Below, one piece after another: positions 1-64,000 of a stretch of 64,000 nucleotides of DNA (position 1 is the first letter of the stretch; the number at the start of each line of letters is the position of its first letter). Source of the DNA: Fischerella sp. PCC 9605 (GTDB taxonomy: Bacteria > Cyanobacteriota > Cyanobacteriia > Cyanobacteriales > Nostocaceae). The position numbers were made by a program, and so were the translations under genes. The DNA lies in NCBI RefSeq assembly GCF_000517105.1, contig NZ_KI912151.1, positions 1,000,125 to 1,064,124 of the forward strand, read 5' to 3'. Below the pieces are notes generated by a model, which did not search any database, was not told where the DNA came from, and was given only the letters and a program-made list of their open reading frames with translations.

Positions 1-3000
1 CTTCTCGGCTTTGCTTTTGATCGAAATCAAAAACGCTAGCTGAGATGGCAATTACTATCACTTCTTTAAGTTCTGGTAACATCCTGAGGCGACGGGTGGC
101 TTCAAAGCCGTCCATCACGTTCATGACCAAATCCATAAAAATTACATCTGGCTTAAATTCAAGTGCTTTTTTAATACCATCTAAGCCATCTGTTGCTTCT
201 GTGACTTCAAAACCTAAAGGCTGTAGTAGATTAATCAAGACAGAACGATTTGCCCATTTATCGTCTACCACCAAAACTTTTCGTTTAGAACCAACAAAAC
301 TAATAATGTTGCATTCATTGACGCTCTTAGCATTAGTTTGTTGAAAACCCTTGGGTAAATCCAAATCTAGCCAAAAAATGCTCCCTTTACCTAAAGTACT
401 CTTTACCTTGAGTTCGCCGCCCATCATTTGAGCTAATTGACGGCTAATTGCCAATCCCAATCCTGTACCTTCAGTCTTACGACTATCCTCACCCACTTGC
501 TTGAACGGCAAAAAGATTTCTTCTAATTGCTCCGGTGCAATGCCAATCCCTGTATCTTCGACTTGAAATCGAATTCTGTCATTTGTCATTTGTCCTACCC
601 TACGGGAAGCCGCCCGAAGGGCGTCTATGTCATTTGTCATTGGCTTAAAATCCTTTGACTTTTGACAATTGACTATTGACTCTTGACTAATAACATTCAC
701 TGTGAAAGTTATACTACCTTTTTCTGTAAATTTGACCGCATTGCTAAGTAAATTAATCAAAACCTGGCGCAATCGTTTTTCATCGGCTCGAATAACTCTT
801 GGCAGTGGAGATAGCGCTTTGTAAATTAACGAAATTCCTTTTTGTTCGGCGCGAATGCGGCAAATCTCAGCTATACTCTCAAGAAATTCTGGAAAATGAA
901 AATCTTTGAGATAAAGTTCCATTTTCCGAGCTTCAATTTTGGAGAGGTCTAAAATATCGTTAATTAATGTGAGTAAGTGTTCACCACATTGATAAATAAT
1001 GTTTACACCATTCTTTTGCTGTTCTGTTAAATTTTTGTCTTTCTGAAAGATTTGAGCGTAGCCCAAAATACCATTGAGCGGGGTACGAAGTTCATGACTC
1101 ATGTTAGCTAGGAATTCGCTCTTGGCACGGTTGGCGGCGGCGGCTGTTTCTTCGGCTCGTTGGCGATCGCGAATTTCCTGTTGTAATTGTAAATTCTTAT
1201 TTTGTAACTCCAGCGTTCGCTCTTGTACTTTTGCTGCCAGTGTCCGATTATATTCCTCCAAATCATGATAAAGACGGGCATTTTCAATCGAGATTGCCGC
1301 TTGAGAAGATAAAAGTTGCAAAACTTCCAACCGCTCTGGCGTAAATGCCCCAGCGGTCAAGTTATTTTCTAAATAAAGAATGCCAACAAGCTTACCTTGA
1401 TTAACAATCGGCGTACATAAAATAGACTTGGGTTTGTGGTTAATGATATAGCTATCCGTCGTAAAAACTCCCTCACGGCTAGCGTCATTCAGTACGACAT
1501 TCTCATGAGTTCGACGTACATAATTAATCACAGATATTGGTAGCTGCTGACTCGACTCTACAGGTGTCGATTCCTGCACGTTTATCTCATCTTGCCCAAA
1601 ACTTCCTGAAGCTTCTATGAATAAATTCCCTGCTTTTTCTAATATTAAAAATCCTGTTTCTGCACCAGCATTTTCAATCACAATTTGCATCAATTTAGCT
1701 AGCAACTTGTCCAAAACAATTTCGCCAGAAAGAGCTTGAGAGGCTTTCATCACTGTGGCTAAATCAAAAACTATGGAACTATTTGCAGTCATAGAGCTAA
1801 TTGTCCTATTCATCTCTATATCTTGGCTTTTTCGCTCCGATATCCGAGAGAAAATATGAGAATATCTTGCTTCCAAATCTCTAACTTTTGCAATTGCTCC
1901 CCAGCGAATATATCCATAGTAAGCATCAGTTAGATAGGTCTGAGCAACCTTTTCTCTACTACGCTCAAAATAAAACTTTGCTGCCAGTTCATTTGCTAGC
2001 GCTTCTTCCTGGATGTATCCTTGCTCCCTAGCTCCTGCAATGGCTCGGTCATAACACTCCATTGCTTGCCAGTATTGACCTAATACTCGCGCTTTCTCTG
2101 CCTCCACAAGCTCATACTTATGCTGAAAATTCATGGGGGCATGATCTGCCCATTTTTGCATCTTTTCCTGATTATTCGTCACTTTGCTCAGGAGTTGTTC
2201 TTGTTGTGAGGGTGATGCTGATGGATATATAGCGAGTTGTGCTAAAGAATCGTAGAAATGGAACACTTGGACAACAAGGAAAGCTTTCACACCATCTAAA
2301 TATTGTTCGGCTTGAACTGCATTTTCTAATGCTTGATGGTATTCTTCAAATAGATAACAAAGAATAAGTTTGTTTAAATAAAAATAATGAAGTCCAGTTC
2401 TGTCATTGGCTTTATTAAGCAGCGGTAATGACTTTTCCTCGTTGTATACTTCACCTAATAAACAGCACTGATTTTCAGAAGCTTCCAGCAAATTAAGGAC
2501 TGACTGTTGAAATATTTGATTCCAACTCAAAGCGTTTTCTTGCTTGAGTTGAGCAAGAGAATTACTGGTTGTTGCCATTTCTCGTTCAAGTCTTGTCAGT
2601 TCTTGACCGATGTAATATGAATATTGGCACTTTTGCATGGCAGCATAACCACCATATTCAAAGTGACCGTTTTCTAGTCCGCTTTGATATCCATCCTGTA
2701 AAAGTGGCAAAGTTTCTCTAGCATGAACTTTCCCATGCATCGTACATGCCCCTGCCACGAAGAATACACTTGTCTTAAGTTCTACAGCGTTGAACTGTTC
2801 CACAAGGCTTAAAGCCAACTGGCCAAATTTATAAGCCGACTCTATGTCCTGAACTATCCCGTTTAAAATGACACCGTAACAAACATAACCATAGGCTGAG
2901 AAAGGTGCATTACCATATTTGATAGATAAATTCACCTGTTCGCACACAACCAACGGAAATAGTGCAGGTGCAGCTTGATAGGTAGGAGAACCCATACTTG

Positions 3001-5809
3001 TGAGCATACGTATGGCTGCTAGCTTATCTACCTCTGTCATTAACGGTAGGTTAATCAAGTCTTCTATACTCTTCCCACTCAAATTTGTCGCTGTTTGAGT
3101 CAGTGTTTGCTGGATGTCCGAGACACTAGGCGACTCTGGTAACTTCACCCCCAGCAGTTCCAATGCTTGTAACCCAATCTCGATTGCTTGAAGTTGTTTG
3201 ACTTGCGCCATACAGGCTTGAATTTTTACCTCATAGACTTTCATTTTGTCGATAGAGGTTTTTGCCTGTTTCAGAACAACATTTGCCCATTTCTCCATCT
3301 GCTCAAAATTGCCGTTCAGGTACGCAGTTTCTACTGCTGACTCATAGAGTGCTAGTGTGAGTGCGTACTGATTCTGCCAGCTATTTGCTGCCAATAATCC
3401 CAAACCTACCTTTAGGTAGCGCATAGCAGACTCATACGCCGTAGCTGCTTTCGCTTTCTGACCTGCGATCAGATTGAGTTCAGCCAACTCATACTTTTCT
3501 AACTCTAAGGTGAGTAAGTCGGTACCATAATTCAGCTGATTGACCAAAGTAAAAATATTTTCTTTTCGTTCTTCTGGCGTAGTGTTTTGTAGTAACAACT
3601 GACCAATTTTGAGATGAGTTTCTTGTTTCTGTGAATCTGGAATGAGAGAATAAGCGGCTTGTTGCACGCGGTCATGTAGAAATTTGTATGAGATCGGGAA
3701 TTGAGAATTGGAAATTAGGTTAGGGTGATTCTTTCTTTCCCGTTCCCCTAACTCTATTTCCCATTCCCCAACAAGAGGAATTTTATAGTATTGGCTTAGA
3801 GGCAGAACCAGACCAGCCTGCAAAGATTCCCACAAATCTGCTGCTGTTTTTGACAAAGACTTTTGATTAACAATACTCAGAACATCTAGGGTAAATTTAT
3901 CCCCGATACAAGCAGCTAACTTTAAGACATTCTGCGTCTTCGGTGACAGCTTTTGAATCTGGTTGACCATTAATTCGACAACATTATCAGTGATATCAAT
4001 GTCTTTAAGCTGTTCGATATTCCACTGCCAGCAAGCTTCACTGAAATTAAATGACAATAAGTTTTCTTGATAAAGGGATTTAAGCAGCTGAGTTAAGAAG
4101 AAGGGATTTCCCTGAGTTTTATTAAACACTAACTCAGCTAGCGGCTGTGACTTTTCTTGGTCAGTGCGGAGAGTATCACTTACTAATTGATTAACATGAT
4201 AAATCTGCAAAGGCTGGAGGACAATATTGTTGACAACCGCACCAGATTTTTGAATTTCCTCTAACGTCAACATTAAAGGATGAGTTGCACTCACCTCGTT
4301 ATCTCTATATGCTCCAATTAGTAATAAATATTGGTTATTTGGGTCACTTATCAGCAGTTGAATTAATTTCAGGGAAGCTGAATCAACCCACTGTAAATCA
4401 TCTAAAAAAAGTACAAGTGGATGTTCAGGCTTGCAAAATACATGAATAAATTGCCGAAACACTCGATTAAATCGGTTTTGAGATTCAGTTGCTCCCAATT
4501 GAAGAACTGGTGGCTGAAGACCAATAATTCGTTCGACTTCAGGAATCACATCAATAATGATCTGACCGTTGGCACCGAGAGCTTCTAATAGTTTTGTTTT
4601 CCAAATTGCTATCTTGTCAGCACTTTCTGTTAATAACTGCTGCATCAATTCCTGAAAAGCTTGAATTAAAGAAGCATAAGGAATATTCCGCTTAAATTGG
4701 TCAAATTTACCAGAAATAAAATAACCCCTTTGGCGTACGATGGGTTTATGAACTTCATTCACCAAAGAAGATTTACCAATACCTGAGTAACCACTTACTA
4801 ACATCATTTCTACTCCCCTTAATCCTCCTTTAGTAAGGAGGGACATAGGGGGGTTTGCCACTCGCTCAAAAGCATCCATCAAGATAGCAACTTCTTTTTC
4901 GCGACCATAAAGTTTTTGCGGAATGATAAATTGGCTGTATAAATCAAGTTGACCAACACTGAAATATTCAATATTTACAGTCGCTTGTAGTATTCGTAGA
5001 CATTCTTCTAAGTCAGCTTTTAGTCCCAAAGCACTTTGATATCTTTCCTCAGCAGTTTTGGCTAATAATTTCATGACAATATCAGAAACTGCTTGGGGAA
5101 TTTTTGAGTATATTTCTTTGGGTGATATCGGTGTTTTAGCAATGTGGCAATGAACTAATTCCAAAGGGTCGGTAGCTTGAAAAGGTAACTGTCCCGTTAG
5201 CATTTCATAGAAGGTGACACCTAAGGAATAAAAATCAGTTCTATAGTCAATAGAGCGATTCATCCTTCCAGTTTGTTCTGGTGACATGTAGGCGAGGGTG
5301 CCTTCAAGCAAATTGGGATTACTAACAGTTTGATTTTCTCTTGACAGGTGGGATGAAATGCTAAAATCTATAATTTTAACTTGACCTGTTTTTACGTTGA
5401 TGAATATATTTTGGGGTTTAATATCTTTATGAATAAGGTTGTTTTTATGTAATTGAGCAAGCGTTTCAGACAATTGAATCGCAATTTGCAAAAAATTGCT
5501 TAATTCAAAATTTTGTGCAGTAATAAAATTTCTTAGAGGCTCTCCCCCAAAATCTGACAAGATCAGCGCCAGACCATTTTGATAGCTTTCTAAAGCTAGG
5601 GGTTTAACAATTCCTTCTATCTCTAAGGATTGGAGAATTTTATATTCGTGTCTTAATTGAGCGAGCTGTTCTATAGTAGGATACTCAGTTTTGAGAGTTT
5701 TAATAATTACCGAAGTTTGCTCTGACTCCTTAAAAGCACGGTAAACACAAGTAGTAGTACCGTCATAAAGGACTTTGATGAGATTGTAACCAGCAATAGT
5801 GAGACTCAT
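1..5809 (-). CDS. Giant hybrid sensor: Ser/Thr kinase - AAA ATPase - GAF - histidine kinase - receiver (3' end outside window)
   Basis: The frame is open from the ATG at 5809 to the window edge, giving 1936 residues with no stop. Domains in order: protein kinase (residues ~1-270, catalytic HKD with D129, then DFS in place of DFG); AAA/NACHT-like ATPase (Walker A GYSGIGKSS, K346); a long helical, probably TPR-like region (~700-1300); GAF (~1350-1500); a short coiled coil; HisKA with SHELRTP (H1572); HATPase_c with N-box and the EDTGIGI and GTGLGLAI motifs; and a receiver whose phospho-acceptor is D1893 (FMDLVM). This architecture is well known in filamentous cyanobacteria, where such proteins act in cytoplasmic signalling; the ligand is unknown. 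Three in-frame repeat-derived inserts (residues ~319-333, ~680-706, ~1707-1745) are listed separately. The protein continues beyond the receiver, so its last domain is not visible. Confidence 0.95.
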   Translation of the reverse strand, partial: MSLTIAGYNLIKVLYDGTTTCVYRAFKESEQTSVIIKTLKTEYPTIEQLAQLRHEYKILQSLEIEGIVKPLALESYQNGLALILSDFGGEPLRNFITAQNFELSNFLQIAIQLSETLAQLHKNNLIHKDIKPQNIFINVKTGQVKIIDFSISSHLSRENQTVSNPNLLEGTLAYMSPEQTGRMNRSIDYRTDFYSLGVTFYEMLTGQLPFQATDPLELVHCHIAKTPISPKEIYSKIPQAVSDIVMKLLAKTAEERYQSALGLKADLEECLRILQATVNIEYFSVGQLDLYSQFIIPQKLYGREKEVAILMDAFERVANPPMSLLTKGGLRGVEMMLVSGYSGIGKSSLVNEVHKPIVRQRGYFISGKFDQFKRNIPYASLIQAFQELMQQLLTESADKIAIWKTKLLEALGANGQIIIDVIPEVERIIGLQPPVLQLGATESQNRFNRVFRQFIHVFCKPEHPLVLFLDDLQWVDSASLKLIQLLISDPNNQYLLLIGAYRDNEVSATHPLMLTLEEIQKSGAVVNNIVLQPLQIYHVNQLVSDTLRTDQEKSQPLAELVFNKTQGNPFFLTQLLKSLYQENLLSFNFSEACWQWNIEQLKDIDITDNVVELMVNQIQKLSPKTQNVLKLAACIGDKFTLDVLSIVNQKSLSKTAADLWESLQAGLVLPLSQYYKIPLVGEWEIELGERERKNHPNLISNSQFPISYKFLHDRVQQAAYSLIPDSQKQETHLKIGQLLLQNTTPEERKENIFTLVNQLNYGTDLLTLELEKYELAELNLIAGQKAKAATAYESAMRYLKVGLGLLAANSWQNQYALTLALYESAVETAYLNGNFEQMEKWANVVLKQAKTSIDKMKVYEVKIQACMAQVKQLQAIEIGLQALELLGVKLPESPSVSDIQQTLTQTATNLSGKSIEDLINLPLMTEVDKLAAIRMLTSMGSPTYQAAPALFPLVVCEQVNLSIKYGNAPFSAYGYVCYGVILNGIVQDIESAYKFGQLALSLVEQFNAVELKTSVFFVAGACTMHGKVHARETLPLLQDGYQSGLENGHFEYGGYAAMQKCQYSYYIGQELTRLEREMATTSNSLAQLKQENALSWNQIFQQSVLNLLEASENQCCLLGEVYNEEKSLPLLNKANDRTGLHYFYLNKLILCYLFEEYHQALENAVQAEQYLDGVKAFLVVQVFHFYDSLAQLAIYPSASPSQQEQLLSKVTNNQEKMQKWADHAPMNFQHKYELVEAEKARVLGQYWQAMECYDRAIAGAREQGYIQEEALANELAAKFYFERSREKVAQTYLTDAYYGYIRWGAIAKVRDLEARYSHIFSRISERKSQDIEMNRTISSMTANSSIVFDLATVMKASQALSGEIVLDKLLAKLMQIVIENAGAETGFLILEKAGNLFIEASGSFGQDEINVQESTPVESSQQLPISVINYVRRTHENVVLNDASREGVFTTDSYIINHKPKSILCTPIVNQGKLVGILYLENNLTAGAFTPERLEVLQLLSSQAAISIENARLYHDLEEYNRTLAAKVQERTLELQNKNLQLQQEIRDRQRAEETAAAANRAKSEFLANMSHELRTPLNGILGYAQIFQKDKNLTEQQKNGVNIIYQCGEHLLTLINDILDLSKIEARKMELYLKDFHFPEFLESIAEICRIRAEQKGISLIYKALSPLPRVIRADEKRLRQVLINLLSNAVKFTEKGSITFTVNVISQESIVNCQKSKDFKPMTNDIDALRAASRRVGQMTNDRIRFQVEDTGIGIAPEQLEEIFLPFKQVGEDSRKTEGTGLGLAISRQLAQMMGGELKVKSTLGKGSIFWLDLDLPKGFQQTNAKSVNECNIISFVGSKRKVLVVDDKWANRSVLINLLQPLGFEVTEATDGLDGIKKALEFKPDVIFMDLVMNVMDGFEATRRLRMLPELKEVIVIAISASVFDFDQKQSRE
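575..691 (-). repeat. In-frame repeat insert in HATPase domain of hybrid kinase
   Basis: About 39 codons separate a beta strand (GSITFTVNV) from the next conserved segment (IRFQVEDTGIGI). The DNA holds heptads of the TTGACTA/TTGACTC type, two TCATTTGTCATT blocks, and between them a 30-base unit containing GGGAAGCCGCCCGAAGGGCG. A close relative of that unit is intergenic at 37398-37436. The reading frame is kept. Confidence 0.75.
3692..3772 (-). repeat. In-frame repeat insert upstream of the YKFLHDRVQQAAY block
   Basis: About 27 codons (residues ~680-706) made from GGGAATTGAGAATTGG-like and CCCCATTCCC-like heptad sequence, the same families seen between genes. It lies just before the conserved YKFLHDR motif of this ATPase family. 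No stop is introduced. Confidence 0.65.
4811..4855 (-). repeat. In-frame hairpin repeat insert beside the Walker A motif
   Basis: Residues ~319-333 (NPPMSLLTKGGLRGV) are encoded by a CCTCCTTTAGTAAGGAGG hairpin followed by ACATAGGGGGGTTT, a typical cyanobacterial dispersed repeat. It sits between DAFERVA and EMMLVSGYSGIGKSS, which are normally almost adjacent in this family. Confidence 0.65.
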
Positions 5810-6167
5810 TGTTGTCTTCTTGTTCGTGTGAAGTAAGCAGGCACTCAGCTAATAGGTTTCATATCAATGCTAAGTTCTGCTCCTGTTTGACTTCGGGAAT
5901 ATCATCAATTGTTGGCATATGCCTTGATGATCCAAGTAATTAGTTAATTGAAAGTAAAGTTATTTAATTAAAATTTATTCGTAGTGGTGAGACCGGGCTA
6001 AAATATAGCAAAAAATTTTTTGTGGTGCAGGCATTTTCATCGGACGGGCGAGACGCCCATCCCACAAGAAATCATAATGCACCAAATTAGTCCGATTACA
6101 CCAGTAGCTAGTAGGGTGCGTTAGTAAAGTAACGCACCCTACGAATCTGGCTATCTTCTGCCTTTAT
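5810..6167. other. Intergenic region, no gene seen
   Basis: AT-rich leader of the hybrid kinase (5810-5990), then dispersed-repeat sequence containing GGGCGAGACGCCCATCCCA near 6045 and the palindrome at 6111-6142. No ORF with coding character was seen. Confidence 0.6.
6111..6142. repeat. Perfect 13-bp inverted repeat
   Basis: GTAGGGTGCGTTA, a 6-base loop (gtaaag), then the exact reverse complement. It lies 25 bases beyond the stop of the DUF99 gene, so it may also act as its terminator, although there is no clear T run. Confidence 0.8.
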
Positions 6168-6752
6168 TCAAGCCTGTCGCCCACTCTCCCCTTTGACAAC
6201 CGCAGCTGCAATCAGGTGGGCAAGGCGCAGCGCCTCCGGGACATGCCCGCAGTCTGTCAGACGCTTAAGTACTTGAGCGCTTACCTTGGGATCGGCTCCA
6301 CAAACCTGAAAGTAAAAAGGTGGATACTCGTAGATAGGGCCAGCTTGGCGTAAAATTTCTAATCGTCGTTCCGGTTGCGGCAGCCTTTGCATAGCGTACT
6401 CAATGGCACTTAACTTTGGTTGGCGTCGCATTACAGTAATACAAGGACGCTCTAATCGCTGTGCTAGCAACGGTAAGTTAATTACATTAAACCCCCCCAG
6501 AGAAATGCCATCGAGTAGCACCACATGCAACTGTGGTAGAAATTTGCCGCCAAGGAGTAACTGACAAAGAATGTCTGTAGCATCCCAGCCATCTGGCTGT
6601 ATCTCGCCCCAAACCATCCCTTCAAACCGAGTATTTGCACAGACAACCCCTGCCACTCCAACTGGATGACCAGAACGGCGAATAAAGGGGGCATCATCAA
6701 AACCAATAGCGCGAATCGTGCGGCGATTTTGCAGCAATACTTCTAGTTCCAT
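6168..6752 (-). CDS. DUF99 / endonuclease dU family protein
   Basis: 194 residues. It carries the DUF99 (UPF0215) marks: RAIGFDDAPF near the N-terminus and VLLDGISLGGFNVINL in the middle. The family is structurally related to endonuclease V, and archaeal members are described as deoxyuridine-directed endonucleases. The role in cyanobacteria is not established, so activity here is inferred from family only. It is encoded alone, divergent from CP12 with a gap of about 215 bases. The ATG at 6752 gives the full family length. The C-terminal helix (EALRLAHLIAAAVVKGES) is typical. There is no signal peptide or membrane segment. Confidence 0.82.
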   Translation of the reverse strand: MELEVLLQNRRTIRAIGFDDAPFIRRSGHPVGVAGVVCANTRFEGMVWGEIQPDGWDATDILCQLLLGGKFLPQLHVVLLDGISLGGFNVINLPLLAQRLERPCITVMRRQPKLSAIEYAMQRLPQPERRLEILRQAGPIYEYPPFYFQVCGADPKVSAQVLKRLTDCGHVPEALRLAHLIAAAVVKGESGRQA

Positions 6753-6966
6753 TGCAGGTGGTTGGACTGAGGCTTGAGATTTATATTGAAATTTTGTACT
6801 TAGACATCAAAATGTTTGTTTAATGCCATGATTTAGGTGTGATCGCTTGTTTATATAAGTACGTACCTGGTAATTAGCATACAGAAATTACGGTTTATCC
6901 CACTGTATATTGATGTAGCACCTATCTAAATTGAAGGTGTGAGTTCCATATATCTCAACATTGCAG

Positions 6967-7218
6967 ATGAAAACTTTGACCGAACAAAATGTGGCTACAA
7001 AACTCGAACAAGCCATTACTGAAGCTATCACAGAAGCGCGTGAAACTTGTCAAACCAATGGCAGTAACTCTAGTGCGTGTGCTGTAGCGTGGGATATTGT
7101 TGAAGAGTTGCAAGCCGAAAAATGTCACCGCCACCAGGCAATCAAAACCAAAACTTATCTGGAAACCTACTGTCAGGAAAACCCAGGGGCAGATGAGTGT
7201 CGAATTTACGATGTATAG
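6967..7218 (+). CDS. cp12: Calvin cycle regulator CP12
   Basis: 83 residues from the ATG at 6967; a TTG six bases upstream is in frame but less likely. CP12 is a disordered redox protein that binds GAPDH and phosphoribulokinase in the dark, shutting down the Calvin cycle. Visible marks: an N-terminal cysteine pair (CQTNGSNSSAC), the core AWDIVEEL, and the C-terminal pair CQENPGADEC followed by RIYDV, which contacts the GAPDH active site. An additional cysteine lies in AEKCHRH. It is not near other Calvin-cycle genes. No Shine-Dalgarno sequence is evident upstream. Confidence 0.95.
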   Translation: MKTLTEQNVATKLEQAITEAITEARETCQTNGSNSSACAVAWDIVEELQAEKCHRHQAIKTKTYLETYCQENPGADECRIYDV

Positions 7219-7285
7219 TCCCTGGCTGTGTCAAGAACTGATACCAAGTTGCGTTCAGATATAACAATTATTACCCTCTCCCCCT

Positions 7286-7310
7286 CCCCTCTCCCGATTT
7301 GGGAGAGGGG
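7286..7310. repeat. Inverted repeat CCCCTCTCCC / GGGAGAGGGG
   Basis: A perfect 10-bp stem with a 5-base loop (gattt), 67 bases after the CP12 stop. It is a common dispersed repeat type and may serve as the cp12 terminator, but no T run follows. Confidence 0.7.
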
Positions 7311-7485
7311 TGCCGACAGGCGGGGTGAGGGAAGTACTATCTTTGACTGCAACTTAGTATGAACGGTTAAGATATAACTAGCGCAACGCGGCAAAAATGA
7401 AGCTCAAAAGCCTAGTAAATAAGCTTTGCAGCCTCCAGCATCACTGCCTGATTGCACTAGTCTAAAAGCCAGGAGTCTGCTGACC

Positions 7486-8829
7486 ATGAAGGTGCCTCTT
7501 GATATTAAATGGATACTTGCCCAGTTTCCTGCGCTTACGCAAGAAATTAACGATCAACCCGTAATTTTCTTTGATGGGCCAGGAGGCACCCAAGTGCCTG
7601 GATCGGTAATAGATGCGATCGCCGATTATCTGGTCAGGTCAAATGCCAATGCCCACGGGTATTTTGCCACAAGTGCGCGCACAGATGCGTTGATTGACTC
7701 TGCTCGTGTAGCAATGGCCGATTTTCTGGGGTGTGACGCTGGTGAGGTGGTCTTCGGTGCTAACATGACCACACTCACTTTCGCCTTGAGTCGAGCCATT
7801 GGTCACGAACTCCAGCCAGGCGATGAAATTATTGTGACGCGGCTCGATCATGATGCGAATGTTTCCCCCTGGTGTGCGTTAGCCGAACGAGGCGCAATCA
7901 TCCGCTTTGTCGATATTAATACGGAAGACTGCACACTGGACTTGAGTGACCTAGAACGACAAATTAATCAGCGCACGCGCTTGGTGGCAATTGGGTATGC
8001 TTCCAATGCTGTGGGTACGATTAATGACGTAGCTGCGATAGTGCGTCTTGCCCATGCAGTTGGTGCTTTAGTATTTGTCGATGCAGTCCACTATGCACCC
8101 CACGCCCCAATTAATGTGCGATCGCTAGACTGCGACTTTCTCACCTGTTCAGCATACAAATTTTTCGGCCCCCATGTCGGTATTCTCTACGGCAAGCGCG
8201 AACATTTAGCACGTCTGAGTCCTTACAAAGTGCGACCTGCCTCAGACGAAGTACCATCCCGCTGGGAAACTGGCACTCAAAACCATGAAGGTTTGGCGGG
8301 GGTGGTGGCAGCGATTAACTATTTAGCAAAACTCGGTTGCCATGTCTCACCCTCAGTTGAAAGCGAGTTGCTTTCTTCTCTCCTAGAAGCTGACACGGGA
8401 AAATGGGAAGCATTCCGGTGTCCTCCCAGTCATTCAGCCTCTTATCGGAGTCGGCGTGCTGCGATAGTAACCGCAATGACAGCCATCCAACAATACGAAA
8501 AAGAACTGAGCAAACAGTTGATTTCTGGTCTTTTAGAGATTCCTGGCTTAAGTCTATATGGTATTACTAACCCAGAACGCTTTGCTTGGCGGACACCAAC
8601 CGTTGCAATCACAATTGCTGGACATACTCCTCACAGCATTGCTAAGGCATTGGGCGATCGCGGTATTTTTACCTGGCATGGCAATTTCTATGCGATCAAT
8701 CTCACTGAAAGGTTAGGAGTCGAAGCTAGTGGCGGTCTATTGCGGATTGGACTAGTACATTACAACACGGTGGCTGAGATTGGGCGACTGTTGCAAGCTT
8801 TGCATGAGATAGCGGCGCTACCAAAGTAA
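7486..8829 (+). CDS. Cysteine desulfurase-like class V aminotransferase
   Basis: 447 residues from the ATG at 7486, which has AGGAG ten bases upstream; an in-frame TTG at 7426 lacks such a site. This is a fold-type I PLP enzyme of the VC1184-like branch of the NifS/SufS superfamily. Marks: FFDGPGGTQVP near the start, FVDAVHYAPH (aspartate contacting the PLP ring), and SAYKFFGPH with the Schiff-base lysine. Enzymes of this branch are predicted to abstract sulfur or selenium from amino acids; the substrate is unproven. About 40 residues between LAKLGCHV and SRRAAIV look like an extra segment relative to the compact family core. No other Fe-S assembly genes lie nearby. Confidence 0.87.
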   Translation: MKVPLDIKWILAQFPALTQEINDQPVIFFDGPGGTQVPGSVIDAIADYLVRSNANAHGYFATSARTDALIDSARVAMADFLGCDAGEVVFGANMTTLTFALSRAIGHELQPGDEIIVTRLDHDANVSPWCALAERGAIIRFVDINTEDCTLDLSDLERQINQRTRLVAIGYASNAVGTINDVAAIVRLAHAVGALVFVDAVHYAPHAPINVRSLDCDFLTCSAYKFFGPHVGILYGKREHLARLSPYKVRPASDEVPSRWETGTQNHEGLAGVVAAINYLAKLGCHVSPSVESELLSSLLEADTGKWEAFRCPPSHSASYRSRRAAIVTAMTAIQQYEKELSKQLISGLLEIPGLSLYGITNPERFAWRTPTVAITIAGHTPHSIAKALGDRGIFTWHGNFYAINLTERLGVEASGGLLRIGLVHYNTVAEIGRLLQALHEIAALPK

Positions 8830-9269
8830 GCAAGGTAAGTCTATGGATTAGCCCTTTAAATTTTCTTTGTGTCTTGGTGCCTTTGTGGTGAAAAAATAAA
8901 TTTTCTTTAACCACCAAGACACTAAGGCACGAAGTTGAATCAGGAAAAACCAGGCAATGAAAGCAGATTTTTCACCCACCTTGAAAGGGCTGGTCTATAG
9001 ATTTATCTCCACAGTGATTTAATCAAGATTTGGCGGCTAATATTTTCAGGAATTCACGTTTGACAAAAAACGCCAAATATGCATTGCTATAATTTAATCA
9101 TAGACTTCCGGTAACTGGAAACTTGTTTTAAAAACCTTCCTCGGGATTGGTTCTCCAAAACGTCGTTTTGTTTTTTTGTTAAATTTTATACTTTTGATAA
9201 ATAAGTAATTCTTGCTTATGGGAGTTTCTTTGGCATATAGGAATTTCCATAGAGGGGGAGAGCATAATT
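8830..9269. other. Intergenic region with hairpin repeat and promoter area
   Basis: Holds one copy of the dispersed hairpin repeat (8861-8934) and about 330 bases of AT-rich leader for the VOC gene. A good ribosome-binding site, GGGGGAG, lies at about 9254-9260. No small ORF is convincing. Confidence 0.6.
8861..8934. repeat. Dispersed hairpin repeat, copy 1
   Basis: Left arm TTTGTGTCTTGGTGCCTTTG TGGT, right arm ACCACCAAGACACTAAGGCA C, separated by an AT-rich core (GAAAAAATAAATTTTCTTTA). The copy at 42557-42630 shares arms and core. Further copies with different cores lie at 14333-14403 and 39813-39873. Confidence 0.8.
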
Positions 9270-9947
9270 ATGAGCAATCATCATTTAACAAACTCTGCAA
9301 TAGGCGACAACACAACCAACTTCTCAAAAACAAAGCGATCGCCTTTTATAGAAACGAATGGACTGCTTTTCTATAAGCAAGAGTGCAAGACTCCTGAATT
9401 CTTAAATTCATCTGCTGTCATAACCTTATTTGGCGAAGCAGTAGTTGTAGATCATTATGTGCTGCTTTTCCCCGATCCAGACACACTGATCGACTATGCT
9501 AATGCTTTGGTCAACTATGGGGCCAAAATCACAGAAGGGCCGGGAACATTCCCTGAAAACTTTTGCACCGACCGAAAAATTTTGCCTGAAGACCTGTGGA
9601 TTTTCTATCTCTCATCTTTAATACCATCAGGCGTAATTGTCTCGCTGGCTGCGCCTCACGCGCCAAATGACGATTTAGATCGCTTGTTAAAAAAATACGG
9701 TGACAATGCCGTTCATCACGTTGCCATTCGTGTTGATGATATATACGCAGCGGCAGAAGTTTGGCAAAAGAAGGGCTTTATTCCTTTGTCTAGAAATCCT
9801 CAAGACGATGGCTGCTTGTGCCAATGGTTTCTTCGTAACTGGGCAGGGCAGATAGTAGAGTTAATCCACCGCAGATCCGAGGGTAGACAGACCTTTTCTT
9901 GCGAGAATATCGCTGGTTTGCGCCTCTGTGAAACTACCAGATTGTAA
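9270..9947 (+). CDS. VOC-superfamily (glyoxalase/dioxygenase fold) protein
   Basis: 225 residues; the ATG is preceded by GGGGGAG. Two beta-alpha-beta-beta-beta modules are visible: module one has AVVVDHYVLLFPDPDTLIDY, and module two has HHVAIRVDDIYAAAEVW and ends in GQIVELIHRR. The histidines of the first strands and the glutamate of VELI sit where VOC proteins bind a divalent metal, so the metal site looks intact. Reactions in this superfamily include isomerisation, epimerisation, dioxygenation and antibiotic resistance, so the substrate cannot be assigned. The N-terminal ~30 residues are polar and probably disordered. It stands alone with long flanking spacers. Confidence 0.7.
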   Translation: MSNHHLTNSAIGDNTTNFSKTKRSPFIETNGLLFYKQECKTPEFLNSSAVITLFGEAVVVDHYVLLFPDPDTLIDYANALVNYGAKITEGPGTFPENFCTDRKILPEDLWIFYLSSLIPSGVIVSLAAPHAPNDDLDRLLKKYGDNAVHHVAIRVDDIYAAAEVWQKKGFIPLSRNPQDDGCLCQWFLRNWAGQIVELIHRRSEGRQTFSCENIAGLRLCETTRL

Positions 9948-10309
9948 CCAAAAGTGAGGCGATCGCCCTGCACATAAATTTTACTTGACTACACGCATCT
10001 CACATCTTTTCAAACGTTTGAGCATTTTATGCACCTGCGAGTCATTTTTTGCAAATATTGCAGGCGGACAAACTTGTTGACGCAGACATCTGTCACAAAG
10101 CATACTACCTCACTCCTTCACAAAGTATTACACGGATATTAGAGGGAAAAGTTTTACTTCAAGCAAAAATATTGCTCTGAGGAAAGTTTCCCTCTACGAT
10201 CTTTGCTTGGGGATCAGTATGTTCGGTATCAATACAGTTAAAAAATTCTTAAAATTTAGTTAAGCTCCACTCAGCCCTTAGGAGTTTTGAACTAGCGATC
10301 GCCTACCTA
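9948..10309. other. Intergenic region, no gene seen
   Basis: Between the convergent VOC and xseB genes. A long-range inverted repeat GAGGGAAA ... TTTCCCTC (about 10150-10196) is the only structure noticed. Confidence 0.5.
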
Positions 10310-10543
10310 TTACTCATCATTCAAAGTCTCAATCAACAAATCTACTTGCTGCTGTCGCTGTTGTAAAAAATTTTCACACTCGCGCAAATACTCAACAGCT
10401 TTGGCGAATTGCTCAAAAACCTCTGCCAATTCCAACTCACCCGCCTCAATGCGGGCGATAATATTTTCAATTTCAGCAACCTTCGCCTCATAATTCCAAA
10501 CTTCTATTGATTTAGAATTAGAGGAACTGTTACGTTTAACCAT
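10310..10543 (-). CDS. xseB: Exodeoxyribonuclease VII small subunit
   Basis: 77 residues. The small subunit of exonuclease VII coats the helical region of XseA and controls degradation of single-stranded DNA. The helical core [36 protein letters not shown] is recognisable, including the EAGELELAE turn typical of XseB. It follows xseA on the same strand after 33 bases, so the two form an operon. The ATG at 10543 gives a normal family length. Confidence 0.93.
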
Positions 10544-10576
10544 TCAAATCTTGGCTTCCTCGGCGTCTATGGCGGT

Positions 10577-11818
10577 TTAAACTTTTGACTCTCTTGTTTC
10601 CGTAACTTTTACTATAACCTCACCCTGGCCCAACTGAATCAACAATTCCTGTCCTATAGCTACCTCAGTGGCATTGCGAACAATTATCCCATTTTCTTGT
10701 CTGACCACCGCATAACCGCGCTGCAATACTGCTTTGGGGTCAAGAGTTACCAACTTTTGTCGCAACATCTCTAAGTGCTGAGTTGCTTGCTGAAATTTAC
10801 TAGTTGTTACTTGCATCAGTTGCTGACGCCTCCAAGTTAACGCCTGCATCTGTTGCTGTAATTGCTTATCCAACCGCAAACGCTGCAAACGTTCTCGCAG
10901 TCCTTGCAGTTGATTATCTGCACTTTCTAACTCTCGATGCACTACTTGTTGTAGTTCGACAATTCGCTGCCAATGCAAATTGTATAGATCGGCAAGTGCG
11001 GGAACAACCCGTTCGGCAGCAGCAGTGGGAGTATGCACGCTCTCATCTGCTACTAAATCTACTAGAGACTCATCCCTGTGATGCCCAATCCCAGTAATTA
11101 CGGGTATAGAACAATTAGCAACTGCTCGCACCACCCGTTCATCATTAAAGCAAGCTAATTCCTCAACTGCACCGCCTCCCCGCGAAAGTATTAATACCTC
11201 AGCACGTCCATCTCGTTCTACTCGTTGAATTGCCTTAACTATAGACTCTGGTGCTTGCTCACCCTGTACTGTCGCGGGAGAAAATAAAATACGTAAACCA
11301 GGGTATCTTTGCTTGAGAGTTTTTTGAATATCACCCCAAGCAGCGGCGGTAGGTGAAGTGACAACAGCAATAGTTTGGGGATGAGGTGGAAGCGATCGCT
11401 TTCTTTGTGGATCGAATAAACCCTCCGCCTCTAGTCGGTTTCGTAACTGTTGGTAGCGCAGCGCCTGCAAACCGACACCAGCGGGTAAAGCTTGCCAAAC
11501 AGAAAGCTGGTATTCTCCTCGCGCGGGGTATAGTCTAATACTGCCTAAAACAATTAACTGCTCACCCACCGTTGGCATTTGCATCAATTTGGGCAATTGA
11601 CCATTCCACACCACACACTTAATAGCTGCTCCCCCATCTGGATCTTGCAGTGTAAAAAATAAGCCGCTACGGTGATGGTTAGCGCTGGAAACTTCTCCTA
11701 TCACCCAAACTTGTCGCAGTTGTTCATCTTGCTCTAATAGCAAGCGGATGTAGTCAGTCAAACCACTGACGCTAACAGCTGTATCAGGAATCAAAAAGTC
11801 AGTAAAATCAGCAGTCAT
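10577..11818 (-). CDS. xseA: Exodeoxyribonuclease VII large subunit
   Basis: 413 residues, normal for the family. N-terminal OB-fold for ssDNA binding (VWVIGEVSSANHHRSGLFFTLQD, ~38-100), catalytic region (~130-300) with VVTSPTAAAWGDI, LILSRGGGAVEEL and the GIGHHRDESLVDLVADESVHTPTAAAE block, then a long coiled coil (~290-370) that binds XseB, and a C-terminal ALQRGYAVV segment. Together with XseB it degrades single-stranded DNA to oligonucleotides in mismatch repair and recombination. It is divergent from recA; the 292-base gap holds the LexA-like site. Confidence 0.97.
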   Translation of the reverse strand: MTADFTDFLIPDTAVSVSGLTDYIRLLLEQDEQLRQVWVIGEVSSANHHRSGLFFTLQDPDGGAAIKCVVWNGQLPKLMQMPTVGEQLIVLGSIRLYPARGEYQLSVWQALPAGVGLQALRYQQLRNRLEAEGLFDPQRKRSLPPHPQTIAVVTSPTAAAWGDIQKTLKQRYPGLRILFSPATVQGEQAPESIVKAIQRVERDGRAEVLILSRGGGAVEELACFNDERVVRAVANCSIPVITGIGHHRDESLVDLVADESVHTPTAAAERVVPALADLYNLHWQRIVELQQVVHRELESADNQLQGLRERLQRLRLDKQLQQQMQALTWRRQQLMQVTTSKFQQATQHLEMLRQKLVTLDPKAVLQRGYAVVRQENGIIVRNATEVAIGQELLIQLGQGEVIVKVTETRESKV

Positions 11819-12043
11819 TATACTTGTAGGCTAAGTAGCTAGGCGAGAATCAACAAAGTTCTGTAAATAAACGTAAAAATATGCTTGTACTAGCGTTTGA
11901 GCAAGCGCATCGCTACTCCATGCTGCATAATAACCAAGATAGACAATACAAAATTTAATTCCCAATCCCAATCTCCAGTCCTAGCAATATTGGCATACCC
12001 GCGCTAGACTATGTAGCGATTAGCCGCAGGAAAATGTCAAAAT

Positions 12044-12057
12044 AGTATATCTGTTCT
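12044..12057. promoter_or_regulatory. LexA-box-like site upstream of recA
   Basis: AGTATATCTGTTCT matches the cyanobacterial LexA consensus RGTACNNNDGTWCB at all defined positions but one (T for C in the left half). It lies 53 bases before the recA ATG, a suitable place for repression. Confidence 0.6.
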
Positions 12058-12110
12058 ACTAAATCTTCCCAAGCAACACTCTCGAAATCAATATATATAT
12101 AGAGGTAGGA

Positions 12111-13187
12111 ATGGCAGTTAACACTGATAACGCTGGCAAGCAAAAAGCGCTCAACATGGTACTAAACCAGATTGAGCGTACTTTTGGCAAAGGAACAATC
12201 ATGCGCTTGGGCGATGCCACCCGGATGCGGGTAGAGACCATTTCCAGTGGGGCGCTGACTTTGGATTTGGCATTGGGTGGTGGTTTACCCAAAGGGCGGG
12301 TGATTGAGATTTATGGTCCAGAAAGTTCTGGTAAAACGACTTTAGCGCTACACGCTGTTGCAGAAGTGCAAAAAAATGGCGGAATTGCTGCCTACGTAGA
12401 TGCAGAACACGCCCTTGACCCAGCTTATGCTGCGGCTTTGGGTGTGGATACAGAAAACCTGCTAATTTCCCAACCTGATACAGGGGAAGCAGCATTAGAA
12501 ATTGTCGATCAGCTCGTTCGCTCAGCTGCCGTAGACATTGTAGTCATTGACTCGGTAGCAGCGCTAGTTCCCCGTGCAGAAATCGAAGGTGATATGGGCG
12601 ATGCCCACGTTGGTCTGCAAGCAAGATTGATGAGCCAAGCCTTACGTAAAATCACTGGTAATATTGGTAAATCTGGCTGCACAGTAATTTTCCTCAACCA
12701 ATTACGGCAAAAAATTGGTATCAGCTACGGCAACCCAGAAACCACGACTGGTGGTAATGCCCTAAAATATTATGCTTCCGTACGCTTGGATATTCGCCGG
12801 ATTCAAACCTTGAAAAAAGGCTCAGAGGAATTTGGTAATCGCGTCAAAGTCAAAGTTGCTAAAAATAAAGTCGCACCACCTTTTAGAATTGCCGAATTTG
12901 ACATTATTTTTGGCAGGGGTATTTCTACTTTAGGTTGCCTTGTGGATTTAGCAGAAGAAACTGGCGTATTAAATCGCAAGGGAGCATGGTACAGCTACAA
13001 TGGCGACAACATCTCCCAAGGACGAGATAATGCGATTAAGTACTTAGAAGAAAAAACGGAATTTGCTGAACAAATTAAGCAGTTGGTGCGGGAAAAACTA
13101 GAAAAAGGAGCTGTTGTTTCTGCTAATTCTGTCAGGAAGACAAGCGAAGACGAAGAGGAAGACGAAGATTATACAGAGGAAGAATAA
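12111..13187 (+). CDS. recA: Recombinase RecA
   Basis: 358 residues. RecA forms ATP-dependent filaments on ssDNA for strand exchange and stimulates LexA self-cleavage. Walker [10 protein letters not shown], the [14 protein letters not shown] segment and the strongly acidic C-terminal tail ([14 protein letters not shown]) are all present. The ATG at 12111 follows GAGGTAGGA, a Shine-Dalgarno-like stretch. Regulation by LexA is suggested by the site at 12044-12057. A perfect palindrome about 28 bases after the stop may assist termination. Confidence 0.98.
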
Positions 13188-13210
13188 TGTTGGTATCTGG
13201 TTAGTAGTTA

Positions 13211-13238
13211 GTAGAGACGTGCCATGGCACGTCTGTAC
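13211..13238. repeat. Palindrome of the GTAGAGACG family, core TGCCATGGCA
   Basis: AGACGTGCCATGGCACGTCT (13215-13234) is perfect over 20 bases, and the outer arms GTAG/GTAC extend it with one mismatch. It is flanked by TTAGTAG and CACTAAC heptads between the convergent recA and FHA genes. The same core recurs at 52861-52890. Confidence 0.85.
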
Positions 13239-13284
13239 ATTGTTTGTTGGTTGTTTATAACCACTAACCAACAACCACTAACCA

Positions 13285-14025
13285 CTAACTATGACTGGGT
13301 ATTTGTCTGCGGAAAAAATCGTCTAAAATTTCTGACTGCCGCTGTTTGCTTAGCCAGATTCCGGCTTCTTCGCTATCAATTAATTTTACGTCTCTAAAAA
13401 CTTGTACCGTATTATCCAGGTTCTCAGACAGAGACTTTTTTCTATCAAAAGAACTACTGGTGATCTGCGCTTCATTACTACCCTTGCGTGGTACCAGTTG
13501 CATTAGTAACTCAACTGCCACTGTCGGCAAGACTTGAGGAGCGGTAATATTCATGAAGAAGGAGAAAGTCATACTACCTAACCGGATGCGATCGCCATCT
13601 TGCAATTTGATCGGTCGATAAGCAGGTTCGCTATTCACATAAGTGCCATTCTTGCTAGTGAAGTCAATCAAATAAAAACCAGGCTCGTCAATATCATCAA
13701 TATATTGAATCGCTGCGTGGCGTCGAGATACATGCTGATCGGAAATGTAAATGCCACAGCTGCGATCGCGACCTATTGTCCAAATTCGCTGTGGCTGAAT
13801 CAAAGTTTGCGTCTTGCCCTCGCACAAATTAGTGATCGCATAAACAACAGAACCATCCACTACACCCTGTAGATAAAACTGTTGTAACCCTGAAAACAAA
13901 GGTTGAGATACATTTTCCAGATGGAGAATTTCATCTAAAAAACTACTATGGTGTTCATACAACTTGAGGAATACTTGATATAAACTCAGTCGCTTTTCTA
14001 ATTCCTTTTCTATAAACTCAGCCAT
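13285..14025 (-). CDS. FHA-domain protein
   Basis: 246 residues. A forkhead-associated domain spans residues ~80-160, with the phosphothreonine-binding signature GRDRSCGIYI ... HVSRRHAAI ... STKNGT-like TSKNGTYVN, followed by GDRIRLG. FHA domains bind phosphothreonine and often serve Ser/Thr kinases, and a Ser/Thr kinase lies about 480 bases upstream on the same strand. That link is inference only. N-terminal ~70 residues are helical (EFIEKELEKRLSLYQVFLKLYEHHSSFL); the C-terminal part is polar without a known domain. Confidence 0.85.
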   Translation of the reverse strand: MAEFIEKELEKRLSLYQVFLKLYEHHSSFLDEILHLENVSQPLFSGLQQFYLQGVVDGSVVYAITNLCEGKTQTLIQPQRIWTIGRDRSCGIYISDQHVSRRHAAIQYIDDIDEPGFYLIDFTSKNGTYVNSEPAYRPIKLQDGDRIRLGSMTFSFFMNITAPQVLPTVAVELLMQLVPRKGSNEAQITSSSFDRKKSLSENLDNTVQVFRDVKLIDSEEAGIWLSKQRQSEILDDFFRRQIPSHS

Positions 14026-14507
14026 AATAGCTTAGCCTTTATATTGCCAATAAATTTCAGTTATTAAGGTCGGTCATGAATATTTAGTCTCAGCCCAAAA
14101 TTAGAGAAAACTGCTTATACGCTTGATGCCGTGATTTTAAATGTTGAGCAACAGACAGCGTTAAGTTTTCCCTTTCTCAGATTAAAGTTTCTTTTTCGTT
14201 TACAGTAACCGCAATACTACTTAATAGTATGAAAATTTTTGATAACAAATTTATTATTTACATCAATACAAACTATAATACTACATTTGAGTAGCACTTA
14301 CTTAAGGAACGCGGATTAAATGAATCCCAATGAACCACCAAGTCACAAAGGCACCAAAAAGAATGGTGGACTATGACTTTGTGTCTTGGCGTCTTTGTGG
14401 TTTATCACAGGTTATTTAATTCACGGTTCTAAAAAAAACATGTTCATGGATTAAAAAACTATGCTACCTGAAACAAACATTTACAGAGATTAAAACCGCA
14501 TTTGGTA
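14026..14507. other. Intergenic region, no gene seen
   Basis: AT-rich spacer between the Ser/Thr kinase and FHA genes, both on the minus strand. It holds hairpin repeat copy 2 (14333-14403). The long gap argues that the two genes are transcribed separately. Confidence 0.55.
14333..14403. repeat. Dispersed hairpin repeat, copy 2
   Basis: AACCACCAAGTCACAAAGGC and GACTTTGTGTCTTGGCGTCT form the two arms, with a distinct core (AAAAAGAATGGTGGACTAT). Confidence 0.75.
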
Positions 14508-16124
14508 TCACAACAAGCCTCGTTTGCCATTTGGACGTATCGTCATCCAATTTGTCTTGGCTAGTGCTAGTTGTTCCTCAGAAATCTTTGCACCAGTTAG
14601 ATTAGCACCACACAAATTAGCTCCTCGAAGATTTGCATTTTGGAGATAAGCATAGCTGAGGTCTGCACCTCGCAAGTCTGCTGCTTCTAAATCGGCATTA
14701 TTTAAGTAAGCTTTGCTTAAGTTAGCATCTCTAAGATTAGCTCGGTTAAGACTAGCTCGCCCAAAATCGCTGTTGTGGAGATTAGCCCCTTGCAGGTTAA
14801 CTCTTTCCAGTTGAGAAGAATGAAAATTAGTCCCTGATAAATTAGCACCTTGTAAGTTAAGGAGATTCAGTTTGTGTAGGGCAAAATCCCGTCTCCCCTT
14901 TAGATAAGCTGCGATCAAATTTGGGCTATCTAGCTGGCGCATCACTGGAGACTTTTGACCTTGAGAACCACTACAATTACTAGCCAAAGTTGTTGATTTT
15001 GCCGTCAGAACCTTTTGTCGTGTCCCCCCTGCATGGGTGATACCAGCGCCTTCTGCTATTTTGGCTCGTCTTGCCCGAATTGCTGCTGCTACCTGCGCCA
15101 CACTTAAACCGGAGACACCAGAAGGATTGCTGCTATAAATACCAGAATCTTCCAAGCGGTGAGTAGTTCGCTCTTTCACACCACCATTAGGTTGAGAAAT
15201 CAAACTTTTCGACAAGCTGTCTAAATATGGCTCCAATTCCAACGCTCTCAGCACTTCTTCTGCTGTTTGGTAACGATTTCGCACTGAGACATCCAGCATT
15301 TTCCTCAGTACGTCTACTAGGTGATTGCTTACTTGCACATGATGTTCCCACATTATCTCACCCGTTGTGGGATTATATGCCAAATCTTTGGGAGATTTGC
15401 CAGTTAGCAAATAAATGCATGTTATCCCTAAAGCATAGATATCGCTAGCGTAGACTGGACGCATTGCCATTTGCTCTGGAGGTGCAAAACCAGGAGTGCC
15501 AATTGCATATGCAGTTAATGCCGTGTGTTCTGATTGATTCACACTGGCTTGGTTGACTTGATTTGTGACAGCCCCAAAGTCTATGAGAACTAATCTACTA
15601 TCTTGAGCGCGACGAATGATGTTGGCGGGTTTGATGTCGCGATGTATAACTTTATATTCGTGTATATATTCCAGCAATGGCAGGAGTTCGCTCAAAAATT
15701 GTTTAACTCCTACTTCACTGAAGACTCCTGTACGTTTGACTTCTTGTTGTAAAGTGGAGCCACTGATGTATTCCTGAACCAAGTAGAATTGTTCGCGCTC
15801 TTCAAAATAGTCTAGCAATCGCGGCACTTGCGGATGATTGCCAATCTTGCCCAAAGTAACAGCTTCTCTTTCAAACAATTCACGCGCCATTTGTATAATG
15901 TGGGGCGCAGTTCCTGACGGACGTAGTTGCTTGATCACGCAACTCGGTTCACCTGGTAAGGCTTGATCGTTGGCTAAAAAGGTTGCTCCAAAACCACCTT
16001 GACCTAAAGCTTTTACTACCCGATAGCGATCGCGCAACAGTAGTTGCGAGCCACAAGACTGACACCTCTCGCCATACGGCAAATTTTCTGGATTGGGACA
16101 GTTAGGATTCAAACAGTAGCTCAT
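14508..16124 (-). CDS. Serine/threonine kinase with zinc-ribbon head and pentapeptide repeats
   Basis: 538 residues. An N-terminal four-cysteine motif (CLNPNCPNPENLPYGERCQSC) precedes a complete kinase domain (~30-290): glycine loop GQGGFGAT, VIKQLRPSG lysine, catalytic HRDIKPANI, DFGAV and APPEQMA. A linker (~300-420) leads to pentapeptide repeats (~425-520; units such as ANLSG, ANLHN, ADLRG, ANLCG) that form a right-handed quadrilateral helix. This architecture is common in cyanobacteria (PknC-like). Substrates are unknown. No membrane segment is seen. The ATG at 16124 places the zinc ribbon at the very start, as in relatives. Confidence 0.93.
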   Translation of the reverse strand: MSYCLNPNCPNPENLPYGERCQSCGSQLLLRDRYRVVKALGQGGFGATFLANDQALPGEPSCVIKQLRPSGTAPHIIQMARELFEREAVTLGKIGNHPQVPRLLDYFEEREQFYLVQEYISGSTLQQEVKRTGVFSEVGVKQFLSELLPLLEYIHEYKVIHRDIKPANIIRRAQDSRLVLIDFGAVTNQVNQASVNQSEHTALTAYAIGTPGFAPPEQMAMRPVYASDIYALGITCIYLLTGKSPKDLAYNPTTGEIMWEHHVQVSNHLVDVLRKMLDVSVRNRYQTAEEVLRALELEPYLDSLSKSLISQPNGGVKERTTHRLEDSGIYSSNPSGVSGLSVAQVAAAIRARRAKIAEGAGITHAGGTRQKVLTAKSTTLASNCSGSQGQKSPVMRQLDSPNLIAAYLKGRRDFALHKLNLLNLQGANLSGTNFHSSQLERVNLQGANLHNSDFGRASLNRANLRDANLSKAYLNNADLEAADLRGADLSYAYLQNANLRGANLCGANLTGAKISEEQLALAKTNWMTIRPNGKRGLL

Positions 16125-16385
16125 GCACTGTCAACTCGCTGCACGAAGAATTACGGGGAGTATTACACCCTGATCTCAATTATTTAGATCAAAAGCTACT
16201 TTTGCCAGGGAATTTTTGCTGGAAATCCTTTGAAGAGTTACTAAAGATAGGCTAAGCAAACGTAAAGCAATAGTATACTCACGTAATTTTACACTGAGGA
16301 TTTACCCAAGCTTTTCTGAGCTATTTTTGCACACTGGTATTTAGACTGGTTGTTTAATAACTTTAACTTTTATTAATTTAATAAT
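16125..16385. other. Intergenic region between divergent kinase and metallothionein genes
   Basis: No ORF of note. AT-rich from about 16340 toward the metallothionein promoter. Confidence 0.5.
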
Positions 16386-16407
16386 TGAATAAATATTCAT
16401 ATATAAT
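16386..16407. promoter_or_regulatory. SmtB/ArsR-type operator overlapping a -10 box
   Basis: TGAATA-AA-TATTCA (16386-16399) is a perfect 6-2-6 inverted repeat, the geometry of the SmtB operator of cyanobacterial metallothionein genes. TATAAT at 16402-16407 directly abuts it, so a bound repressor would block RNA polymerase. A matching -35 box is weak. Confidence 0.7.
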
Positions 16408-16442
16408 AATATTGATGGGTGAAAGAACAAAAGGAGAAAGCT

Positions 16443-16604
16443 ATGACAACCGTAAGCCAAATGAAATGTGCCTGTGACTCTTGCTTGTGTATCGTTTCAA
16501 TTGGAGATGCAATTCAAAAAGACGGTAAATATTATTGTTCTGAAGCCTGTGCGGATGGTCATAAAACAACAAAAGGTTGTGGTCACAGTGGTTGTGGCTG
16601 TTAA
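16443..16604 (+). CDS. smtA: Bacterial metallothionein (SmtA/BmtA family)
   Basis: 53 residues from the ATG at 16443, which has GGAGAAAG just upstream; a GTG at 16419 is in frame but lies upstream of that ribosome-binding site. Nine cysteines (C9, C11, C14, C16, C32, C36, C46, C51, C53) and two histidines match the Zn4 cluster of SmtA; the motifs KCACDSCLC, YYCSEACADGH and GCGHSGCGC are characteristic. It sequesters zinc or cadmium in the cytoplasm. Regulation by a zinc-sensing SmtB is indicated by the operator at 16386-16399, but no smtB gene lies in this window. A strong hairpin terminator follows. Confidence 0.97.
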   Translation: MTTVSQMKCACDSCLCIVSIGDAIQKDGKYYCSEACADGHKTTKGCGHSGCGC

Positions 16605-16639
16605 GCAGGCTTATACCTATATACATATATACATAAAAT

Positions 16640-16678
16640 TGCAACCCCACCCAGTAGGGGCGGGGTTGCATATTTTTT
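16640..16678. terminator. Bidirectional terminator between smtA and hemL
   Basis: TGCAACCCC ... GGGGTTGCA, a 9-bp stem closing on a C/G-rich inner part, followed by ATATTTTTT on the plus strand. The minus-strand side is A/T-rich as well. It lies between convergent genes. Confidence 0.8.
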
Positions 16679-16702
16679 CACGTATTAATGGTGTCCCATT
16701 TG

Positions 16703-18001
16703 TTACAGTTGAGACATTACATCCCTTGCTGCTTCTAGTGTCTGGTCAATATCTTCCTCAGTGTGAGCGAAAGAAGTAAATCCAGCTTCAAACTGGGATG
16801 GAGCCAAGTAAATACCACGCTCTAACATACCGCGATGGAAACGAGCAAACTTCGCCAAATCTGATTTTTTGGCGTCTTCGTAGTTATGTACAGGACCAGC
16901 GGTGAAAAACAGACCAAACATAGCACTGATGGAACCACCGCAAGCAGCGTGACCAGTTTCTTGGGCAATTTGCAACAAACCATTTGCTAGCTTCTTAGTA
17001 ATCCGATCTAGGTATTCGTAAGTACCGGGCTTTTGCAGTAACTCCAGTGTTTTGATACCTGCGGTCATTGCCAAGGGATTACCAGAAAGAGTTCCCGCTT
17101 GATACATCGGGCCAGCAGGGGCAACCATTGACATGATATCCCGACGGCCACCATAAGCTCCCACGGGCAAACCACCACCGATAACCTTGCCTAACGTTGT
17201 TAAATCAGGGGTGATACCAAACTTCTCTTGAGCACCACCGTAGGCAATGCGGAAGCCCGTCATCACCTCATCAAATACCAATAGAGCACCATGTTCCTGG
17301 GTAAGTTCCCGTAAGCCTTCTAAGAAACCAGCATCGGGAGGAATAAACCCAGCATTACCCACAACTGGTTCCAGAATGACCCCAGCGATTTGGTCACGGT
17401 TTTCTTCAAACAGAGCTTTAACAGCTTCCAAATCATTGAAAGGCGCAGTCAAGGTATTGCTTGTTACTGATTTAGGAACGCCAGGGGAGTCAGGCAAACC
17501 AAGGGTAGCAACGCCAGAACCAGCCTTCACCAAGAACATATCGGCGTGACCGTGGTAGCAACCCTCAAACTTGATCGCTTTTTCACGTCCAGTGAAAGCC
17601 CGCATCAAGCGCAATACTGCCATACAGGCTTCAGTACCAGAGTTAACAAATCTTACCATCTCGATACTGGGAACAGCATCGATAACCATTTCTGCCAAGA
17701 CATTTTCCAATACGCAAGGCGCACCAAAACTAGTACCTTTTTCCAAGGCTTCATGTAGCGCCGCAATCACTTCAGGATGGGCATGACCGCAAATGGCTGG
17801 GCCCCAAGTGCCTACATAGTCGATATATTGATTGCCATCTACATCCCAAACGTATGCACCTTTAACGTGGTCGAAAACAATCGGTTGTCCACCCACAGAT
17901 TTAAAGGCGCGAACCGGGGAACTTACCCCTCCTGGCATCAGATTTTGAGCAGCGGCGAAGATTTCTTGTGATTTTGTTGTTTTAATCGTTGTATTTACCA
18001 A
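16703..18001 (-). CDS. hemL: Glutamate-1-semialdehyde 2,1-aminomutase
   Basis: 432 residues, normal length. A PLP enzyme converting glutamate-1-semialdehyde to 5-aminolevulinate, the entry to haem, chlorophyll and bilin synthesis by the C5 pathway. Marks: [47 protein letters not shown] and [17 protein letters not shown] with the Schiff-base lysine. It is convergent with the metallothionein gene, sharing the terminator between them. The start ATG at 18001 gives the usual N-terminus. Confidence 0.98.
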
Positions 18002-18108
18002 GGTTCTCTCCTAACAGTGGGAAATCATAAAGTTCTATCTGGGGATAGGGGTTAAGTCTTCTCAGAACTTCTATCGTATAAAATTACCTGAACCAAGAAA
18101 ATAACAAT

Positions 18109-18297
18109 ATGTTATACAAGTCCAATCAAGACTTGCCTGTAGAGATTCGCACTCGCTTATCCGAGGCATACCAAGATGTTTACCGGGCAGCTTATAACTC
18201 GGCTATTCATTGGTATGGTGAAACTGCAAAGGCTCACCAAGTCGCTTTAAGTGCTGTTAAAATGCAGTCTGTTATGCATAGGAGCTTTGTTATTTAA
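18109..18297 (+). CDS. ChaB-family small protein
   Basis: 62 residues. The start LPVEIRTRLSEAYQDVYRAAYNSAIHWYG matches the ChaB fold (small helical protein named after a cation-transport regulator, of uncertain biochemical role). The usual C-terminal part is short here: after AVKMQSVMHRSFVI it ends. It lies about 100 bases before hisIE on the same strand, divergent from hemL. No clear Shine-Dalgarno sequence. Confidence 0.72.
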   Translation: MLYKSNQDLPVEIRTRLSEAYQDVYRAAYNSAIHWYGETAKAHQVALSAVKMQSVMHRSFVI

Positions 18298-18398
18298 GAC
18301 TGGATTAGAAAATATTTTCAAAATAAATTGCCAGTTGCCCTCTTTAGAATGGTATCGTGAACCCATGAATCATTCTCGCTCTTTTTCAAGCAGCTGGT

Positions 18399-19049
18399 AT
18401 GTTTTTTTCAGCGACTAATTCTCAACACCAAGCTATTCCTGTCGATCAAATTCGCTACGACGATCGCGGTCTTGTCCCGGCAATTGTCCAAGACTATCTG
18501 GATGGCACTATTTTAATGATGGCGTGGATGAATCGGGATTCACTCCAAAAGACTTTGGAAACAGGCGAAACTTGGTTTTGGAGTCGTTCTCGTCAGGAGT
18601 TATGGCACAAAGGAGCGACTTCGGGTCATATTCAGAAAGTGCAGAGTCTTCGTTACGACTGTGATAGTGATGCGCTACTGATTGGAGTTGAGCAGGTGGG
18701 AGATATTGCCTGCCATACTGGGGAGCGCAGTTGTTTTCATCAGGTAGATGGAAAAATTACTCCTCCACCAGGTGATACGTTATCGCAACTATTTCAGCTA
18801 ATCTGCGATCGCCGCGACCATCCCACTGAAAGTTCATATACGTGTAAGTTGTTCGCAGGCGGTGATAACAAAATTTTGAAAAAAATTGGTGAAGAAACCG
18901 CAGAGGTCGTCATGGCATTTAAGGATGATGACGCCGATGCGATCGCCTCAGAGGTTGCAGATTTGCTATATCATACTCTTGTTGCTCTTGCTCACCATCA
19001 AGTTGATTTGAAATCGGTGTATCGCAAATTGCAAGAGCGTCGTAGGTAG
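18399..19049 (+). CDS. hisIE: Bifunctional phosphoribosyl-AMP cyclohydrolase / phosphoribosyl-ATP pyrophosphatase
   Basis: 216 residues. It carries out steps two and three of histidine biosynthesis. The N-terminal HisI half (~15-120) has [25 protein letters not shown], and zinc cysteines in the [15 protein letters not shown] and [10 protein letters not shown] segments; the C-terminal HisE half (~125-210) has [21 protein letters not shown] and [23 protein letters not shown]. The fusion is normal in cyanobacteria. No other his genes adjoin it. Confidence 0.97.
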
Positions 19050-19092
19050 AAACAAGCGCAAATACGTTCTGAAAATAGCGCTAGAAAAGATC

Positions 19093-19929
19093 ATGCCTTT
19101 CCTTAGCAAGATTCTCATCTTCCCAATCAAATCGCTAGATGGTGTTGAAGTTACTCAGGCTAGCCTGCTGGAGGGAGGGGCGATCGCTTATGACCGCGAA
19201 TTCGCCATTGTAGACGAGCAGGGGAAGTTTGTCAACGGGAAGCGCACAGAGAAAGTTCATGCACTACGTTCTTCCTTTGACTTGGCAGCTAGGACAGTAA
19301 CGCTGCGGGTTCACAATCAAAGTCAGTTTCAGACGTTTCATCTGGATCGCGAACGCAATGCGCTAGCCTCTTGGCTTAGCGACTACTTTGGTTACACTGT
19401 CACCCTCCAGCAAAACCTTTACATGGGCTTCCCTGACGATACTGAGGCTTCTGGGCCGACTGTTATTAGTACTGCCACTCTAGAAACCATTACCTCCTGG
19501 TTTCCGGGACTCAGCTTGGAGGAAATTCGCCATCGGGTTCGTGCCAATCTGGAAATTGATGGAGTTCCACCATTTTGGGAAGACCAGTTGTTTGGAAAAC
19601 TCGGTCAGTATGTTCCTTTTCAGATTGGTGATGTTGCATTCCTCGGCAGTAATCCTTGCCAACGCTGCGTGGTACTGACTCGGAATCCTTGGACTGGCAA
19701 GCGCGATTCTAGCTTTCAAAAAGAGTTCACAATCAAGCGTCAGCAGACCTTACCTAATTGGGCTGAACTCTCCCACTTCAATCATTTTTTCAGGCTGACT
19801 GTCAACACAAAAGTTCCACCATCAGAGACAGGCAAGGTATTGCAAATCGCAGATGAGATTAAAATTCTGCAAAGCCAAGCTATTCACTCAGCAGCAAGCG
19901 ATGAAGGTAATACAAAATTGCCAGGGTGA
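19093..19929 (+). CDS. MOSC-domain protein (molybdenum cofactor sulfurase-like)
   Basis: 278 residues. An N-terminal MOSC_N beta barrel (LSKILIFPIKSLDGVEV, ~3-110) is followed by the MOSC domain (~130-260) with RVRANLEIDGVPPFWED, GDVAFLGSNPCQRCVVLTRNP and the conserved cysteine in PCQRC. Relatives (YcbX, mARC, MOCOS C-terminus) bind molybdenum cofactor; the substrate is unknown. It starts 43 bases after hisIE, so it may be co-transcribed. The last ~50 bases overlap the 3' end of the convergent MFS gene, a tail-to-tail overlap. Confidence 0.87.
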   Translation: MPFLSKILIFPIKSLDGVEVTQASLLEGGAIAYDREFAIVDEQGKFVNGKRTEKVHALRSSFDLAARTVTLRVHNQSQFQTFHLDRERNALASWLSDYFGYTVTLQQNLYMGFPDDTEASGPTVISTATLETITSWFPGLSLEEIRHRVRANLEIDGVPPFWEDQLFGKLGQYVPFQIGDVAFLGSNPCQRCVVLTRNPWTGKRDSSFQKEFTIKRQQTLPNWAELSHFNHFFRLTVNTKVPPSETGKVLQIADEIKILQSQAIHSAASDEGNTKLPG

Positions 19930-21112
19930 TGATAACACTTAAAGCTAACCACAGCCAGAAGTAATCTATTAATGATTGCGGTTGATCTAATGCCCAACCT
20001 CCCAGAGGAGGCCCGATAAAATAGCCAACAGCCCAACACAGAGAGTTGATTGAGAAATAAACACCGCGTTGAGATGGAGGTGCTAGATCGGTAACTAAGG
20101 AAGCAGCCGAGGGGGTGTAAGAGACAATTGCAACGGCAAATACTCCTAAAGCCAAAGCCGCCCAGTACAGTTGTCCAGAATGAGAAATACCTGTAATCCA
20201 AATCAGGCAAAATCCCCCTGCCCATAGCAAAGCGGAAACTGCCAGTGCTTGAGAATGAGAGAAGCGTTTGAGGATACGGGCAACAGGTAGCTGTGCGAGA
20301 ATGGCAACTGCTAGATGCCAAGCGAATAAAACACTTATTGTACTGTCTGCAATTCTTTTGATTGAGTCAACCAGCACGAAGTTTTTGAAGTAGACGGGGA
20401 GGGTACTGTGTAGCTGGGAAATGTAGGTGGTGAAGATAATGTTGACTGCGACGTACACTAAAAGACGGCGATCGCGTAATGCTACCATCCAAGCGGCGAA
20501 GTGTGAGGTCTCTTGTTGTCGTGTTTGCTGTCGTTGATGAGTTTCTGCGATCGCTACATAAACTACCACAAAAAACACAATAAACGAAATGGCATCGATA
20601 ATAAATAGCGTGCGGTAACTCCTTGCAGTTACTAAAACGCCGCCTAAAACAATTCCCATTCCCAATCCCAGATTGTCTGCCAGCCTGGTGATAGCAAAGG
20701 CTTCACGACGATTTTCAGTTAGCGTCACGTCGGCAACAACAGCTTCAGTGGCAGGCCAATATAAACCAATACCCAAGCCACCGATTAAGTTACCAATGAC
20801 AAGCGTGACAAAATTTTGGGTTCCAGCTAAAACTAGAGAACCGACTGCTGAAATCGCTGCTGACAGCAACAAAGTGCGGCGACGTCCCATTTGGGGTGAA
20901 TCGGCAAAAGAACCACCCAAAATCCGTCCTACTACCCCAGAAATGGAAGCACAACCCAAGGCAAAGCCGACAGCAGTTGCCGATAAACCAACTTGATTGA
21001 CGAAAAATATGGGAGCGTAAAACAGTGTAAAGCCGGTGCCCAGTTCTGAGAGGAACCGACCTAATACTAAAATCCAGACTTGGGGATGAATTAGGGAAAA
21101 CCAGGAAGACAC
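19880..21112 (-). CDS. MFS transporter
   Basis: 410 residues with about 12 predicted membrane helices. The loop 2-3 signature GRILGGSFADSPQMGRRRTLL and the motif DNLGLGMGIVLGG fit the major facilitator superfamily of drug or metabolite exporters. The substrate cannot be read from sequence. It is encoded alone. Its 3' end overlaps the MOSC gene on the other strand by about 50 bases. Confidence 0.9.
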   Translation of the reverse strand: MSSWFSLIHPQVWILVLGRFLSELGTGFTLFYAPIFFVNQVGLSATAVGFALGCASISGVVGRILGGSFADSPQMGRRRTLLLSAAISAVGSLVLAGTQNFVTLVIGNLIGGLGIGLYWPATEAVVADVTLTENRREAFAITRLADNLGLGMGIVLGGVLVTARSYRTLFIIDAISFIVFFVVVYVAIAETHQRQQTRQQETSHFAAWMVALRDRRLLVYVAVNIIFTTYISQLHSTLPVYFKNFVLVDSIKRIADSTISVLFAWHLAVAILAQLPVARILKRFSHSQALAVSALLWAGGFCLIWITGISHSGQLYWAALALGVFAVAIVSYTPSAASLVTDLAPPSQRGVYFSINSLCWAVGYFIGPPLGGWALDQPQSLIDYFWLWLALSVIITLAILYYLHRLLLSE

Positions 21113-21633
21113 CGAAATTTAGTTATTGGGTCTATACCTTATGGTATTGGAGATGGTAAAAACTTATCTTCCATTCCCTATTTTGTAATTCTTATCATTC
21201 TATGGAATTTTCCTCACTGATTCCACAGAGTTTCCACAGGTACTTTCCCTGTTTTCCACAGCTGCTCTACGATGTCATAGGCTCTTGCTGCGTTACTGGG
21301 GATTTTTTCTTCACAGCAGTTAGAGACTTATGAAACTGAGTTTATATTAAGAAGAGTTACAAAAACACTATTAAAACCCTTATAATTTCGTAAATATGTT
21401 TTTTTCATAAACTTATTTTTAACATTTCGCAGCATTGACAACCCTACCCCCTTTTGCCGCAAAATGATGCGGCTTGCCTTTATAGTCTGTCCTTGCATCT
21501 GTGTAAAAATACCTTTCGTTGTTGCCGCAGATACTCGGATCGGGGAAGGACAAGAAATTATGTATTCCCATCCTGTAGCTCTAATTACAAGCAAGATTTC
21601 CTAGTGATGGACACTGCCAAGGAGAAAAATCTC
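21113..21633. other. Intergenic region with DnaA-box-like cluster and AT-rich tract
   Basis: Divergent region between MFS and DUF2811. It contains three TTCCACA nonamers (21219-21260), an AT-rich stretch of about 90 bases (21320-21425) and a short hairpin GCCGCA-aaatga-TGCGGC at 21456-21473. The small ORFs here look non-coding. Confidence 0.55.
21219..21260 (+). promoter_or_regulatory. Three clustered DnaA-box-like nonamers
   Basis: GATTCCACA (21219-21227), GTTTCCACA (21230-21238) and TTTTCCACA (21252-21260), all in one orientation. The third equals the DnaA box form TTTTCCACA used in cyanobacteria; the others differ by one or two bases. Confidence 0.4.
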
Positions 21634-21831
21634 ATGAACGCAACAGTTAGCATCTTTACAGAAATTCCTGAGACACTGCACGAATCTCTGAAAAACTACT
21701 TAGAAAAGCATCCTGACTGGGATGAAAACCGAGTCTTAACGGCGGCACTTTCGTTGTTTTTGCTCCAAAATGGAGATAGCGATCGCCGTGCTGCTCGTGT
21801 GTACTTAGAAACTTTGTTCCACCACTGCTAA
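21634..21831 (+). CDS. DUF2811 small protein
   Basis: 65 residues from the ATG at 21634, preceded by AAGGAG with a spacing of 8; an in-frame ATG at 21607 lacks such a site. The sequence SIFTEIPETLHESLKNYLEKHPDWDENRVLTAALSLFLLQN is typical of the cyanobacterial DUF2811 family, which resembles ribbon-helix-helix-like small proteins. Function unknown. It is monocistronic, followed by a 600-base spacer with palindromes. Confidence 0.85.
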   Translation: MNATVSIFTEIPETLHESLKNYLEKHPDWDENRVLTAALSLFLLQNGDSDRRAARVYLETLFHHC

Positions 21832-21939
21832 GCAAAAATGTACTGCACCGATTCCAATTCATGTCCAAAAGCCAATGTATTAAACACTTTGGTTTTAGGT
21901 GCGTCAATTAGCAGTGTTATTGTGGTCGATACTCCAATA

Positions 21940-21961
21940 GGGGTACGGTATACCGTACCCC
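21940..21961. repeat. Perfect 22-bp palindrome
   Basis: GGGGTACGGTA immediately followed by its reverse complement TACCGTACCCC, without a loop. It lies 108 bases beyond the DUF2811 stop. Confidence 0.85.
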
Positions 21962-22126
21962 ATAACTAGGTTTCGTGCAAGAAGCAACTGATTTTAAGGG
22001 TGAGTGTGGTATAGTTGATTAATTTTTCTTGCAAAAAAAATAACTGGGGCAAACTGAACTTCTTGGAAAAATATCGTCAATTTAGCCCGGATATCGCAAT
22101 CTACCTAGAAGATCAAGCCAATTACA

Positions 22127-22147
22127 GAGCGGCGAAAATCGCCGCTC
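22127..22147. repeat. Hairpin GAGCGGCGA-aaa-TCGCCGCTC
   Basis: A 9-bp G/C-rich stem with a 3-base loop; no T run follows on either strand. Confidence 0.75.
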
Positions 22148-22400
22148 CTGGCTTATACTTTAAGTGAGTCACTATTTTGGGTTTTGAAAAAACTATTTCC
22201 TAGTAAGGTTTCTCATTTAGGAAAGCTGAGATTCATAAATCAACTTTTAAAGATAAAGAACGGTGTGGTTTGTATTTTAAAGTAATTGCAGAAATTATAT
22301 TTATCAGGGAGACTGGGTGAATTTGGTTAGAAGTTTCGTAGTGTAGTCATTAGTTCCAAGCCCACAATCTAAAAGTTATTTGGCTATTGAACTGTGGTAC

Positions 22401-22420
22401 AGACGCGATTAATCGCGTCT
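22401..22420. repeat. Palindrome of the GTAGAGACG family, core CGATTAATCG
   Basis: AGACGCGATTAATCGCGTCT, perfect over 20 bases, flanked by GTAC on the left and CTAC on the right, then (CTACTGA) heptads. It lies 15 bases from the response regulator stop and may terminate it. Confidence 0.8.
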
Positions 22421-22434
22421 CTACTGACTACTGA

Positions 22435-23154
22435 CTACTGGACTTTTTCAGACTGCTGGGGAAGAGTAGGACATTCAAACTTATAGCCAACCCCACGCAC
22501 TGTCTGAATTAATGCTGGTTGACTAGCATCGACTTCAATTTTTTTGCGAATTTGACCGATGTGTACGTCTACAACTCGCTGATCGCCTACATATTCATAG
22601 TCCCACACTTCTTGGATCAGCTCTGCTCTTCGCCAAACACGACCTGGATGACTGGCTAAAAAATGTAACAAGTCAAATTCGAGAGCAGTTAGGGGTACTG
22701 GTTCACTGTTAAGCGTTACCTCTCGCCGCACTGGGTCAATCATCAACTTTTCAAATACCAGACGCTTTTGTTCTGCCGTAGTTACAACCCGCTGACGCCG
22801 CAAAATAGCTGCGACTCTGACTTCTAGTTCTCCCAAACCAAATGGCTTGGTGAGATAGTCATCAGCACCTTTAGAAAAGCCGCGAATTTTATCAGCTTCA
22901 TCTGCACGGCTAGTCAACATGAGAACAAAAACGCCATTACGGCTTTGCATATCTTGGCAGAGGTTAAACCCAATGACATCTGGTAAATTGACATCTAATA
23001 TCACCAAGTCTGGGTTAAATTGCTCAAATAGAGCTAAGGCAGTCTTACCATCTTCAGCGGCCTCCACCTGATAGTTCTGCTTCATTAAAAAGCGTTGGAT
23101 TAAATTGCGAACCGCAGGGTCGTCATCAACTACAAGAATCTTGGCAGGAGCCAT
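22435..23154 (-). CDS. OmpR/PhoB-family response regulator
   Basis: 239 residues from the ATG at 23154 (MAPAKILVVDDD); in-frame ATGs at 23160 and 23172 are also possible. Receiver domain (~1-120) with VVDDD, phospho-acceptor in LVILDVNLP, TSR switch and KPFG lysine; winged-helix DNA-binding domain (~135-230) with LTALEFDLLHFLASHPGRVWRRAELI and VDVHIGQIRKKIE. The partner histidine kinase is not adjacent. Which of the cyanobacterial OmpR-type regulators it is (RpaA, RpaB, others) cannot be fixed by eye, but it resembles neither RpaA nor RpaB at the N-terminus. Confidence 0.94.
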   Translation of the reverse strand: MAPAKILVVDDDPAVRNLIQRFLMKQNYQVEAAEDGKTALALFEQFNPDLVILDVNLPDVIGFNLCQDMQSRNGVFVLMLTSRADEADKIRGFSKGADDYLTKPFGLGELEVRVAAILRRQRVVTTAEQKRLVFEKLMIDPVRREVTLNSEPVPLTALEFDLLHFLASHPGRVWRRAELIQEVWDYEYVGDQRVVDVHIGQIRKKIEVDASQPALIQTVRGVGYKFECPTLPQQSEKVQ

Positions 23155-23172
23155 GACCATCACTTTGTACAA

Positions 23173-23839
23173 AAATTTATTAGGATTAACATGCAGTGTG
23201 CGTTAAAAACGCATTTTCTACTTGGGAGAAAATAATAATCTACAAGGTTAACGCGCAGATTCCCTGATTATTTAAATACTAGTTTAATCAGGATTTTCGA
23301 CAATTAAAGCGCGAATCTTCTTATAATGCCACCCTGAACTGTTTCGAGCTAATAATTGTTAACCTCGTGTCTGGTAAGCAGATATTCTTACCTTAGCCAC
23401 TAAATTAAGTAAACTAAAACACTTTCATATCATAGTTACTTAGTAATTTTAACGCTTTAATTTTAAATCTATACGTGGCTTTATGGCACAAGGCAATAGT
23501 ACAGTTGACCAAATCAAACTTGGTTAAGGTACAGTTAATTGCCAAATATGAAACACAAAAGGTGTTTTTTTCATAAAAAAGCCTTGTAGGTATTTTTAGC
23601 TCAAATTCTAGAGTAAAGCTCTAAATGGTGAACGACATGAGGGGATACACGGAGTTCTAGCAATATGTTAAAGTGTCTATAGTTAAAATTACCAGATCGA
23701 TTATGCTTGCCCGTGTTACTATCCAGGTAAGATATACAAATCGATCAAAACATTGGTTTCGACCGACATAAAACCTAGAATTATTTATTTTTTCTGCAAA
23801 AAAGACTGCTGCCTATTAAGGCTAAACTAACAAACTCCC
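23173..23839. other. Intergenic region with orphan terminator
   Basis: Divergent spacer between the response regulator and CPP1-like genes. It holds a hairpin TGCGTT-aaa-AACGCA plus TTTT at 23199-23217 and another at 23552-23571, both reading as plus-strand terminators although no plus-strand gene lies upstream. Otherwise AT-rich, no ORF. Confidence 0.5.
23552..23571 (+). terminator. Orphan hairpin terminator
   Basis: AACAC-aaaag-GTGTT followed by TTTTT. The stem is short (5 bp). It lies in a gene-free divergent region, so it may end a small RNA or be chance. Confidence 0.35.
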
Positions 23840-24469
23840 ATGAGCGAGCAAAATCCCTACGAAAAACTTGGGGTATCTGAGGAAGCTAGCTTCGATGAAA
23901 TTCAGGATATTCGCAATCGCCTCTTGCAGCAATACAGTGGCGATGCTAAACGCCTAGAAATGATTGAGGCTGCTTATGACGCGATTTTGATGGATCGCTT
24001 GCGGATGCGCCAAGAAGGTAAAATCAGAGTGCCTGAACGTATTAGGTTTCCAGAACGTCTGGTACAACCACCTCCTCAAGAAACTCCCACACCTCGTGAG
24101 AAATCGCCTGCATGGCTGCAAAGAATGTTGGATAACCCAACACCAGCAGATATTGTTTTGCCTGGAGTTTGGTATTTGGGTTTGAGTGCCATCAGTGTAT
24201 TTTACCAAGCTGGAGGCGATCAGATTTTGCAGATGGTGCTGGTGCTTGGTGTAGGTATTAGTATTTACTTTATCAATCGCAAGGAAGGTAAGTTTGGTCG
24301 AGCGGTTTTATTCACCCTAGTCGGTTTAATCATAGGCTTAATTGCTGGAGGAATGGTCGCTAACTGGGTAATGCCGCAAATACAACAATTTATTAGTCTG
24401 AGTGCAAATCAATTTTCGACAGTAATAACTTTTATATTGTTGTGGCTGATCAGCAGCTTTCTACGGTAA
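23840..24469 (+). CDS. CPP1-like membrane protein with J-like domain
   Basis: 209 residues. The N-terminus NPYEKLGVSEEASFDEIQDIRNRLLQQY resembles a DnaJ J-domain but has no HPD tripeptide, as in the CPP1 family (chaperone-like proteins of protochlorophyllide oxidoreductase in plants, and cyanobacterial relatives). A proline-rich linker (~75-100) leads to three or four membrane helices in the C-terminal half. It probably sits in the thylakoid or inner membrane. Role in chlorophyll synthesis is by family analogy only. It is followed by heptad repeats and a convergent HAD gene. Confidence 0.85.
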   Translation: MSEQNPYEKLGVSEEASFDEIQDIRNRLLQQYSGDAKRLEMIEAAYDAILMDRLRMRQEGKIRVPERIRFPERLVQPPPQETPTPREKSPAWLQRMLDNPTPADIVLPGVWYLGLSAISVFYQAGGDQILQMVLVLGVGISIYFINRKEGKFGRAVLFTLVGLIIGLIAGGMVANWVMPQIQQFISLSANQFSTVITFILLWLISSFLR

Positions 24470-24561
24470 TTAGGTAATGGGTAATGGGAACTAGGGAGAG
24501 GGGACTGGAAGGGACTGGGGAAGAACTATAACAAGCCTCTTTCCCAATCACCAATCACCAA
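24470..24561. repeat. Heptad-rich repeat spacer
   Basis: GGTAATGGGTAATGGGAACT on one side and CCCAATCACCAATCACCAAT on the other form partly complementary arms between the convergent CPP1-like and HAD genes. Confidence 0.6.
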
Positions 24562-25266
24562 TTACCAATGACCGATTGGTTGCAGCGATCGCTCAAGGAC
24601 TAAATCAACGGCTGCGCTAAAATCTTTAACAATTATATCCGGGTGGTAAAGTTTTAATTGAGCGCGATCGCGGATGCCGCTCTCTACAGCGATCGCCTTA
24701 ATACCATGCTTTTTGGCAGCAGTAATGTCAGCTTCTGTATCCCCCACCATCCAAGTATATGCGGCAGGTGGTAATTCCTTTAAGGCCCGTGCCATTAATA
24801 ATGGTTTATCGTCAATGTCACGAGTTTTGATATAGTCGTTACTTAGACAATAACAGCGATTTTCTGGAAAGAATCTGCCTAAATCATATTGTTTGAAGGC
24901 ATAGTCTAGTTCCCAGACTCGACGCATAGTCATCACTGCTAAATCAATACCAGCCTGTTGGATTTTTAACAGTGTATCCACAGCACCAACAGCAAGGCGA
25001 TCGTACTGAAAGTAAGGTTCTGTATGTACTGTTTGCCGCCGTAGTTGTGCAAATTCTTGTGCTTGCACCTCATCCAAACCGGAAATCATGGCGATTTGTT
25101 TCTCAGGTACGCGCGATCGCTTCATCTGCCAAAATTCTGGCTTGGAAAGTTCTTTTACTTTTTGATCTGGACGTCGGGTTTTTTGTAAGCAGAGTTGATA
25201 AACACGATAGTACCGTTCTGAAACATCTATAATTGGGCCGTCAAAGTCTGTGATAAGTCTTAACAT
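24562..25266 (-). CDS. HAD-family hydrolase
   Basis: 234 residues. HAD motif I is DFDGPIIDV (nucleophile and acid aspartates at residues 7 and 9), motif II VMTMRR, and motif III/IV VGDTEADITAAKKHGIKAIAV. The helical cap lies at ~15-90. Layout resembles phosphoglycolate-phosphatase-like HADs (GPH/PgmB type), but the phosphate substrate is not evident. It stands alone on the minus strand. The upstream region 25267-25690 contains repeats rather than genes. Confidence 0.85.
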   Translation of the reverse strand: MLRLITDFDGPIIDVSERYYRVYQLCLQKTRRPDQKVKELSKPEFWQMKRSRVPEKQIAMISGLDEVQAQEFAQLRRQTVHTEPYFQYDRLAVGAVDTLLKIQQAGIDLAVMTMRRVWELDYAFKQYDLGRFFPENRCYCLSNDYIKTRDIDDKPLLMARALKELPPAAYTWMVGDTEADITAAKKHGIKAIAVESGIRDRAQLKLYHPDIIVKDFSAAVDLVLERSLQPIGHW

Positions 25267-25690
25267 TTTTTTGAAAAATAAAATTAAAATTCACTTATAG
25301 ACTAGCCCAGATATAACCGTGTTTGAGTTTTAAATATTTGATGAGTGAATTTTGAATTACTAATCTGACTGCTACGCGAAGTCCGGAGTCAACAGTCAAA
25401 TGTCAAAAGCTTGGACTGTTGACTCTTGGCTTTTTGACTCTTACCTCAGTCCCTATTCCCTAGGAGACTAGCGCGTTTGATTTATTCTCGTTCCAATACT
25501 GCAAGGGATAGGATTTTTCGTGGTTATTGTGGCATGTAGAGACGCGAAATTTCGTGTTTGTTCTCTACACAAGATTCTTGGTCTTATCCGAAGTAGTATT
25601 GGTTCTCGTTCTATGGCTTTGAGTTATTTGTAGATAGTTGATAAAATGTTCGAGTTTTACAACAATAATCCTCGACAGAAAAGCCATTCG
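25267..25690. other. Intergenic region, repeat-rich
   Basis: Contains GTCAACAGTCAAATGTCAAA and GTTGACTCTTGGCTTTTTGA heptad sequence (about 25390-25440) and a degraded palindrome at 25536-25568. No gene seen. Confidence 0.55.
25536..25568. repeat. Degraded palindrome of the GTAGAGACG family, core CGAAATTTCG
   Basis: GTAGAGACG, core CGAAATTTCG, then TGTTTGTTCTCTAC. The right arm is interrupted compared with the perfect members at 22401 and 52861. Confidence 0.6.
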
Positions 25691-26587
25691 CTAAACAACA
25701 ACTAAAACTAATCCTTCACGAGCTATTAAGGCTTTGGGGAAAGCAGATGTAATTTCCATCTGTACCCGGTCGAGGAAATCATCATAGTCATCTGGGTGGT
25801 AGTGAGAAAGTACTAATTGTTTAACACCAGATGTGACAGCCAAATCAACAGCAGTTTGCCAGTGTGAATCACTATAGTCAGCTTTATGGAATGTTGGAGG
25901 AGTGGTGAGATTAGCAATTAGCAAATCAACACCTTCTGTTAACTGTATTATTCGTCTTCGCTCCGTTTCATCAACATCCTGATGCAAATCCGTTACGTAG
26001 GCAACACTATAGTTTTGCCAACTAACTTGATAGCCAATAGACTTTTGCGTTTGATTGATTAATGCTGTTGTAATCGTGACATCATCTAGTTTCACTGCTT
26101 TACCCGCAATCAAATTATGAAACTGCAATTCTGACTGCATTACCTGTAAAGGGTAAGGAAAGTGCGGTAGTAACATCTGATCGCACAAGCACTGCTTTAT
26201 AGAAGCTCCGTTTGAAGCTGCTGTTCCATAGATGTGAAAGCTGTTTTCTGCAACAAACGCAGGAGCAAAGAATGGAAAACCTTGGATACGATTTGATTGG
26301 GAGTTAGTAAAAAATAAATGAGCTTCTAGTGGCTGTTGTATTTCTAGCCAACTTTTTCCTAGTAGGCGTAAGCCTGTGCCTCCATCAAAAACCAAATGCT
26401 TATCAGCTACCTGCATCTCTACACAGGCAGTATTACCACCATAGCAGCTAGTATTGCCACCTGGGGTGGGAATTAAACCCCGTACACCCCAGAATTTGAC
26501 TACAAATTTCCCCTCTTGGTTGGGAATCTGGGTAATTTGCTGTTGATTTATGTGGTTCTGCGGAGGCGACAGCTCAAAATTTGACAT
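25691..26587 (-). CDS. Metallo-beta-lactamase-fold protein with degenerate metal site
   Basis: 298 residues. The fold marks are clear: VKFWGVRGLIPTPGGNTSCYGGNTACVEM, LVFDGGTGL, IQGFPFFAPAF, and LVLSHYHPDDYDDFLD. However, where active relatives have SHTHWDHI, this protein has TNSQSNRI (residues 94-101), losing three histidines and the aspartate. The later histidine in the GHS segment is replaced by DSH, so it is probably not a metal-dependent hydrolase. It begins 11 bases after panD stops and is almost certainly co-transcribed with it. The role of such a protein beside panD is unknown. Confidence 0.85.
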   Translation of the reverse strand: MSNFELSPPQNHINQQQITQIPNQEGKFVVKFWGVRGLIPTPGGNTSCYGGNTACVEMQVADKHLVFDGGTGLRLLGKSWLEIQQPLEAHLFFTNSQSNRIQGFPFFAPAFVAENSFHIYGTAASNGASIKQCLCDQMLLPHFPYPLQVMQSELQFHNLIAGKAVKLDDVTITTALINQTQKSIGYQVSWQNYSVAYVTDLHQDVDETERRRIIQLTEGVDLLIANLTTPPTFHKADYSDSHWQTAVDLAVTSGVKQLVLSHYHPDDYDDFLDRVQMEITSAFPKALIAREGLVLVVV

Positions 26588-26598
26588 CTTTTTTGCAA

Positions 26599-26982
26599 CT
26601 AGGTCTGACTGAGCAGGTCATCATAGCACCGAACTTCAAAAATACGGTTGTTTTCATCCACAATGACAACAGTAGGAGAGTAAGTTTTTAACTCTTCCGT
26701 AGTGAACTGCCCGTAAGACATTATAATCAGGCGATCGCCAGTAATGCCTAGACGTGCCGCAGCCCCATTTAGCTCAATTGCTCCAGAATTAGCTGGAGCT
26801 GGGATCGCATAAGTAATGAAGCGCTGGCCATTGGTGATGTTCACTACTTGCACCTGCTCATAAGGTAAGATACCAGCTTTCTCCATCAAGATGCGATCAA
26901 TACTAATACTGCCCACGTAGTTGATGTTAGCTGCCGTGAGAGTGCAATTGTGAATTTTTGCCAGAAGAAGCGTGCGCTGCAT
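26599..26982 (-). CDS. panD: Aspartate 1-decarboxylase precursor
   Basis: 127 residues. Makes beta-alanine for pantothenate and CoA synthesis. The self-cleavage site G24-S25 in NYVGSISID generates the pyruvoyl cofactor on the alpha chain. K9 and Y/R residues of the active site ([40 protein letters not shown]) are intact. It heads a two-gene unit with the MBL-fold gene. Confidence 0.97.
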
Positions 26983-27402
26983 GGAGTTTAAGATTTTGTG
27001 GCAAGAAAGCAGTTATGAGGAAGGCAGTGAATGCAAAGCAAAGTATCCATTGGTAGACAGGAAACAGGAGGAACCCATAAATATAATTTAGGGGTTGAGA
27101 GTCAAGATGCTTTGTGCCTTGTGTTACGCATCTTGCAGACGCCCGCAGGAGCTTTTCAAAGAGTAACTATTATTACATTCTTCGACCTAATTACATTTAG
27201 GAGCTTGTATCCGAATAGCTGCCACACTAGTGCTATCTACGGGCAACTGCTGATGGCGCTGGCTCCTGTGTATCTACCTGACGTGAATGACTTCGCCATG
27301 CATACTTCTGCCTTTCGGCGAAGTCGGGTTAACCTTTAGCCGCCTTCACCTGCGCTTGGCTGGTGGAAATTTTCAGGTAGTTTCAGAATTACTTTCCCGA
27401 AC
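26983..27402. other. Intergenic region, no gene seen
   Basis: Between ppa and panD on the minus strand. The plus-strand ORFs here have no protein-like composition. Repeat-like GCCTTTCGGCGAAG at about 27311 and GCAGACGCCCGCAGGAGC at about 27133 are dispersed-repeat fragments. Confidence 0.5.
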
Positions 27403-27915
27403 TTATTTGCTACCAGCTTTGATGCATTTTTCTACTAAGGGCTTGACTTTATCAACATCATGCCAACCGAGAATTTCCGTTACTTTTTTTTCCAGATTTT
27501 TATACGTACGGAAAAATTCAGCTATTTCTTCTAGTCGGTGTGAGGCTATGTCATTGATAGATTTGACATTAGCGTAGCGAGGATCTTTGTCAGGAACACA
27601 AAGAATTTTTTCATCGCGATCGCCACCATCTATCATTTCTAGCATACCAATTGGTCGTGCGGCAATTACACACCCAGCAAAAGTCGGCTCATCCATTATT
27701 ACCATACCATCCAGCGGATCGCCATCATCAGCCAAAGTGTTGGGTACAAAGCCATAGTCGTATGGGTATTGTACGGATGCATAAAGCACGCGGTCTAAAG
27801 CAAAAGCCTGCAAGTCTTTGTCAAATTCGTATTTATTTTTACTCCCGCCTGGAATTTCAATCAGAACGTTAATTAAACCTGGTTTGGGTTGAGCAGGAAT
27901 ACGGGATAAGTCCAC
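27403..27915 (-). CDS. ppa: Inorganic pyrophosphatase (family I)
   Basis: 170 residues, normal for soluble family I enzymes. Hydrolyses pyrophosphate from biosynthesis using Mg2+. Marks: [31 protein letters not shown] (family signature DGDPLD), [12 protein letters not shown] and FFRTYKNLE. It is encoded alone. Confidence 0.98.
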
Positions 27916-28452
27916 AACAAAACTCCTGAGTTAACAGTGAAACATGGGTACTGCCTTTGTTGGTTCCCCGTGTAGAATTTTAGGGCCAATAGGGACACAT
28001 CCGTTCTACGAAATCTGTCTTGAAAATAGGGGAAAGGGGAAAGGGGAAAGGGGAAGAGATTTTCATCGCCTCGTTGTGGGCTAATGCCCGTGGGGGTTTA
28101 GCTTGAAAATAGGGATTGGGGATCGGGGAAGATATTTTCAAGATAGATGTGAATTAAAGGCTGATCGCTGCTACCTTACCGTAAGCTTAGCAAAGCGCGT
28201 CCATGCGGCAACAATAGAAGTGGTGAGAAGCCTTTTGTTCTCACCACTTCTATTGTTCTGAGGGTTTATTTAGTAAGCAACCACAAAGCTAACTATCTTA
28301 AAAGTTGCTGTCAATTGAGGCAATGCAGAGAACTCTTCTGTTGCTTAGCGTCTAAATACAATATTACCCGCCTCACTAACCTGGAAATCAGTAGTGTTCT
28401 GTTATAACTACCTTCGGTTGTAAAATCGTGCTTTCAATTCATCTGTTAATTT
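27916..28452. other. Intergenic region with long hairpin
   Basis: Upstream of ppa. It contains GGGGAAAGGGGAAAGGGGAA repeats near 28028, and a perfect 20-bp hairpin at 28210-28257. No gene seen. Confidence 0.55.
28210..28257. repeat. Perfect 20-bp stem hairpin
   Basis: AACAATAGAAGTGGTGAGAA, an 8-base loop (gccttttg), then the exact reverse complement. Neither side has a T run of terminator quality. Confidence 0.85.
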
Positions 28453-28635
28453 TCACTTATTTTTGAGGTTGTATGTGAAGGATGGCTGGTTATTTGGAAC
28501 ATTGGTTGAAGAGTAATTAGCAATGACAAACAGGGGTACAGTCAAAGTTAACAGACCAATCAAAGTTCCCACAATGTCTGCCAAGCGATGAGAATACGTG
28601 TCGGATGAATCGGCAGACTGACTGTTTGAATCCAT
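28453..28635 (-). CDS. Small single-span membrane protein
   Basis: 60 residues. A polar N-terminus (MDSNSQSADSSDTYSHRL) precedes one hydrophobic helix (LADIVGTLIGLLTLTVPLFVIA) and a polar tail. I do not recognise a named family, though the pattern resembles small conserved cyanobacterial membrane proteins. No Shine-Dalgarno sequence. It is flanked on both sides by long gene-free stretches. Treat as likely but unproven. Confidence 0.55.
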   Translation of the reverse strand: MDSNSQSADSSDTYSHRLADIVGTLIGLLTLTVPLFVIANYSSTNVPNNQPSFTYNLKNK

Positions 28636-29066
28636 AAAAAATCAAGTTAGTTACATCAGTTGTAGACTGACTCTTTTTGAAGAGCCTAACTACTATTTTA
28701 GCTATTTTTTAACCGTAAATATTCTAGTCGTCAAGCATGGCACTCATTTTTGAAAGTATTATCCTAGTTTCTTAGGTCTGAAAAACTTGATACTAATTCA
28801 CCTTCCAAGATAATCATAATAACTGTGTAACTATTTTTGCAACATTTTCTGCTGTATCTTGTAATATCTGCATTCGGCATGGCTAAATTCCTGGCATCAA
28901 TAATTACATTTTTCAATTATTTTTGAGAGAAAAATGTAAGTGTATATACAGTATTTAACCTTGCAAAATATTATTAATAAAGCTTAGAGACATGCATTTA
29001 TTTTTTTGATACATCAGTTATATACCGAAAAAGCACTGGACATACATCGATATTTTATTGAATTAC

Positions 29067-29082
29067 TAAGTACTAGTACTTA
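29067..29082. repeat. 16-bp palindrome TAAGTACTAGTACTTA
   Basis: A perfect palindrome in AT-rich sequence. It could be a protein-binding site; it does not fit the LexA (RGTACNNNDGTWCB) or NtcA (GTAN8TAC) spacing. Confidence 0.5.
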
Positions 29083-29443
29083 AAATTTTAGTAACTTTGA
29101 TATAGTTTCTTTAATAAGAGTTTTTAGCCTATAGTAAATATAGATAAAAACCTTGTATTTAGAATTCTGACTCAGTGATTACACTCAAAAAATCTTCACA
29201 CAACGGGCAGTAATAAAATTAATAACCATAATTTTTTATTTTGTCAATCTGCAAATAGATAGATGAATAAAAAGTGAACTAAAGACAATTGATTATACTT
29301 GATCGAAAATAGGGACTAGGGGATAAACAATAGAGACAACAGAAAGAGTAATCTGCATCTTTCTAGGATATATACGGATTTTTTTCAGTAGTGAATCCAA
29401 AATTACAAAAGAAAAATTTCATCAACAATCAACCAACTAAAAC

Positions 29444-29475
29444 TAAAAAAACCGCCACTAGTAGAGTAGGGCGGT
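29444..29475 (-). terminator. Rho-independent terminator of the DUF362 gene
   Basis: Read on the minus strand: ACCGCC, a 13-base loop, GGCGGT, then TTTTTTT. It lies about 100 bases after the DUF362 stop. Confidence 0.75.
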
Positions 29476-29575
29476 CTGGTTAAGCAATCGGAGGGTATTT
29501 TCAGCTTACTCTGCTGATTTTGAAATTGTTGTAGCAGAGTATGCACTTATTGCCAACATTAGACGCTCAGTCCAG

Positions 29576-30547
29576 TTAACGTCTACCATAAGCGCTCATT
29601 GGTTCCTTAATAAATCGAATGTAAAGATGTTTGAACGTAGACTTAATCACGCGAGGCATACCAAAATCGATAGGAATAAACTTGTCCGGTAACAGCCAAT
29701 CATCTATTTGTAATAAGCTGGGATGCAAATGAGGATAATAGATAGCCTCTAGTTCTGGACAAACCCCCAGACGCATGGATGCAGCCACAGTGGGTACTTG
29801 TATGGCTGGCACATTGAGTATTTCTACTATTGCCCGATCTAAAGCAAATACATCTGTTGATGCCCCTAAAATACCTAGCGGACGTGGTTCACCGCCACTG
29901 GGACCATTTCCTTCATGACCGATGATGCCATCTAATATAGTCAAATTGGGGTTAATTGTCCTGGCAGTTTCTACTAACATTTCCCCAAATCTGTTTGCAT
30001 CTTTGCCAGCTTCCATGTGCCACCAAGCTTTCATTTTGCCAGGGACGCAACCAAACAGGTTTTTCACCCCTAAGGTAAGTACTAGTTGGACGTGAGATTT
30101 CACTTTGGGTAGATTAATCACCACATCTGCCTCCATTGCCTCTTTGGAGAGTAGCAGATGGTTAAACTCCTCACTGACAGTTTGGTAACGATGCCCGTGG
30201 AAATCGATAATTGGCAGATTGAGTTCTTCTATCATCGGCAAATAGCCATTTGCCACGGCTACTCCCCTAGCGCTGCCAAAAGCAGGACTGTCACCTAAAA
30301 ATGGCTTACCACCAGCCTCAATTACCATCTGTGCTACTGCATAAACCAATTCTGGGCGGCTGGTACACTCTTTATCAGGACGTGCGCCTGTTAGTAAATT
30401 AGGTTTAAGTAAAACGCGATTCCCTGGTTTAACAAACGCCGTCATTCCCCCAAATGGTTCCAGCAGCGTTTCTAAAGATTTCCGTAACGCCTCGCGTCCG
30501 TAGGAAGTAGCGCGGATTAAACTGACAGATGGTGTTTGAGTCTGCAT
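29576..30547 (-). CDS. DUF362-domain protein
   Basis: 323 residues. Marks of the family: VLLKPNLLTG, RPELVYAVAQMVIEAGGKPFLGDSP, VINLPKVKSHVQLVLTLGVKNLFG and ILDGIIGHEGNGPSGGEPRPLG. Some members carry a ferredoxin domain; this one has no cysteine cluster. Function is not established. Separated from upstream aspA by about 118 bases of heptad repeats. A clear terminator follows. Confidence 0.85.
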   Translation of the reverse strand: MQTQTPSVSLIRATSYGREALRKSLETLLEPFGGMTAFVKPGNRVLLKPNLLTGARPDKECTSRPELVYAVAQMVIEAGGKPFLGDSPAFGSARGVAVANGYLPMIEELNLPIIDFHGHRYQTVSEEFNHLLLSKEAMEADVVINLPKVKSHVQLVLTLGVKNLFGCVPGKMKAWWHMEAGKDANRFGEMLVETARTINPNLTILDGIIGHEGNGPSGGEPRPLGILGASTDVFALDRAIVEILNVPAIQVPTVAASMRLGVCPELEAIYYPHLHPSLLQIDDWLLPDKFIPIDFGMPRVIKSTFKHLYIRFIKEPMSAYGRR

Positions 30548-30665
30548 AGTGGTTAGTGGTTAGTGGTTAGTTAGTAGTTAGTGGTTAGTGGGAAAACAAC
30601 CAACAATCAACTACTATTTACCATCTAATACCTACTATCTACTATCTACTATCTACTAACTACAT
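30548..30665. repeat. STRR-type heptad repeats between aspA and DUF362
   Basis: (TTAGTGG)n on the left and (TACTATC)n on the right fill the whole spacer. Confidence 0.7.
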
Positions 30666-32081
30666 TTATTCGAGGGGTACAATTTGGCTCATTTGTTCTA
30701 AATTTAAAACTTTGGCTAATTCCGCCTCACTCATTAGCCCTTTTTCCAGTACAATCTGCCGCAGAGATTTGCCTGTTTCCAAAGATTCTTTTGCTACAGC
30801 TGCGGCATTCAAATAGCCAATGTGAGTATTTAAAGCTGTTACTAAAGCTAAACTGCCTTCCGCATATGCTAAACAACGTTCTCGGTTGGCAGTAATTCCT
30901 TGAATGCAGCGTTCGGTGAGTACGGCAATAGTATTACCAAGAATTTCGATGCTGTGAATTAAGTTATAGGCAATCAGTGGCATCATCACATTCAGTTCTA
31001 ATTGTCCTGCTTGGGCTGCCAGTGCGATCGCGCTATCATAACCCATTACCTGAAAACACACCATTGATGTCATCTCTGCCATGACTGGGTTATACTTACC
31101 CGGCATAATCGAAGAACCAGGTTGCACTGGTGGTAGCTGAATTTCTTTTAAACCAGTTTTCGGCCCGGAGTCCATCAATCGCAAATCGTGGGAGATTTTA
31201 ACCAGATCTTGGGCTAAGTTACGCAAAGCACCGGAAACATTGACAAATGGTGCCATACTCTGCATAGCTGCCATCAAGTGGGGTGCAGGTTGTAAAGGAG
31301 TGTTAATTAGTTCTGAAAGAGTTTCTACCACACGGGTGCGATATTGGGGATGGGTATTTAACCCTGTACCCGCTGCACTACCACCCAAACCCAGCACCAT
31401 CAAATCCCCACTAGCTGCGTAAATCCGATTTTGGTGTTCTGTGAGGATTTGCACCCAAGCACGAAAATTTTCACCCAAGCGCACAGGTACGGCGTCTTGC
31501 ATGTGGGTTCTACCAGAACGAACGATATCTTGGAATTCCGAGGCTTTTGCCTCTAATGCCGCGATCGCCGTCTCCAAAGCTGGGTGCAGTGTTCTGGACA
31601 ACGCCAATAAACCACCAATACGAATTGCTGTTGGAATCACATCATTGGTAGACTGCCCGTAGTTAACGTGATCATTGGGACTGACACGCTTGTAGTTACC
31701 TTTCTCATCGCCGAGAATTTCTAACGCCCGATTTGCTAGAACCTCGTTAATATTCATGTGATGAGAAGTGCCAGCACCAGCTTGATACACATCTACCACG
31801 AACTGATCGCGGAACTTGCCAGCTAGCACTTCATCCGCAGCTTGAATTATTGCCTGACTGATATCTTGGGGAATACAACCTAGTTCGCCGTTGACTATAG
31901 CCGTAGCTTTTTTAATCAAAACGCAAGCATCTACGTACGTAGGTAAAGGCTTAATACCACTGATGGGGAAGTTTTCTGTGGCACGTAGTGTTTGTATACC
32001 GTAGTAAACACTACTAGGGATTTGGCGATCGCCCATCGAATCGCGTTCTATTCTGGATTGGGAATTAGTTTGTTGAGTCAT
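30666..32081 (-). CDS. aspA: Aspartate ammonia-lyase
   Basis: 471 residues. Converts aspartate to fumarate and ammonia. Superfamily signature GSSIMPGKYNPV (KYN where KVN is usual) and the segments SRIERDSMGDRQIPSSVYYGIQT, GAGTSHHMNINEVLANRALE, GRTHMQDAVPVRLG and TALNTHIGY favour aspartase over fumarase C. The C-terminal extension KGLMSEAELAKVLNLEQM fits AspA. Upstream is pgsA in the divergent direction. Confidence 0.92.
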   Translation of the reverse strand: MTQQTNSQSRIERDSMGDRQIPSSVYYGIQTLRATENFPISGIKPLPTYVDACVLIKKATAIVNGELGCIPQDISQAIIQAADEVLAGKFRDQFVVDVYQAGAGTSHHMNINEVLANRALEILGDEKGNYKRVSPNDHVNYGQSTNDVIPTAIRIGGLLALSRTLHPALETAIAALEAKASEFQDIVRSGRTHMQDAVPVRLGENFRAWVQILTEHQNRIYAASGDLMVLGLGGSAAGTGLNTHPQYRTRVVETLSELINTPLQPAPHLMAAMQSMAPFVNVSGALRNLAQDLVKISHDLRLMDSGPKTGLKEIQLPPVQPGSSIMPGKYNPVMAEMTSMVCFQVMGYDSAIALAAQAGQLELNVMMPLIAYNLIHSIEILGNTIAVLTERCIQGITANRERCLAYAEGSLALVTALNTHIGYLNAAAVAKESLETGKSLRQIVLEKGLMSEAELAKVLNLEQMSQIVPLE

Positions 32082-32145
32082 AGCAATTTTAGATTAACAA
32101 TTGGTAATTGGTAATTGTTTTTCCCATTACCTAATTTAAAATCGC

Positions 32146-32721
32146 ATGACTTTACCTAATTGGATTACCTTCTCCCGCCTTTTGGGGTTGCCATTTCTGC
32201 TTTACGGTTTACATAACCCCACGCCAACAGCTAGGTGGGTGTGCTTGGCAATTTTTTTAGTTGCAGCTGGTACTGACTGGTTAGATGGTTATTTAGCGCG
32301 GAAACTCAATCAAATTAGTGACTTGGGTAAATTTCTCGACCCTTTAGTGGATAAATTGCTAGTACTCGCCCCATTACTAGCTTTTATTGAACTCGGACAA
32401 ATTCCGGCTTGGGGAGTATTTCTGATATTGGCGCGGGAATTAGCGATCGCAGGTTGGCGTGTCAATCAAACAAAAATTACTGGTGCAAATATTTGGGGCA
32501 AACTCAAAACTGTTAGCCAAATAATTGCGATCGCCCTTTTAATTGCACCCTTACCGGAAATCTGGAAAATTCCTTCCCTTATCGCTTTCTGGATTTCTGT
32601 CGCCCTGACGTTGATTTCTGGAGCAATTTATCTTTTACCGCAAACAAGCAGCATAAGTACCCCAAATGAAACAGATTCAAAGTCAAGCGAACGTAGAATA
32701 ATTGGTGGAGGTAATGCTTGA
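32146..32721 (+). CDS. pgsA: CDP-diacylglycerol--glycerol-3-phosphate 3-phosphatidyltransferase
   Basis: 191 residues, inner membrane, several helices. It makes phosphatidylglycerol-phosphate, precursor of the phosphatidylglycerol needed in thylakoids. The CDP-alcohol phosphatidyltransferase motif DG-x2-AR-x8-G-x3-D-x3-D is exact: DGYLARKLNQISDLGKFLDPLVD. N-terminus LPNWITFSRLLGLPFLLYG is typical. C-terminal ~25 residues are polar. Confidence 0.95.
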   Translation: MTLPNWITFSRLLGLPFLLYGLHNPTPTARWVCLAIFLVAAGTDWLDGYLARKLNQISDLGKFLDPLVDKLLVLAPLLAFIELGQIPAWGVFLILARELAIAGWRVNQTKITGANIWGKLKTVSQIIAIALLIAPLPEIWKIPSLIAFWISVALTLISGAIYLLPQTSSISTPNETDSKSSERRIIGGGNA

Positions 32722-32767
32722 TGAGAGGTTGCGTGATTTGTCAAATAGAGCCAATTAGGTGGCGCAG

Positions 32768-32863
32768 ATGGGCGGCGTAGTGATAGCAGTCAGCCGCAGT
32801 GCGACACACACGTTCACCATCGAACTGCCACCGGAACCACATCAACCTCTTGATCGGGTCTGA
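32768..32863 (+). pseudogene. Remnant of a histidine-kinase C-terminus
   Basis: A 31-codon open stretch, closed by a stop, reads MGGVVIAVSRSATHTFTIEL then PPEPHQPL. Histidine kinases often end in GG-x-I-x-V-x-S ... TFTIELP. The frame is stopped at 32756 just upstream, so only the tail would survive. The assignment rests on a short match. Confidence 0.3.
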
Positions 32864-33050
32864 CACGAATTGCAAAGGGAACTCTTAAATACGCTTAAAA
32901 ACGTGGGAATAAGGACGCTTGGTTTTTCGGCTCGTGTGCCTCTCAAAACAATTCTTTGTTCAAAGTGGGCTTTAAACCCACAACGCGCATTTTTTTCCTG
33001 TTAAGAGTTCCCCCTTTTTCCCTTTTGTAATATCCTTTTTATCGTTTCAA

Positions 33051-33398
33051 TCAGAATCCAAAACCTGTATCTAATAACTGCTGTACTTGTAGTTGTAAAG
33101 GTCGTATTTTACTTTGCACAATATCCCAAATAATCTCATCTTCCACTTGAAAATAGGTATGAGCAAGAATATCCCGTAAGCCAGCAATCTTACGCCACTC
33201 TATTTGAGGATGACGAGTACGTATATCTTGGGGAAAATTTTTCACAGCTTCCCCAATTACTAAAAGGTTAAAAATTACAGCATCAAAAGTACGTTCATCT
33301 GCAACAAACTCTTCAAAAGTCATACCTTGGGTGTAATGCAGTATTTTCGTACAACTCGAAACAATATCTTCTAAATACAACTTGAGATTACGTGACAT
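33051..33398 (-). CDS. hepT: HepT-like ribonuclease toxin (DUF86)
   Basis: 115 residues. HEPN-fold toxin with the RX4HXY catalytic motif as RDILAHTY, preceded by [17 protein letters not shown] typical of the family. The start codon overlaps the end of the antitoxin gene by 11 bases, the usual layout of MntA/HepT modules. In this type VII-like system the antitoxin AMPylates a tyrosine of HepT. Confidence 0.9.
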
Positions 33399-33678
33399 AG
33401 ATTGCTTCTTGCTCTACAGTTTCACGAATTTGTGGCTTCAGAGCTTTCCAAGTCACCAAATCTACGCGAGTTCCCAACTGATCTTCTAAATATAATTTCA
33501 CGTCCATGTAGCGGTCAAAGGTTATCGGTGGCTCGAAATCAACCAAAATATCTACATCGCTATTGCATTGAGCTTCATCTCTAGCCACAGAACCAAACAA
33601 AGCTAGGGAATGAACACCTAAAACTCTCAAATTAGTCTTCAGATTTCTTAGAGTAGCAATTACTTTATCTCGTTGCAT
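33388..33678 (-). CDS. mntA: MntA-like nucleotidyltransferase antitoxin
   Basis: 96 residues from the ATG at 33678 (an in-frame ATG at 33690 is possible). Minimal nucleotidyltransferase with intact GSVARDE and [10 protein letters not shown] catalytic motifs, so it should be able to AMPylate HepT. Precedes hepT in one operon on the minus strand. Confidence 0.9.
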
Positions 33679-33830
33679 ATAATTGACCAAGAGTTTTCAG
33701 CTTGGCATAAAAATTAATATTATCACATCATCCGATCGGGGCAAGAAGGGGTAAAGTTAACCTACCTTCTACCCTGAATCGAATATGCAAATTAAATGTG
33801 CTTTAGATGACAAATGCTATTAGCAATTAG

Positions 33831-34772
33831 CTATTGACTGTTCGCTTGCAAAATCTCCTCATCTACAGAAAAATCTATTTCTGCCTTATCTCGCTCTGAC
33901 ACCAAATAATCATTCTCGAATGAGTCTTTTAACCCCGAAATTAAATCATACTCGGGCTGCCAATCTAATTCTGTTATGGCTTTATTCACTGAGGCAAAGA
34001 AGTGCTGTGTCCGCAGGGGAAAAGCTTTGCGCTTGCCGAAATCAAACTTTTTCGGGTCGTAATGGACGATTTTGATTTCGTCAGGAGATTTGCCAGCAGC
34101 AACAGCGCACGCACGGGCTAAACCATCAAAAGTGACAAAGCGATCGCCAGAGACGTTGTAAATTTGCCTTAGCGCTTTAGAATTGCCCAAAACTTTGGTC
34201 ATAGCCCTGGCCAAATCTTTGACATGTCCTAGCTGGGTAATATGTAACCCATTGCCAGGAATGGGAATAGGGCGATCGCGCACAATTCGGTCAAAAAACC
34301 AAGCTTCCAAGTCGTTGTAGTTTTGGGGCCCGTAGATGTATGTGGGACGAATAGAGGTAAAGGGTATTTTTTGTTGTGTCAAGTAAGCTTCTGTTTCATA
34401 TTTACCCCGGTGGCGACTTTTCGGATCGATGGCATCGCCTTCGGTATGAGGCATTTGGTCTGATTTCAGATACACGCCAGCAGAACTCATGTAGATAAAA
34501 TTTTGCACGCGGTCTTGAAAAATTTCTGCTAGTGGTTGAGTATCAGTAAGTTCCCGCCCGTTATTGTCAAAAATGGCATCAAAATTTTCTTTAGACAGTT
34601 TTTCTTTGAGTTGGGTGGCGTCAGTGCGATCGCCCGTAATTTGTCCTACGCGCCCAACTGGTGCCGGACGATTGCCACGATTGAAAAGTACCACCTCATG
34701 TCCTTGCTGCACTAGCAGTTGAGTGAGGTAGACGCCAATAAATCGAGTGCCACCCATAATTAAAATTCGCAT
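33831..34772 (-). CDS. NAD-dependent epimerase/dehydratase, CSP41-like
   Basis: 313 residues. Extended SDR fold with the dinucleotide loop GGTRFIG (GxxxxxG), RGNRPAPV, YMSSAGVYLKSD, and RPTYIYGPQNYND. Sequence pattern fits the CSP41-type subgroup, whose plastid members bind and cleave RNA; the cyanobacterial role is not settled. The catalytic YxxxK is not obvious (SSAGVYLKSDQM, GKYETEAYL), consistent with this atypical subgroup. Located before the EPS genes but on the opposite strand. Confidence 0.83.
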   Translation of the reverse strand: MRILIMGGTRFIGVYLTQLLVQQGHEVVLFNRGNRPAPVGRVGQITGDRTDATQLKEKLSKENFDAIFDNNGRELTDTQPLAEIFQDRVQNFIYMSSAGVYLKSDQMPHTEGDAIDPKSRHRGKYETEAYLTQQKIPFTSIRPTYIYGPQNYNDLEAWFFDRIVRDRPIPIPGNGLHITQLGHVKDLARAMTKVLGNSKALRQIYNVSGDRFVTFDGLARACAVAAGKSPDEIKIVHYDPKKFDFGKRKAFPLRTQHFFASVNKAITELDWQPEYDLISGLKDSFENDYLVSERDKAEIDFSVDEEILQANSQ

Positions 34773-34794
34773 AAATCCCCAATTTTATGTCAGT

Positions 34795-34917
34795 TGCATT
34801 AGAGACTGGGTACTGGGGATTAGGGATTAGGGACTGGGGATTAGGGATTAGGGATTAGGAACCTAGTACCCAATCACCAATCACCAATCACCAATCACCA
34901 ATCACCAATCACCAATT
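34795..34917. repeat. STRR heptad array, two families
   Basis: (GGGATTA)n and (GGGACTG) on the left, (CACCAAT)n, about seven units, on the right. The two halves are partly complementary. They lie in the divergent spacer (34773-35077) between the CSP41-like and GT4 genes, which holds no gene. Confidence 0.8.
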
Positions 34918-35077
34918 TGAGATTATCAGCTTGCGGTATCTGTGGAACCTCTTTTGAGAGGATTGCGTCTTTTCTTAGGATATGGGGCATTTCCCATTTT
35001 TTTAATACAAAGGGAAACTTTTCAGTTAACCTCATAAGTTTGCTAAGTGTTTTCTACCTATCTAATTAAAGTTAGCT

Positions 35078-36223
35078 GTGCCCTTGAAATATGCTTTAGT
35101 GCATGAGTGGCTGACACCTAAAGCCACAGGCGGTTCAGAACTAGTAGTGCGGGAAATTCTGAACCATGTTGATGCGGACTTATACGCCCTCATCGATTTT
35201 GAATCTAGCAACCCGGAGAGTTATTTATACAAGCGTCAAATTGGCACGACGTTTCTTCAGCATTTCCCCTTTGCCCGCAGAGGTATACAAAAGTACTTGC
35301 CTTTTTTACCTTTAGCAATTGAACAACTCGATTTGCGGGCGTATGACATAATTCTCTCTTCATCCCATGCTGTTGCTAAAGGGATTCTCACTACTCCTGA
35401 ACAGTTGCATATTTGCTACTGCCACAGTCCCATGCGCTATGCCTGGGACTTAACGTTTGACTATCTACGCGCCAGCAAGTTGGGAAGTGGTTTACCTGGG
35501 TGGGCAACTCGATATTTATTACACAGTTTGCGTTCGTGGGATGTATTGAGTGCTAATCGTGTTGATTACTTTATTGCCAATTCCCAGCATACAGCTCGGC
35601 GAATTTGGCGCTGTTATCGACGCAAAGCAACTGTTATCTATCCGCCTGTTAATATCGAGAGTTTTCCTTTTTTGGCTGACAAAGAGGATTTTTATCTAAC
35701 TGTTTCCCGGTTGGTTAGTTACAAACAAGTATCTTTAATCGTCAGGGCTTTTAACCAAATGCAAAAAAAATTAGTAGTAATTGGTACAGGTTCAGAAATG
35801 AAAAAAATTCGTGAAATGGCAAACTCTAATATACAAATATTGGGGTGGCAACCTGATGAGGTTGTAAAAAAATATATGGCTCATGCTAAAGGTTTCGTGT
35901 ATGCAGCTTGTGAAGATTTTGGCATTGCCTTAGTAGAAGCACAAGCTTGTGGCACGCCAGTGATTGCTTATGGTGCTGGTGGTGCCAAAGAAACAGTGCG
36001 GGATATTCGCACGTGGGGAGAAACTGGAACGGGTATATTGTTTGAGGAACAAACAGAGGCGGCTTTAATAGAAGCCACAGAAACGTTTGAAACCTACAGA
36101 GGTAAGTTTAATCCCGAGTATGCGCGATCGCACGCCGCTCAGTTTCAAGCGCCAGTTTTCGCTCAGTGTTACCTAGAATTTTTACACAAGTGCATTGAAA
36201 AAAAATTTCAAAAGTCCGTGTAA
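35078..36223 (+). CDS. Glycosyltransferase family 4
   Basis: 381 residues with a GTG start at 35078 (VPLKYALVHEWL in frame). GT-B fold: N-terminal domain with ALVHEWLTPKATGGSELVVRE, C-terminal nucleotide-sugar domain with FYLTVSRLVSYKQVSLIV, and the EX7E motif in EDFGIALVEAQACGTPVIAYG. It probably adds a sugar to a lipid-linked exopolysaccharide unit. It precedes an initiating sugar transferase by about 100 bases on the same strand. Confidence 0.92.
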   Translation: MPLKYALVHEWLTPKATGGSELVVREILNHVDADLYALIDFESSNPESYLYKRQIGTTFLQHFPFARRGIQKYLPFLPLAIEQLDLRAYDIILSSSHAVAKGILTTPEQLHICYCHSPMRYAWDLTFDYLRASKLGSGLPGWATRYLLHSLRSWDVLSANRVDYFIANSQHTARRIWRCYRRKATVIYPPVNIESFPFLADKEDFYLTVSRLVSYKQVSLIVRAFNQMQKKLVVIGTGSEMKKIREMANSNIQILGWQPDEVVKKYMAHAKGFVYAACEDFGIALVEAQACGTPVIAYGAGGAKETVRDIRTWGETGTGILFEEQTEAALIEATETFETYRGKFNPEYARSHAAQFQAPVFAQCYLEFLHKCIEKKFQKSV

Positions 36224-36323
36224 GTTCTTTTTTTGCGTAGGCTTTTGGAAAATTGCTCCCAGAAGCACCTGCGTTTGGCTTTAAGATTGGGACTATGTGT
36301 GGTGTGGATTATTAAGGAGTATG

Positions 36324-37160
36324 ATGACTGCCCAGAGCTCACTCCTCTCCGGCAAGCGATCGCGTAGTGCATCCAGGACAGGGCGCTCTTTTTCTGATAG
36401 TGCCTCTGTGACTGAAGCACGTTTACAACCCGGTGAAGCTAGGTTGACGTGGATCGGGCGATCGCGTACATTCCTAAAACGCGGTCAATCCAGAAAGACG
36501 ACTCCCAGGTTTAAACCCAGAGGTTTGTCTTTTCAGGCTTTAAACGGAGAGTTTGCCAAGCGACTGTTTGATATTGTCTTTTCGCTCTCTGTACTAATTT
36601 TGTTTTCCCCCGTCTACTTAATTTTGGCCTCTCTAATTGCTTTAAGCTCAGAAGGCCCAATTTTTTATATCCAGGAACGGGTAGGTAAAAACTACAGGCC
36701 TTTTAATTGCATTAAATTCCGCACGATGGTGACTAATGCTGACGAAATACTCATGCAAATGATGGATACATCGCCTGAGATGCGGCACGAGTTTGAAAGC
36801 AATTTTAAGCTCAAGCATGACCCCCGGATTACAACAATTGGTAAATTTTTGAGAATTACTAGTTTGGACGAATTTCCTCAGTTCTGGAACGTCCTAAAAG
36901 GGGACATGAGTGTTGTTGGTCCGCGACCTTTGGTAACGGAAGAACTACCTAAATATGGTTGTCACATCGATCAGATTTTGACTATTCGACCTGGCATAAC
37001 TGGTTTATGGCAGGTCTCTGGACGCAATGACATTCCTTACCCTAGGCGAGTACAAATTGACCTGCATTATGTAAAATTCAGGAATTTTTGGCTCGATTTA
37101 TGGATAGTTTTGAAAACGATTCGTGTGGTCATTATGCCCAAAGATAACGGAGCTTACTGA
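36324..37160 (+). CDS. Polyprenyl-phosphate sugar transferase (WbaP-like)
   Basis: 278 residues from the ATG at 36324, four bases after AAGGAG; in-frame ATG at 36321 and GTG at 36297 are less likely. N-terminal ~75 residues are basic and polar, then one membrane helix (RLFDIVFSLSVLILFSPVYLI) and the Bac_transf catalytic part: KFRTMVTNADEI, ITSLDEFPQFWNVLKGDMS, VGPRPLVTEE, RPGITGLWQVSGRND. It loads the first sugar-phosphate on undecaprenyl phosphate for exopolysaccharide assembly. A terminator-like hairpin follows. Confidence 0.93.
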   Translation: MTAQSSLLSGKRSRSASRTGRSFSDSASVTEARLQPGEARLTWIGRSRTFLKRGQSRKTTPRFKPRGLSFQALNGEFAKRLFDIVFSLSVLILFSPVYLILASLIALSSEGPIFYIQERVGKNYRPFNCIKFRTMVTNADEILMQMMDTSPEMRHEFESNFKLKHDPRITTIGKFLRITSLDEFPQFWNVLKGDMSVVGPRPLVTEELPKYGCHIDQILTIRPGITGLWQVSGRNDIPYPRRVQIDLHYVKFRNFWLDLWIVLKTIRVVIMPKDNGAY

Positions 37161-37184
37161 AAAAGTACAAAACGCTGATTTACC

Positions 37185-37210
37185 GGGGCAGTTAATGCCC
37201 CAAAATTTTT
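37185..37210 (+). terminator. Probable terminator of the sugar transferase gene
   Basis: GGGGCA-gttaa-TGCCCC followed by AAAATTTTT, about 25 bases after the stop. Confidence 0.55.
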
Positions 37211-37397
37211 CAAAAGCAAGGAAGAAAGAAGTAGGAAATCTAGTTCATAAACTTTGAAAAAATATAGCCAAATCTACCCAAAATTCAAATTAATTTATTA
37301 TTGACAATTTATTATTCATAACTAACACCAATTTAAAAAATGATTGCGATAGATGGATTGACAGAACCCCGACAGAGACAGTCATTCCCAATCCAAA

Positions 37398-37436
37398 ATC
37401 TATAGACGCGCCTTCTTCGGCTTCCCGCAGGGTAAT
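37398..37436. repeat. Intergenic copy of the GGGAAGCCG repeat
   Basis: Reverse complement ACCCTGCGGGAAGCCGAAGA AGGCGCGTCTATAG parallels the unit inserted in the hybrid kinase at 593-627 (ACCCTACGGGAAGCCGCCCG AAGGGCGTCTATG). Confidence 0.7.
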
Positions 37437-37735
37437 CTAAAATCCAAAATGGTATAACCTAATGTTTTTCTTCATTTTTTCTTCACAAAATCCAGAATTA
37501 ATATAAATTTTTAGTAAAAATTTTAAAAATGTCTAGATGAAATCAATACACTTTCCTGTTTTGGCTACGAGGTAACTCGTAAAAATATTTTAGAATCAGC
37601 GTATTTACTGAGGTAAACTAGCTGAGGCCAAGTGAGATTAGTAGGTTTCCCATTGGGCAATTGAGCAAATACTTGCTAGGTTGTACCAGGTCGCCTGTAT
37701 AAATAATCATCAGAAACGACAAGGGATTATTGAGC

Positions 37736-39782
<2,047 letters not shown>

Positions 39783-39812
39783 GTTTAGTCTGAGTTGAAT
39801 TAGGCATAATAT

Positions 39813-39873
39813 AACCACAAAGACACCAAGACACAAAGAAGTGTTTCCTTGGTGTCTTCGTGCCTTTGTGGTT
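39813..39873. repeat. Dispersed hairpin repeat, copy 3
   Basis: AACCACAAAGACACCAAGAC ACAAAG and CTTGGTGTCTTCGTGCCTTT GTGGTT form a hairpin between fcl and the folate gene. It ends 17 bases before the start codon at 39890 and may affect translation of that gene or terminate fcl. Confidence 0.8.
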
Positions 39874-39889
39874 CATTCTTTATGATTGG

Positions 39890-40447
39890 ATGGAAAAAAC
39901 ACAACTACGCCGATCGCTTTTGAAAAAACGTCAATCTATGTCAGTTGAACAATGGAAACAAAAGAGCGATCGCATTTGCACGCACATTCTCACTTCACCA
40001 CTGTTTACCGAGGCAAAAACAGTTCTTGCTTATTTCAGCTTTCGTCAAGAACCAGATTTGAATCCCTTGTTTGATGCCTACTCTACAAAAATATGGGGAC
40101 TACCTCGTTGCGTTGGCAACTCTCTGTATTGGCATATTTGGACACTTAATGACACAGTACAAATTGGGGCTTATGGCATTAGCGAACCTCATCCTGACGC
40201 CCCAAACATAGACCCTACTGAAGTGGATTTAATTCTCATACCTTGTGTTGCTTGTGACTATCAAGGATATCGCTTGGGTTACGGTGGAGGATATTACGAT
40301 CGCTTGCTAGCTGCACCTGAGTGGGAAAAGAAACCGACAATTGGCATTGTTTTTGATTTTGCCTATTTGCCTGAATTGCCTATTGAACCTTGGGATAAAC
40401 CTTTAGGTGCTGTTTGTACAGAAACTGGATTGAATTATTTGCTTTAG
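39890..40447 (+). CDS. 5-formyltetrahydrofolate cyclo-ligase
   Basis: 185 residues from the ATG at 39890; a GTG at 39860 lies inside the hairpin repeat and is rejected. Converts 5-formyl-THF to 5,10-methenyl-THF with ATP. N-terminal KTQLRRSLLKKRQSMSVEQWK and the C-terminal signature LGYGGGYYDRLL are diagnostic. It also resembles YgfA. Its presence beside EPS genes is probably coincidental. Confidence 0.94.
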   Translation: MEKTQLRRSLLKKRQSMSVEQWKQKSDRICTHILTSPLFTEAKTVLAYFSFRQEPDLNPLFDAYSTKIWGLPRCVGNSLYWHIWTLNDTVQIGAYGISEPHPDAPNIDPTEVDLILIPCVACDYQGYRLGYGGGYYDRLLAAPEWEKKPTIGIVFDFAYLPELPIEPWDKPLGAVCTETGLNYLL

Positions 40448-40770
40448 ACTATTTCACAAACTTTCTGTCGTACAGGCTCTTGAAGTACGCAAATCCTACA
40501 TACTGCCCCTCTAATATAAGAGAATTTAAATGTTTACAATTAAATATCAAATCAGTAAATTCAGAGAAGTTACATCTAATATGAACTCGCGATGCAAAAT
40601 AGCATGTATTTTAGTAACAGTATAATTATTTTTGAATAAGCAAACATCAAAAAATGACTAAACTCACATGAATAAACCATCTGTATTTATTTGTGTACAT
40701 CTATGTGCATCGGTGGTCGATTTTTAAACATGACTTTGGTCGTCATTTCAATTCACATCAGACGTAAATT
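40448..40770. other. Intergenic region, no gene seen
   Basis: AT-rich spacer before the ABC permease; no structured repeat was noticed. Confidence 0.5.
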
Positions 40771-41610
40771 ATGAATTTTTCAAAGAGCAACTCACAACTT
40801 CATATTCTGACAATCTACGGACTCTTAGGGGCGATCGCATTAGTAACCCTCTTTCCCTTGCTTTGGCTAATTAGTACGGCATTAAAATCTCAAACGGAAA
40901 ATATCTTTCAGTCGCCGCCGCAGTTATTGCCAAGTCAACCTACTTTGGAAAATTTTGTCAGTGTTTGGCAAACCAACCCCTTTGGACAGTATTTATTCAA
41001 CAGTACTCTTGTAGCGGTGCTGACTGTTGGCTTAAATTTACTGTTTTGCGCTTTGGCTGCTTATCCTCTAGCAAGACTGTCCTTTCCGGGAAGAGACTGG
41101 ATTTTTATTGCGATCGTTTCTACAATTATGATTCCTTTCCAGATTGTGATGATTCCTCTATATATTTTGACAGTCCAGTTGGGTTTAAGAAACACTTATT
41201 TAGGAATGATTTTTCCGAGCTTAGCTTCTGCTTTTGGCATTTTTCTATTACGACAAGCTTTTATGAGTGTTCCCAAAGAAATGGAAGAAGCAGCACGGAT
41301 GGATGGCTGTTCAGAGCTAGGCTTATGGTGGAATATCATGTTACCAGCAATTCGTCCTGCACTGGTTACTCTGGCAATTTTTGTTTTTATCGGTTCCTGG
41401 AGTGACTTTCTTTGGCCTTTAATTGTCATCCAAGACGAAAATTTATATACCCTGCCTTTGGGAGTTGCCAAACTAGCGGGTACGTTCTCTCTTGATTGGC
41501 GCTTAGTAGCTGCTGGATCGGTAATATCTATTGTTCCTGTACTGATATTATTTTTATTTTTACAACGCTATATAGTACCGACAGAAACTGGAAGTGGTGT
41601 GAAAGGATAG
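40771..41610 (+). CDS. Carbohydrate ABC transporter permease (MalG-like)
   Basis: 279 residues, six membrane helices. The EAA loop EEAARMDGCSELGLWWNIMLPAIRPAL binds the ATPase subunit; N-terminal TIYGLLGAIALVTLFPLLWLISTALKSQ and PFGQYLFNSTLVAVL are typical of MalG/UgpE-type permeases. No ATPase, partner permease or binding protein lies beside it. The solute-binding protein at 51.6 kb is of another (polyamine-like) type. It must therefore work with components encoded elsewhere. Confidence 0.92.
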   Translation: MNFSKSNSQLHILTIYGLLGAIALVTLFPLLWLISTALKSQTENIFQSPPQLLPSQPTLENFVSVWQTNPFGQYLFNSTLVAVLTVGLNLLFCALAAYPLARLSFPGRDWIFIAIVSTIMIPFQIVMIPLYILTVQLGLRNTYLGMIFPSLASAFGIFLLRQAFMSVPKEMEEAARMDGCSELGLWWNIMLPAIRPALVTLAIFVFIGSWSDFLWPLIVIQDENLYTLPLGVAKLAGTFSLDWRLVAAGSVISIVPVLILFLFLQRYIVPTETGSGVKG

Positions 41611-41677
41611 AAAATTAAAAATTAAAAATTAATGGAGATGCATCCTGACAAATGGAAGTGAAGACAGCAGAAAAATT

Positions 41678-42379
41678 TTAGTAGGCTCCACGTTTTGTCA
41701 GTACCACCAAGATAGTTTTGAAAATCAGACTAAGATCGTAGGCTATTGACCATTTGCGTTGATAGTCAATATCCATATCGACGATATTTTCAAAGTCTTT
41801 GATGCTAGAACGACCATTTACTTGCCATTCTCCTGTCATACCTGGTTTAACTCGCAGTCTTTGCCAGTGATGTGCTTGGTAATGCATTACTTCATCAGGA
41901 GTAGGCGGACGAGTACCAACTAAGCTCATCTCTCCGCGTAGAACGTTCCAAAACTGAGGTAATTCATCTAAACTAGTGCGGCGTAAAATTTTACCTACGC
42001 GAGTAATACGAGGGTCTTCAGTGCACTTAAAGATATGACCTGTAGCTTCGTTTTTCACTAAATGCTTGAGTTTATCTGCACCGACAATCATAGAACGGAA
42101 TTTCCACATCCTAAAGGGTTTTCCGTTCAAACCACAGCGAATTTGGCAATAAAATATCGGGCCGGGATTGTCAATTAGAGTAGCAATTGATACAGGAACT
42201 GTCACTACGGCTGTAACTAACAGCCCAACAACAGCTCCTAGAATGTCAATTACTCTTTTTGTAATACTTTTAACAGACCGATGTAGAGGTTGGGGTGAAA
42301 AATTAATCGAATTGAAATTCTTCTGGAAATGCGAGTAATCAGTATTAGTGGGTGCTAAGCTGGAAATAAATTCAAACAC
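41678..42379 (-). CDS. Sugar transferase (exopolysaccharide initiation)
   Basis: 233 residues. One membrane helix (VIDILGAVVGLLVTAVVTVPVSIATLI) then the Bac_transf domain: KFRSMIVGADKL, ILRRTSLDELPQFWNVLRGEMSLVGTRPPTPDEV, KPGMTGEWQVNGRSSI and a C-terminal RGAY end as in the 36324 gene. Second phosphosugar transferase in the neighbourhood, on the opposite strand, suggesting a second polysaccharide or a different first sugar. Divergent from nothing close; convergent with the ABC permease. Confidence 0.92.
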   Translation of the reverse strand: MFEFISSLAPTNTDYSHFQKNFNSINFSPQPLHRSVKSITKRVIDILGAVVGLLVTAVVTVPVSIATLIDNPGPIFYCQIRCGLNGKPFRMWKFRSMIVGADKLKHLVKNEATGHIFKCTEDPRITRVGKILRRTSLDELPQFWNVLRGEMSLVGTRPPTPDEVMHYQAHHWQRLRVKPGMTGEWQVNGRSSIKDFENIVDMDIDYQRKWSIAYDLSLIFKTILVVLTKRGAY

Positions 42380-42692
42380 GGCTTCTCTCGGTTTTTACTT
42401 ATATTAATGGTTTATAGTGTAAATATAAACAACCACTTTTTACACCGAGAAGCCCAAAATATCAAGTTTATACAATCTTTTTATTAGGTATGGAAAATTT
42501 AAAATTCTGATATTGCTTGCGGAGAAGGTCTAGAGGCTAGTGTAAAAATACTTCTATTTTCTTTGTGTCTTTGTGCCTTTGTGGTGAAAAAATAAATTTT
42601 ATTAACCACCAAGACACTAAGACACCAAGTAAAATCACAGGCAAATTGGACTTTTTTAACCCACCTTGACAGGACTAGTCCCTAGTCTCTAC
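42380..42692. other. Intergenic region with hairpin repeat copy 4
   Basis: Between two minus-strand genes, with AT-rich leader of the sugar transferase and repeat at 42557-42630. No gene seen. Confidence 0.5.
42557..42630. repeat. Dispersed hairpin repeat, copy 4
   Basis: Arms TTTGTGTCTTTGTGCCTTTG and ACCACCAAGACACTAAGACA C around core GAAAAAATAAATTTTATTA; closest to copy 1 at 8861-8934. Confidence 0.8.
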
Positions 42693-45600
42693 TTAATGCA
42701 CAACTCCTAAGACGAAATTAACTGTATAAGGTTCCTCCAGAGATTGTTGAGTACTAGCTTTAACGAGATCGAGATAACGACGCAGAGACTGTAATTGTGG
42801 GGGATTAGGGCGATAGGTGAGACTCCCTTGTTTTTCAAACAGTGGTGTGTTGGCGATCGCCTTGTAGTCAAAATTTTCTCTGGAGGTGAGATTAAGCCAG
42901 GAAGAATCTGTACCGTTAGGCATCAAACCAGCAGGCAACTCACCTTCTAAGAAAGCCAGCAGGCGTTGCTGACAACTGCGGGTATTGATACCACGAGCCT
43001 CGAATAACTGGATAATTTCATTGAAAGATAAAGCTCGGTCTGGTATTAATCGCAGTAATTCTGTGAACAAGAAATAATCAGTGTACTGTTGCCTAGGCAC
43101 TTCTAATACCTGGGGATGTAAGGGCAGCATTGCTAAACCGTATGCGACTCGACTGCAACAGGGAGTACCATTTTCACCCAAATACAAATCTTGAATAATC
43201 TTGGCGTTGGGGAGTTTTTGCCGCAGCCAACGAGAAACTGCTCCTAAGCTGGCTGTACCGCCAGTTAGGATGGCTTGATTAATGGCTTCTGTGGGTATGC
43301 CTTTGGCAACCAACAACTTGTTAAGTTCGCGATTGAGGCGACGCACAAATGGCACAAACACATGACTTTCTAAATCTCGCCGCTGCAAGAGCCAGCGTTG
43401 GTCTGCCAATTCCAGTGTAAAAGATTCTTGGTGTTGCAAAATCAACTTCAGGGCTACTGCTGCATCTAAAATTGCTTTGCCGAGAAAAGAACTTTCTAGC
43501 CGCTGCTGCAAGTAAATGCGATCGCTCGTATCTGGTTCTCCTGGCCGAGGTAAAGTTAAATTTTCCAACCCTAAACTAGAAAAGCTCATCCGTTCTATAC
43601 CTGGAATGGCTGGTTGCCATTGCCGGGAATTGTCGTTGTTACTATTTTCCTGGGTGGGATTGTGTGGTTGTCGCCATTTCGTTGGCAATAGCAGCTGGCA
43701 AATAATGTCTTGCTCGATTCCTTTGCCAGCATAAGCAAAACTGTGCAGCATGAAATCGCTGTGAGTCAATTCGTCCAGATTTTCTGGCAAATCAACTAGT
43801 GCCATTTCCGTTGCTACTGCGCCAATATTAATCACAAGAGTGCTACCAATAAGCGGATGGTCGCTGGTTTTAGCAGTTTGAGCATCTTGTCTACTGCCAA
43901 ATTGGATAATTTCGCCACTAGCACCATCGAGTTCGCTAAGCAGACTGGCGATCGCTTCTTCGACAAAAAATACTTGTTGGGGATGCTGGATAATTTTGCT
44001 CACTAGCAAAGCTTCTCGGACATTGAAACGATACTGTTCCGACCAGTTAGAGGGACAGGTGCAAATTACTCCAGCCAAATTATCGATAGCGCTGTGGAAG
44101 CTTTGTTGGTTTAAACCAACCGCCGCCGCAGTTAAACCCAGAGTGGTGCTACTGCGATCGGACTTTAACGTTAGAAGCAATTTCGAGAGCGATCGCACAA
44201 CCCAAACCAAAGGAACCGTCGCCACTTCATTGAGTTGCAATACAGGTTCCCATTTTTGCCGTTCATTTCTATAAGGAAGGGCAATTTGTAGATAAGGCTT
44301 TAACTGCGCGGAGAAAAGATTTGGGGTAGTACTAGTACCTTGTTCCTGTGCTTCTGTTGTTTCTGTTTCCGATTGCTGAGTAGCAGTTGGTGGTAAATAA
44401 ACCTCTGCTGGTAAACGAAACGTTTGCGTTCTAGAAGTTGCTTGAGGTTGATTTTCTGCGAACCAGTAGAGAGGAAATATCTCTGTTGTGGAGCGATTTA
44501 ATAGAGTCGCAGAAATTCCCGTTGTGCCCAAATCAATACCAAGATACCAAACCGAGTCTCGAATCTGACGCTCAATTTCTGTATCAATTACAAAATTGCT
44601 ATCGGAAGGCACAGCAACTTCGTAAGAGTCTGTTGTGGCTTCCTTTTTTTTTTCAGTTTCAGCTAATTGTGGGTTAGATAAATTAGTGGGAAGCTTATTC
44701 TCAACTGCTTCTTGCTGTTCTAAATCAGTAGCAGATTGCAAATACGAATAGACCTGCTCATCAAAGCTAGCCAAATCCCGCTCCAATTGCTGCAACAGTT
44801 CTTCATTCAAAGAAATCTCGGGTATAGCTACATTTTGATTTTCTGCTTGTAACAGTAAATTTTCCTGTGACGAAGCCGGAATAAATTGCTCTGAAGACTC
44901 ATTCAAATTCTGATTGTTAATTGTTGCTGCTTCTGTTTCAGGTTGGTCTGGTGTCGTGCTTGCTGAATTTTCCGCAAATGCTACTTCAGATAACTGCTCG
45001 CTAGTGCTGACATCAATCGACAATTCAGTCAGAAGTGCGATCGTATCAGCAGTAGGCGGTTGTTCAACAGGAAGAGACTCTGTATTTTCTACAAATGTGA
45101 TTTTGTTCCATAAATCTAATAATTGCTCTCTCACAGATCGAGATGCAGCTTGTGTATTCTCTGGGTTAGAGTTGCTCACTTCTAAAAGACCAGCGTCTGG
45201 TTCGTCAAACCAGGGATCGGTCATAGCGACACCAGAATCAGTTGTTTGCACTTCGTTTGTTGAGGGTGCAGGCGTAATATTGGTGGTATTCAACTCATAT
45301 GAGGAGGCCGCATCCACAGATAATTCGTCTATGACATCGGGGATTTCAAAATCGATTTCTTGCAGGAAAAGCTCTAATTCTTTTTGTGGATTTGCTACGG
45401 TTTGAGCATCTACAGATAATTCATTTGTTAGCTCTGGAACTTCAAAATTAATTTCTTGGGGAACAAACTCTGATTCTTGTTCTTGATTAGTTGTAGTTTG
45501 AGAATCCACAGATAATTCATCTATAACATCTGGAATTTCAAAATCGATTTCTTGGAGAACAAATTCTGATTCTTGTTCTTGATTAGTTGTAGTTTGAGCA

Positions 45601-46964
45601 TCCACAGATAGTTCATCTGTGACATCTGGAATTGCAAACTCGATTTCTTGGAGAACAAATTCTGATTCTTGTTCTTGATTAGTTGTAGTTTGAGCATCCA
45701 CAGATAGTTCATCTGTGACATCTGGAACTTGAATATTTTCTTCTTGGGGAGTAATCTCAGAGTTAGCGGCAATTAAATTGTCAATTCCAAACAAACTAGC
45801 ATAAAGTTGATCTACTTCATCACGAATAGATACAGAACTATCTTGGTGTAATTGGTCTGTGGTGCTATCAATAGCTGTGTCTGAAGAGTTTTGCGTATCT
45901 TGATTGAGTTGCAAAAGTACTGCTTCGATATCCGCTGTTGTGGAAGTATCTTCGCTGAGTTGAGCATCAGTTTCTTGAGGATTATTGGTAAGTGAATCTG
46001 ATGTATCAACTGGTGTAGATTTTAATAATTCATCTGTTAACTGATTTCTGGTATTGCCTGATTGTAAAGTTTTTTGCTCAGAGGGAAGCGCTTCTTTTTG
46101 AATGTCAATGGTAAATGGTTCTTGAGAAGCAATTTGTAACTGTACATTATTGATCAAGTTCGTCAATAACTGTTCCCCTTGCAAGCCCTTGCTATACATT
46201 CTTGCTAGGGCTTGGGATAAAGACTCGTGATATGTATGAATATTGCGCTGTAGTGCTTCAAACACTACATTTACAGTTCCATCGAGTGCGAGTAAACGTC
46301 GATCCAACTCGCTAGCAAGGCTTGTTAACCGTTCCAGTTGTTGCTGTGGTTCTAACAAAGGTGAAGCAGAAGCAATTTCTGGATTGCCCTTGTTATGTAT
46401 TATGGAAGAACTACCAATACCAAGTGGAAGTAACTGCTGCGGTGAATTCGGCAATGTTTCCGGCATCTGAAACTGAAAATTGCCATGTAGGCGATTTGTT
46501 AACACCTGCAAAAAATCTGCTATGATTTTTTCCTGGTTTGCTAACTGCTGTGCTAACGAGTAATTTTGCAGTCGCCTTTGCTCGAGTTCCCTAATTTCCT
46601 GTACAAGATTTGCCCGTTCTTCCAACAACGTTCGTAATTCTGCTTGGAGTGGAGCCAGTAATACCGACAGTGCGAGCGTATCAGGTTGGTTAATACTACC
46701 TTGTTCTGAGTAGGTTTGATTTTGCTCTAACAAAAAGGAATTATTTTGATCTGCGAACCTCGATAACAAAGATGATGGCTGCGATTGTAGCTGTTGCTGG
46801 TTTTCTGTGCTGCCTATTTGCGCCTCCAGAAAGTTACGAATTTTTTCTAAAACCTTTCGTGGCTGTTCTCTCTCACTAGAGAGAAACCGAGAGAGGCGCT
46901 TGTTAGTCAATAAACTGTCAATGTCTGCAATTAGTGTTTGAATTTCAGTTGTGCGGGAAGTCAC
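42693..46964 (-). CDS. Large Hsp70-like protein with acidic tandem repeats
   Basis: 1423 residues. N-terminal helical part with coiled coil (~95-165, QAELRTLLEERANLVQEIREL); long acidic low-complexity region (~300-790) containing five ELSVD repeats (~391-551); C-terminal actin/Hsp70 ATPase fold from ~805: YLGIDLGTTGISATL (phosphate loop 1), VINIGAVATEMALV (~1043, diverged phosphate loop 2), and ILTGGTASLGAVSRWL (~1235, adenosine motif). No substrate-binding domain of DnaK type follows. Relatives are cyanobacterial proteins of unknown function; chaperone activity is not supported. It stands alone on the minus strand. Confidence 0.8.
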   Translation of the reverse strand: MTSRTTEIQTLIADIDSLLTNKRLSRFLSSEREQPRKVLEKIRNFLEAQIGSTENQQQLQSQPSSLLSRFADQNNSFLLEQNQTYSEQGSINQPDTLALSVLLAPLQAELRTLLEERANLVQEIRELEQRRLQNYSLAQQLANQEKIIADFLQVLTNRLHGNFQFQMPETLPNSPQQLLPLGIGSSSIIHNKGNPEIASASPLLEPQQQLERLTSLASELDRRLLALDGTVNVVFEALQRNIHTYHESLSQALARMYSKGLQGEQLLTNLINNVQLQIASQEPFTIDIQKEALPSEQKTLQSGNTRNQLTDELLKSTPVDTSDSLTNNPQETDAQLSEDTSTTADIEAVLLQLNQDTQNSSDTAIDSTTDQLHQDSSVSIRDEVDQLYASLFGIDNLIAANSEITPQEENIQVPDVTDELSVDAQTTTNQEQESEFVLQEIEFAIPDVTDELSVDAQTTTNQEQESEFVLQEIDFEIPDVIDELSVDSQTTTNQEQESEFVPQEINFEVPELTNELSVDAQTVANPQKELELFLQEIDFEIPDVIDELSVDAASSYELNTTNITPAPSTNEVQTTDSGVAMTDPWFDEPDAGLLEVSNSNPENTQAASRSVREQLLDLWNKITFVENTESLPVEQPPTADTIALLTELSIDVSTSEQLSEVAFAENSASTTPDQPETEAATINNQNLNESSEQFIPASSQENLLLQAENQNVAIPEISLNEELLQQLERDLASFDEQVYSYLQSATDLEQQEAVENKLPTNLSNPQLAETEKKKEATTDSYEVAVPSDSNFVIDTEIERQIRDSVWYLGIDLGTTGISATLLNRSTTEIFPLYWFAENQPQATSRTQTFRLPAEVYLPPTATQQSETETTEAQEQGTSTTPNLFSAQLKPYLQIALPYRNERQKWEPVLQLNEVATVPLVWVVRSLSKLLLTLKSDRSSTTLGLTAAAVGLNQQSFHSAIDNLAGVICTCPSNWSEQYRFNVREALLVSKIIQHPQQVFFVEEAIASLLSELDGASGEIIQFGSRQDAQTAKTSDHPLIGSTLVINIGAVATEMALVDLPENLDELTHSDFMLHSFAYAGKGIEQDIICQLLLPTKWRQPHNPTQENSNNDNSRQWQPAIPGIERMSFSSLGLENLTLPRPGEPDTSDRIYLQQRLESSFLGKAILDAAVALKLILQHQESFTLELADQRWLLQRRDLESHVFVPFVRRLNRELNKLLVAKGIPTEAINQAILTGGTASLGAVSRWLRQKLPNAKIIQDLYLGENGTPCCSRVAYGLAMLPLHPQVLEVPRQQYTDYFLFTELLRLIPDRALSFNEIIQLFEARGINTRSCQQRLLAFLEGELPAGLMPNGTDSSWLNLTSRENFDYKAIANTPLFEKQGSLTYRPNPPQLQSLRRYLDLVKASTQQSLEEPYTVNFVLGVVH
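45311..45790 (-). repeat. Tandem 96-bp repeat, five units
   Basis: Unit starts (CATCCACAG-like) fall at 45311, 45407, 45503, 45599 and 45695, exactly 96 bases apart, so each unit is 32 codons. Protein motif: (I/V)P(D/E)(V/L)(T/I)(D/N)ELSVD. The 45599 and 45695 units are almost identical in their shared part, showing recent duplication. Confidence 0.95.
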
Positions 46965-47614
46965 GTTGATCTACCTTAATTAACTAGAACTGTACGTCTG
47001 GTGGTGTGCCAATTACTTAATAACTACTGCCATTATGTTATGCATCAGGTGAGCGTCCACCAGAAGTGAGCGATGGTTGGATTGCGCTCCAATCTGATTT
47101 GCCTCTAAGTAAAGCTTGCAAGGACTCACGAAGTTAATCGAGCGTCCGAGACGCTTCGCGATCGCACCGAGTTGTAAAAGATAAAGATTAGTTATCCAAA
47201 AAGAATTCTGTAATTTTCTAAAAGAAAACATTTTACAACGAGCTGTTCAAGTCTGTAACGTTCTATAGTTAGAACCAATCTCAGTTCTGACTGAAAACAG
47301 CCAAGAATCATAACTTAGCAAAAATTAATAAGCTTGAGTATCATTGATATAGTTTGCCTATATTATCTAAATAACTATCGTTGCAGTACGCCCAAAATCA
47401 AAATTCAGTAGGCTAAATACTGCATCTTTATGCAAAACTTTTACCTAGTTTTAACTTATAGGTAAAGATAGTTGAGAACAAAACCTCTTGTCACTTGATT
47501 GTGTAGCAGAGTTTAGCTTGATCTTGCAAAGGGCTGGTGCTTTGAAAGCTGATGCTCAAAGTGGCGCTTTTGTTTGTTGTGTAGATTGCAGCGTTTATCA
47601 ATTAAGATGTCGTA
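46965..47614. other. Intergenic region between Hsp70-like and Crp-family genes
   Basis: 650 bases, divergent. Repeat-like sequence GAGACGCTTCGCGATCGCAC near 47148 and an inverted repeat TTTACCTA / TAGGTAAA (47440-47447, 47459-47466, spacer 11) upstream of the Crp gene. A 72-codon minus ORF at 47013-47231 is judged non-coding. Confidence 0.5.
47440..47466. promoter_or_regulatory. Inverted repeat TTTACCTA / TAGGTAAA upstream of Crp-family gene
   Basis: 8-bp arms with an 11-base spacer, about 150 bases before the start codon. It may be an operator, possibly autoregulatory; unproven. Confidence 0.3.
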
Positions 47615-48313
47615 ATGGAAGACCGATATAGCGTGCAGACACCCGCCAATCCCTGGATTTTCTCGGCTCCCTTTTTTCAAGGGTTGCCTGAAACTGTTAT
47701 AGAAGCAGCCCTAACCCATCTTGTTACCCGAACTCACCCAGCTAATCAAGTGATCCTGCTGGAAAATGATTGGGGAGGTTCGGTTTATTTTATTATGGAA
47801 GGATGGGTAAAAATTCGTACTTACAATCTTGAAGGTAAAGAGGTAACGCTAAATATTCTTGGTAAGGGAGAATTATTTGGCGAGATGGCAGCGCTCGATG
47901 AAGTGCCTCGCTCTACAGATGTGATTACTTTAACTACAACTGTGATTGGCAGTATGCCGTCCCAGGATTTTGTAAAGCTACTTCAGACAGAACCAATGGC
48001 GGGAGTAAGATTGGCGCAATTGATGGCACGACGCTTGCGGCAAGTAAATCGACGACTGCGGTTGCGGGAATCTGACAGTCAGTCACGGGTGGCTGACACC
48101 TTATTGTTTTTGGCAGAGGGACAAGGAAAAAAAGCACAAACAGGAACCGAAATTCCCAATTTGCCTCACCGCGAGTTGAGTAGTTTAAGTGGACTGGCGC
48201 GGGAAACTGTGACACGAGTATTGACGAGGTTAGAAAAGAAAGGGTTGATCAAACGGGATCAGGAAGTGATTTGTATTCCGGATTTGTCTGCCTTAGAAAG
48301 AATGATTGTGTGA
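47615..48313 (+). CDS. Crp/Fnr-family transcriptional regulator
   Basis: 232 residues. cNMP-binding beta roll (~25-135: VILLENDWGGSVYFIMEGWVKIRTY, GKGELFGEMAALDEVPRSTDV), dimer helix, and C-terminal winged helix-turn-helix with PHRELSSLSGLARETVTRVLTRLEKKGLI. NtcA-like DevH of heterocystous cyanobacteria is of this class and a possible identity, but this cannot be decided by eye. The Arg of the FGEMAALDEVPRSTDV phosphate-binding cassette is present, so cyclic nucleotide binding is possible. Confidence 0.92.
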   Translation: MEDRYSVQTPANPWIFSAPFFQGLPETVIEAALTHLVTRTHPANQVILLENDWGGSVYFIMEGWVKIRTYNLEGKEVTLNILGKGELFGEMAALDEVPRSTDVITLTTTVIGSMPSQDFVKLLQTEPMAGVRLAQLMARRLRQVNRRLRLRESDSQSRVADTLLFLAEGQGKKAQTGTEIPNLPHRELSSLSGLARETVTRVLTRLEKKGLIKRDQEVICIPDLSALERMIV

Positions 48314-48334
48314 AGAAGGCACAAACAAGTCAAA

Positions 48335-48540
48335 AGTCATTAGGTCATTAGTCATTAGTCATTAGTCATTAATCATTAATCATTAGTCATTGGTCAGTGG
48401 TTAATAGTTAGTATTTATTTTCTCACTCTCCCACTCTCCCACTCCTCTACTCCCCCACAGCCCCCAACCCCAGAGGGGACCCCTAGCCCCCACTCTCCCA
48501 CTCTCCCACTCCTCTACTCTCTTATTCCCCATTCCCTTTT
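48335..48540. repeat. Heptad arrays (TCATTAG)n and (CTCCCAC)n
   Basis: (TCATTAG)n from 48335 to about 48400, then CTCTCCCACTCTCCCACTCC with AGAGGGGACCCCTAGCCCCC in the middle. They fill the spacer between the Crp-family and DUF2232 genes. Confidence 0.8.
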
Positions 48541-48584
48541 TCATGCGTAATAGTATACGCAGTTCATGACGATTAGTTGGTAAT

Positions 48585-49283
48585 ATGAGTATTTTAGATT
48601 CTCTGCCAGATGAGCCAGAAGAACGTATAGATAAACAAAATAATTTAAGGCAACCCCAATTAAAGCTGGATGCACCTTTGAGGATGATGGAAACGGCGTT
48701 TTTAGCCAGCACTGCCAGCTTAATTTGGTTTATTAATTTCTACTTTCCTTTGGGGCCATTGTTGCGGATATTTTTTCCGGTACCTATTGCTCTAGTTTAC
48801 CTGCGCTGGGGTAAACGAGCAGCATGGATGGCAGCGGTAACATCTGGGTTACTATTGTCAGTGCTGATGGGGCCAGTTCGTAGTTTGTTGTTTGTCATGC
48901 CCTTTGCTTTTATGGGAGTACTTTTAGGGGCAGCTTGGCATCGCCGCGTTCCCTGGATTGTTTCGATTAGCTTAGGTGCAGTATTGGGTACTGTAGGGGT
49001 ATTTTTTCGGTTGTGGTTGTTATCTGTATTGTCAGGGGAAGACCTCTGGGTTTATGTGATTAACCAGGTTACAGAGATTATAGAGTGGATATTCCTTAAG
49101 CTAGGAATTCTGGCATCTCCCAGTGTGTCTTTAATTAATTTGGGAGCGATCGCTCTAATTGTGTTCAACAATTTTCTCTACCTGTTCGTTGTACACCTGG
49201 CAGCATGGCTGTTGTTGGATCGTCTAGGCAACCCCATTCCCCGCCCCCCGCGCTGGGTACAAGTCCTGATGGATTATGAATAA
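48585..49283 (+). CDS. DUF2232 membrane protein
   Basis: 232 residues. Polar N-terminus (~40), then six or so membrane helices: LASTASLIWFINFYFPLGPLLRIFFPVPIALVYLRWG, and others. DUF2232 proteins are conserved in cyanobacteria; a transport-related role similar to ECF S-components or to MreD has been suggested for this general class, but none is shown. It lies between Crp-family and CobT-like genes, all on the plus strand, but separated by repeats. Confidence 0.82.
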   Translation: MSILDSLPDEPEERIDKQNNLRQPQLKLDAPLRMMETAFLASTASLIWFINFYFPLGPLLRIFFPVPIALVYLRWGKRAAWMAAVTSGLLLSVLMGPVRSLLFVMPFAFMGVLLGAAWHRRVPWIVSISLGAVLGTVGVFFRLWLLSVLSGEDLWVYVINQVTEIIEWIFLKLGILASPSVSLINLGAIALIVFNNFLYLFVVHLAAWLLLDRLGNPIPRPPRWVQVLMDYE

Positions 49284-49358
49284 TAGTTAGTGGTTAGTAG
49301 TTAGTGGTTAGTTGAAATTCCTACTAACTACTACCAACTAACTACTACCAACTAACTT
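49284..49358. repeat. Heptad repeats before the CobT-like gene
   Basis: (TTAGTGG/TTAGTAG)n and (CTACCAACTAA)n form complementary arms; the start codon follows directly. Confidence 0.65.
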
Positions 49359-50564
49359 ATGATTCGCATTTATACCCAAATTGAACAGGGTAAGGCATGG
49401 ACTGCTCGGTATCGCAGTTGTTCACCCGTATTTGCATGTGTGTTAGGTTTTACCGAAACTGGTTTAATTCCCGGAATTTCCGCAGCTGGTCTTACACCCG
49501 AGGATCGAAAATACACAGCAATTGCTGATGCTGAATTTCTCTACTACGGCACAGGAAGAAAACCCCAATATCCCCTACCGCCTCTTACTGCTGGTGCTTC
49601 CCCTGTGTTGATTTCTCGGGCTGTGGTCGAAGCTTTGAATATTCCAATTTATTTATTTAACGCTGGGCTACCCCTACTCCCTGCTATACCAATGATTGAT
49701 TTGGGTGGCACACCTGCTAGGTGTTTAAGTCATGGTCATGCTTTGGAATTGGCAACAGTACAGCACTTGTTAGAACAAGGACTGCTTTGGGGTGAACGGC
49801 TGGCTGCCAATATTCAAAAAGGCTATGTGATATTAAGTGAGTGTGTTGTTGGTGGAACGACAACTGCCTTGGCTATATTAACTGGTTTAGGTATCAACGC
49901 AGTTGGCAAAGTCAACAGCAGCCACCCGGTTTGCAACCACGAGCAAAAGTGGGCACTGGTGCAGGCGGGATTGGAGAAGATGAGGCAAGGGGCAATGGGC
50001 AATGGGCATCGGGCATCGGGCAAGGGTAAAAAAACCAATTCCCAATTCCCAATCCCCAATCCCCCACTCTTGGTTGCTCCTCTCCAACTCGTAGCAGCTG
50101 TGGGCGATCCCATGCAGGTGAGTGTAGCGGGAATGGCGATCGCACTCAGTCGCAGTTGTGGTGTTTTGCTTGCTGGTGGAACGCAAATGCTGGCGGTATA
50201 CGCACTGATAAATGCGATCGCTACAGCTTATGCTCTCTCTTGGCGACCGGAAGAAGTAGTGGTTGGTACTACTCGCTGGGTAGCAGAAGATCCCACGGGT
50301 AGCACTGTTGAATTAGCTCAACTCGTGGGCAGAAGTTGCATAAATCTGGGTGGTATCCCTGTGCCCTTGTTAGCAACTCAGTTAAGTTTTGCTGATTCTC
50401 GTTATCCCCAACTCCAAGCTTATGAGCAGGGTTTTGTCAAAGAAGGTATGGGGGCTGGAGGTGCTAGTATTGCCGCTCATCTCTACAAAGATTGGCAGCA
50501 ACATCAGCTTTTGGAAGCAGTTGAAGCTCAAATTGAGTGGTTGCTTTCAATCAATAGTCATTAG
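49359..50564 (+). CDS. CobT-like nicotinate-nucleotide--dimethylbenzimidazole phosphoribosyltransferase family protein
   Basis: 401 residues. Marks of the TIGR00303/CobT-like branch: EFLYYGTGRKPQYPLPPLTAG, SPVLISRAVV, LSECVVGGTTTALAILTGLG, KVNSSHPVCNHEQKW and LQLVAAVGDPMQVSVAGMAIALSRSCGVLLAGGTQM. Expected role is activation of the lower ligand of cobalamin or a related phosphoribosyl transfer. A ~28-residue insert (near residues 210-238: AMGNGHRASGKGKKTNSQFP and IPNP) of repeat origin interrupts the loop between QAGLEKM and APLQLVA. The frame is kept. No cobalamin riboswitch is seen upstream. Confidence 0.87.
   Translation: MIRIYTQIEQGKAWTARYRSCSPVFACVLGFTETGLIPGISAAGLTPEDRKYTAIADAEFLYYGTGRKPQYPLPPLTAGASPVLISRAVVEALNIPIYLFNAGLPLLPAIPMIDLGGTPARCLSHGHALELATVQHLLEQGLLWGERLAANIQKGYVILSECVVGGTTTALAILTGLGINAVGKVNSSHPVCNHEQKWALVQAGLEKMRQGAMGNGHRASGKGKKTNSQFPIPNPPLLVAPLQLVAAVGDPMQVSVAGMAIALSRSCGVLLAGGTQMLAVYALINAIATAYALSWRPEEVVVGTTRWVAEDPTGSTVELAQLVGRSCINLGGIPVPLLATQLSFADSRYPQLQAYEQGFVKEGMGAGGASIAAHLYKDWQQHQLLEAVEAQIEWLLSINSH
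49985..50070 (+). repeat. In-frame composite heptad insert in CobT-like gene
   Basis: GGGCAATGGGCAATGGGCAT CGGGCATCGGGC, then AAGGGTAAAAAAACC, then AATTCCCAATTCCCAATCCC CAATCCCCC. The same two heptad families in the same order and orientation occur in the U32 gene at 56765-56868. Confidence 0.85.
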
Positions 50565-50631
50565 TCCAGAGTCAACAGAGCATTGGCTATGGACTATTGA
50601 CTATTGACTAATTGGTCAATTCTCTTGAAAT

Positions 50632-51009
50632 TTAGTGAATTCTCTTAAGCAGTAATTGTTCTTCTAAGGCAGCAATCCGATTGTATGCTGCTGTTAATTG
50701 TGCTGTCAGTCTTTGAATTTGAATTTCTGGTGCGATTTGCCTATCTCCCCCCTGAAGATTCGAGTCTGGATAAACACCGTCTGCTATTACATCCTTGTGC
50801 TCCATCTCTGGGTTAAAACTGATATGTCCCTTTAACTGTAAGCGGCCAGTCTCGCTATTTTCTAGAAGATTATCTCTATCCTCGTGTGTTGTTTCCAAGC
50901 AGCACGTCGATAAAGCTTGAGATACTTTATTATCAAGCTGCTCAATCACTTGGTAGAGGGCATCCAATTTATAACTCAGAGTTAGCACCTGCTTCTGTAA
51001 TGGCTCCAT
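50632..51009 (-). CDS. Small coiled-coil protein, unknown function
   Basis: 125 residues. Helical N-terminus (MEPLQKQVLTLSYKLDALYQVIEQLDNKVSQAL) with heptad pattern, a polar middle (~40-95) and a second coiled coil (IQIQRLTAQLTAAYNRIAALEEQLL). Coding-like composition. I recognise no named family. It converges with the CobT-like gene and is separated from it by GACTATTG heptads. Confidence 0.6.
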   Translation of the reverse strand: MEPLQKQVLTLSYKLDALYQVIEQLDNKVSQALSTCCLETTHEDRDNLLENSETGRLQLKGHISFNPEMEHKDVIADGVYPDSNLQGGDRQIAPEIQIQRLTAQLTAAYNRIAALEEQLLLKRIH

Positions 51010-51582
51010 TTAATACCCTCATCCGCTTATTTTTCTCTATGGTATTCAATCTAATGGCAACGTTAAACATACTTATGATTTTTTTAAGTTTTAATATCAT
51101 TTTTTAAAAGAAAATATTTAAATTCATCATTCAGTAATAATTCTAAATACTTTTAGAAAGTTTCACTAAACATAAGTGTTGAGAAAGATAAATTTTTGGG
51201 AGTTTTTTCAAAAAACTAGCGCTATGTCTGATGCTGCTTGACTTTTAGCTGCATCCAAAGAAAAAACACTGAAAAAATATTCATATAAATCAGTTATATG
51301 GTTGAGGTTGGTATAGAACTGGTTAAGAAAATTAGGAGTAGATGCATCATGAAAATATGATAGGCTTCCAGACTGGCTAACAGTGACTGAAACCAGATAA
51401 TTTATGTTGAAACGAAAGATAAATATATTGATTGAGCAAAAACAAGCCAAAATCTTACTAAAGCAAGATGCTAATGCTTTTTAGCAATGAAATCTAGCAA
51501 GATTGAGTATTGATTCTATTCAAAAAGCAGAATTGCTAAATTGAGATAAAATCGCCCAAAAAAGTCTCAAATTCTAAAATCA
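51010..51582. other. Intergenic region, no supported gene
   Basis: AT-rich. A minus-strand ORF at 51208-51450 has weak protein-like character only. No repeats noticed. Confidence 0.45.
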
Positions 51583-52734
51583 ATGCATAGACGGTCTTTT
51601 TTGCAAGGAACGGTAGCACTGGCACTCGTGCAGGTGCTAGTTGGATGTAATGGCAACAAACAGGCAAAATTAAGCATTCAGTTGTTGAAAGGTTCAATCC
51701 CCGCTCAGGTAGTTGATAGGTTTCGCCAATATTTGCAGCAGGGGGTACAGTTAAAATTCGCCCCTGTAGAGCAGTTACAGGATTTATTTCAAGAATTGAA
51801 AACTTGGCACAATCAAGCTCAAACCAGCGATCGCGGGAAGGGATGGAGCGTGCCTATGCCCTTTGGATCATCAGAAAAAGCTGCTGTCGCCGATCTGGTG
51901 ACATTAGGGGATTACTGGCTAAAAACAGCAATTGAGCAGAAATTAATTCAACCATTAGAAGTAGGGCAGCTAAAACAGTGGTCTGCTTTGCCGCAACGCT
52001 GGCAGGAATTAGTGAGGCGCAACGAGCAAGGTTATCTGGATGCGAAAGGAAAAATTTGGGCAGCTCCTTACCGTTGGGGTAGTACGGTAATTGTCTATCG
52101 TCGAGACAAGTTTCGGGAATTGGGATGGACACCAACAGACTGGAGCGATTTATGGCGAAGTGAACTGCGCGATCGCATTTCTTTGCTAAATCACCCACGG
52201 GAAGTGATTGGTTTAGTTTTAAAAAAACTGGGAAAATCCTATAACACCGAGAATTTGAACGCCATAGCAAACTTGGAAGGGGAATTGCGCACTTTAAACC
52301 AACAGGTAAAGTTTTATGATTCCACAAAATATTTAGAACCCCTGATTATTGGAGATACTTGGCTAGCAGTGGGTTGGTCAAATGATGTATTGCCAACGAT
52401 TGGACGTTATCCGCAACTTAGGGCAGTTATTCCTCGATCGGGAACAGCACTGTGGTCAGACGTATGGGTAAAACCTGCGGGTATTAATGAAGGGGATTTA
52501 GCTTATAAATGGATTGATTTTTGTTGGCAACCAAACGTTACTGAGCTAATTTCTGTGCTTACTAAAACAAATTCACCAATTCCTACAAAAATTAAAGCTT
52601 CTGATATCCAACAGCCATTACGCAATTTGTTATTAAATAATAATGAAATTATTGCTAAAAGTGAATTTTTACTTCCCCTACCACCAGCAGTTGCTTCTCA
52701 ATATGAATCTTTATTCGCAAAAATAAAGAGTTAG
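51583..52734 (+). CDS. Extracellular solute-binding lipoprotein (PotD/family 1-like)
   Basis: 383 residues. Twin-arginine start MHRRSFLQG followed by a hydrophobic stretch and lipobox VLVGC (cysteine near residue 22), so it is predicted to be Tat-exported and lipid-anchored. The mature part resembles periplasmic binding proteins of the spermidine/putrescine or iron type: YRWGSTVIVYRRDKFRELGWTPTDWSDLWRSELRDRI, AVGWSNDVLPTI, DVWVKPAG. Ligand cannot be assigned. No ATPase or permease is adjacent. Confidence 0.85.
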   Translation: MHRRSFLQGTVALALVQVLVGCNGNKQAKLSIQLLKGSIPAQVVDRFRQYLQQGVQLKFAPVEQLQDLFQELKTWHNQAQTSDRGKGWSVPMPFGSSEKAAVADLVTLGDYWLKTAIEQKLIQPLEVGQLKQWSALPQRWQELVRRNEQGYLDAKGKIWAAPYRWGSTVIVYRRDKFRELGWTPTDWSDLWRSELRDRISLLNHPREVIGLVLKKLGKSYNTENLNAIANLEGELRTLNQQVKFYDSTKYLEPLIIGDTWLAVGWSNDVLPTIGRYPQLRAVIPRSGTALWSDVWVKPAGINEGDLAYKWIDFCWQPNVTELISVLTKTNSPIPTKIKASDIQQPLRNLLLNNNEIIAKSEFLLPLPPAVASQYESLFAKIKS

Positions 52735-52738
52735 TAAT

Positions 52739-52860
52739 TGGTTGTTTGTTGATTGTTGATTGTTGATTGTTGGTTGTTGGTTGTTAATCACTAGCTACTG
52801 ACTGTACAGGTGCAAGTTCTTGCGCCCCTGACAACTACCCAACTACTAACCACTAACCAA
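52739..52860. repeat. Heptad repeats (GTTGATT)n
   Basis: TGGTTGTTTGTTGATTGTTG, then GATTGTTGATTGTTGGTTGT, between the solute-binding protein and the exported protein gene; followed by ACTACCCAACTACTAACCAC. Confidence 0.7.
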
Positions 52861-52890
52861 TGTACAGACGTGCCATGGCACGTCTGTACA
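52861..52890. repeat. Perfect 30-bp palindrome, core TGCCATGGCA
   Basis: TGTACAGACGTGCCA followed by its exact reverse complement. Same core as 13211-13238. It lies between convergent genes, so it may act as a terminator structure. Confidence 0.9.
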
Positions 52891-52903
52891 ACCACTAACT
52901 ATT

Positions 52904-53413
52904 TTAAAAAGAGCGTCCTAAACCAAACTTGCCTTGAGAATTTATTTCTATCCTGCATAAAGCTGGATTTACATTTAAATTACAAGTGTAGGTTGCCAAA
53001 CGTTCTTGTTGATAATTGAAAACTCTGACATTGTAACCATGATTTCTAACAACGCTACCCAAACGGTTCACAAAATCGTAGCGTTCTAGATAATCTAGTA
53101 AGCTCCAAATTTGTTGATTCACCACTACGTCTACTCGTGCGGTTTGGTTGTTTGTGGCTGGATAAGTTATCCAGTTATCTAGCAGTTTATTTTCGGAGGT
53201 TTCTTTTATCCACCACAAACTCGGAACAGTTAACTGCTGTTGATTAATGGTGTTAGCTGTGTTAGCAGAGTTTTTAGGATTAGTTAATAAATCAAGCTCT
53301 AGTGGTGCGTCAGAAGGAACTGGAATTGATGGAGTTTTTGCTAGCAAAGGTGATGTGGATAGAAAGCAAACCGTAGTCAGGTAGGTTCCAAAAAATAGAG
53401 CAAGCTGGCGCAT
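52904..53413 (-). CDS. Exported protein of unknown function
   Basis: 169 residues from the ATG at 53413 (MRQLALFFGTYLTTVCFLSTSPLLAK), which gives a clean Sec signal peptide with a probable cut after LLA; an upstream in-frame start at 53458 would bury it. The mature part has LWWIKETSENKLLDNWITYP and RVDVVVNQQIWSLLDYLERYDFVNRLG and YNVRVFNYQQERLATYTC. A cysteine pair (C..C in TYTCNLNVNPALCR) may form a disulphide. No family recognised; likely a cyanobacterial-specific periplasmic protein. Confidence 0.75.
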   Translation of the reverse strand: MRQLALFFGTYLTTVCFLSTSPLLAKTPSIPVPSDAPLELDLLTNPKNSANTANTINQQQLTVPSLWWIKETSENKLLDNWITYPATNNQTARVDVVVNQQIWSLLDYLERYDFVNRLGSVVRNHGYNVRVFNYQQERLATYTCNLNVNPALCRIEINSQGKFGLGRSF

Positions 53414-53526
53414 TTTCTTCTTATTTGTGAATTGGTGAGAGATCCCATAACTAATCAATCTCTAGCTATTCCGATCTCACTGCTACTTAGAATAGTTCCC
53501 TCTTATTTTATGCAGCTGGGTTAATT

Positions 53527-53637
53527 ACAAAGGTCATTTTGCCGTTGTATGGCGATCGCAATTATTTACACGCACTGGGTAGCACGTTGCAGGAACGCTA
53601 TTTTGGTTTAGAGGTGGTTTACCCGTCAGATAGTTAA
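53527..53637 (+). pseudogene. Unidentified gene remnant
   Basis: A 36-codon open segment (TKVILPLYGDRNYLHALGST LQERYFGLEVVYPSDS) closed by a stop has protein-like composition, but there is no start codon or upstream continuation. Family not recognised. Confidence 0.3.
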
Positions 53638-53750
53638 GGTTTTCTCAATTTAAAATCAACCACAGAGAGCATAGAAGATTCCCTGCGTACTCTGTGGTAA
53701 AAATCAAAACTTATATTAAACTCCACACCCACATTTTTACCTTAATAAAG

Positions 53751-54695
53751 CTAATGACTTTGCTCTTGCAGCAAAGCCTGAAAGCGTTCATCAGAGCGGA
53801 TGTTGTCAAAGTCTGACTGAGTTTTGATCATTTGCAGGTATGTTTCTGGACAGAGACTTATTGCTTGTTGCAAGTTCTCAATTGCTGCCTCGACATTGTT
53901 CTGTAAGATCAAACAGCGAGCTTTGTTGTACCAAATCGTAGGATCGTTTGGCTGTAAATCTCCGGCTCGATTGTAGCTGATCAGTGCATCTTCGTAATGT
54001 TCTAATTTTTCCCAAGCAATACCTCGGTTTAACCACGCTTTGTAGTGGTTGGGTTGAATTGCCAAGGCGCGATCAAAGCTCTTGATGGCTTTTTGATAAC
54101 GTCCCCACTCATTCAAAGTTACGCCTCGGTTATGCCAAGCCATAACGTTATCAGTATCAAACTCAATGGCGCGATCGTAGCTGTTAAGAGCTTCTTCGTA
54201 AAGCTTGAGTTCTCTTAAAGCATTGCCTTTGTTGTTCCATGCCCAATAGGCATCTGCTTGTAGGTTCAAACTACGCTCAAAGCTCTTGATAGCTTGTTCA
54301 TACTGCTTCAAGTCGCACAAAGTCAAACCGCGATTGTGCCAAACAGTAGCAGCATTGGGGTTAAATTCAATGGCACGGTCAAAGCTGTTGAGAGCATCTA
54401 GGTGGCGTTCTAACTTTCCTAGAGCAATGGCGCGGTTATGCCAAACCCAACAATCGTTGGTGCGTAATCTCAGCGTCTCATCAAAACATGCGATCGCATC
54501 TTCGTGGCGACCTAAAGAACCGAGAGCAAAGCCTTTCTGGAATAAAGCTTCTGGATAATCTGGCTTACATCTGATTGCTTTGTCGAGGCTGGCGATCGCT
54601 GCTTCAAACTTTTTTACTTTGTTCCGTCGCAATCCTTGCTGGAAAAAAAATTCTGCCTCCAGATTTAGAGTCAGTTTAAATGAGTTTGGCATCAT
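53751..54695 (-). CDS. TPR-repeat protein
   Basis: 314 residues, made almost entirely of about eight 34-residue TPR units (for example AWHNRGLTLCDLKQYEQAIKSF and similar WHNRAIALGKLERHLDALNSF). No signal peptide or catalytic domain. TPRs mediate protein-protein contacts; the partner is unknown. ATGs at 54695 and 54692 both follow AAGG closely; start not decidable. Confidence 0.93.
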   Translation of the reverse strand: MMPNSFKLTLNLEAEFFFQQGLRRNKVKKFEAAIASLDKAIRCKPDYPEALFQKGFALGSLGRHEDAIACFDETLRLRTNDCWVWHNRAIALGKLERHLDALNSFDRAIEFNPNAATVWHNRGLTLCDLKQYEQAIKSFERSLNLQADAYWAWNNKGNALRELKLYEEALNSYDRAIEFDTDNVMAWHNRGVTLNEWGRYQKAIKSFDRALAIQPNHYKAWLNRGIAWEKLEHYEDALISYNRAGDLQPNDPTIWYNKARCLILQNNVEAAIENLQQAISLCPETYLQMIKTQSDFDNIRSDERFQALLQEQSH

Positions 54696-54898
54696 ACCTT
54701 GGGATGAACTTTATTTATCCGATTCAAAAAACAATAACATAACTTAATAACTAAATTCTTTATTAATTGTTAATTGCAAAGAAAAAACTCTTCCTGGGAG
54801 AGTTGCTCAAATCTCAACAATAAAGTTGCCATTTTGACTTAAGTTCATCAACTCTATGTTTCTGGGAATACTAAGTGGAACAGTTTTGGTTCCAACTA

Positions 54899-56068
54899 AT
54901 GAATCTCAGTATTGCATACCTAGCTCAAGGCAAACTGTATCTTAAATTTCATCAAGCACCCGTGCGTGAGTTTGAAAGTCAGTTTGGGCAAACAGTTCAG
55001 GAAAGAATGTTACAAACACAGCAACGCAAGGCTTGGAAGAATCGAGGCTTAATGGAAATGATGTTACCTCCTGGCGTTGTAGAGCAGATGCAGCAGCAAC
55101 CGGAAGCAAAGCTGAATGTGGTTATCAGTAGTCTTTGCAAAGGAGAAAAAGGCAAGTTAATTTATGCGTTAGAAGCAGGAGATGTGGGTGGTATCTTTAC
55201 GCTCGAACCTTCACGCGAGCATGAACAACGCCTCTTTCACAATGCCGATTTTCAGGTGGGATATCTGAGTTTTCACCCCGAACGGGAAATCATCGCCTGT
55301 GCGACTATTTACCGCAATGGTATTGCCAATATCGCCATGATGCCGTTGAATGGTTCCCGTCCTCATGATGTCACCGAGGGTGATTCCATCGACTTAGCGC
55401 CTTGCTGGATTCCTGGAAAAAATAAAGCGTTGGTGTTTCAGTCAGCAGGAATTGGGCGCAACAGCCAAGGATACGTGTGCGATCGCGCTCCTTTCAGCAT
55501 CGAAAAACTAGACTGCGATCGCCAAGAAATTACTACTTTAGTAGCCGATCCCAAATACGATTTCTTGGGGCCGCGAATGAAGGCTGACGGCACACTGTAT
55601 TATATTCGTCGCCCCTACCGTCCCAAACAACAGGTGAACTTGCTGCGGTGGCTGCGGGAAATTTTGCTTATCCCTTTCCGTCTTGCCTATGCTATTTTTC
55701 AATGGCTTAACTTCTTTACCCAAATATATACAGGTAAGCCTCTAATGGCAGCAGGTACGCGCAAATCCCTCGATCGCAAACAAATGAGAGTATGGGGAGA
55801 GCTAATTACTCCCGAAATGATAGGGGATAACAAGTTTAGTGAAACAGAAGCCCCTGCTTGGGTGCCGCGCTCGTGGCAGTTGGTGCGACAATTAACAAAT
55901 GGTGTCGCCGAAGTAGTTGCAGAGGGGGTTTTATCCTTTGATTTGGGAGAAGACGGCACGATTGTGTATACCAACGGCAGTGGAATTTACGCGATTCATC
56001 CCGATGGTAATTTAGAGCGTTTATTTGTTGGTAACTCGATTGAATTTGTGGCGATCGTTAATGGGTAA
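54899..56068 (+). CDS. TolB-like beta-propeller protein
   Basis: 389 residues from the ATG at 54899 (MNLSIAYLAQGKLYLKF); a GTG at 54875 is also in frame. Repeated propeller-like strands: YLSFHPEREIIACATIYRNGIANIAMM, DLAPCWIPGKNKALVFQSAGIGRNSQG, FLGPRMKADGTLYYIRRPYRP, GEDGTIVYTNGSGIYAIHPDG. A hydrophobic segment (REILLIPFRLAYAIFQWLNFF, ~255-275) may associate with membrane. Function unknown. Its 3' end overlaps the convergent U32 gene by 11 bases. Confidence 0.7.
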   Translation: MNLSIAYLAQGKLYLKFHQAPVREFESQFGQTVQERMLQTQQRKAWKNRGLMEMMLPPGVVEQMQQQPEAKLNVVISSLCKGEKGKLIYALEAGDVGGIFTLEPSREHEQRLFHNADFQVGYLSFHPEREIIACATIYRNGIANIAMMPLNGSRPHDVTEGDSIDLAPCWIPGKNKALVFQSAGIGRNSQGYVCDRAPFSIEKLDCDRQEITTLVADPKYDFLGPRMKADGTLYYIRRPYRPKQQVNLLRWLREILLIPFRLAYAIFQWLNFFTQIYTGKPLMAAGTRKSLDRKQMRVWGELITPEMIGDNKFSETEAPAWVPRSWQLVRQLTNGVAEVVAEGVLSFDLGEDGTIVYTNGSGIYAIHPDGNLERLFVGNSIEFVAIVNG

Positions 56069-58838
56069 CAGAACCACGAGTTACCCCTAACTGATTTTGC
56101 AGCTTCAACTCGCGCCAAAGTTGGGAGCCTGTTATTTCGCCATGCAGTAATTGTTGGTAGTGATGTATCGTTTGAGTCACTTGCTCAGGAGTTTCATTCA
56201 CAAATTCAATCCGGAAGTGTTGTAAATCAAGCTTTATCAGGCGCTGTACGTACTCAGCACCAGTTTGGGCAGTGCCGTTAAATACCGTATTTCGACAACC
56301 AGCATCAGCATGGAGGATGTGTTCTGTGCCAACGCGAGATTCCTTCGGAAACGCTCCGCGAACGCGCAATTTCACCTCATGTTTCTCGCAAGGTCGCCCG
56401 CAATTGCGAAAATCCGTTCCCGTAGATAGAAAAGCACAAAATACACAATGCTCCATGTGGAACATCGGCATATGCTGATGGATTGTCACCTCAAACCAAT
56501 CAGGAGGGCTACTCTTGAGCAAGTCTTCCAGTTGGTTAATGTTCAGGTCATAGGATGCTGTCAAGCGTTCCAAACCAAACTGATTTTTCAAGAAGTCCGC
56601 TGTTAACGGGTTAGCAACATTGAGAGAAAAATCCCCAACGCAACGGTCATGAGCAAAGAACTGGAGGTGGTCATAATTCCGTACTAAATACCCATCCGCC
56701 TCACAAGCACGTACTTGCTGCAAAATCCAGTTTTCCCCAGGTTTGGTAATTCGGGGTGGTGCTACCCAGATGGTGGGGATTGGGGATTGGGGATGGAAAT
56801 TGGGAATTGGTTTTCTTACCGATGCCCGATGCCCGATGCCCGATGCTCCTTGTCCTTTTTCTTGTCGCTGGCGTACCATCTCCACCGCTTCGCGATACTT
56901 GCGGGGGTCTTCAAATTCACAGTAGATAGTCTCAATTCCAGCTTGGAGTGCGGCTTGGAGTTGCTTGAGGTTGCGTACTAAAACGATAAGAGATGGGGTG
57001 GTGGGGTGGTTGGGAGATGGGGAGGGGAGTAAGTCTGAGAGGGAAGCGCTTGGATTTATTTGCCAGCGTTTGGGTTTTTTTCGCAATTCCTCCAACTGGG
57101 TGACAATTTCCCGCCGCATCCGGTTTAACTCACTTACGGGTAGCATCAGTGCATTATTTAGGTTATTTGTCAAGTTACCCAAACGAAAAGGAGTATTGCC
57201 GAGACGACCGAATTGTTCGTGCAATCGTTCTGTTGTTAGGGGTTTGGTATGGGCTTCTACTAGGGGTATTGAGGATTCGACCTGGACGACGTGACCGAGT
57301 TCATCACGGGCGATCGCCACTAAATTTTGCCCAACTTCTCCATGCACCTCAATGTTAATCGGTCGCAGAAATTGCGGCGTATCTCCAGCAAAACTCTGAC
57401 GCAATTGCTTATCCAGTTCTGGATCGCTTGTTTTCCAGACCTTATCACCCACATGCACTCGCCGCCAATTCACATCACGTCGCCCAAAGGTCAAAACAGT
57501 TTCCTTACCCTTGCGTTCTACCGCGTAGATGCGACCGCCTTCTTCCTTCGCTTCCGGATGACCGCAGTCAAATACAACACCATCTCCTGCTTTTACTGGT
57601 GCTTTTAGCCGTACCGTCACTTGTTCATTTCCAATGCGGGTTACTTCTCCTAGATAAACCCCCCGTTTTTTACCAAAGCGGGCATGAACCAATTCTTGAT
57701 TATTAATTCCACGGAACCAGCCAGTATAAATTCCACGCGAAAAAGCCATCTCTAAGTTGTAGCGTTCTTGATCCCCCCAACCCACGCCAGTCGCTACAAC
57801 GGAGGAGCCACTGCGGTGGACGGGTTCCCCGGCATAAAGCACGTGGCGTGAAACCTCCGCAACGCGCTGGCTCCCCTTAACAAGGGGGGCTTTGTTGTTC
57901 CCCCCTTTTAAAGGGGGGCTAGAAGGGATCTGCTCCATCGCTGCGTCTTCTTTCCCCTCTTCCTCTTCCAACTCCGCCCTCACCCGATCCAACGCTTGCC
58001 GATAAACACGAGTGACATTAGCAACATACTCTGGAGACTTCAACCGCCCTTCAATCTTGAGACAAGCTACGCCTGACTTCACCAAATCGGGCAAAACCTC
58101 TAACCCAGCTAAATCTTGCGGACTGAGAAGGTATTTTTTATCGCCCAAATTCACAGTTTCCCCATCTGCGATTAAATCGTAGGGCATCCGGCAAGCTTGG
58201 GCGCATTCGCCCCGGTTAGCAGAACGTCCTCCTAATGCTTCACTCGTCAAACACTGCCCGGAATAAGCTACGCACAGCGCCCCATGAACAAACACTTCCA
58301 GAGGTAAGGAAGTTCCTCTGTACGCCAACTGACTTTGAATTTTGTTGATTTCGTTGAGAGAACATTCCCGCGCAAGCACAACTAAATTACACCCGAGCGA
58401 TTCCGCAAATTCCACACCTGCGGCACTCGTGATAGTCATCTGTGTAGATGCATGAATAGGGAAATCAGGAGAAATGTGGCGAATGAGACGGCAAATACCG
58501 ATATCCTGGACAATTACTGCATCTACACCCGCCGCAATAATTGAGCGAATATATTGTTGTGCTTCTCTCAGTTCTTGGGGAAAGACGAGTGTATTGAGAG
58601 TGACATAGCCCTTTACACCTCTGCTGTGCAAGTACTCCATCAATTCGGGCAAATCCGCCTCAGTGAAGTTTTCTGCCCGCATCCGCGCGTTAAACCGATC
58701 CAAACCGAAGTAAATTGCATCTGCACCATTTTCGACAGCGGCTTTCGCACATTCCCAATTTCCTGCGGGGGCGAGGAGATCTGGGCGTTGGAGGGCGGGT
58801 GAAGTGGTTTCGGTGAGTTGTTGGAAATCGGCTTTCAT
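56058..58838 (-). CDS. U32-family peptidase (collagenase-like) with DUF3656
   Basis: 926 residues, longer than usual because of repeat inserts. U32 signature E-x-F-x2-GA-x-C-x4-G-x-C as EVFVHGALCVAYSGQCLTS, with cysteine-rich ANRGECAQACRMPYDL and the C-terminal HCVFCAFLSTGTDFRNCGRPCEKH; further ADAGCRNTVFNG. Members act in tRNA/rRNA hydroxylation (TrhP/RlhA type) with an Fe-S or cysteine site; which substrate applies is unknown. Three in-frame inserts sit at ~292-356, ~657-691 and ~823-832. No frameshift is seen. Confidence 0.9.
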   Translation of the reverse strand: MKADFQQLTETTSPALQRPDLLAPAGNWECAKAAVENGADAIYFGLDRFNARMRAENFTEADLPELMEYLHSRGVKGYVTLNTLVFPQELREAQQYIRSIIAAGVDAVIVQDIGICRLIRHISPDFPIHASTQMTITSAAGVEFAESLGCNLVVLARECSLNEINKIQSQLAYRGTSLPLEVFVHGALCVAYSGQCLTSEALGGRSANRGECAQACRMPYDLIADGETVNLGDKKYLLSPQDLAGLEVLPDLVKSGVACLKIEGRLKSPEYVANVTRVYRQALDRVRAELEEEEGKEDAAMEQIPSSPPLKGGNNKAPLVKGSQRVAEVSRHVLYAGEPVHRSGSSVVATGVGWGDQERYNLEMAFSRGIYTGWFRGINNQELVHARFGKKRGVYLGEVTRIGNEQVTVRLKAPVKAGDGVVFDCGHPEAKEEGGRIYAVERKGKETVLTFGRRDVNWRRVHVGDKVWKTSDPELDKQLRQSFAGDTPQFLRPINIEVHGEVGQNLVAIARDELGHVVQVESSIPLVEAHTKPLTTERLHEQFGRLGNTPFRLGNLTNNLNNALMLPVSELNRMRREIVTQLEELRKKPKRWQINPSASLSDLLPSPSPNHPTTPSLIVLVRNLKQLQAALQAGIETIYCEFEDPRKYREAVEMVRQRQEKGQGASGIGHRASVRKPIPNFHPQSPIPTIWVAPPRITKPGENWILQQVRACEADGYLVRNYDHLQFFAHDRCVGDFSLNVANPLTADFLKNQFGLERLTASYDLNINQLEDLLKSSPPDWFEVTIHQHMPMFHMEHCVFCAFLSTGTDFRNCGRPCEKHEVKLRVRGAFPKESRVGTEHILHADAGCRNTVFNGTAQTGAEYVQRLIKLDLQHFRIEFVNETPEQVTQTIHHYQQLLHGEITGSQLWRELKLQNQLGVTRGSVTH
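56340..56372 (-). repeat. Short in-frame insert near the U32 catalytic end
   Basis: GCGCGTTCGCGGAGCGTTTC CGAAGGAATC encodes about ten residues (VRGAFPKES) between KLR and RVGTEHILHADAGCRN, which are normally contiguous as KLRDRVG. The unit is of the GCGGAGCG-type dispersed repeat. Confidence 0.55.
56765..56868 (-). repeat. In-frame composite heptad insert in U32 gene
   Basis: In gene sense: GCATCGGGCATCGGGCATCG G, then TAAGAAAACC, then AATTCCCAATTTCCATCCCC AATCCCC. Encodes GHRAS as in CobT. Residues ~657-691 (GQGASGIGHRASVRKPIPNF). Confidence 0.85.
57770..57965 (-). repeat. In-frame insert of three repeat types in U32 gene
   Basis: About 65 codons between an acidic linker (ELEEEEG) and DQERYNLEMAFSRG. 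DNA contains GGGGGAACAACAAAGCCCCC-type hairpin units (CTCCCCTTAACAAGGGGGGC), CCCCCCTTTTAAAGGGGGGC, and a unit with GAAACCTCCGCAACGCGCTG G. Confidence 0.7.
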
Positions 58839-59022
58839 CGGTACTAAGGCAGGATAGGTGATACCTTAGTGATTTTATCGTTGCTGGGGGGATGGTGGGG
58901 AAGGGAAAAGAGGGAGGGCGATCAATCGCTTCTTTTCTTTTAGAAATGACGTGATACATCAAGGATATTGCTGGGAATACTGAGATCAAGTCAATAGATA
59001 TTGGTTGGCTCAAACTAACACA

Positions 59023-59697
59023 ATGGATAAACCCGAACTTCGACTTATTTCACAACCAGCAGGAAGTATAAAAGCTCTAGTTTTCATAGATGGTTATTTA
59101 AGTCAAGATAAAGTACGCGACGACAGTTTGCTTACAGCATTTAGTTATGCTGGATGGAAAGATTCTGTGTATCAATTATGGTGGGATGCTTCCTGTAAAT
59201 TAAGTTGTGCATTGCAATTGGGTATTTTTCACTGGCACCATTGCAAAAGTCGTGCCAAGGAGGTTGGTAGAGAATATTTACCAAGTTTAATTTCCAATAA
59301 AATTCCTGAAATAAATGTCTGTATTGTTGCTCATTCACTGGGTGCGCGTGTTGCTTATTATAGTTTGGAAGCTTGGTCAGAAACCCAACATTCACTGCAA
59401 GATGTGATTCTTCTCGGTGGTGCAGTTCGTAGGGATAGTAGTAAAAACTGGGGTTATGTAGCCTCACGAGTAAGAGGACATTTAATCAATGTGTATAACT
59501 ATGATGATCTAACCTTAAAAATGGCGTTCAAATCAGCTGAAGCTGGTCAGAATGCTTGTGAACGTAAACCAATTAAAGAGCATCACTCAAAGATAATAAA
59601 TGAAGATGCCACATCTTTTGTAGGTAAAAGTCACAGCGTTTCAAAATACCTAAACTATTTGCCTGAATTAGTCAGAAAGGGTTTCTGGCAGCCCTGA
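59023..59697 (+). CDS. Alpha/beta hydrolase, DUF726-like
   Basis: 224 residues from the ATG at 59023; a TTG at 59005 is less likely. Nucleophile elbow HSLGAR (GxSxG degenerate as AHSLG), preceded by INVCIVAHSLGARVAYYSLEAW, with LVFIDGYLSQDK near the start. Resembles the DUF726/TMCO4 lipase-like group without its membrane part. Substrate unknown. Encoded alone. Confidence 0.65.
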   Translation: MDKPELRLISQPAGSIKALVFIDGYLSQDKVRDDSLLTAFSYAGWKDSVYQLWWDASCKLSCALQLGIFHWHHCKSRAKEVGREYLPSLISNKIPEINVCIVAHSLGARVAYYSLEAWSETQHSLQDVILLGGAVRRDSSKNWGYVASRVRGHLINVYNYDDLTLKMAFKSAEAGQNACERKPIKEHHSKIINEDATSFVGKSHSVSKYLNYLPELVRKGFWQP

Positions 59698-59847
59698 GAT
59701 GAATACTGCTAAAACACATCGGGCTATCATTGGGGCGATATCTGGTTGGCAGTAGTAAAGTGATCGCACTCGAACATTCTAATAGAGACTTGCAAGTGGC
59801 ACTATAGTACTATCAACATTCCACGATATGATTAAACAGTCATAGGT

Positions 59848-60075
59848 ATGAAAAGTAAACTGGTTAATTTAACATACGAAATAGAAGTTCAAGCAGGTGA
59901 GAAATTGACTTTGCCAAACTCTATCGTGGAGAGTATTGGCCCAGGATGCTGGATCGTAACTATTCAACCAGCAAATCAGGAGAAGCCTTCAGTAGTTACT
60001 CGTAGCCATGATGCCTTTTTAAACGGTTACGCCCCAGAAGACGAAGGTTTGTATGATGACTATCCAACCCAGTGA
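59848..60075 (+). CDS. AbrB-like antitoxin
   Basis: 75 residues. NLTYEIEVQAGEKLTLPNSIVESIGPGCWIVTIQP has swapped-hairpin AbrB/MazE features; the acidic C-terminal tail (APEDEGLYDDYPTQ) would bind the toxin. It overlaps the next toxin-like ORF by about 20 bases, a typical TA layout, but the toxin is broken, so the operon is probably inactive or degrading. Confidence 0.7.
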   Translation: MKSKLVNLTYEIEVQAGEKLTLPNSIVESIGPGCWIVTIQPANQEKPSVVTRSHDAFLNGYAPEDEGLYDDYPTQ

Positions 60076-60313
60076 TTTCTGGGTGGCAGATATTCCATAT
60101 ACAAGTAGTAGTGCTTCTAAAAAGCGTCCGATTTTAGTACTTTGGTTAGATGGTGATGATGTTGTAGCAGCAGTCGTGACTTCTGCCAAACCGACGTTTA
60201 CTATATGCTTTGCGATCGCCCTTCAACTTCATTCCTCAACATTAGCGCGATCGCCTTCTGACTCAACCACCTCAAACTTCACTTTGTTATATAAATCTTG
60301 CAGCGAAATCTGA
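60056..60313 (+). pseudogene. Truncated MazF/PemK-type toxin
   Basis: SDFWVADIPYTSSSASKKRP followed by ILVLWLDGDDVVAAVVTSAK P matches the N-terminal ~46 residues of a MazF-like toxin. The usual C-terminal two thirds are missing: after residue ~50 the frame reads TFTICFAIALQLHSSTLARS, unrelated, and antisense to the Uma2 gene end. The toxin would be non-functional. Confidence 0.75.
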
Positions 60314-60840
60314 AAGGATATTGAAGCGAGGGAAATTGCCTCATCTTCTTCGTCATACTCACGCATCAACCATCGCTTCTTAGCTGTTTTAGAATATTGC
60401 TCTACATGAATCCTAGCTTGGTCAATTAGCAGATATTCTTGAAAAGAATCAATGGTTCGATAGGCCTCAAATTTGTCTTCGCAATCGTATCCTTTTGTCG
60501 ATTTTGATAAAACTTCCACTATCACCTGTGGATTCAGAATTATATCTGTACGGTTGTTAAAAAATTCTGGTTCACCCGCCACAACCATTACATCTGGATA
60601 AGTGTAAATGCGCCGTTTAGGAATCCATAGACGCATATCGCTGTTAAACACTTCATAATCTTGCTGTCTGAACGCGAAGTTCAACGCAGCATAGAAATTA
60701 CCAGCTATACGATTGTGATTTGCTGTTCCACCCGCCATCGGAATGATTTGCCCGTCAATATATTCACTTTTGTAGTCAGCAGCTTCTTCTAATTCCAGGT
60801 ATTCCTCTGGCGTGTAGTATCGCTGTTTTGTTGCTTCCAT
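60229..60840 (-). CDS. Uma2-family protein (DUF820, PD-(D/E)XK fold)
   Basis: 203 residues from the ATG at 60840 (MEATKQRYYTPEEYLELEE); an in-frame start at 60864 is less likely. Uma2 proteins have a restriction-endonuclease-like core: YIDGQIIPMAGGT, YTYPDVMVVAG (catalytic D), NPQVIVEVLSKSTKGYDCEDKFEAY (E-x-L and K). Often multi-copy in cyanobacteria and of unknown function, probably nuclease or mobile-element related. It is convergent with the truncated toxin. Confidence 0.9.
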   Translation of the reverse strand: MEATKQRYYTPEEYLELEEAADYKSEYIDGQIIPMAGGTANHNRIAGNFYAALNFAFRQQDYEVFNSDMRLWIPKRRIYTYPDVMVVAGEPEFFNNRTDIILNPQVIVEVLSKSTKGYDCEDKFEAYRTIDSFQEYLLIDQARIHVEQYSKTAKKRWLMREYDEEDEAISLASISFQISLQDLYNKVKFEVVESEGDRANVEE

Positions 60841-60895
60841 AGTTTTAAAAAGATGCGATCGCAATCAATAAAACTTCACCAATTGATTTAATTAT

Positions 60896-62026
60896 TTATC
60901 CCCACAACCGCCTACCACTTTTCCCTTTTAACCTCTCATGGGTATCTTCTAACAAAGCGGGAATATCTAAATTCTCCGGACATCTCGGCAAACAGTCGCC
61001 GCATTCTGTACAGCGGTTCGCTTTCATTCCAGGAAACCAGTGACCAGCGTTTTCAAACATGCCATAACGATATTGTCCGTAATCAGTCATATCATAGGCA
61101 ACTGCTAAATTTCGCAGTCGCAATACTTCTGGAATATTGATATTTTCTGGACAGGGTAAGCATTCATAGCACTGACTGCATTTCTCAGTACCCAATGCTT
61201 TATTTTTGTAATTTTCTAATCTCTGAAAAACAGTAATTTCCTCACATTTTAACTCCTCATCCCGGTCAGCAACTTGCAATGGTTCGATTAGTTCTTCTGG
61301 GGTTGCTGGCCCCACACTCAAAGTAGTAATGCGGGGGTCACTCAGTAAAAATCGATAGTTTAACTCTAGAGGCGAGAACGGATGACACAACTCAACTAGC
61401 GTTTGGGATGGCGTATACAGGCGTCCGCCTTTATCGGCGGGAGAAATGATAAACACGCCCATGTCCTTTGCTGCGGCTAGCTGAATGGCTGGTGCATGGC
61501 GTTGGAAAAAATAGTAATAATGCAGATTGACAAATTCAAAAAAGTCTGTTTTTATTGCTGCCAGAATCACTTCTAGGGAAGCGTGGGTGGAAAAGCCAAC
61601 GTGTCGAACACGTCCATCAGCAACAGCTTCCTGCACTGCTTGCATACAGCCATTATTTGCTTTCACCCAGTCTAAATGTTCCCAAGTATTTAAGCCATGA
61701 ATCCCCAAGCAATCTAGATAATCCAGGTGCAATCTCTCCAGGGATTCATCGATATACCGACGCATTGTGTCAGCATCTGCCGTGGGAGGGATTTTGGTAG
61801 TGATGTGAAGCTGCGAACGGGGTACTGGCAATCCTAGGGCGATCGCGCCACCAAGATACTCCTCACTCTTGCCATAACCTCTAGCAGTTTCTATATGATT
61901 AATCCCCAGCGCTATGGCTTTTTGAATCGTCTGCCATACATTTTCAACTGAAGCCAAATAGCGCATTGTTCCCAAGGAAAATACTGAAAGGCACAGTTCA
62001 GTTTTTCCAAAGCGTCGGTATCGCAT
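60896..62026 (-). CDS. Aldo/keto reductase with C-terminal [4Fe-4S] ferredoxin domain
   Basis: 376 residues. AKR barrel with tetrad-like residues: GINHIETARGYGKSEEYLG (tyrosine of RGYGKSE), ITTKIPPT (lysine), CLGIHGL (histidine). C-terminal ~80 residues carry CSQCYECLPCPENINIP and CTECGDCLPRCPENLDIP, an eight-cysteine ferredoxin-like domain. Such fused reductases occur in many bacteria; the substrate is unknown. Encoded alone. Confidence 0.92.
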   Translation of the reverse strand: MRYRRFGKTELCLSVFSLGTMRYLASVENVWQTIQKAIALGINHIETARGYGKSEEYLGGAIALGLPVPRSQLHITTKIPPTADADTMRRYIDESLERLHLDYLDCLGIHGLNTWEHLDWVKANNGCMQAVQEAVADGRVRHVGFSTHASLEVILAAIKTDFFEFVNLHYYYFFQRHAPAIQLAAAKDMGVFIISPADKGGRLYTPSQTLVELCHPFSPLELNYRFLLSDPRITTLSVGPATPEELIEPLQVADRDEELKCEEITVFQRLENYKNKALGTEKCSQCYECLPCPENINIPEVLRLRNLAVAYDMTDYGQYRYGMFENAGHWFPGMKANRCTECGDCLPRCPENLDIPALLEDTHERLKGKSGRRLWG

Positions 62027-62049
62027 TTTTAAATAAAGTTAGTCCTTTA

Positions 62050-62112
62050 TCATTTGTCCAAAGTTCAAAGTTAATGACCAATGACTAATGACCAATGACC
62101 AATGACTTTTAA
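62050..62112. repeat. Heptad repeats (TAATGACCAATGACT)n
   Basis: AATGACCAATGACTAATGAC followed by CAATGACCAATGACTTTT, between the DUF151 and AKR genes. Confidence 0.7.
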
Positions 62113-62131
62113 GTTAAAACTCGTCCCTGTT

Positions 62132-62629
62132 CTAGGATTCACCGTTGTCAAAGCGTTTGATTAAATCCTCGGGGCGGAGGTTAGAGATAAATTCGCGGAA
62201 TGCTTGCTGTTCAGCCTCATCAGCATCTCTATCTACAGGTATTGATGCATCAGCTATTACCTCTTCCATTACCCAAATAGGCGTATTTGTACGGAGAGCA
62301 ACAGCGATCGCATCGCTAGGACGAGCATCAATTTCTTTTTTGGCATCGCCTTGCTTGACAATCAAGGCTGCGTAGAATGTGTCCTTTTGTAGAGAATGAA
62401 TGATGACGCGCTCTAGAGTCATGTTCCAGACCTCTAGAATATTTACAATCAGGTCGTGAGTTAAGGGTCTAGGAGGCTTCTGATTCTCCAGTGCGCCCAT
62501 TATTGCCCTAGCCTGTTCTTGACCGATATAAATAGGCAAAGCACGCCGGTCTGAAGCATCCTTCAAAAGGACAATCGGGCTGCGGGTTATGGCATCTAAC
62601 GCTATGCCAGCGACTTTCATTTCAATCAT
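62132..62629 (-). CDS. Bifunctional nuclease family protein (DUF151)
   Basis: 165 residues. VAGIALDAITRSPIVLLKDASDRRALPIYIGQEQARAIM and DLIVNILEVWNMTLERVIIHSL and IDARPSDAIAVALRTNTPIWV are characteristic of DUF151/BFN, described as nucleases acting on DNA and RNA in plants. Typical bacterial size. Acidic C-terminal tail. It is encoded alone; the upstream region is AT-rich. Confidence 0.9.
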   Translation of the reverse strand: MIEMKVAGIALDAITRSPIVLLKDASDRRALPIYIGQEQARAIMGALENQKPPRPLTHDLIVNILEVWNMTLERVIIHSLQKDTFYAALIVKQGDAKKEIDARPSDAIAVALRTNTPIWVMEEVIADASIPVDRDADEAEQQAFREFISNLRPEDLIKRFDNGES

Positions 62630-62968
62630 TGGCTAAGCCTCTACAATCTTTTGAGCGCTAGGAGGTACATGTAACAAATCGTACCCTTGTTTGGGCAAGT
62701 TTGGGACAATTACAAACATAGTCTTTATTTTCTATAATTGCTTCTATTAAACTCCCAAATGGTTGTGAACACCAGAGTAAGTCAAATCAGTTTAGTTCGG
62801 CAATAATATAAATATCCAAATCACTCTTATATTAACTGTAAATGTATTGGGAGCTTGATACAAAATATAGTTAAAAAAGATACTTAAATTTTGTTATACC
62901 TATAAGAATTTACTAGTTAATTTTGGTCAAAATTAAGCAATAAATAGAGTTAAATTAACTAAACAGCC
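62630..62968. other. Intergenic region, no gene seen
   Basis: AT-rich divergent spacer between DUF151 and ribE. No FMN riboswitch motif was recognised. Confidence 0.45.
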
Positions 62969-63649
62969 GTGTTTACAGGAATAATTCAGACATTAGGAAC
63001 TATAAGACCCTTAGCAGGGGATTATTGGCAAATCAGTTGTGTTAACCATGCATCAGAATCAGTTATGGGAGATCTGGCTTATGGTGACAGCGTAGCAGTG
63101 GATGGCATTTGTTTGACCGTGGAAGAAATTTTGAAGGATGGTTTTATTGCGACTGCATCACCGGAAACCTTGCGCCGTACAACCTTAGGAAAAGAGCAAG
63201 CAGAACCAAGATATGTAAATTTAGAAACTTCCTTACGGGTAGGTAGCAAAGTTGGCGGTCATTTTGTCATGGGACATGTAGACGGCATTGGTCGCATGGT
63301 CTCGGCACAACAGACAGCAACTTCTTGGGAGATGACTTTTACAGCTCCTGATGCGATCGCCCGTTACATAGTTCCCAAAGGTAGTATAGCCGTAAACGGC
63401 ATCAGCCTCACAGTCGCCGACTACGATCCAGAAATTTCACAGTTTAAGGTAGCAGTTATTCCTCTTACTTATGCCGAAACCAATCTCCGCTATCTCGTTC
63501 CGGGCAGTTGGGTGAATCTTGAAGGGGATATTCTGGGCAAATACGTAGAAAAATTCCTTTATGGCGGCAAACGAGACCTAGCAGCAGACCCAGACGCAAG
63601 TCGTGATGAAATAACACCCACATTCTTGGCAGAACACGGGTATTTGTAA
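62969..63649 (+). CDS. ribE: Riboflavin synthase alpha subunit
   Basis: 226 residues from a GTG at 62969. Dismutates 6,7-dimethyl-8-ribityllumazine into riboflavin. Two lumazine-binding repeats: MFTGIIQTLGTIRPL ... GDSVAVDGICLTVEEI ... VNLETSLRVGSKVGGHFVMGHVDG, and the second with KGSIAVNGISLTVADYD, VNLEGDILGKYVEKFL. Normal length. No other rib genes adjacent. Confidence 0.97.
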   Translation: MFTGIIQTLGTIRPLAGDYWQISCVNHASESVMGDLAYGDSVAVDGICLTVEEILKDGFIATASPETLRRTTLGKEQAEPRYVNLETSLRVGSKVGGHFVMGHVDGIGRMVSAQQTATSWEMTFTAPDAIARYIVPKGSIAVNGISLTVADYDPEISQFKVAVIPLTYAETNLRYLVPGSWVNLEGDILGKYVEKFLYGGKRDLAADPDASRDEITPTFLAEHGYL

Positions 63650-63732
63650 TTGGGTACTGGGTATTGGTGATTGGGAGAAGATTCTTCTCCTAACCTACCT
63701 AGTCCCCAGTCCCTAGTCCCCAGTCCCTAATT
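63650..63732. repeat. Heptad repeats after ribE
   Basis: GGGTACTGGGTATTGGTGAT and CCCCAGTCCCTAGTCCCCAG, partly complementary, between the convergent ribE and M23 genes. Confidence 0.65.
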
Positions 63733-64000
63733 TCAGCTGCCTGGTTCCCGATTTACCTGGGCTGTCTGAGAGGTTTGTACCAATTGATTAAGGGCAGACT
63801 GTAATGGTAGACTTGGGTCTGTTGCAACCCAGCCTTGGGGTGTCAGTTGGCGCACTTCAAAGTGCAGGTGGGGCCCTGTAGAGTTACCTGTACTGCCTAC
63901 CCGTCCAATCACGCTTCCCCGTTCTACCCACTGACCAGGTTGAACAAAGATTTCGGACATGTGACCGTAGAGGGTTTGGAGAGCGTTGTTATGATTCAGG
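63733..64000 (-). CDS. M23-family peptidoglycan peptidase, C-terminal part (5' end outside window)
   Basis: The last ~89 residues are visible. LYGHMSEIFVQPGQWV, IGRVGSTGNSTGPHLHFEVR carries the HLHFE zinc-site motif of LytM-type M23 endopeptidases. Cell-wall hydrolysis or amidase activation is expected. N-terminal domains (often LysM in cyanobacteria) lie outside the window. The C-terminal tail TSQTAQVNREPGS is polar. Confidence 0.93.
   Translation of the reverse strand, partial: LNHNNALQTLYGHMSEIFVQPGQWVERGSVIGRVGSTGNSTGPHLHFEVRQLTPQGWVATDPSLPLQSALNQLVQTSQTAQVNREPGS

Follow-up and report, generated by a model that had tools for sequence, protein, structure and literature searches.

Repeats of the RPE (Rickettsia palindromic element) kind, which can be read in frame within proteins, are best known from Rickettsia. 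The tandem heptad repeats of cyanobacteria go under the name STRR, which is applied here to the composite described below. In cyanobacteria, G-rich 7-base units were described as dispersed, mostly intergenic (68% of the heptad repeats in PCC 7120) and in some cases intragenic, four G-tracts per array being common and linked to G-quadruplexes, while paired, inverted repeats were few in PCC 7120 (Rehm et al., 2015, PMC4692102). RPE are short, non-autonomous and 105–146 bp in length, with inverted repeats at their termini and a long stem-loop predicted; some copies are intergenic, and others are fused in frame to conserved protein genes (PMC2229807). REP elements of the GTAG and CGTC families are likewise small and dispersed, some lying in coding regions and some in cyanobacteria (PMC3733652). 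Replacement at a tolerated site was reported for the P6b stem of the Nostoc tRNA-Leu intron, where seven-base repeat classes were independently and repeatedly exchanged (PMC4476775). Among the titles and abstract openings listed by literature searches that covered few subscription journals, none reported in-frame heptad composites in cyanobacterial enzymes; absence from print is not claimed.

The window, i.e. the whole stretch of 64,000 nucleotides analysed here, is part of the 8.08 Mb genome of a filamentous cyanobacterium, the nearest named relatives of which belong to Fischerella according to a quick tree of CobT. Two of its genes carry a heptad composite in frame:

49359–50564, plus strand: CobT-family phosphoribosyltransferase gene (ORF; NF003373, E 1.4e-183; TIGR00303, E 1.7e-113)
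49984–50026, plus strand: G-rich heptad arm of CobT, with GGGCAAT, GGGCATC and GGGCAAG (sequence; TRF 49984–50023, period 7)
50027–50034, plus strand: centre of CobT, TAAAAAAA, flanked by GG and CC (sequence; family alignment)
50035–50065, plus strand: C-rich heptad arm of CobT, with CCAATTC and CCAATCC (TRF 50035–50064; exact pattern match)
56058–58838, minus strand: U32-family gene with the second copy (ORF; PF01136, E 1e-89; PF12392, E 9.2e-28)
56774–56810, minus strand: C-rich heptad arm of U32 (TRF 56774–56810)
56811–56818, minus strand: centre of U32, TAAGAAAA, flanked by GG and CC (sequence; exact core match)
56819–56850, minus strand: G-rich heptad arm of U32, with GGGCATC (TRF 56819–56846, CCGATGC x4)

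The CobT gene (49359–50564) matched none of the Pfam families at E 0.001. Its insert (49984–50065, plus strand) reads GGCAAG-GGGCAAT-GGGCAAT-GGGCATC-GGGCATC-GGGCAAG-GG-TAAAAAAA-CC-AATTCCC-AATTCCC-AATCCCC-AATCCCCC, and that of U32 (about 56774–56850, minus strand) reads GGGCATC heptads-GG-TAAGAAAA-CC-AATTCCC-AATTTCC-ATCCCC-AATCCCC-AATCCCC. Both share one architecture, with G-rich heptads, a centre of the form GG-TAARAAAA-CC and C-rich heptads. The order of the arms is identical on the two coding strands and opposed on the plus strand of the window. An alignment spanning arms and centre gave a mean column identity of 84% (117 columns including flanks), and both ORFs run uninterrupted across the insert. 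The claim of an earlier note on this DNA, that the two genes carry one composite in the same order, is thus borne out by sequence, alignment and ORFs. Its limits for the inserts (49985–50070 and 56765–56868) were corrected to about 49984–50065 and 56774–56850, and its description of each arm by a single unit (GGGCATC, CCCAATC) was right about heptads, while each arm in fact holds several heptad variants. It had also stated that both genes encode GHRAS before diverging, and GGGCATCGGGCATCG is indeed translated as GHRAS in both. The peptides diverge afterwards because an extra heptad in CobT (GGGCAAG) shifts the frame of the C-rich arm.

Searched through the window's genome at up to three mismatches, GGTTTTCTTACCGATGCCC, which comprises the centre and its first heptad, was found at 23 places, against 2 for the reversed control. 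Heptad arrays surround 21 of them; the remaining two (L197, L198) are outside any such array and were set aside as chance matches. The 21 copies have unique, unrelated flanks and a core common to all, with the consensus GGGCAAT-GGGCAAG-GGGCATG-GGGCATC-GG-TAAGAAAA-CC-AATTCCC-AATTCCC-AATCCCC-AATCCCC. Many inner columns of this 68-column consensus are identical in 20 or 21 of the copies. The outer heptads vary, and copies measure 55–193 bp with ends set by a heptad-walking rule. The same core was sought in 192 genomes of the family, including the window's own and drawn evenly from a larger group. At up to two mismatches it occurs at 20 places in the window's genome, and 12 of the 191 others were positive, with 13 matches together, 12 of these at two mismatches. 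This near-confinement points to an expansion in the window's lineage. The CobT and U32 inserts are therefore copies of one lineage-specific composite repeat family. The suspicion that the composite is mobile or copy-prone held for copying, given 21 places with unrelated flanks; mobility in the sense of a transposon found no support, on grounds given below. Another small dispersed repeat, approximately GCGGTCGTGGGGGCCCCGAGTTCCCC, was seen in or beside C-rich arrays, among them four family copies (L179, L180, L186, L192) and five further loci (L218, L220, L223, L225, L228).

By unit and by spread the composite belongs to the cyanobacterial heptad (STRR/G4) repeats. With those repeats it shares dispersed tandem 7-base units in mostly intergenic pairs and four G-tracts. 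At least one arm has four G-tracts, and is G4-capable by sequence, in 18 of the 21 copies, both arms in 14. To what is described for those repeats it appears to add a defined composite structure, in which the centre is constant and not itself a repeat and the arms follow a G-first/C-last order, as well as copies read in frame within conserved genes.

The G-first rule was followed in a sample of 864 kb, made of the window and forty 20 kb stretches of the genome. It holds 445 period-7 arrays, seven being the commonest period, while no period-7 row appeared among the 10 periods listed for shuffled sequence. Of 144 neighbouring array pairs within 100 bases, 88 run from G-rich to C-rich and none from C-rich to G-rich, 17 pairs join arrays of the same kind and 39 include an array whose composition is mixed. 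Neither the CobT nor the U32 copy counts towards the 88, because each has an arm that was classed as mixed. In four relatives (100 kb each) G-rich-first pairs outnumbered the reverse by 17 to 2. Such a pair of a different family lies in the window:

34798–34916, strand not assigned: G-rich-first, C-rich-last heptad pair of a different family, folding better than shuffles (z -2.95)

Further G-rich-first, C-rich-last pairs in the window start at 13200, 24473, 30547, 49284 and 52741. Where the spacer was at most 35 bases (73 pairs), the heptad class of the two arms was equal in 51 pairs and different in 22, and none of 5000 permutations reached the observed score of matching by class. Ongoing copying from arm to arm within a locus was considered and rejected, since a locus' own arms match no better than swapped ones (four classes tested). 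Recurrent centres were also seen between other paired arrays (L208, L217, L221, L231, L239 and others), of the types AAAGG-TTAATAAATT-CCTTT and TTATGAA-ATT-TTCATAA; they suggest further composite families. In the same 864 kb, the repeat resembling GCGGTCGTGGGGGCCCCGAGTTCCCC has 6 copies at up to four substitutions. An unrelated tandem repeat, a 96-base unit present 4.4 times, occupies positions 45310–45730 of the window within an ORF of 1423 residues on the minus strand.

A hairpin could not be retained as the defining property of the family. Compared with dinucleotide shuffles, the copies in CobT and U32 fold less well (z +1.57 and +2.88), and z fell below -2 in 5 of the 21 copies and in none of the seven intragenic ones. 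Other pairs with arms of the same class often fold, with z below -2 in 15/17, 6/12, 9/12, 7/8 and 2/2.

Seven of the 21 copies lie within open frames of at least 350 codons, in conserved genes, as foreseen in the earlier note, which held that the composite can become protein. Besides CobT and U32, these encode the o-succinylbenzoate synthase MenC (copy between the N-terminal match and the barrel match), a hybrid histidine kinase (within the match to the ATPase domain), an ABC-type protein (separating the two ATPase cassettes), a beta-ketoacyl-ACP synthase and a PfaA-like synthase (between the acyltransferase and carrier matches). An eighth candidate, L186, was not counted, being crossed by a frame of 92 codons. 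The family consensus is open in five of six frames. The tolerance had been attributed to a stop-free 7-base unit. This is correct for heptads of the GGGCATC class, as GGGCATC, GGGCAAT, GGGAATT, GGGGATT and GGGGACT have stops in none of the six frames, whereas GTTAGTG, GTTAGTA, GAATTAT and AGTCATT have them in all six. Family copies are commoner in genes than other close array pairs (7/21 against 2/70, p 0.0004), although the frame criteria differ between the two counts and the contrast is partly built in, since many other heptads have stops in every frame. Of the 73 close pairs of the 864 kb sample, 4 lie inside ORFs of at least 150 residues, and the family is exceptional at 7 of 21. The composite is nearly stop-free, has no fixed outer ends and is kept in frame at seven places. 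In its features it resembles RPE in its occurrence in frame in conserved genes (7 of 21 copies). It differs from them in its length range of 55–193 bp, its tandem heptads and its folding, mostly no better than that of shuffles.

The CobT insertion site was then compared among relatives. The loop was extracted from all 110 loci examined, 30 including the window's and 80 named, leaving 105 after de-duplication, and its length ranged from 8 to 63 residues. At least 18 residues were counted in 75 of 103 distinct loops. Among these long loops, 45 showed a periodicity of 7, 8 or 9 bases (300 shuffles, p < 0.01), against none of 405 control windows of equal length taken from other parts of these loci (100 shuffles). 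A G-rich first half was followed by a C-rich second half in 61 of the 75, with the reverse in one; the control windows were G-rich-first in 82 of 405 and reversed in 108. As DNA hairpins the long loops are weak, 19 of 75 falling below z -2 against mononucleotide shuffles. The units differ, with heptads (AATGCCC, AAAATCC, AGCAGGG, AATTACC), octads (ATCTCCCC, CCCCGCGT) and nonads (AGCAGGGGG), and loop sequences differ even between sister species. It had been asked in the earlier note whether relatives' CobT lack the insert; instead of a plain absence, the loop is often filled by other tandem repeats.

On a quick CobT tree computed without the loop columns, with 34 of 102 inner branches open, at least 27 unit changes were counted among the 41 rows, out of 105, in which a unit was recognised, a generous figure because some changes link close variants of one unit. 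Another 46 rows have a loop of more than 10 residues and no unit by the rule of the tree script, and two groups of rows retain a loop of 8 residues. Many gains of the loop itself found no support, as short versus long requires just two changes; repeat content alone turns over. Four Fischerella rows cluster with the window (support 94), and four different units occur within this group. One Fischerella CobT insert among these has a different core; of four genomes of the genus, three contain it, at 2, 3 and 3 places, and the window's genome has no such place (up to three mismatches). A Nostoc core from CobT loops was found in 26 of the 192 genomes, at 1–4 places each, with reversed controls at zero. 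It was not accepted as a second expanded core, being restricted to a clade and hardly expanded, which weakens the idea of a large family behind each loop repeat. The loop of CobT acts as an acceptor of repeats throughout the heterocystous cyanobacteria. The Nostoc tRNA-Leu intron offers a likeness in the replacement of repeat classes at a tolerated site and differs in that an RNA stem is affected rather than translated protein loops.

In structures of archaeal homologues (3u4g, 3l0z) 8 to 10 residues stand at the insert site. A CobT model made from 25 sequences (mean pLDDT 76.5, pTM 0.84) has residues 214–237 at pLDDT under 50, between helices 194–213 and 241–248, and three shorter low-confidence stretches elsewhere. 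The low predicted confidence and the short archaeal loop fit a tolerated loop in CobT. The loops of MenC, ketoacyl synthase and U32 resemble that of CobT in their behaviour, more weakly. Among loops of at least 18 residues, G-rich-first order, reverse order and periodicity were counted, respectively, in 11, 3 and 8 of 25 for MenC; 7, 2 and 6 of 23 for ketoacyl synthase; 3, 0 and 5 of 8 for the middle loop of U32; and 3, 3 and 8 of 15 for its first loop. The U32 gene (56058–58838, minus strand) has a second in-frame insert at about residues 313–361, the DNA of which contains CCCCCCTTTAAAAGGGGGG. Six more places in the genome translate similarly (60–94% identity), and a stricter DNA search of the 864 kb found this copy alone.

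The reading preferred here, with moderate confidence, is that an STRR-type composite was copied to about 21 places, spread by template switching during replication and was kept in tolerant loops. A polymerase would stall in a G-rich, G-quadruplex-capable array, switch to another array, copy arm, core and arm, and switch back. Slippage would afterwards lengthen or shorten the arms in 7-base steps. Copies in genes would persist given a tolerant protein loop, a net length that is a multiple of three and an open frame. Such an in-frame filter would account for the different repeats per genus in the CobT loop, and less well for those in MenC, ketoacyl synthase and U32. Template switching alone leaves unexplained the G-first rule and the arrival of the first heptads in loops that lack them in relatives; whatever the mechanism, the strict order of 88 to 0 constrains it sharply.

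The strongest rival is a miniature element moved by a transposase, of Y1/RAYT type or other, REP- or RPE-like and with ends blurred by slippage. It would suit a lineage-specific burst at unrelated sites and an ordered core, and 13 Y1_Tnp places are present in the window's genome. However, the exact core was found in none of these 13 loci (about 3.1–3.4 kb each; Y1 is the sole transposase family checked), and some heptad array in six. Target-site duplications, which a transposon might have left, gave no signal: direct repeats in the flanks do not exceed those of shuffled sequence in length, the observed mean being reached in 68 of 200 shuffles, although heptad-walking ends could hide a short duplication. 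The variable ends of the copies and the poor folding of the family also speak against such an element. From REP the composite differs by the lack of a GTAG or CGTC tag (none in the 68-column consensus of the 21 copies, by eye), by the absence of its core from Y1 loci and by having heptad arrays where REP have a single short stem. Heptads resembling GGGACT...AGTCCC stand at the ends of some intergenic copies; they may be what erosion has left of the terminal repeats of a genuine mobile element, and they lend an element with blurred ends some probability. Overall, a transposase-moved element is considered unlikely, with a real chance of being right. The missing duplication signal, the variable ends, the Y1 loci without core and the mixed arms argue against an ordinary transposon and fit template switching.

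It is much less credible that the inserts are adaptive, as a useful loop or a frame-switching device. The GGTAAG strand, rich in Gly, Lys, Asn and Pro codons, is read by six of the seven in-frame copies, four in one frame and two in another, with MenC alone on the opposite strand (p 0.019 against two of five open frames), and a change of one heptad would shift the frame. On the other hand, family copies are rarer in genes than chance (7/21 against 0.648, p 0.003), where stop-to-stop frames of 150 codons or more, taken with margins of 30 codons and with spurious frames counted in, enclose 65% of the positions of the 864 kb. Seven unrelated proteins are affected, and both the divergence of loops between sister species and the 8-residue loop of two CobT groups speak against adaptation. 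Even more improbable is that local slippage gave rise to the inserts of CobT and U32 independently, in G- and C-rich loops, their likeness being superficial. Unrelated tandem repeats do fill such loops in many genera, but a non-repeat centre and ordered arm variants are common to the 21 loci and nearly absent from the 191 other genomes. An assembly or sequencing artefact, to which tandem repeats are prone, is negligible in view of seven preserved open reading frames, unique flanks at 21 loci and similar loops in independently sequenced relatives.

One cyanobacterial genome thus holds a repeat family that is young and lineage-specific, some of its copies being intergenic and others in frame, and other repeats occupy the same enzyme loop in many related genera. 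Together they make the spread and the protein-making of short non-autonomous repeats testable in culturable, free-living bacteria. As a tentative generalisation, which may well prove too broad, coding-competent G-first/C-last composites would keep forming lineage-specific families in heterocystous cyanobacteria, spreading without a dedicated transposase and supplying core enzymes with new peptide loops at the same tolerant positions. If true, selfish DNA would be a lasting supply of protein sequence in bacteria other than Rickettsiales.
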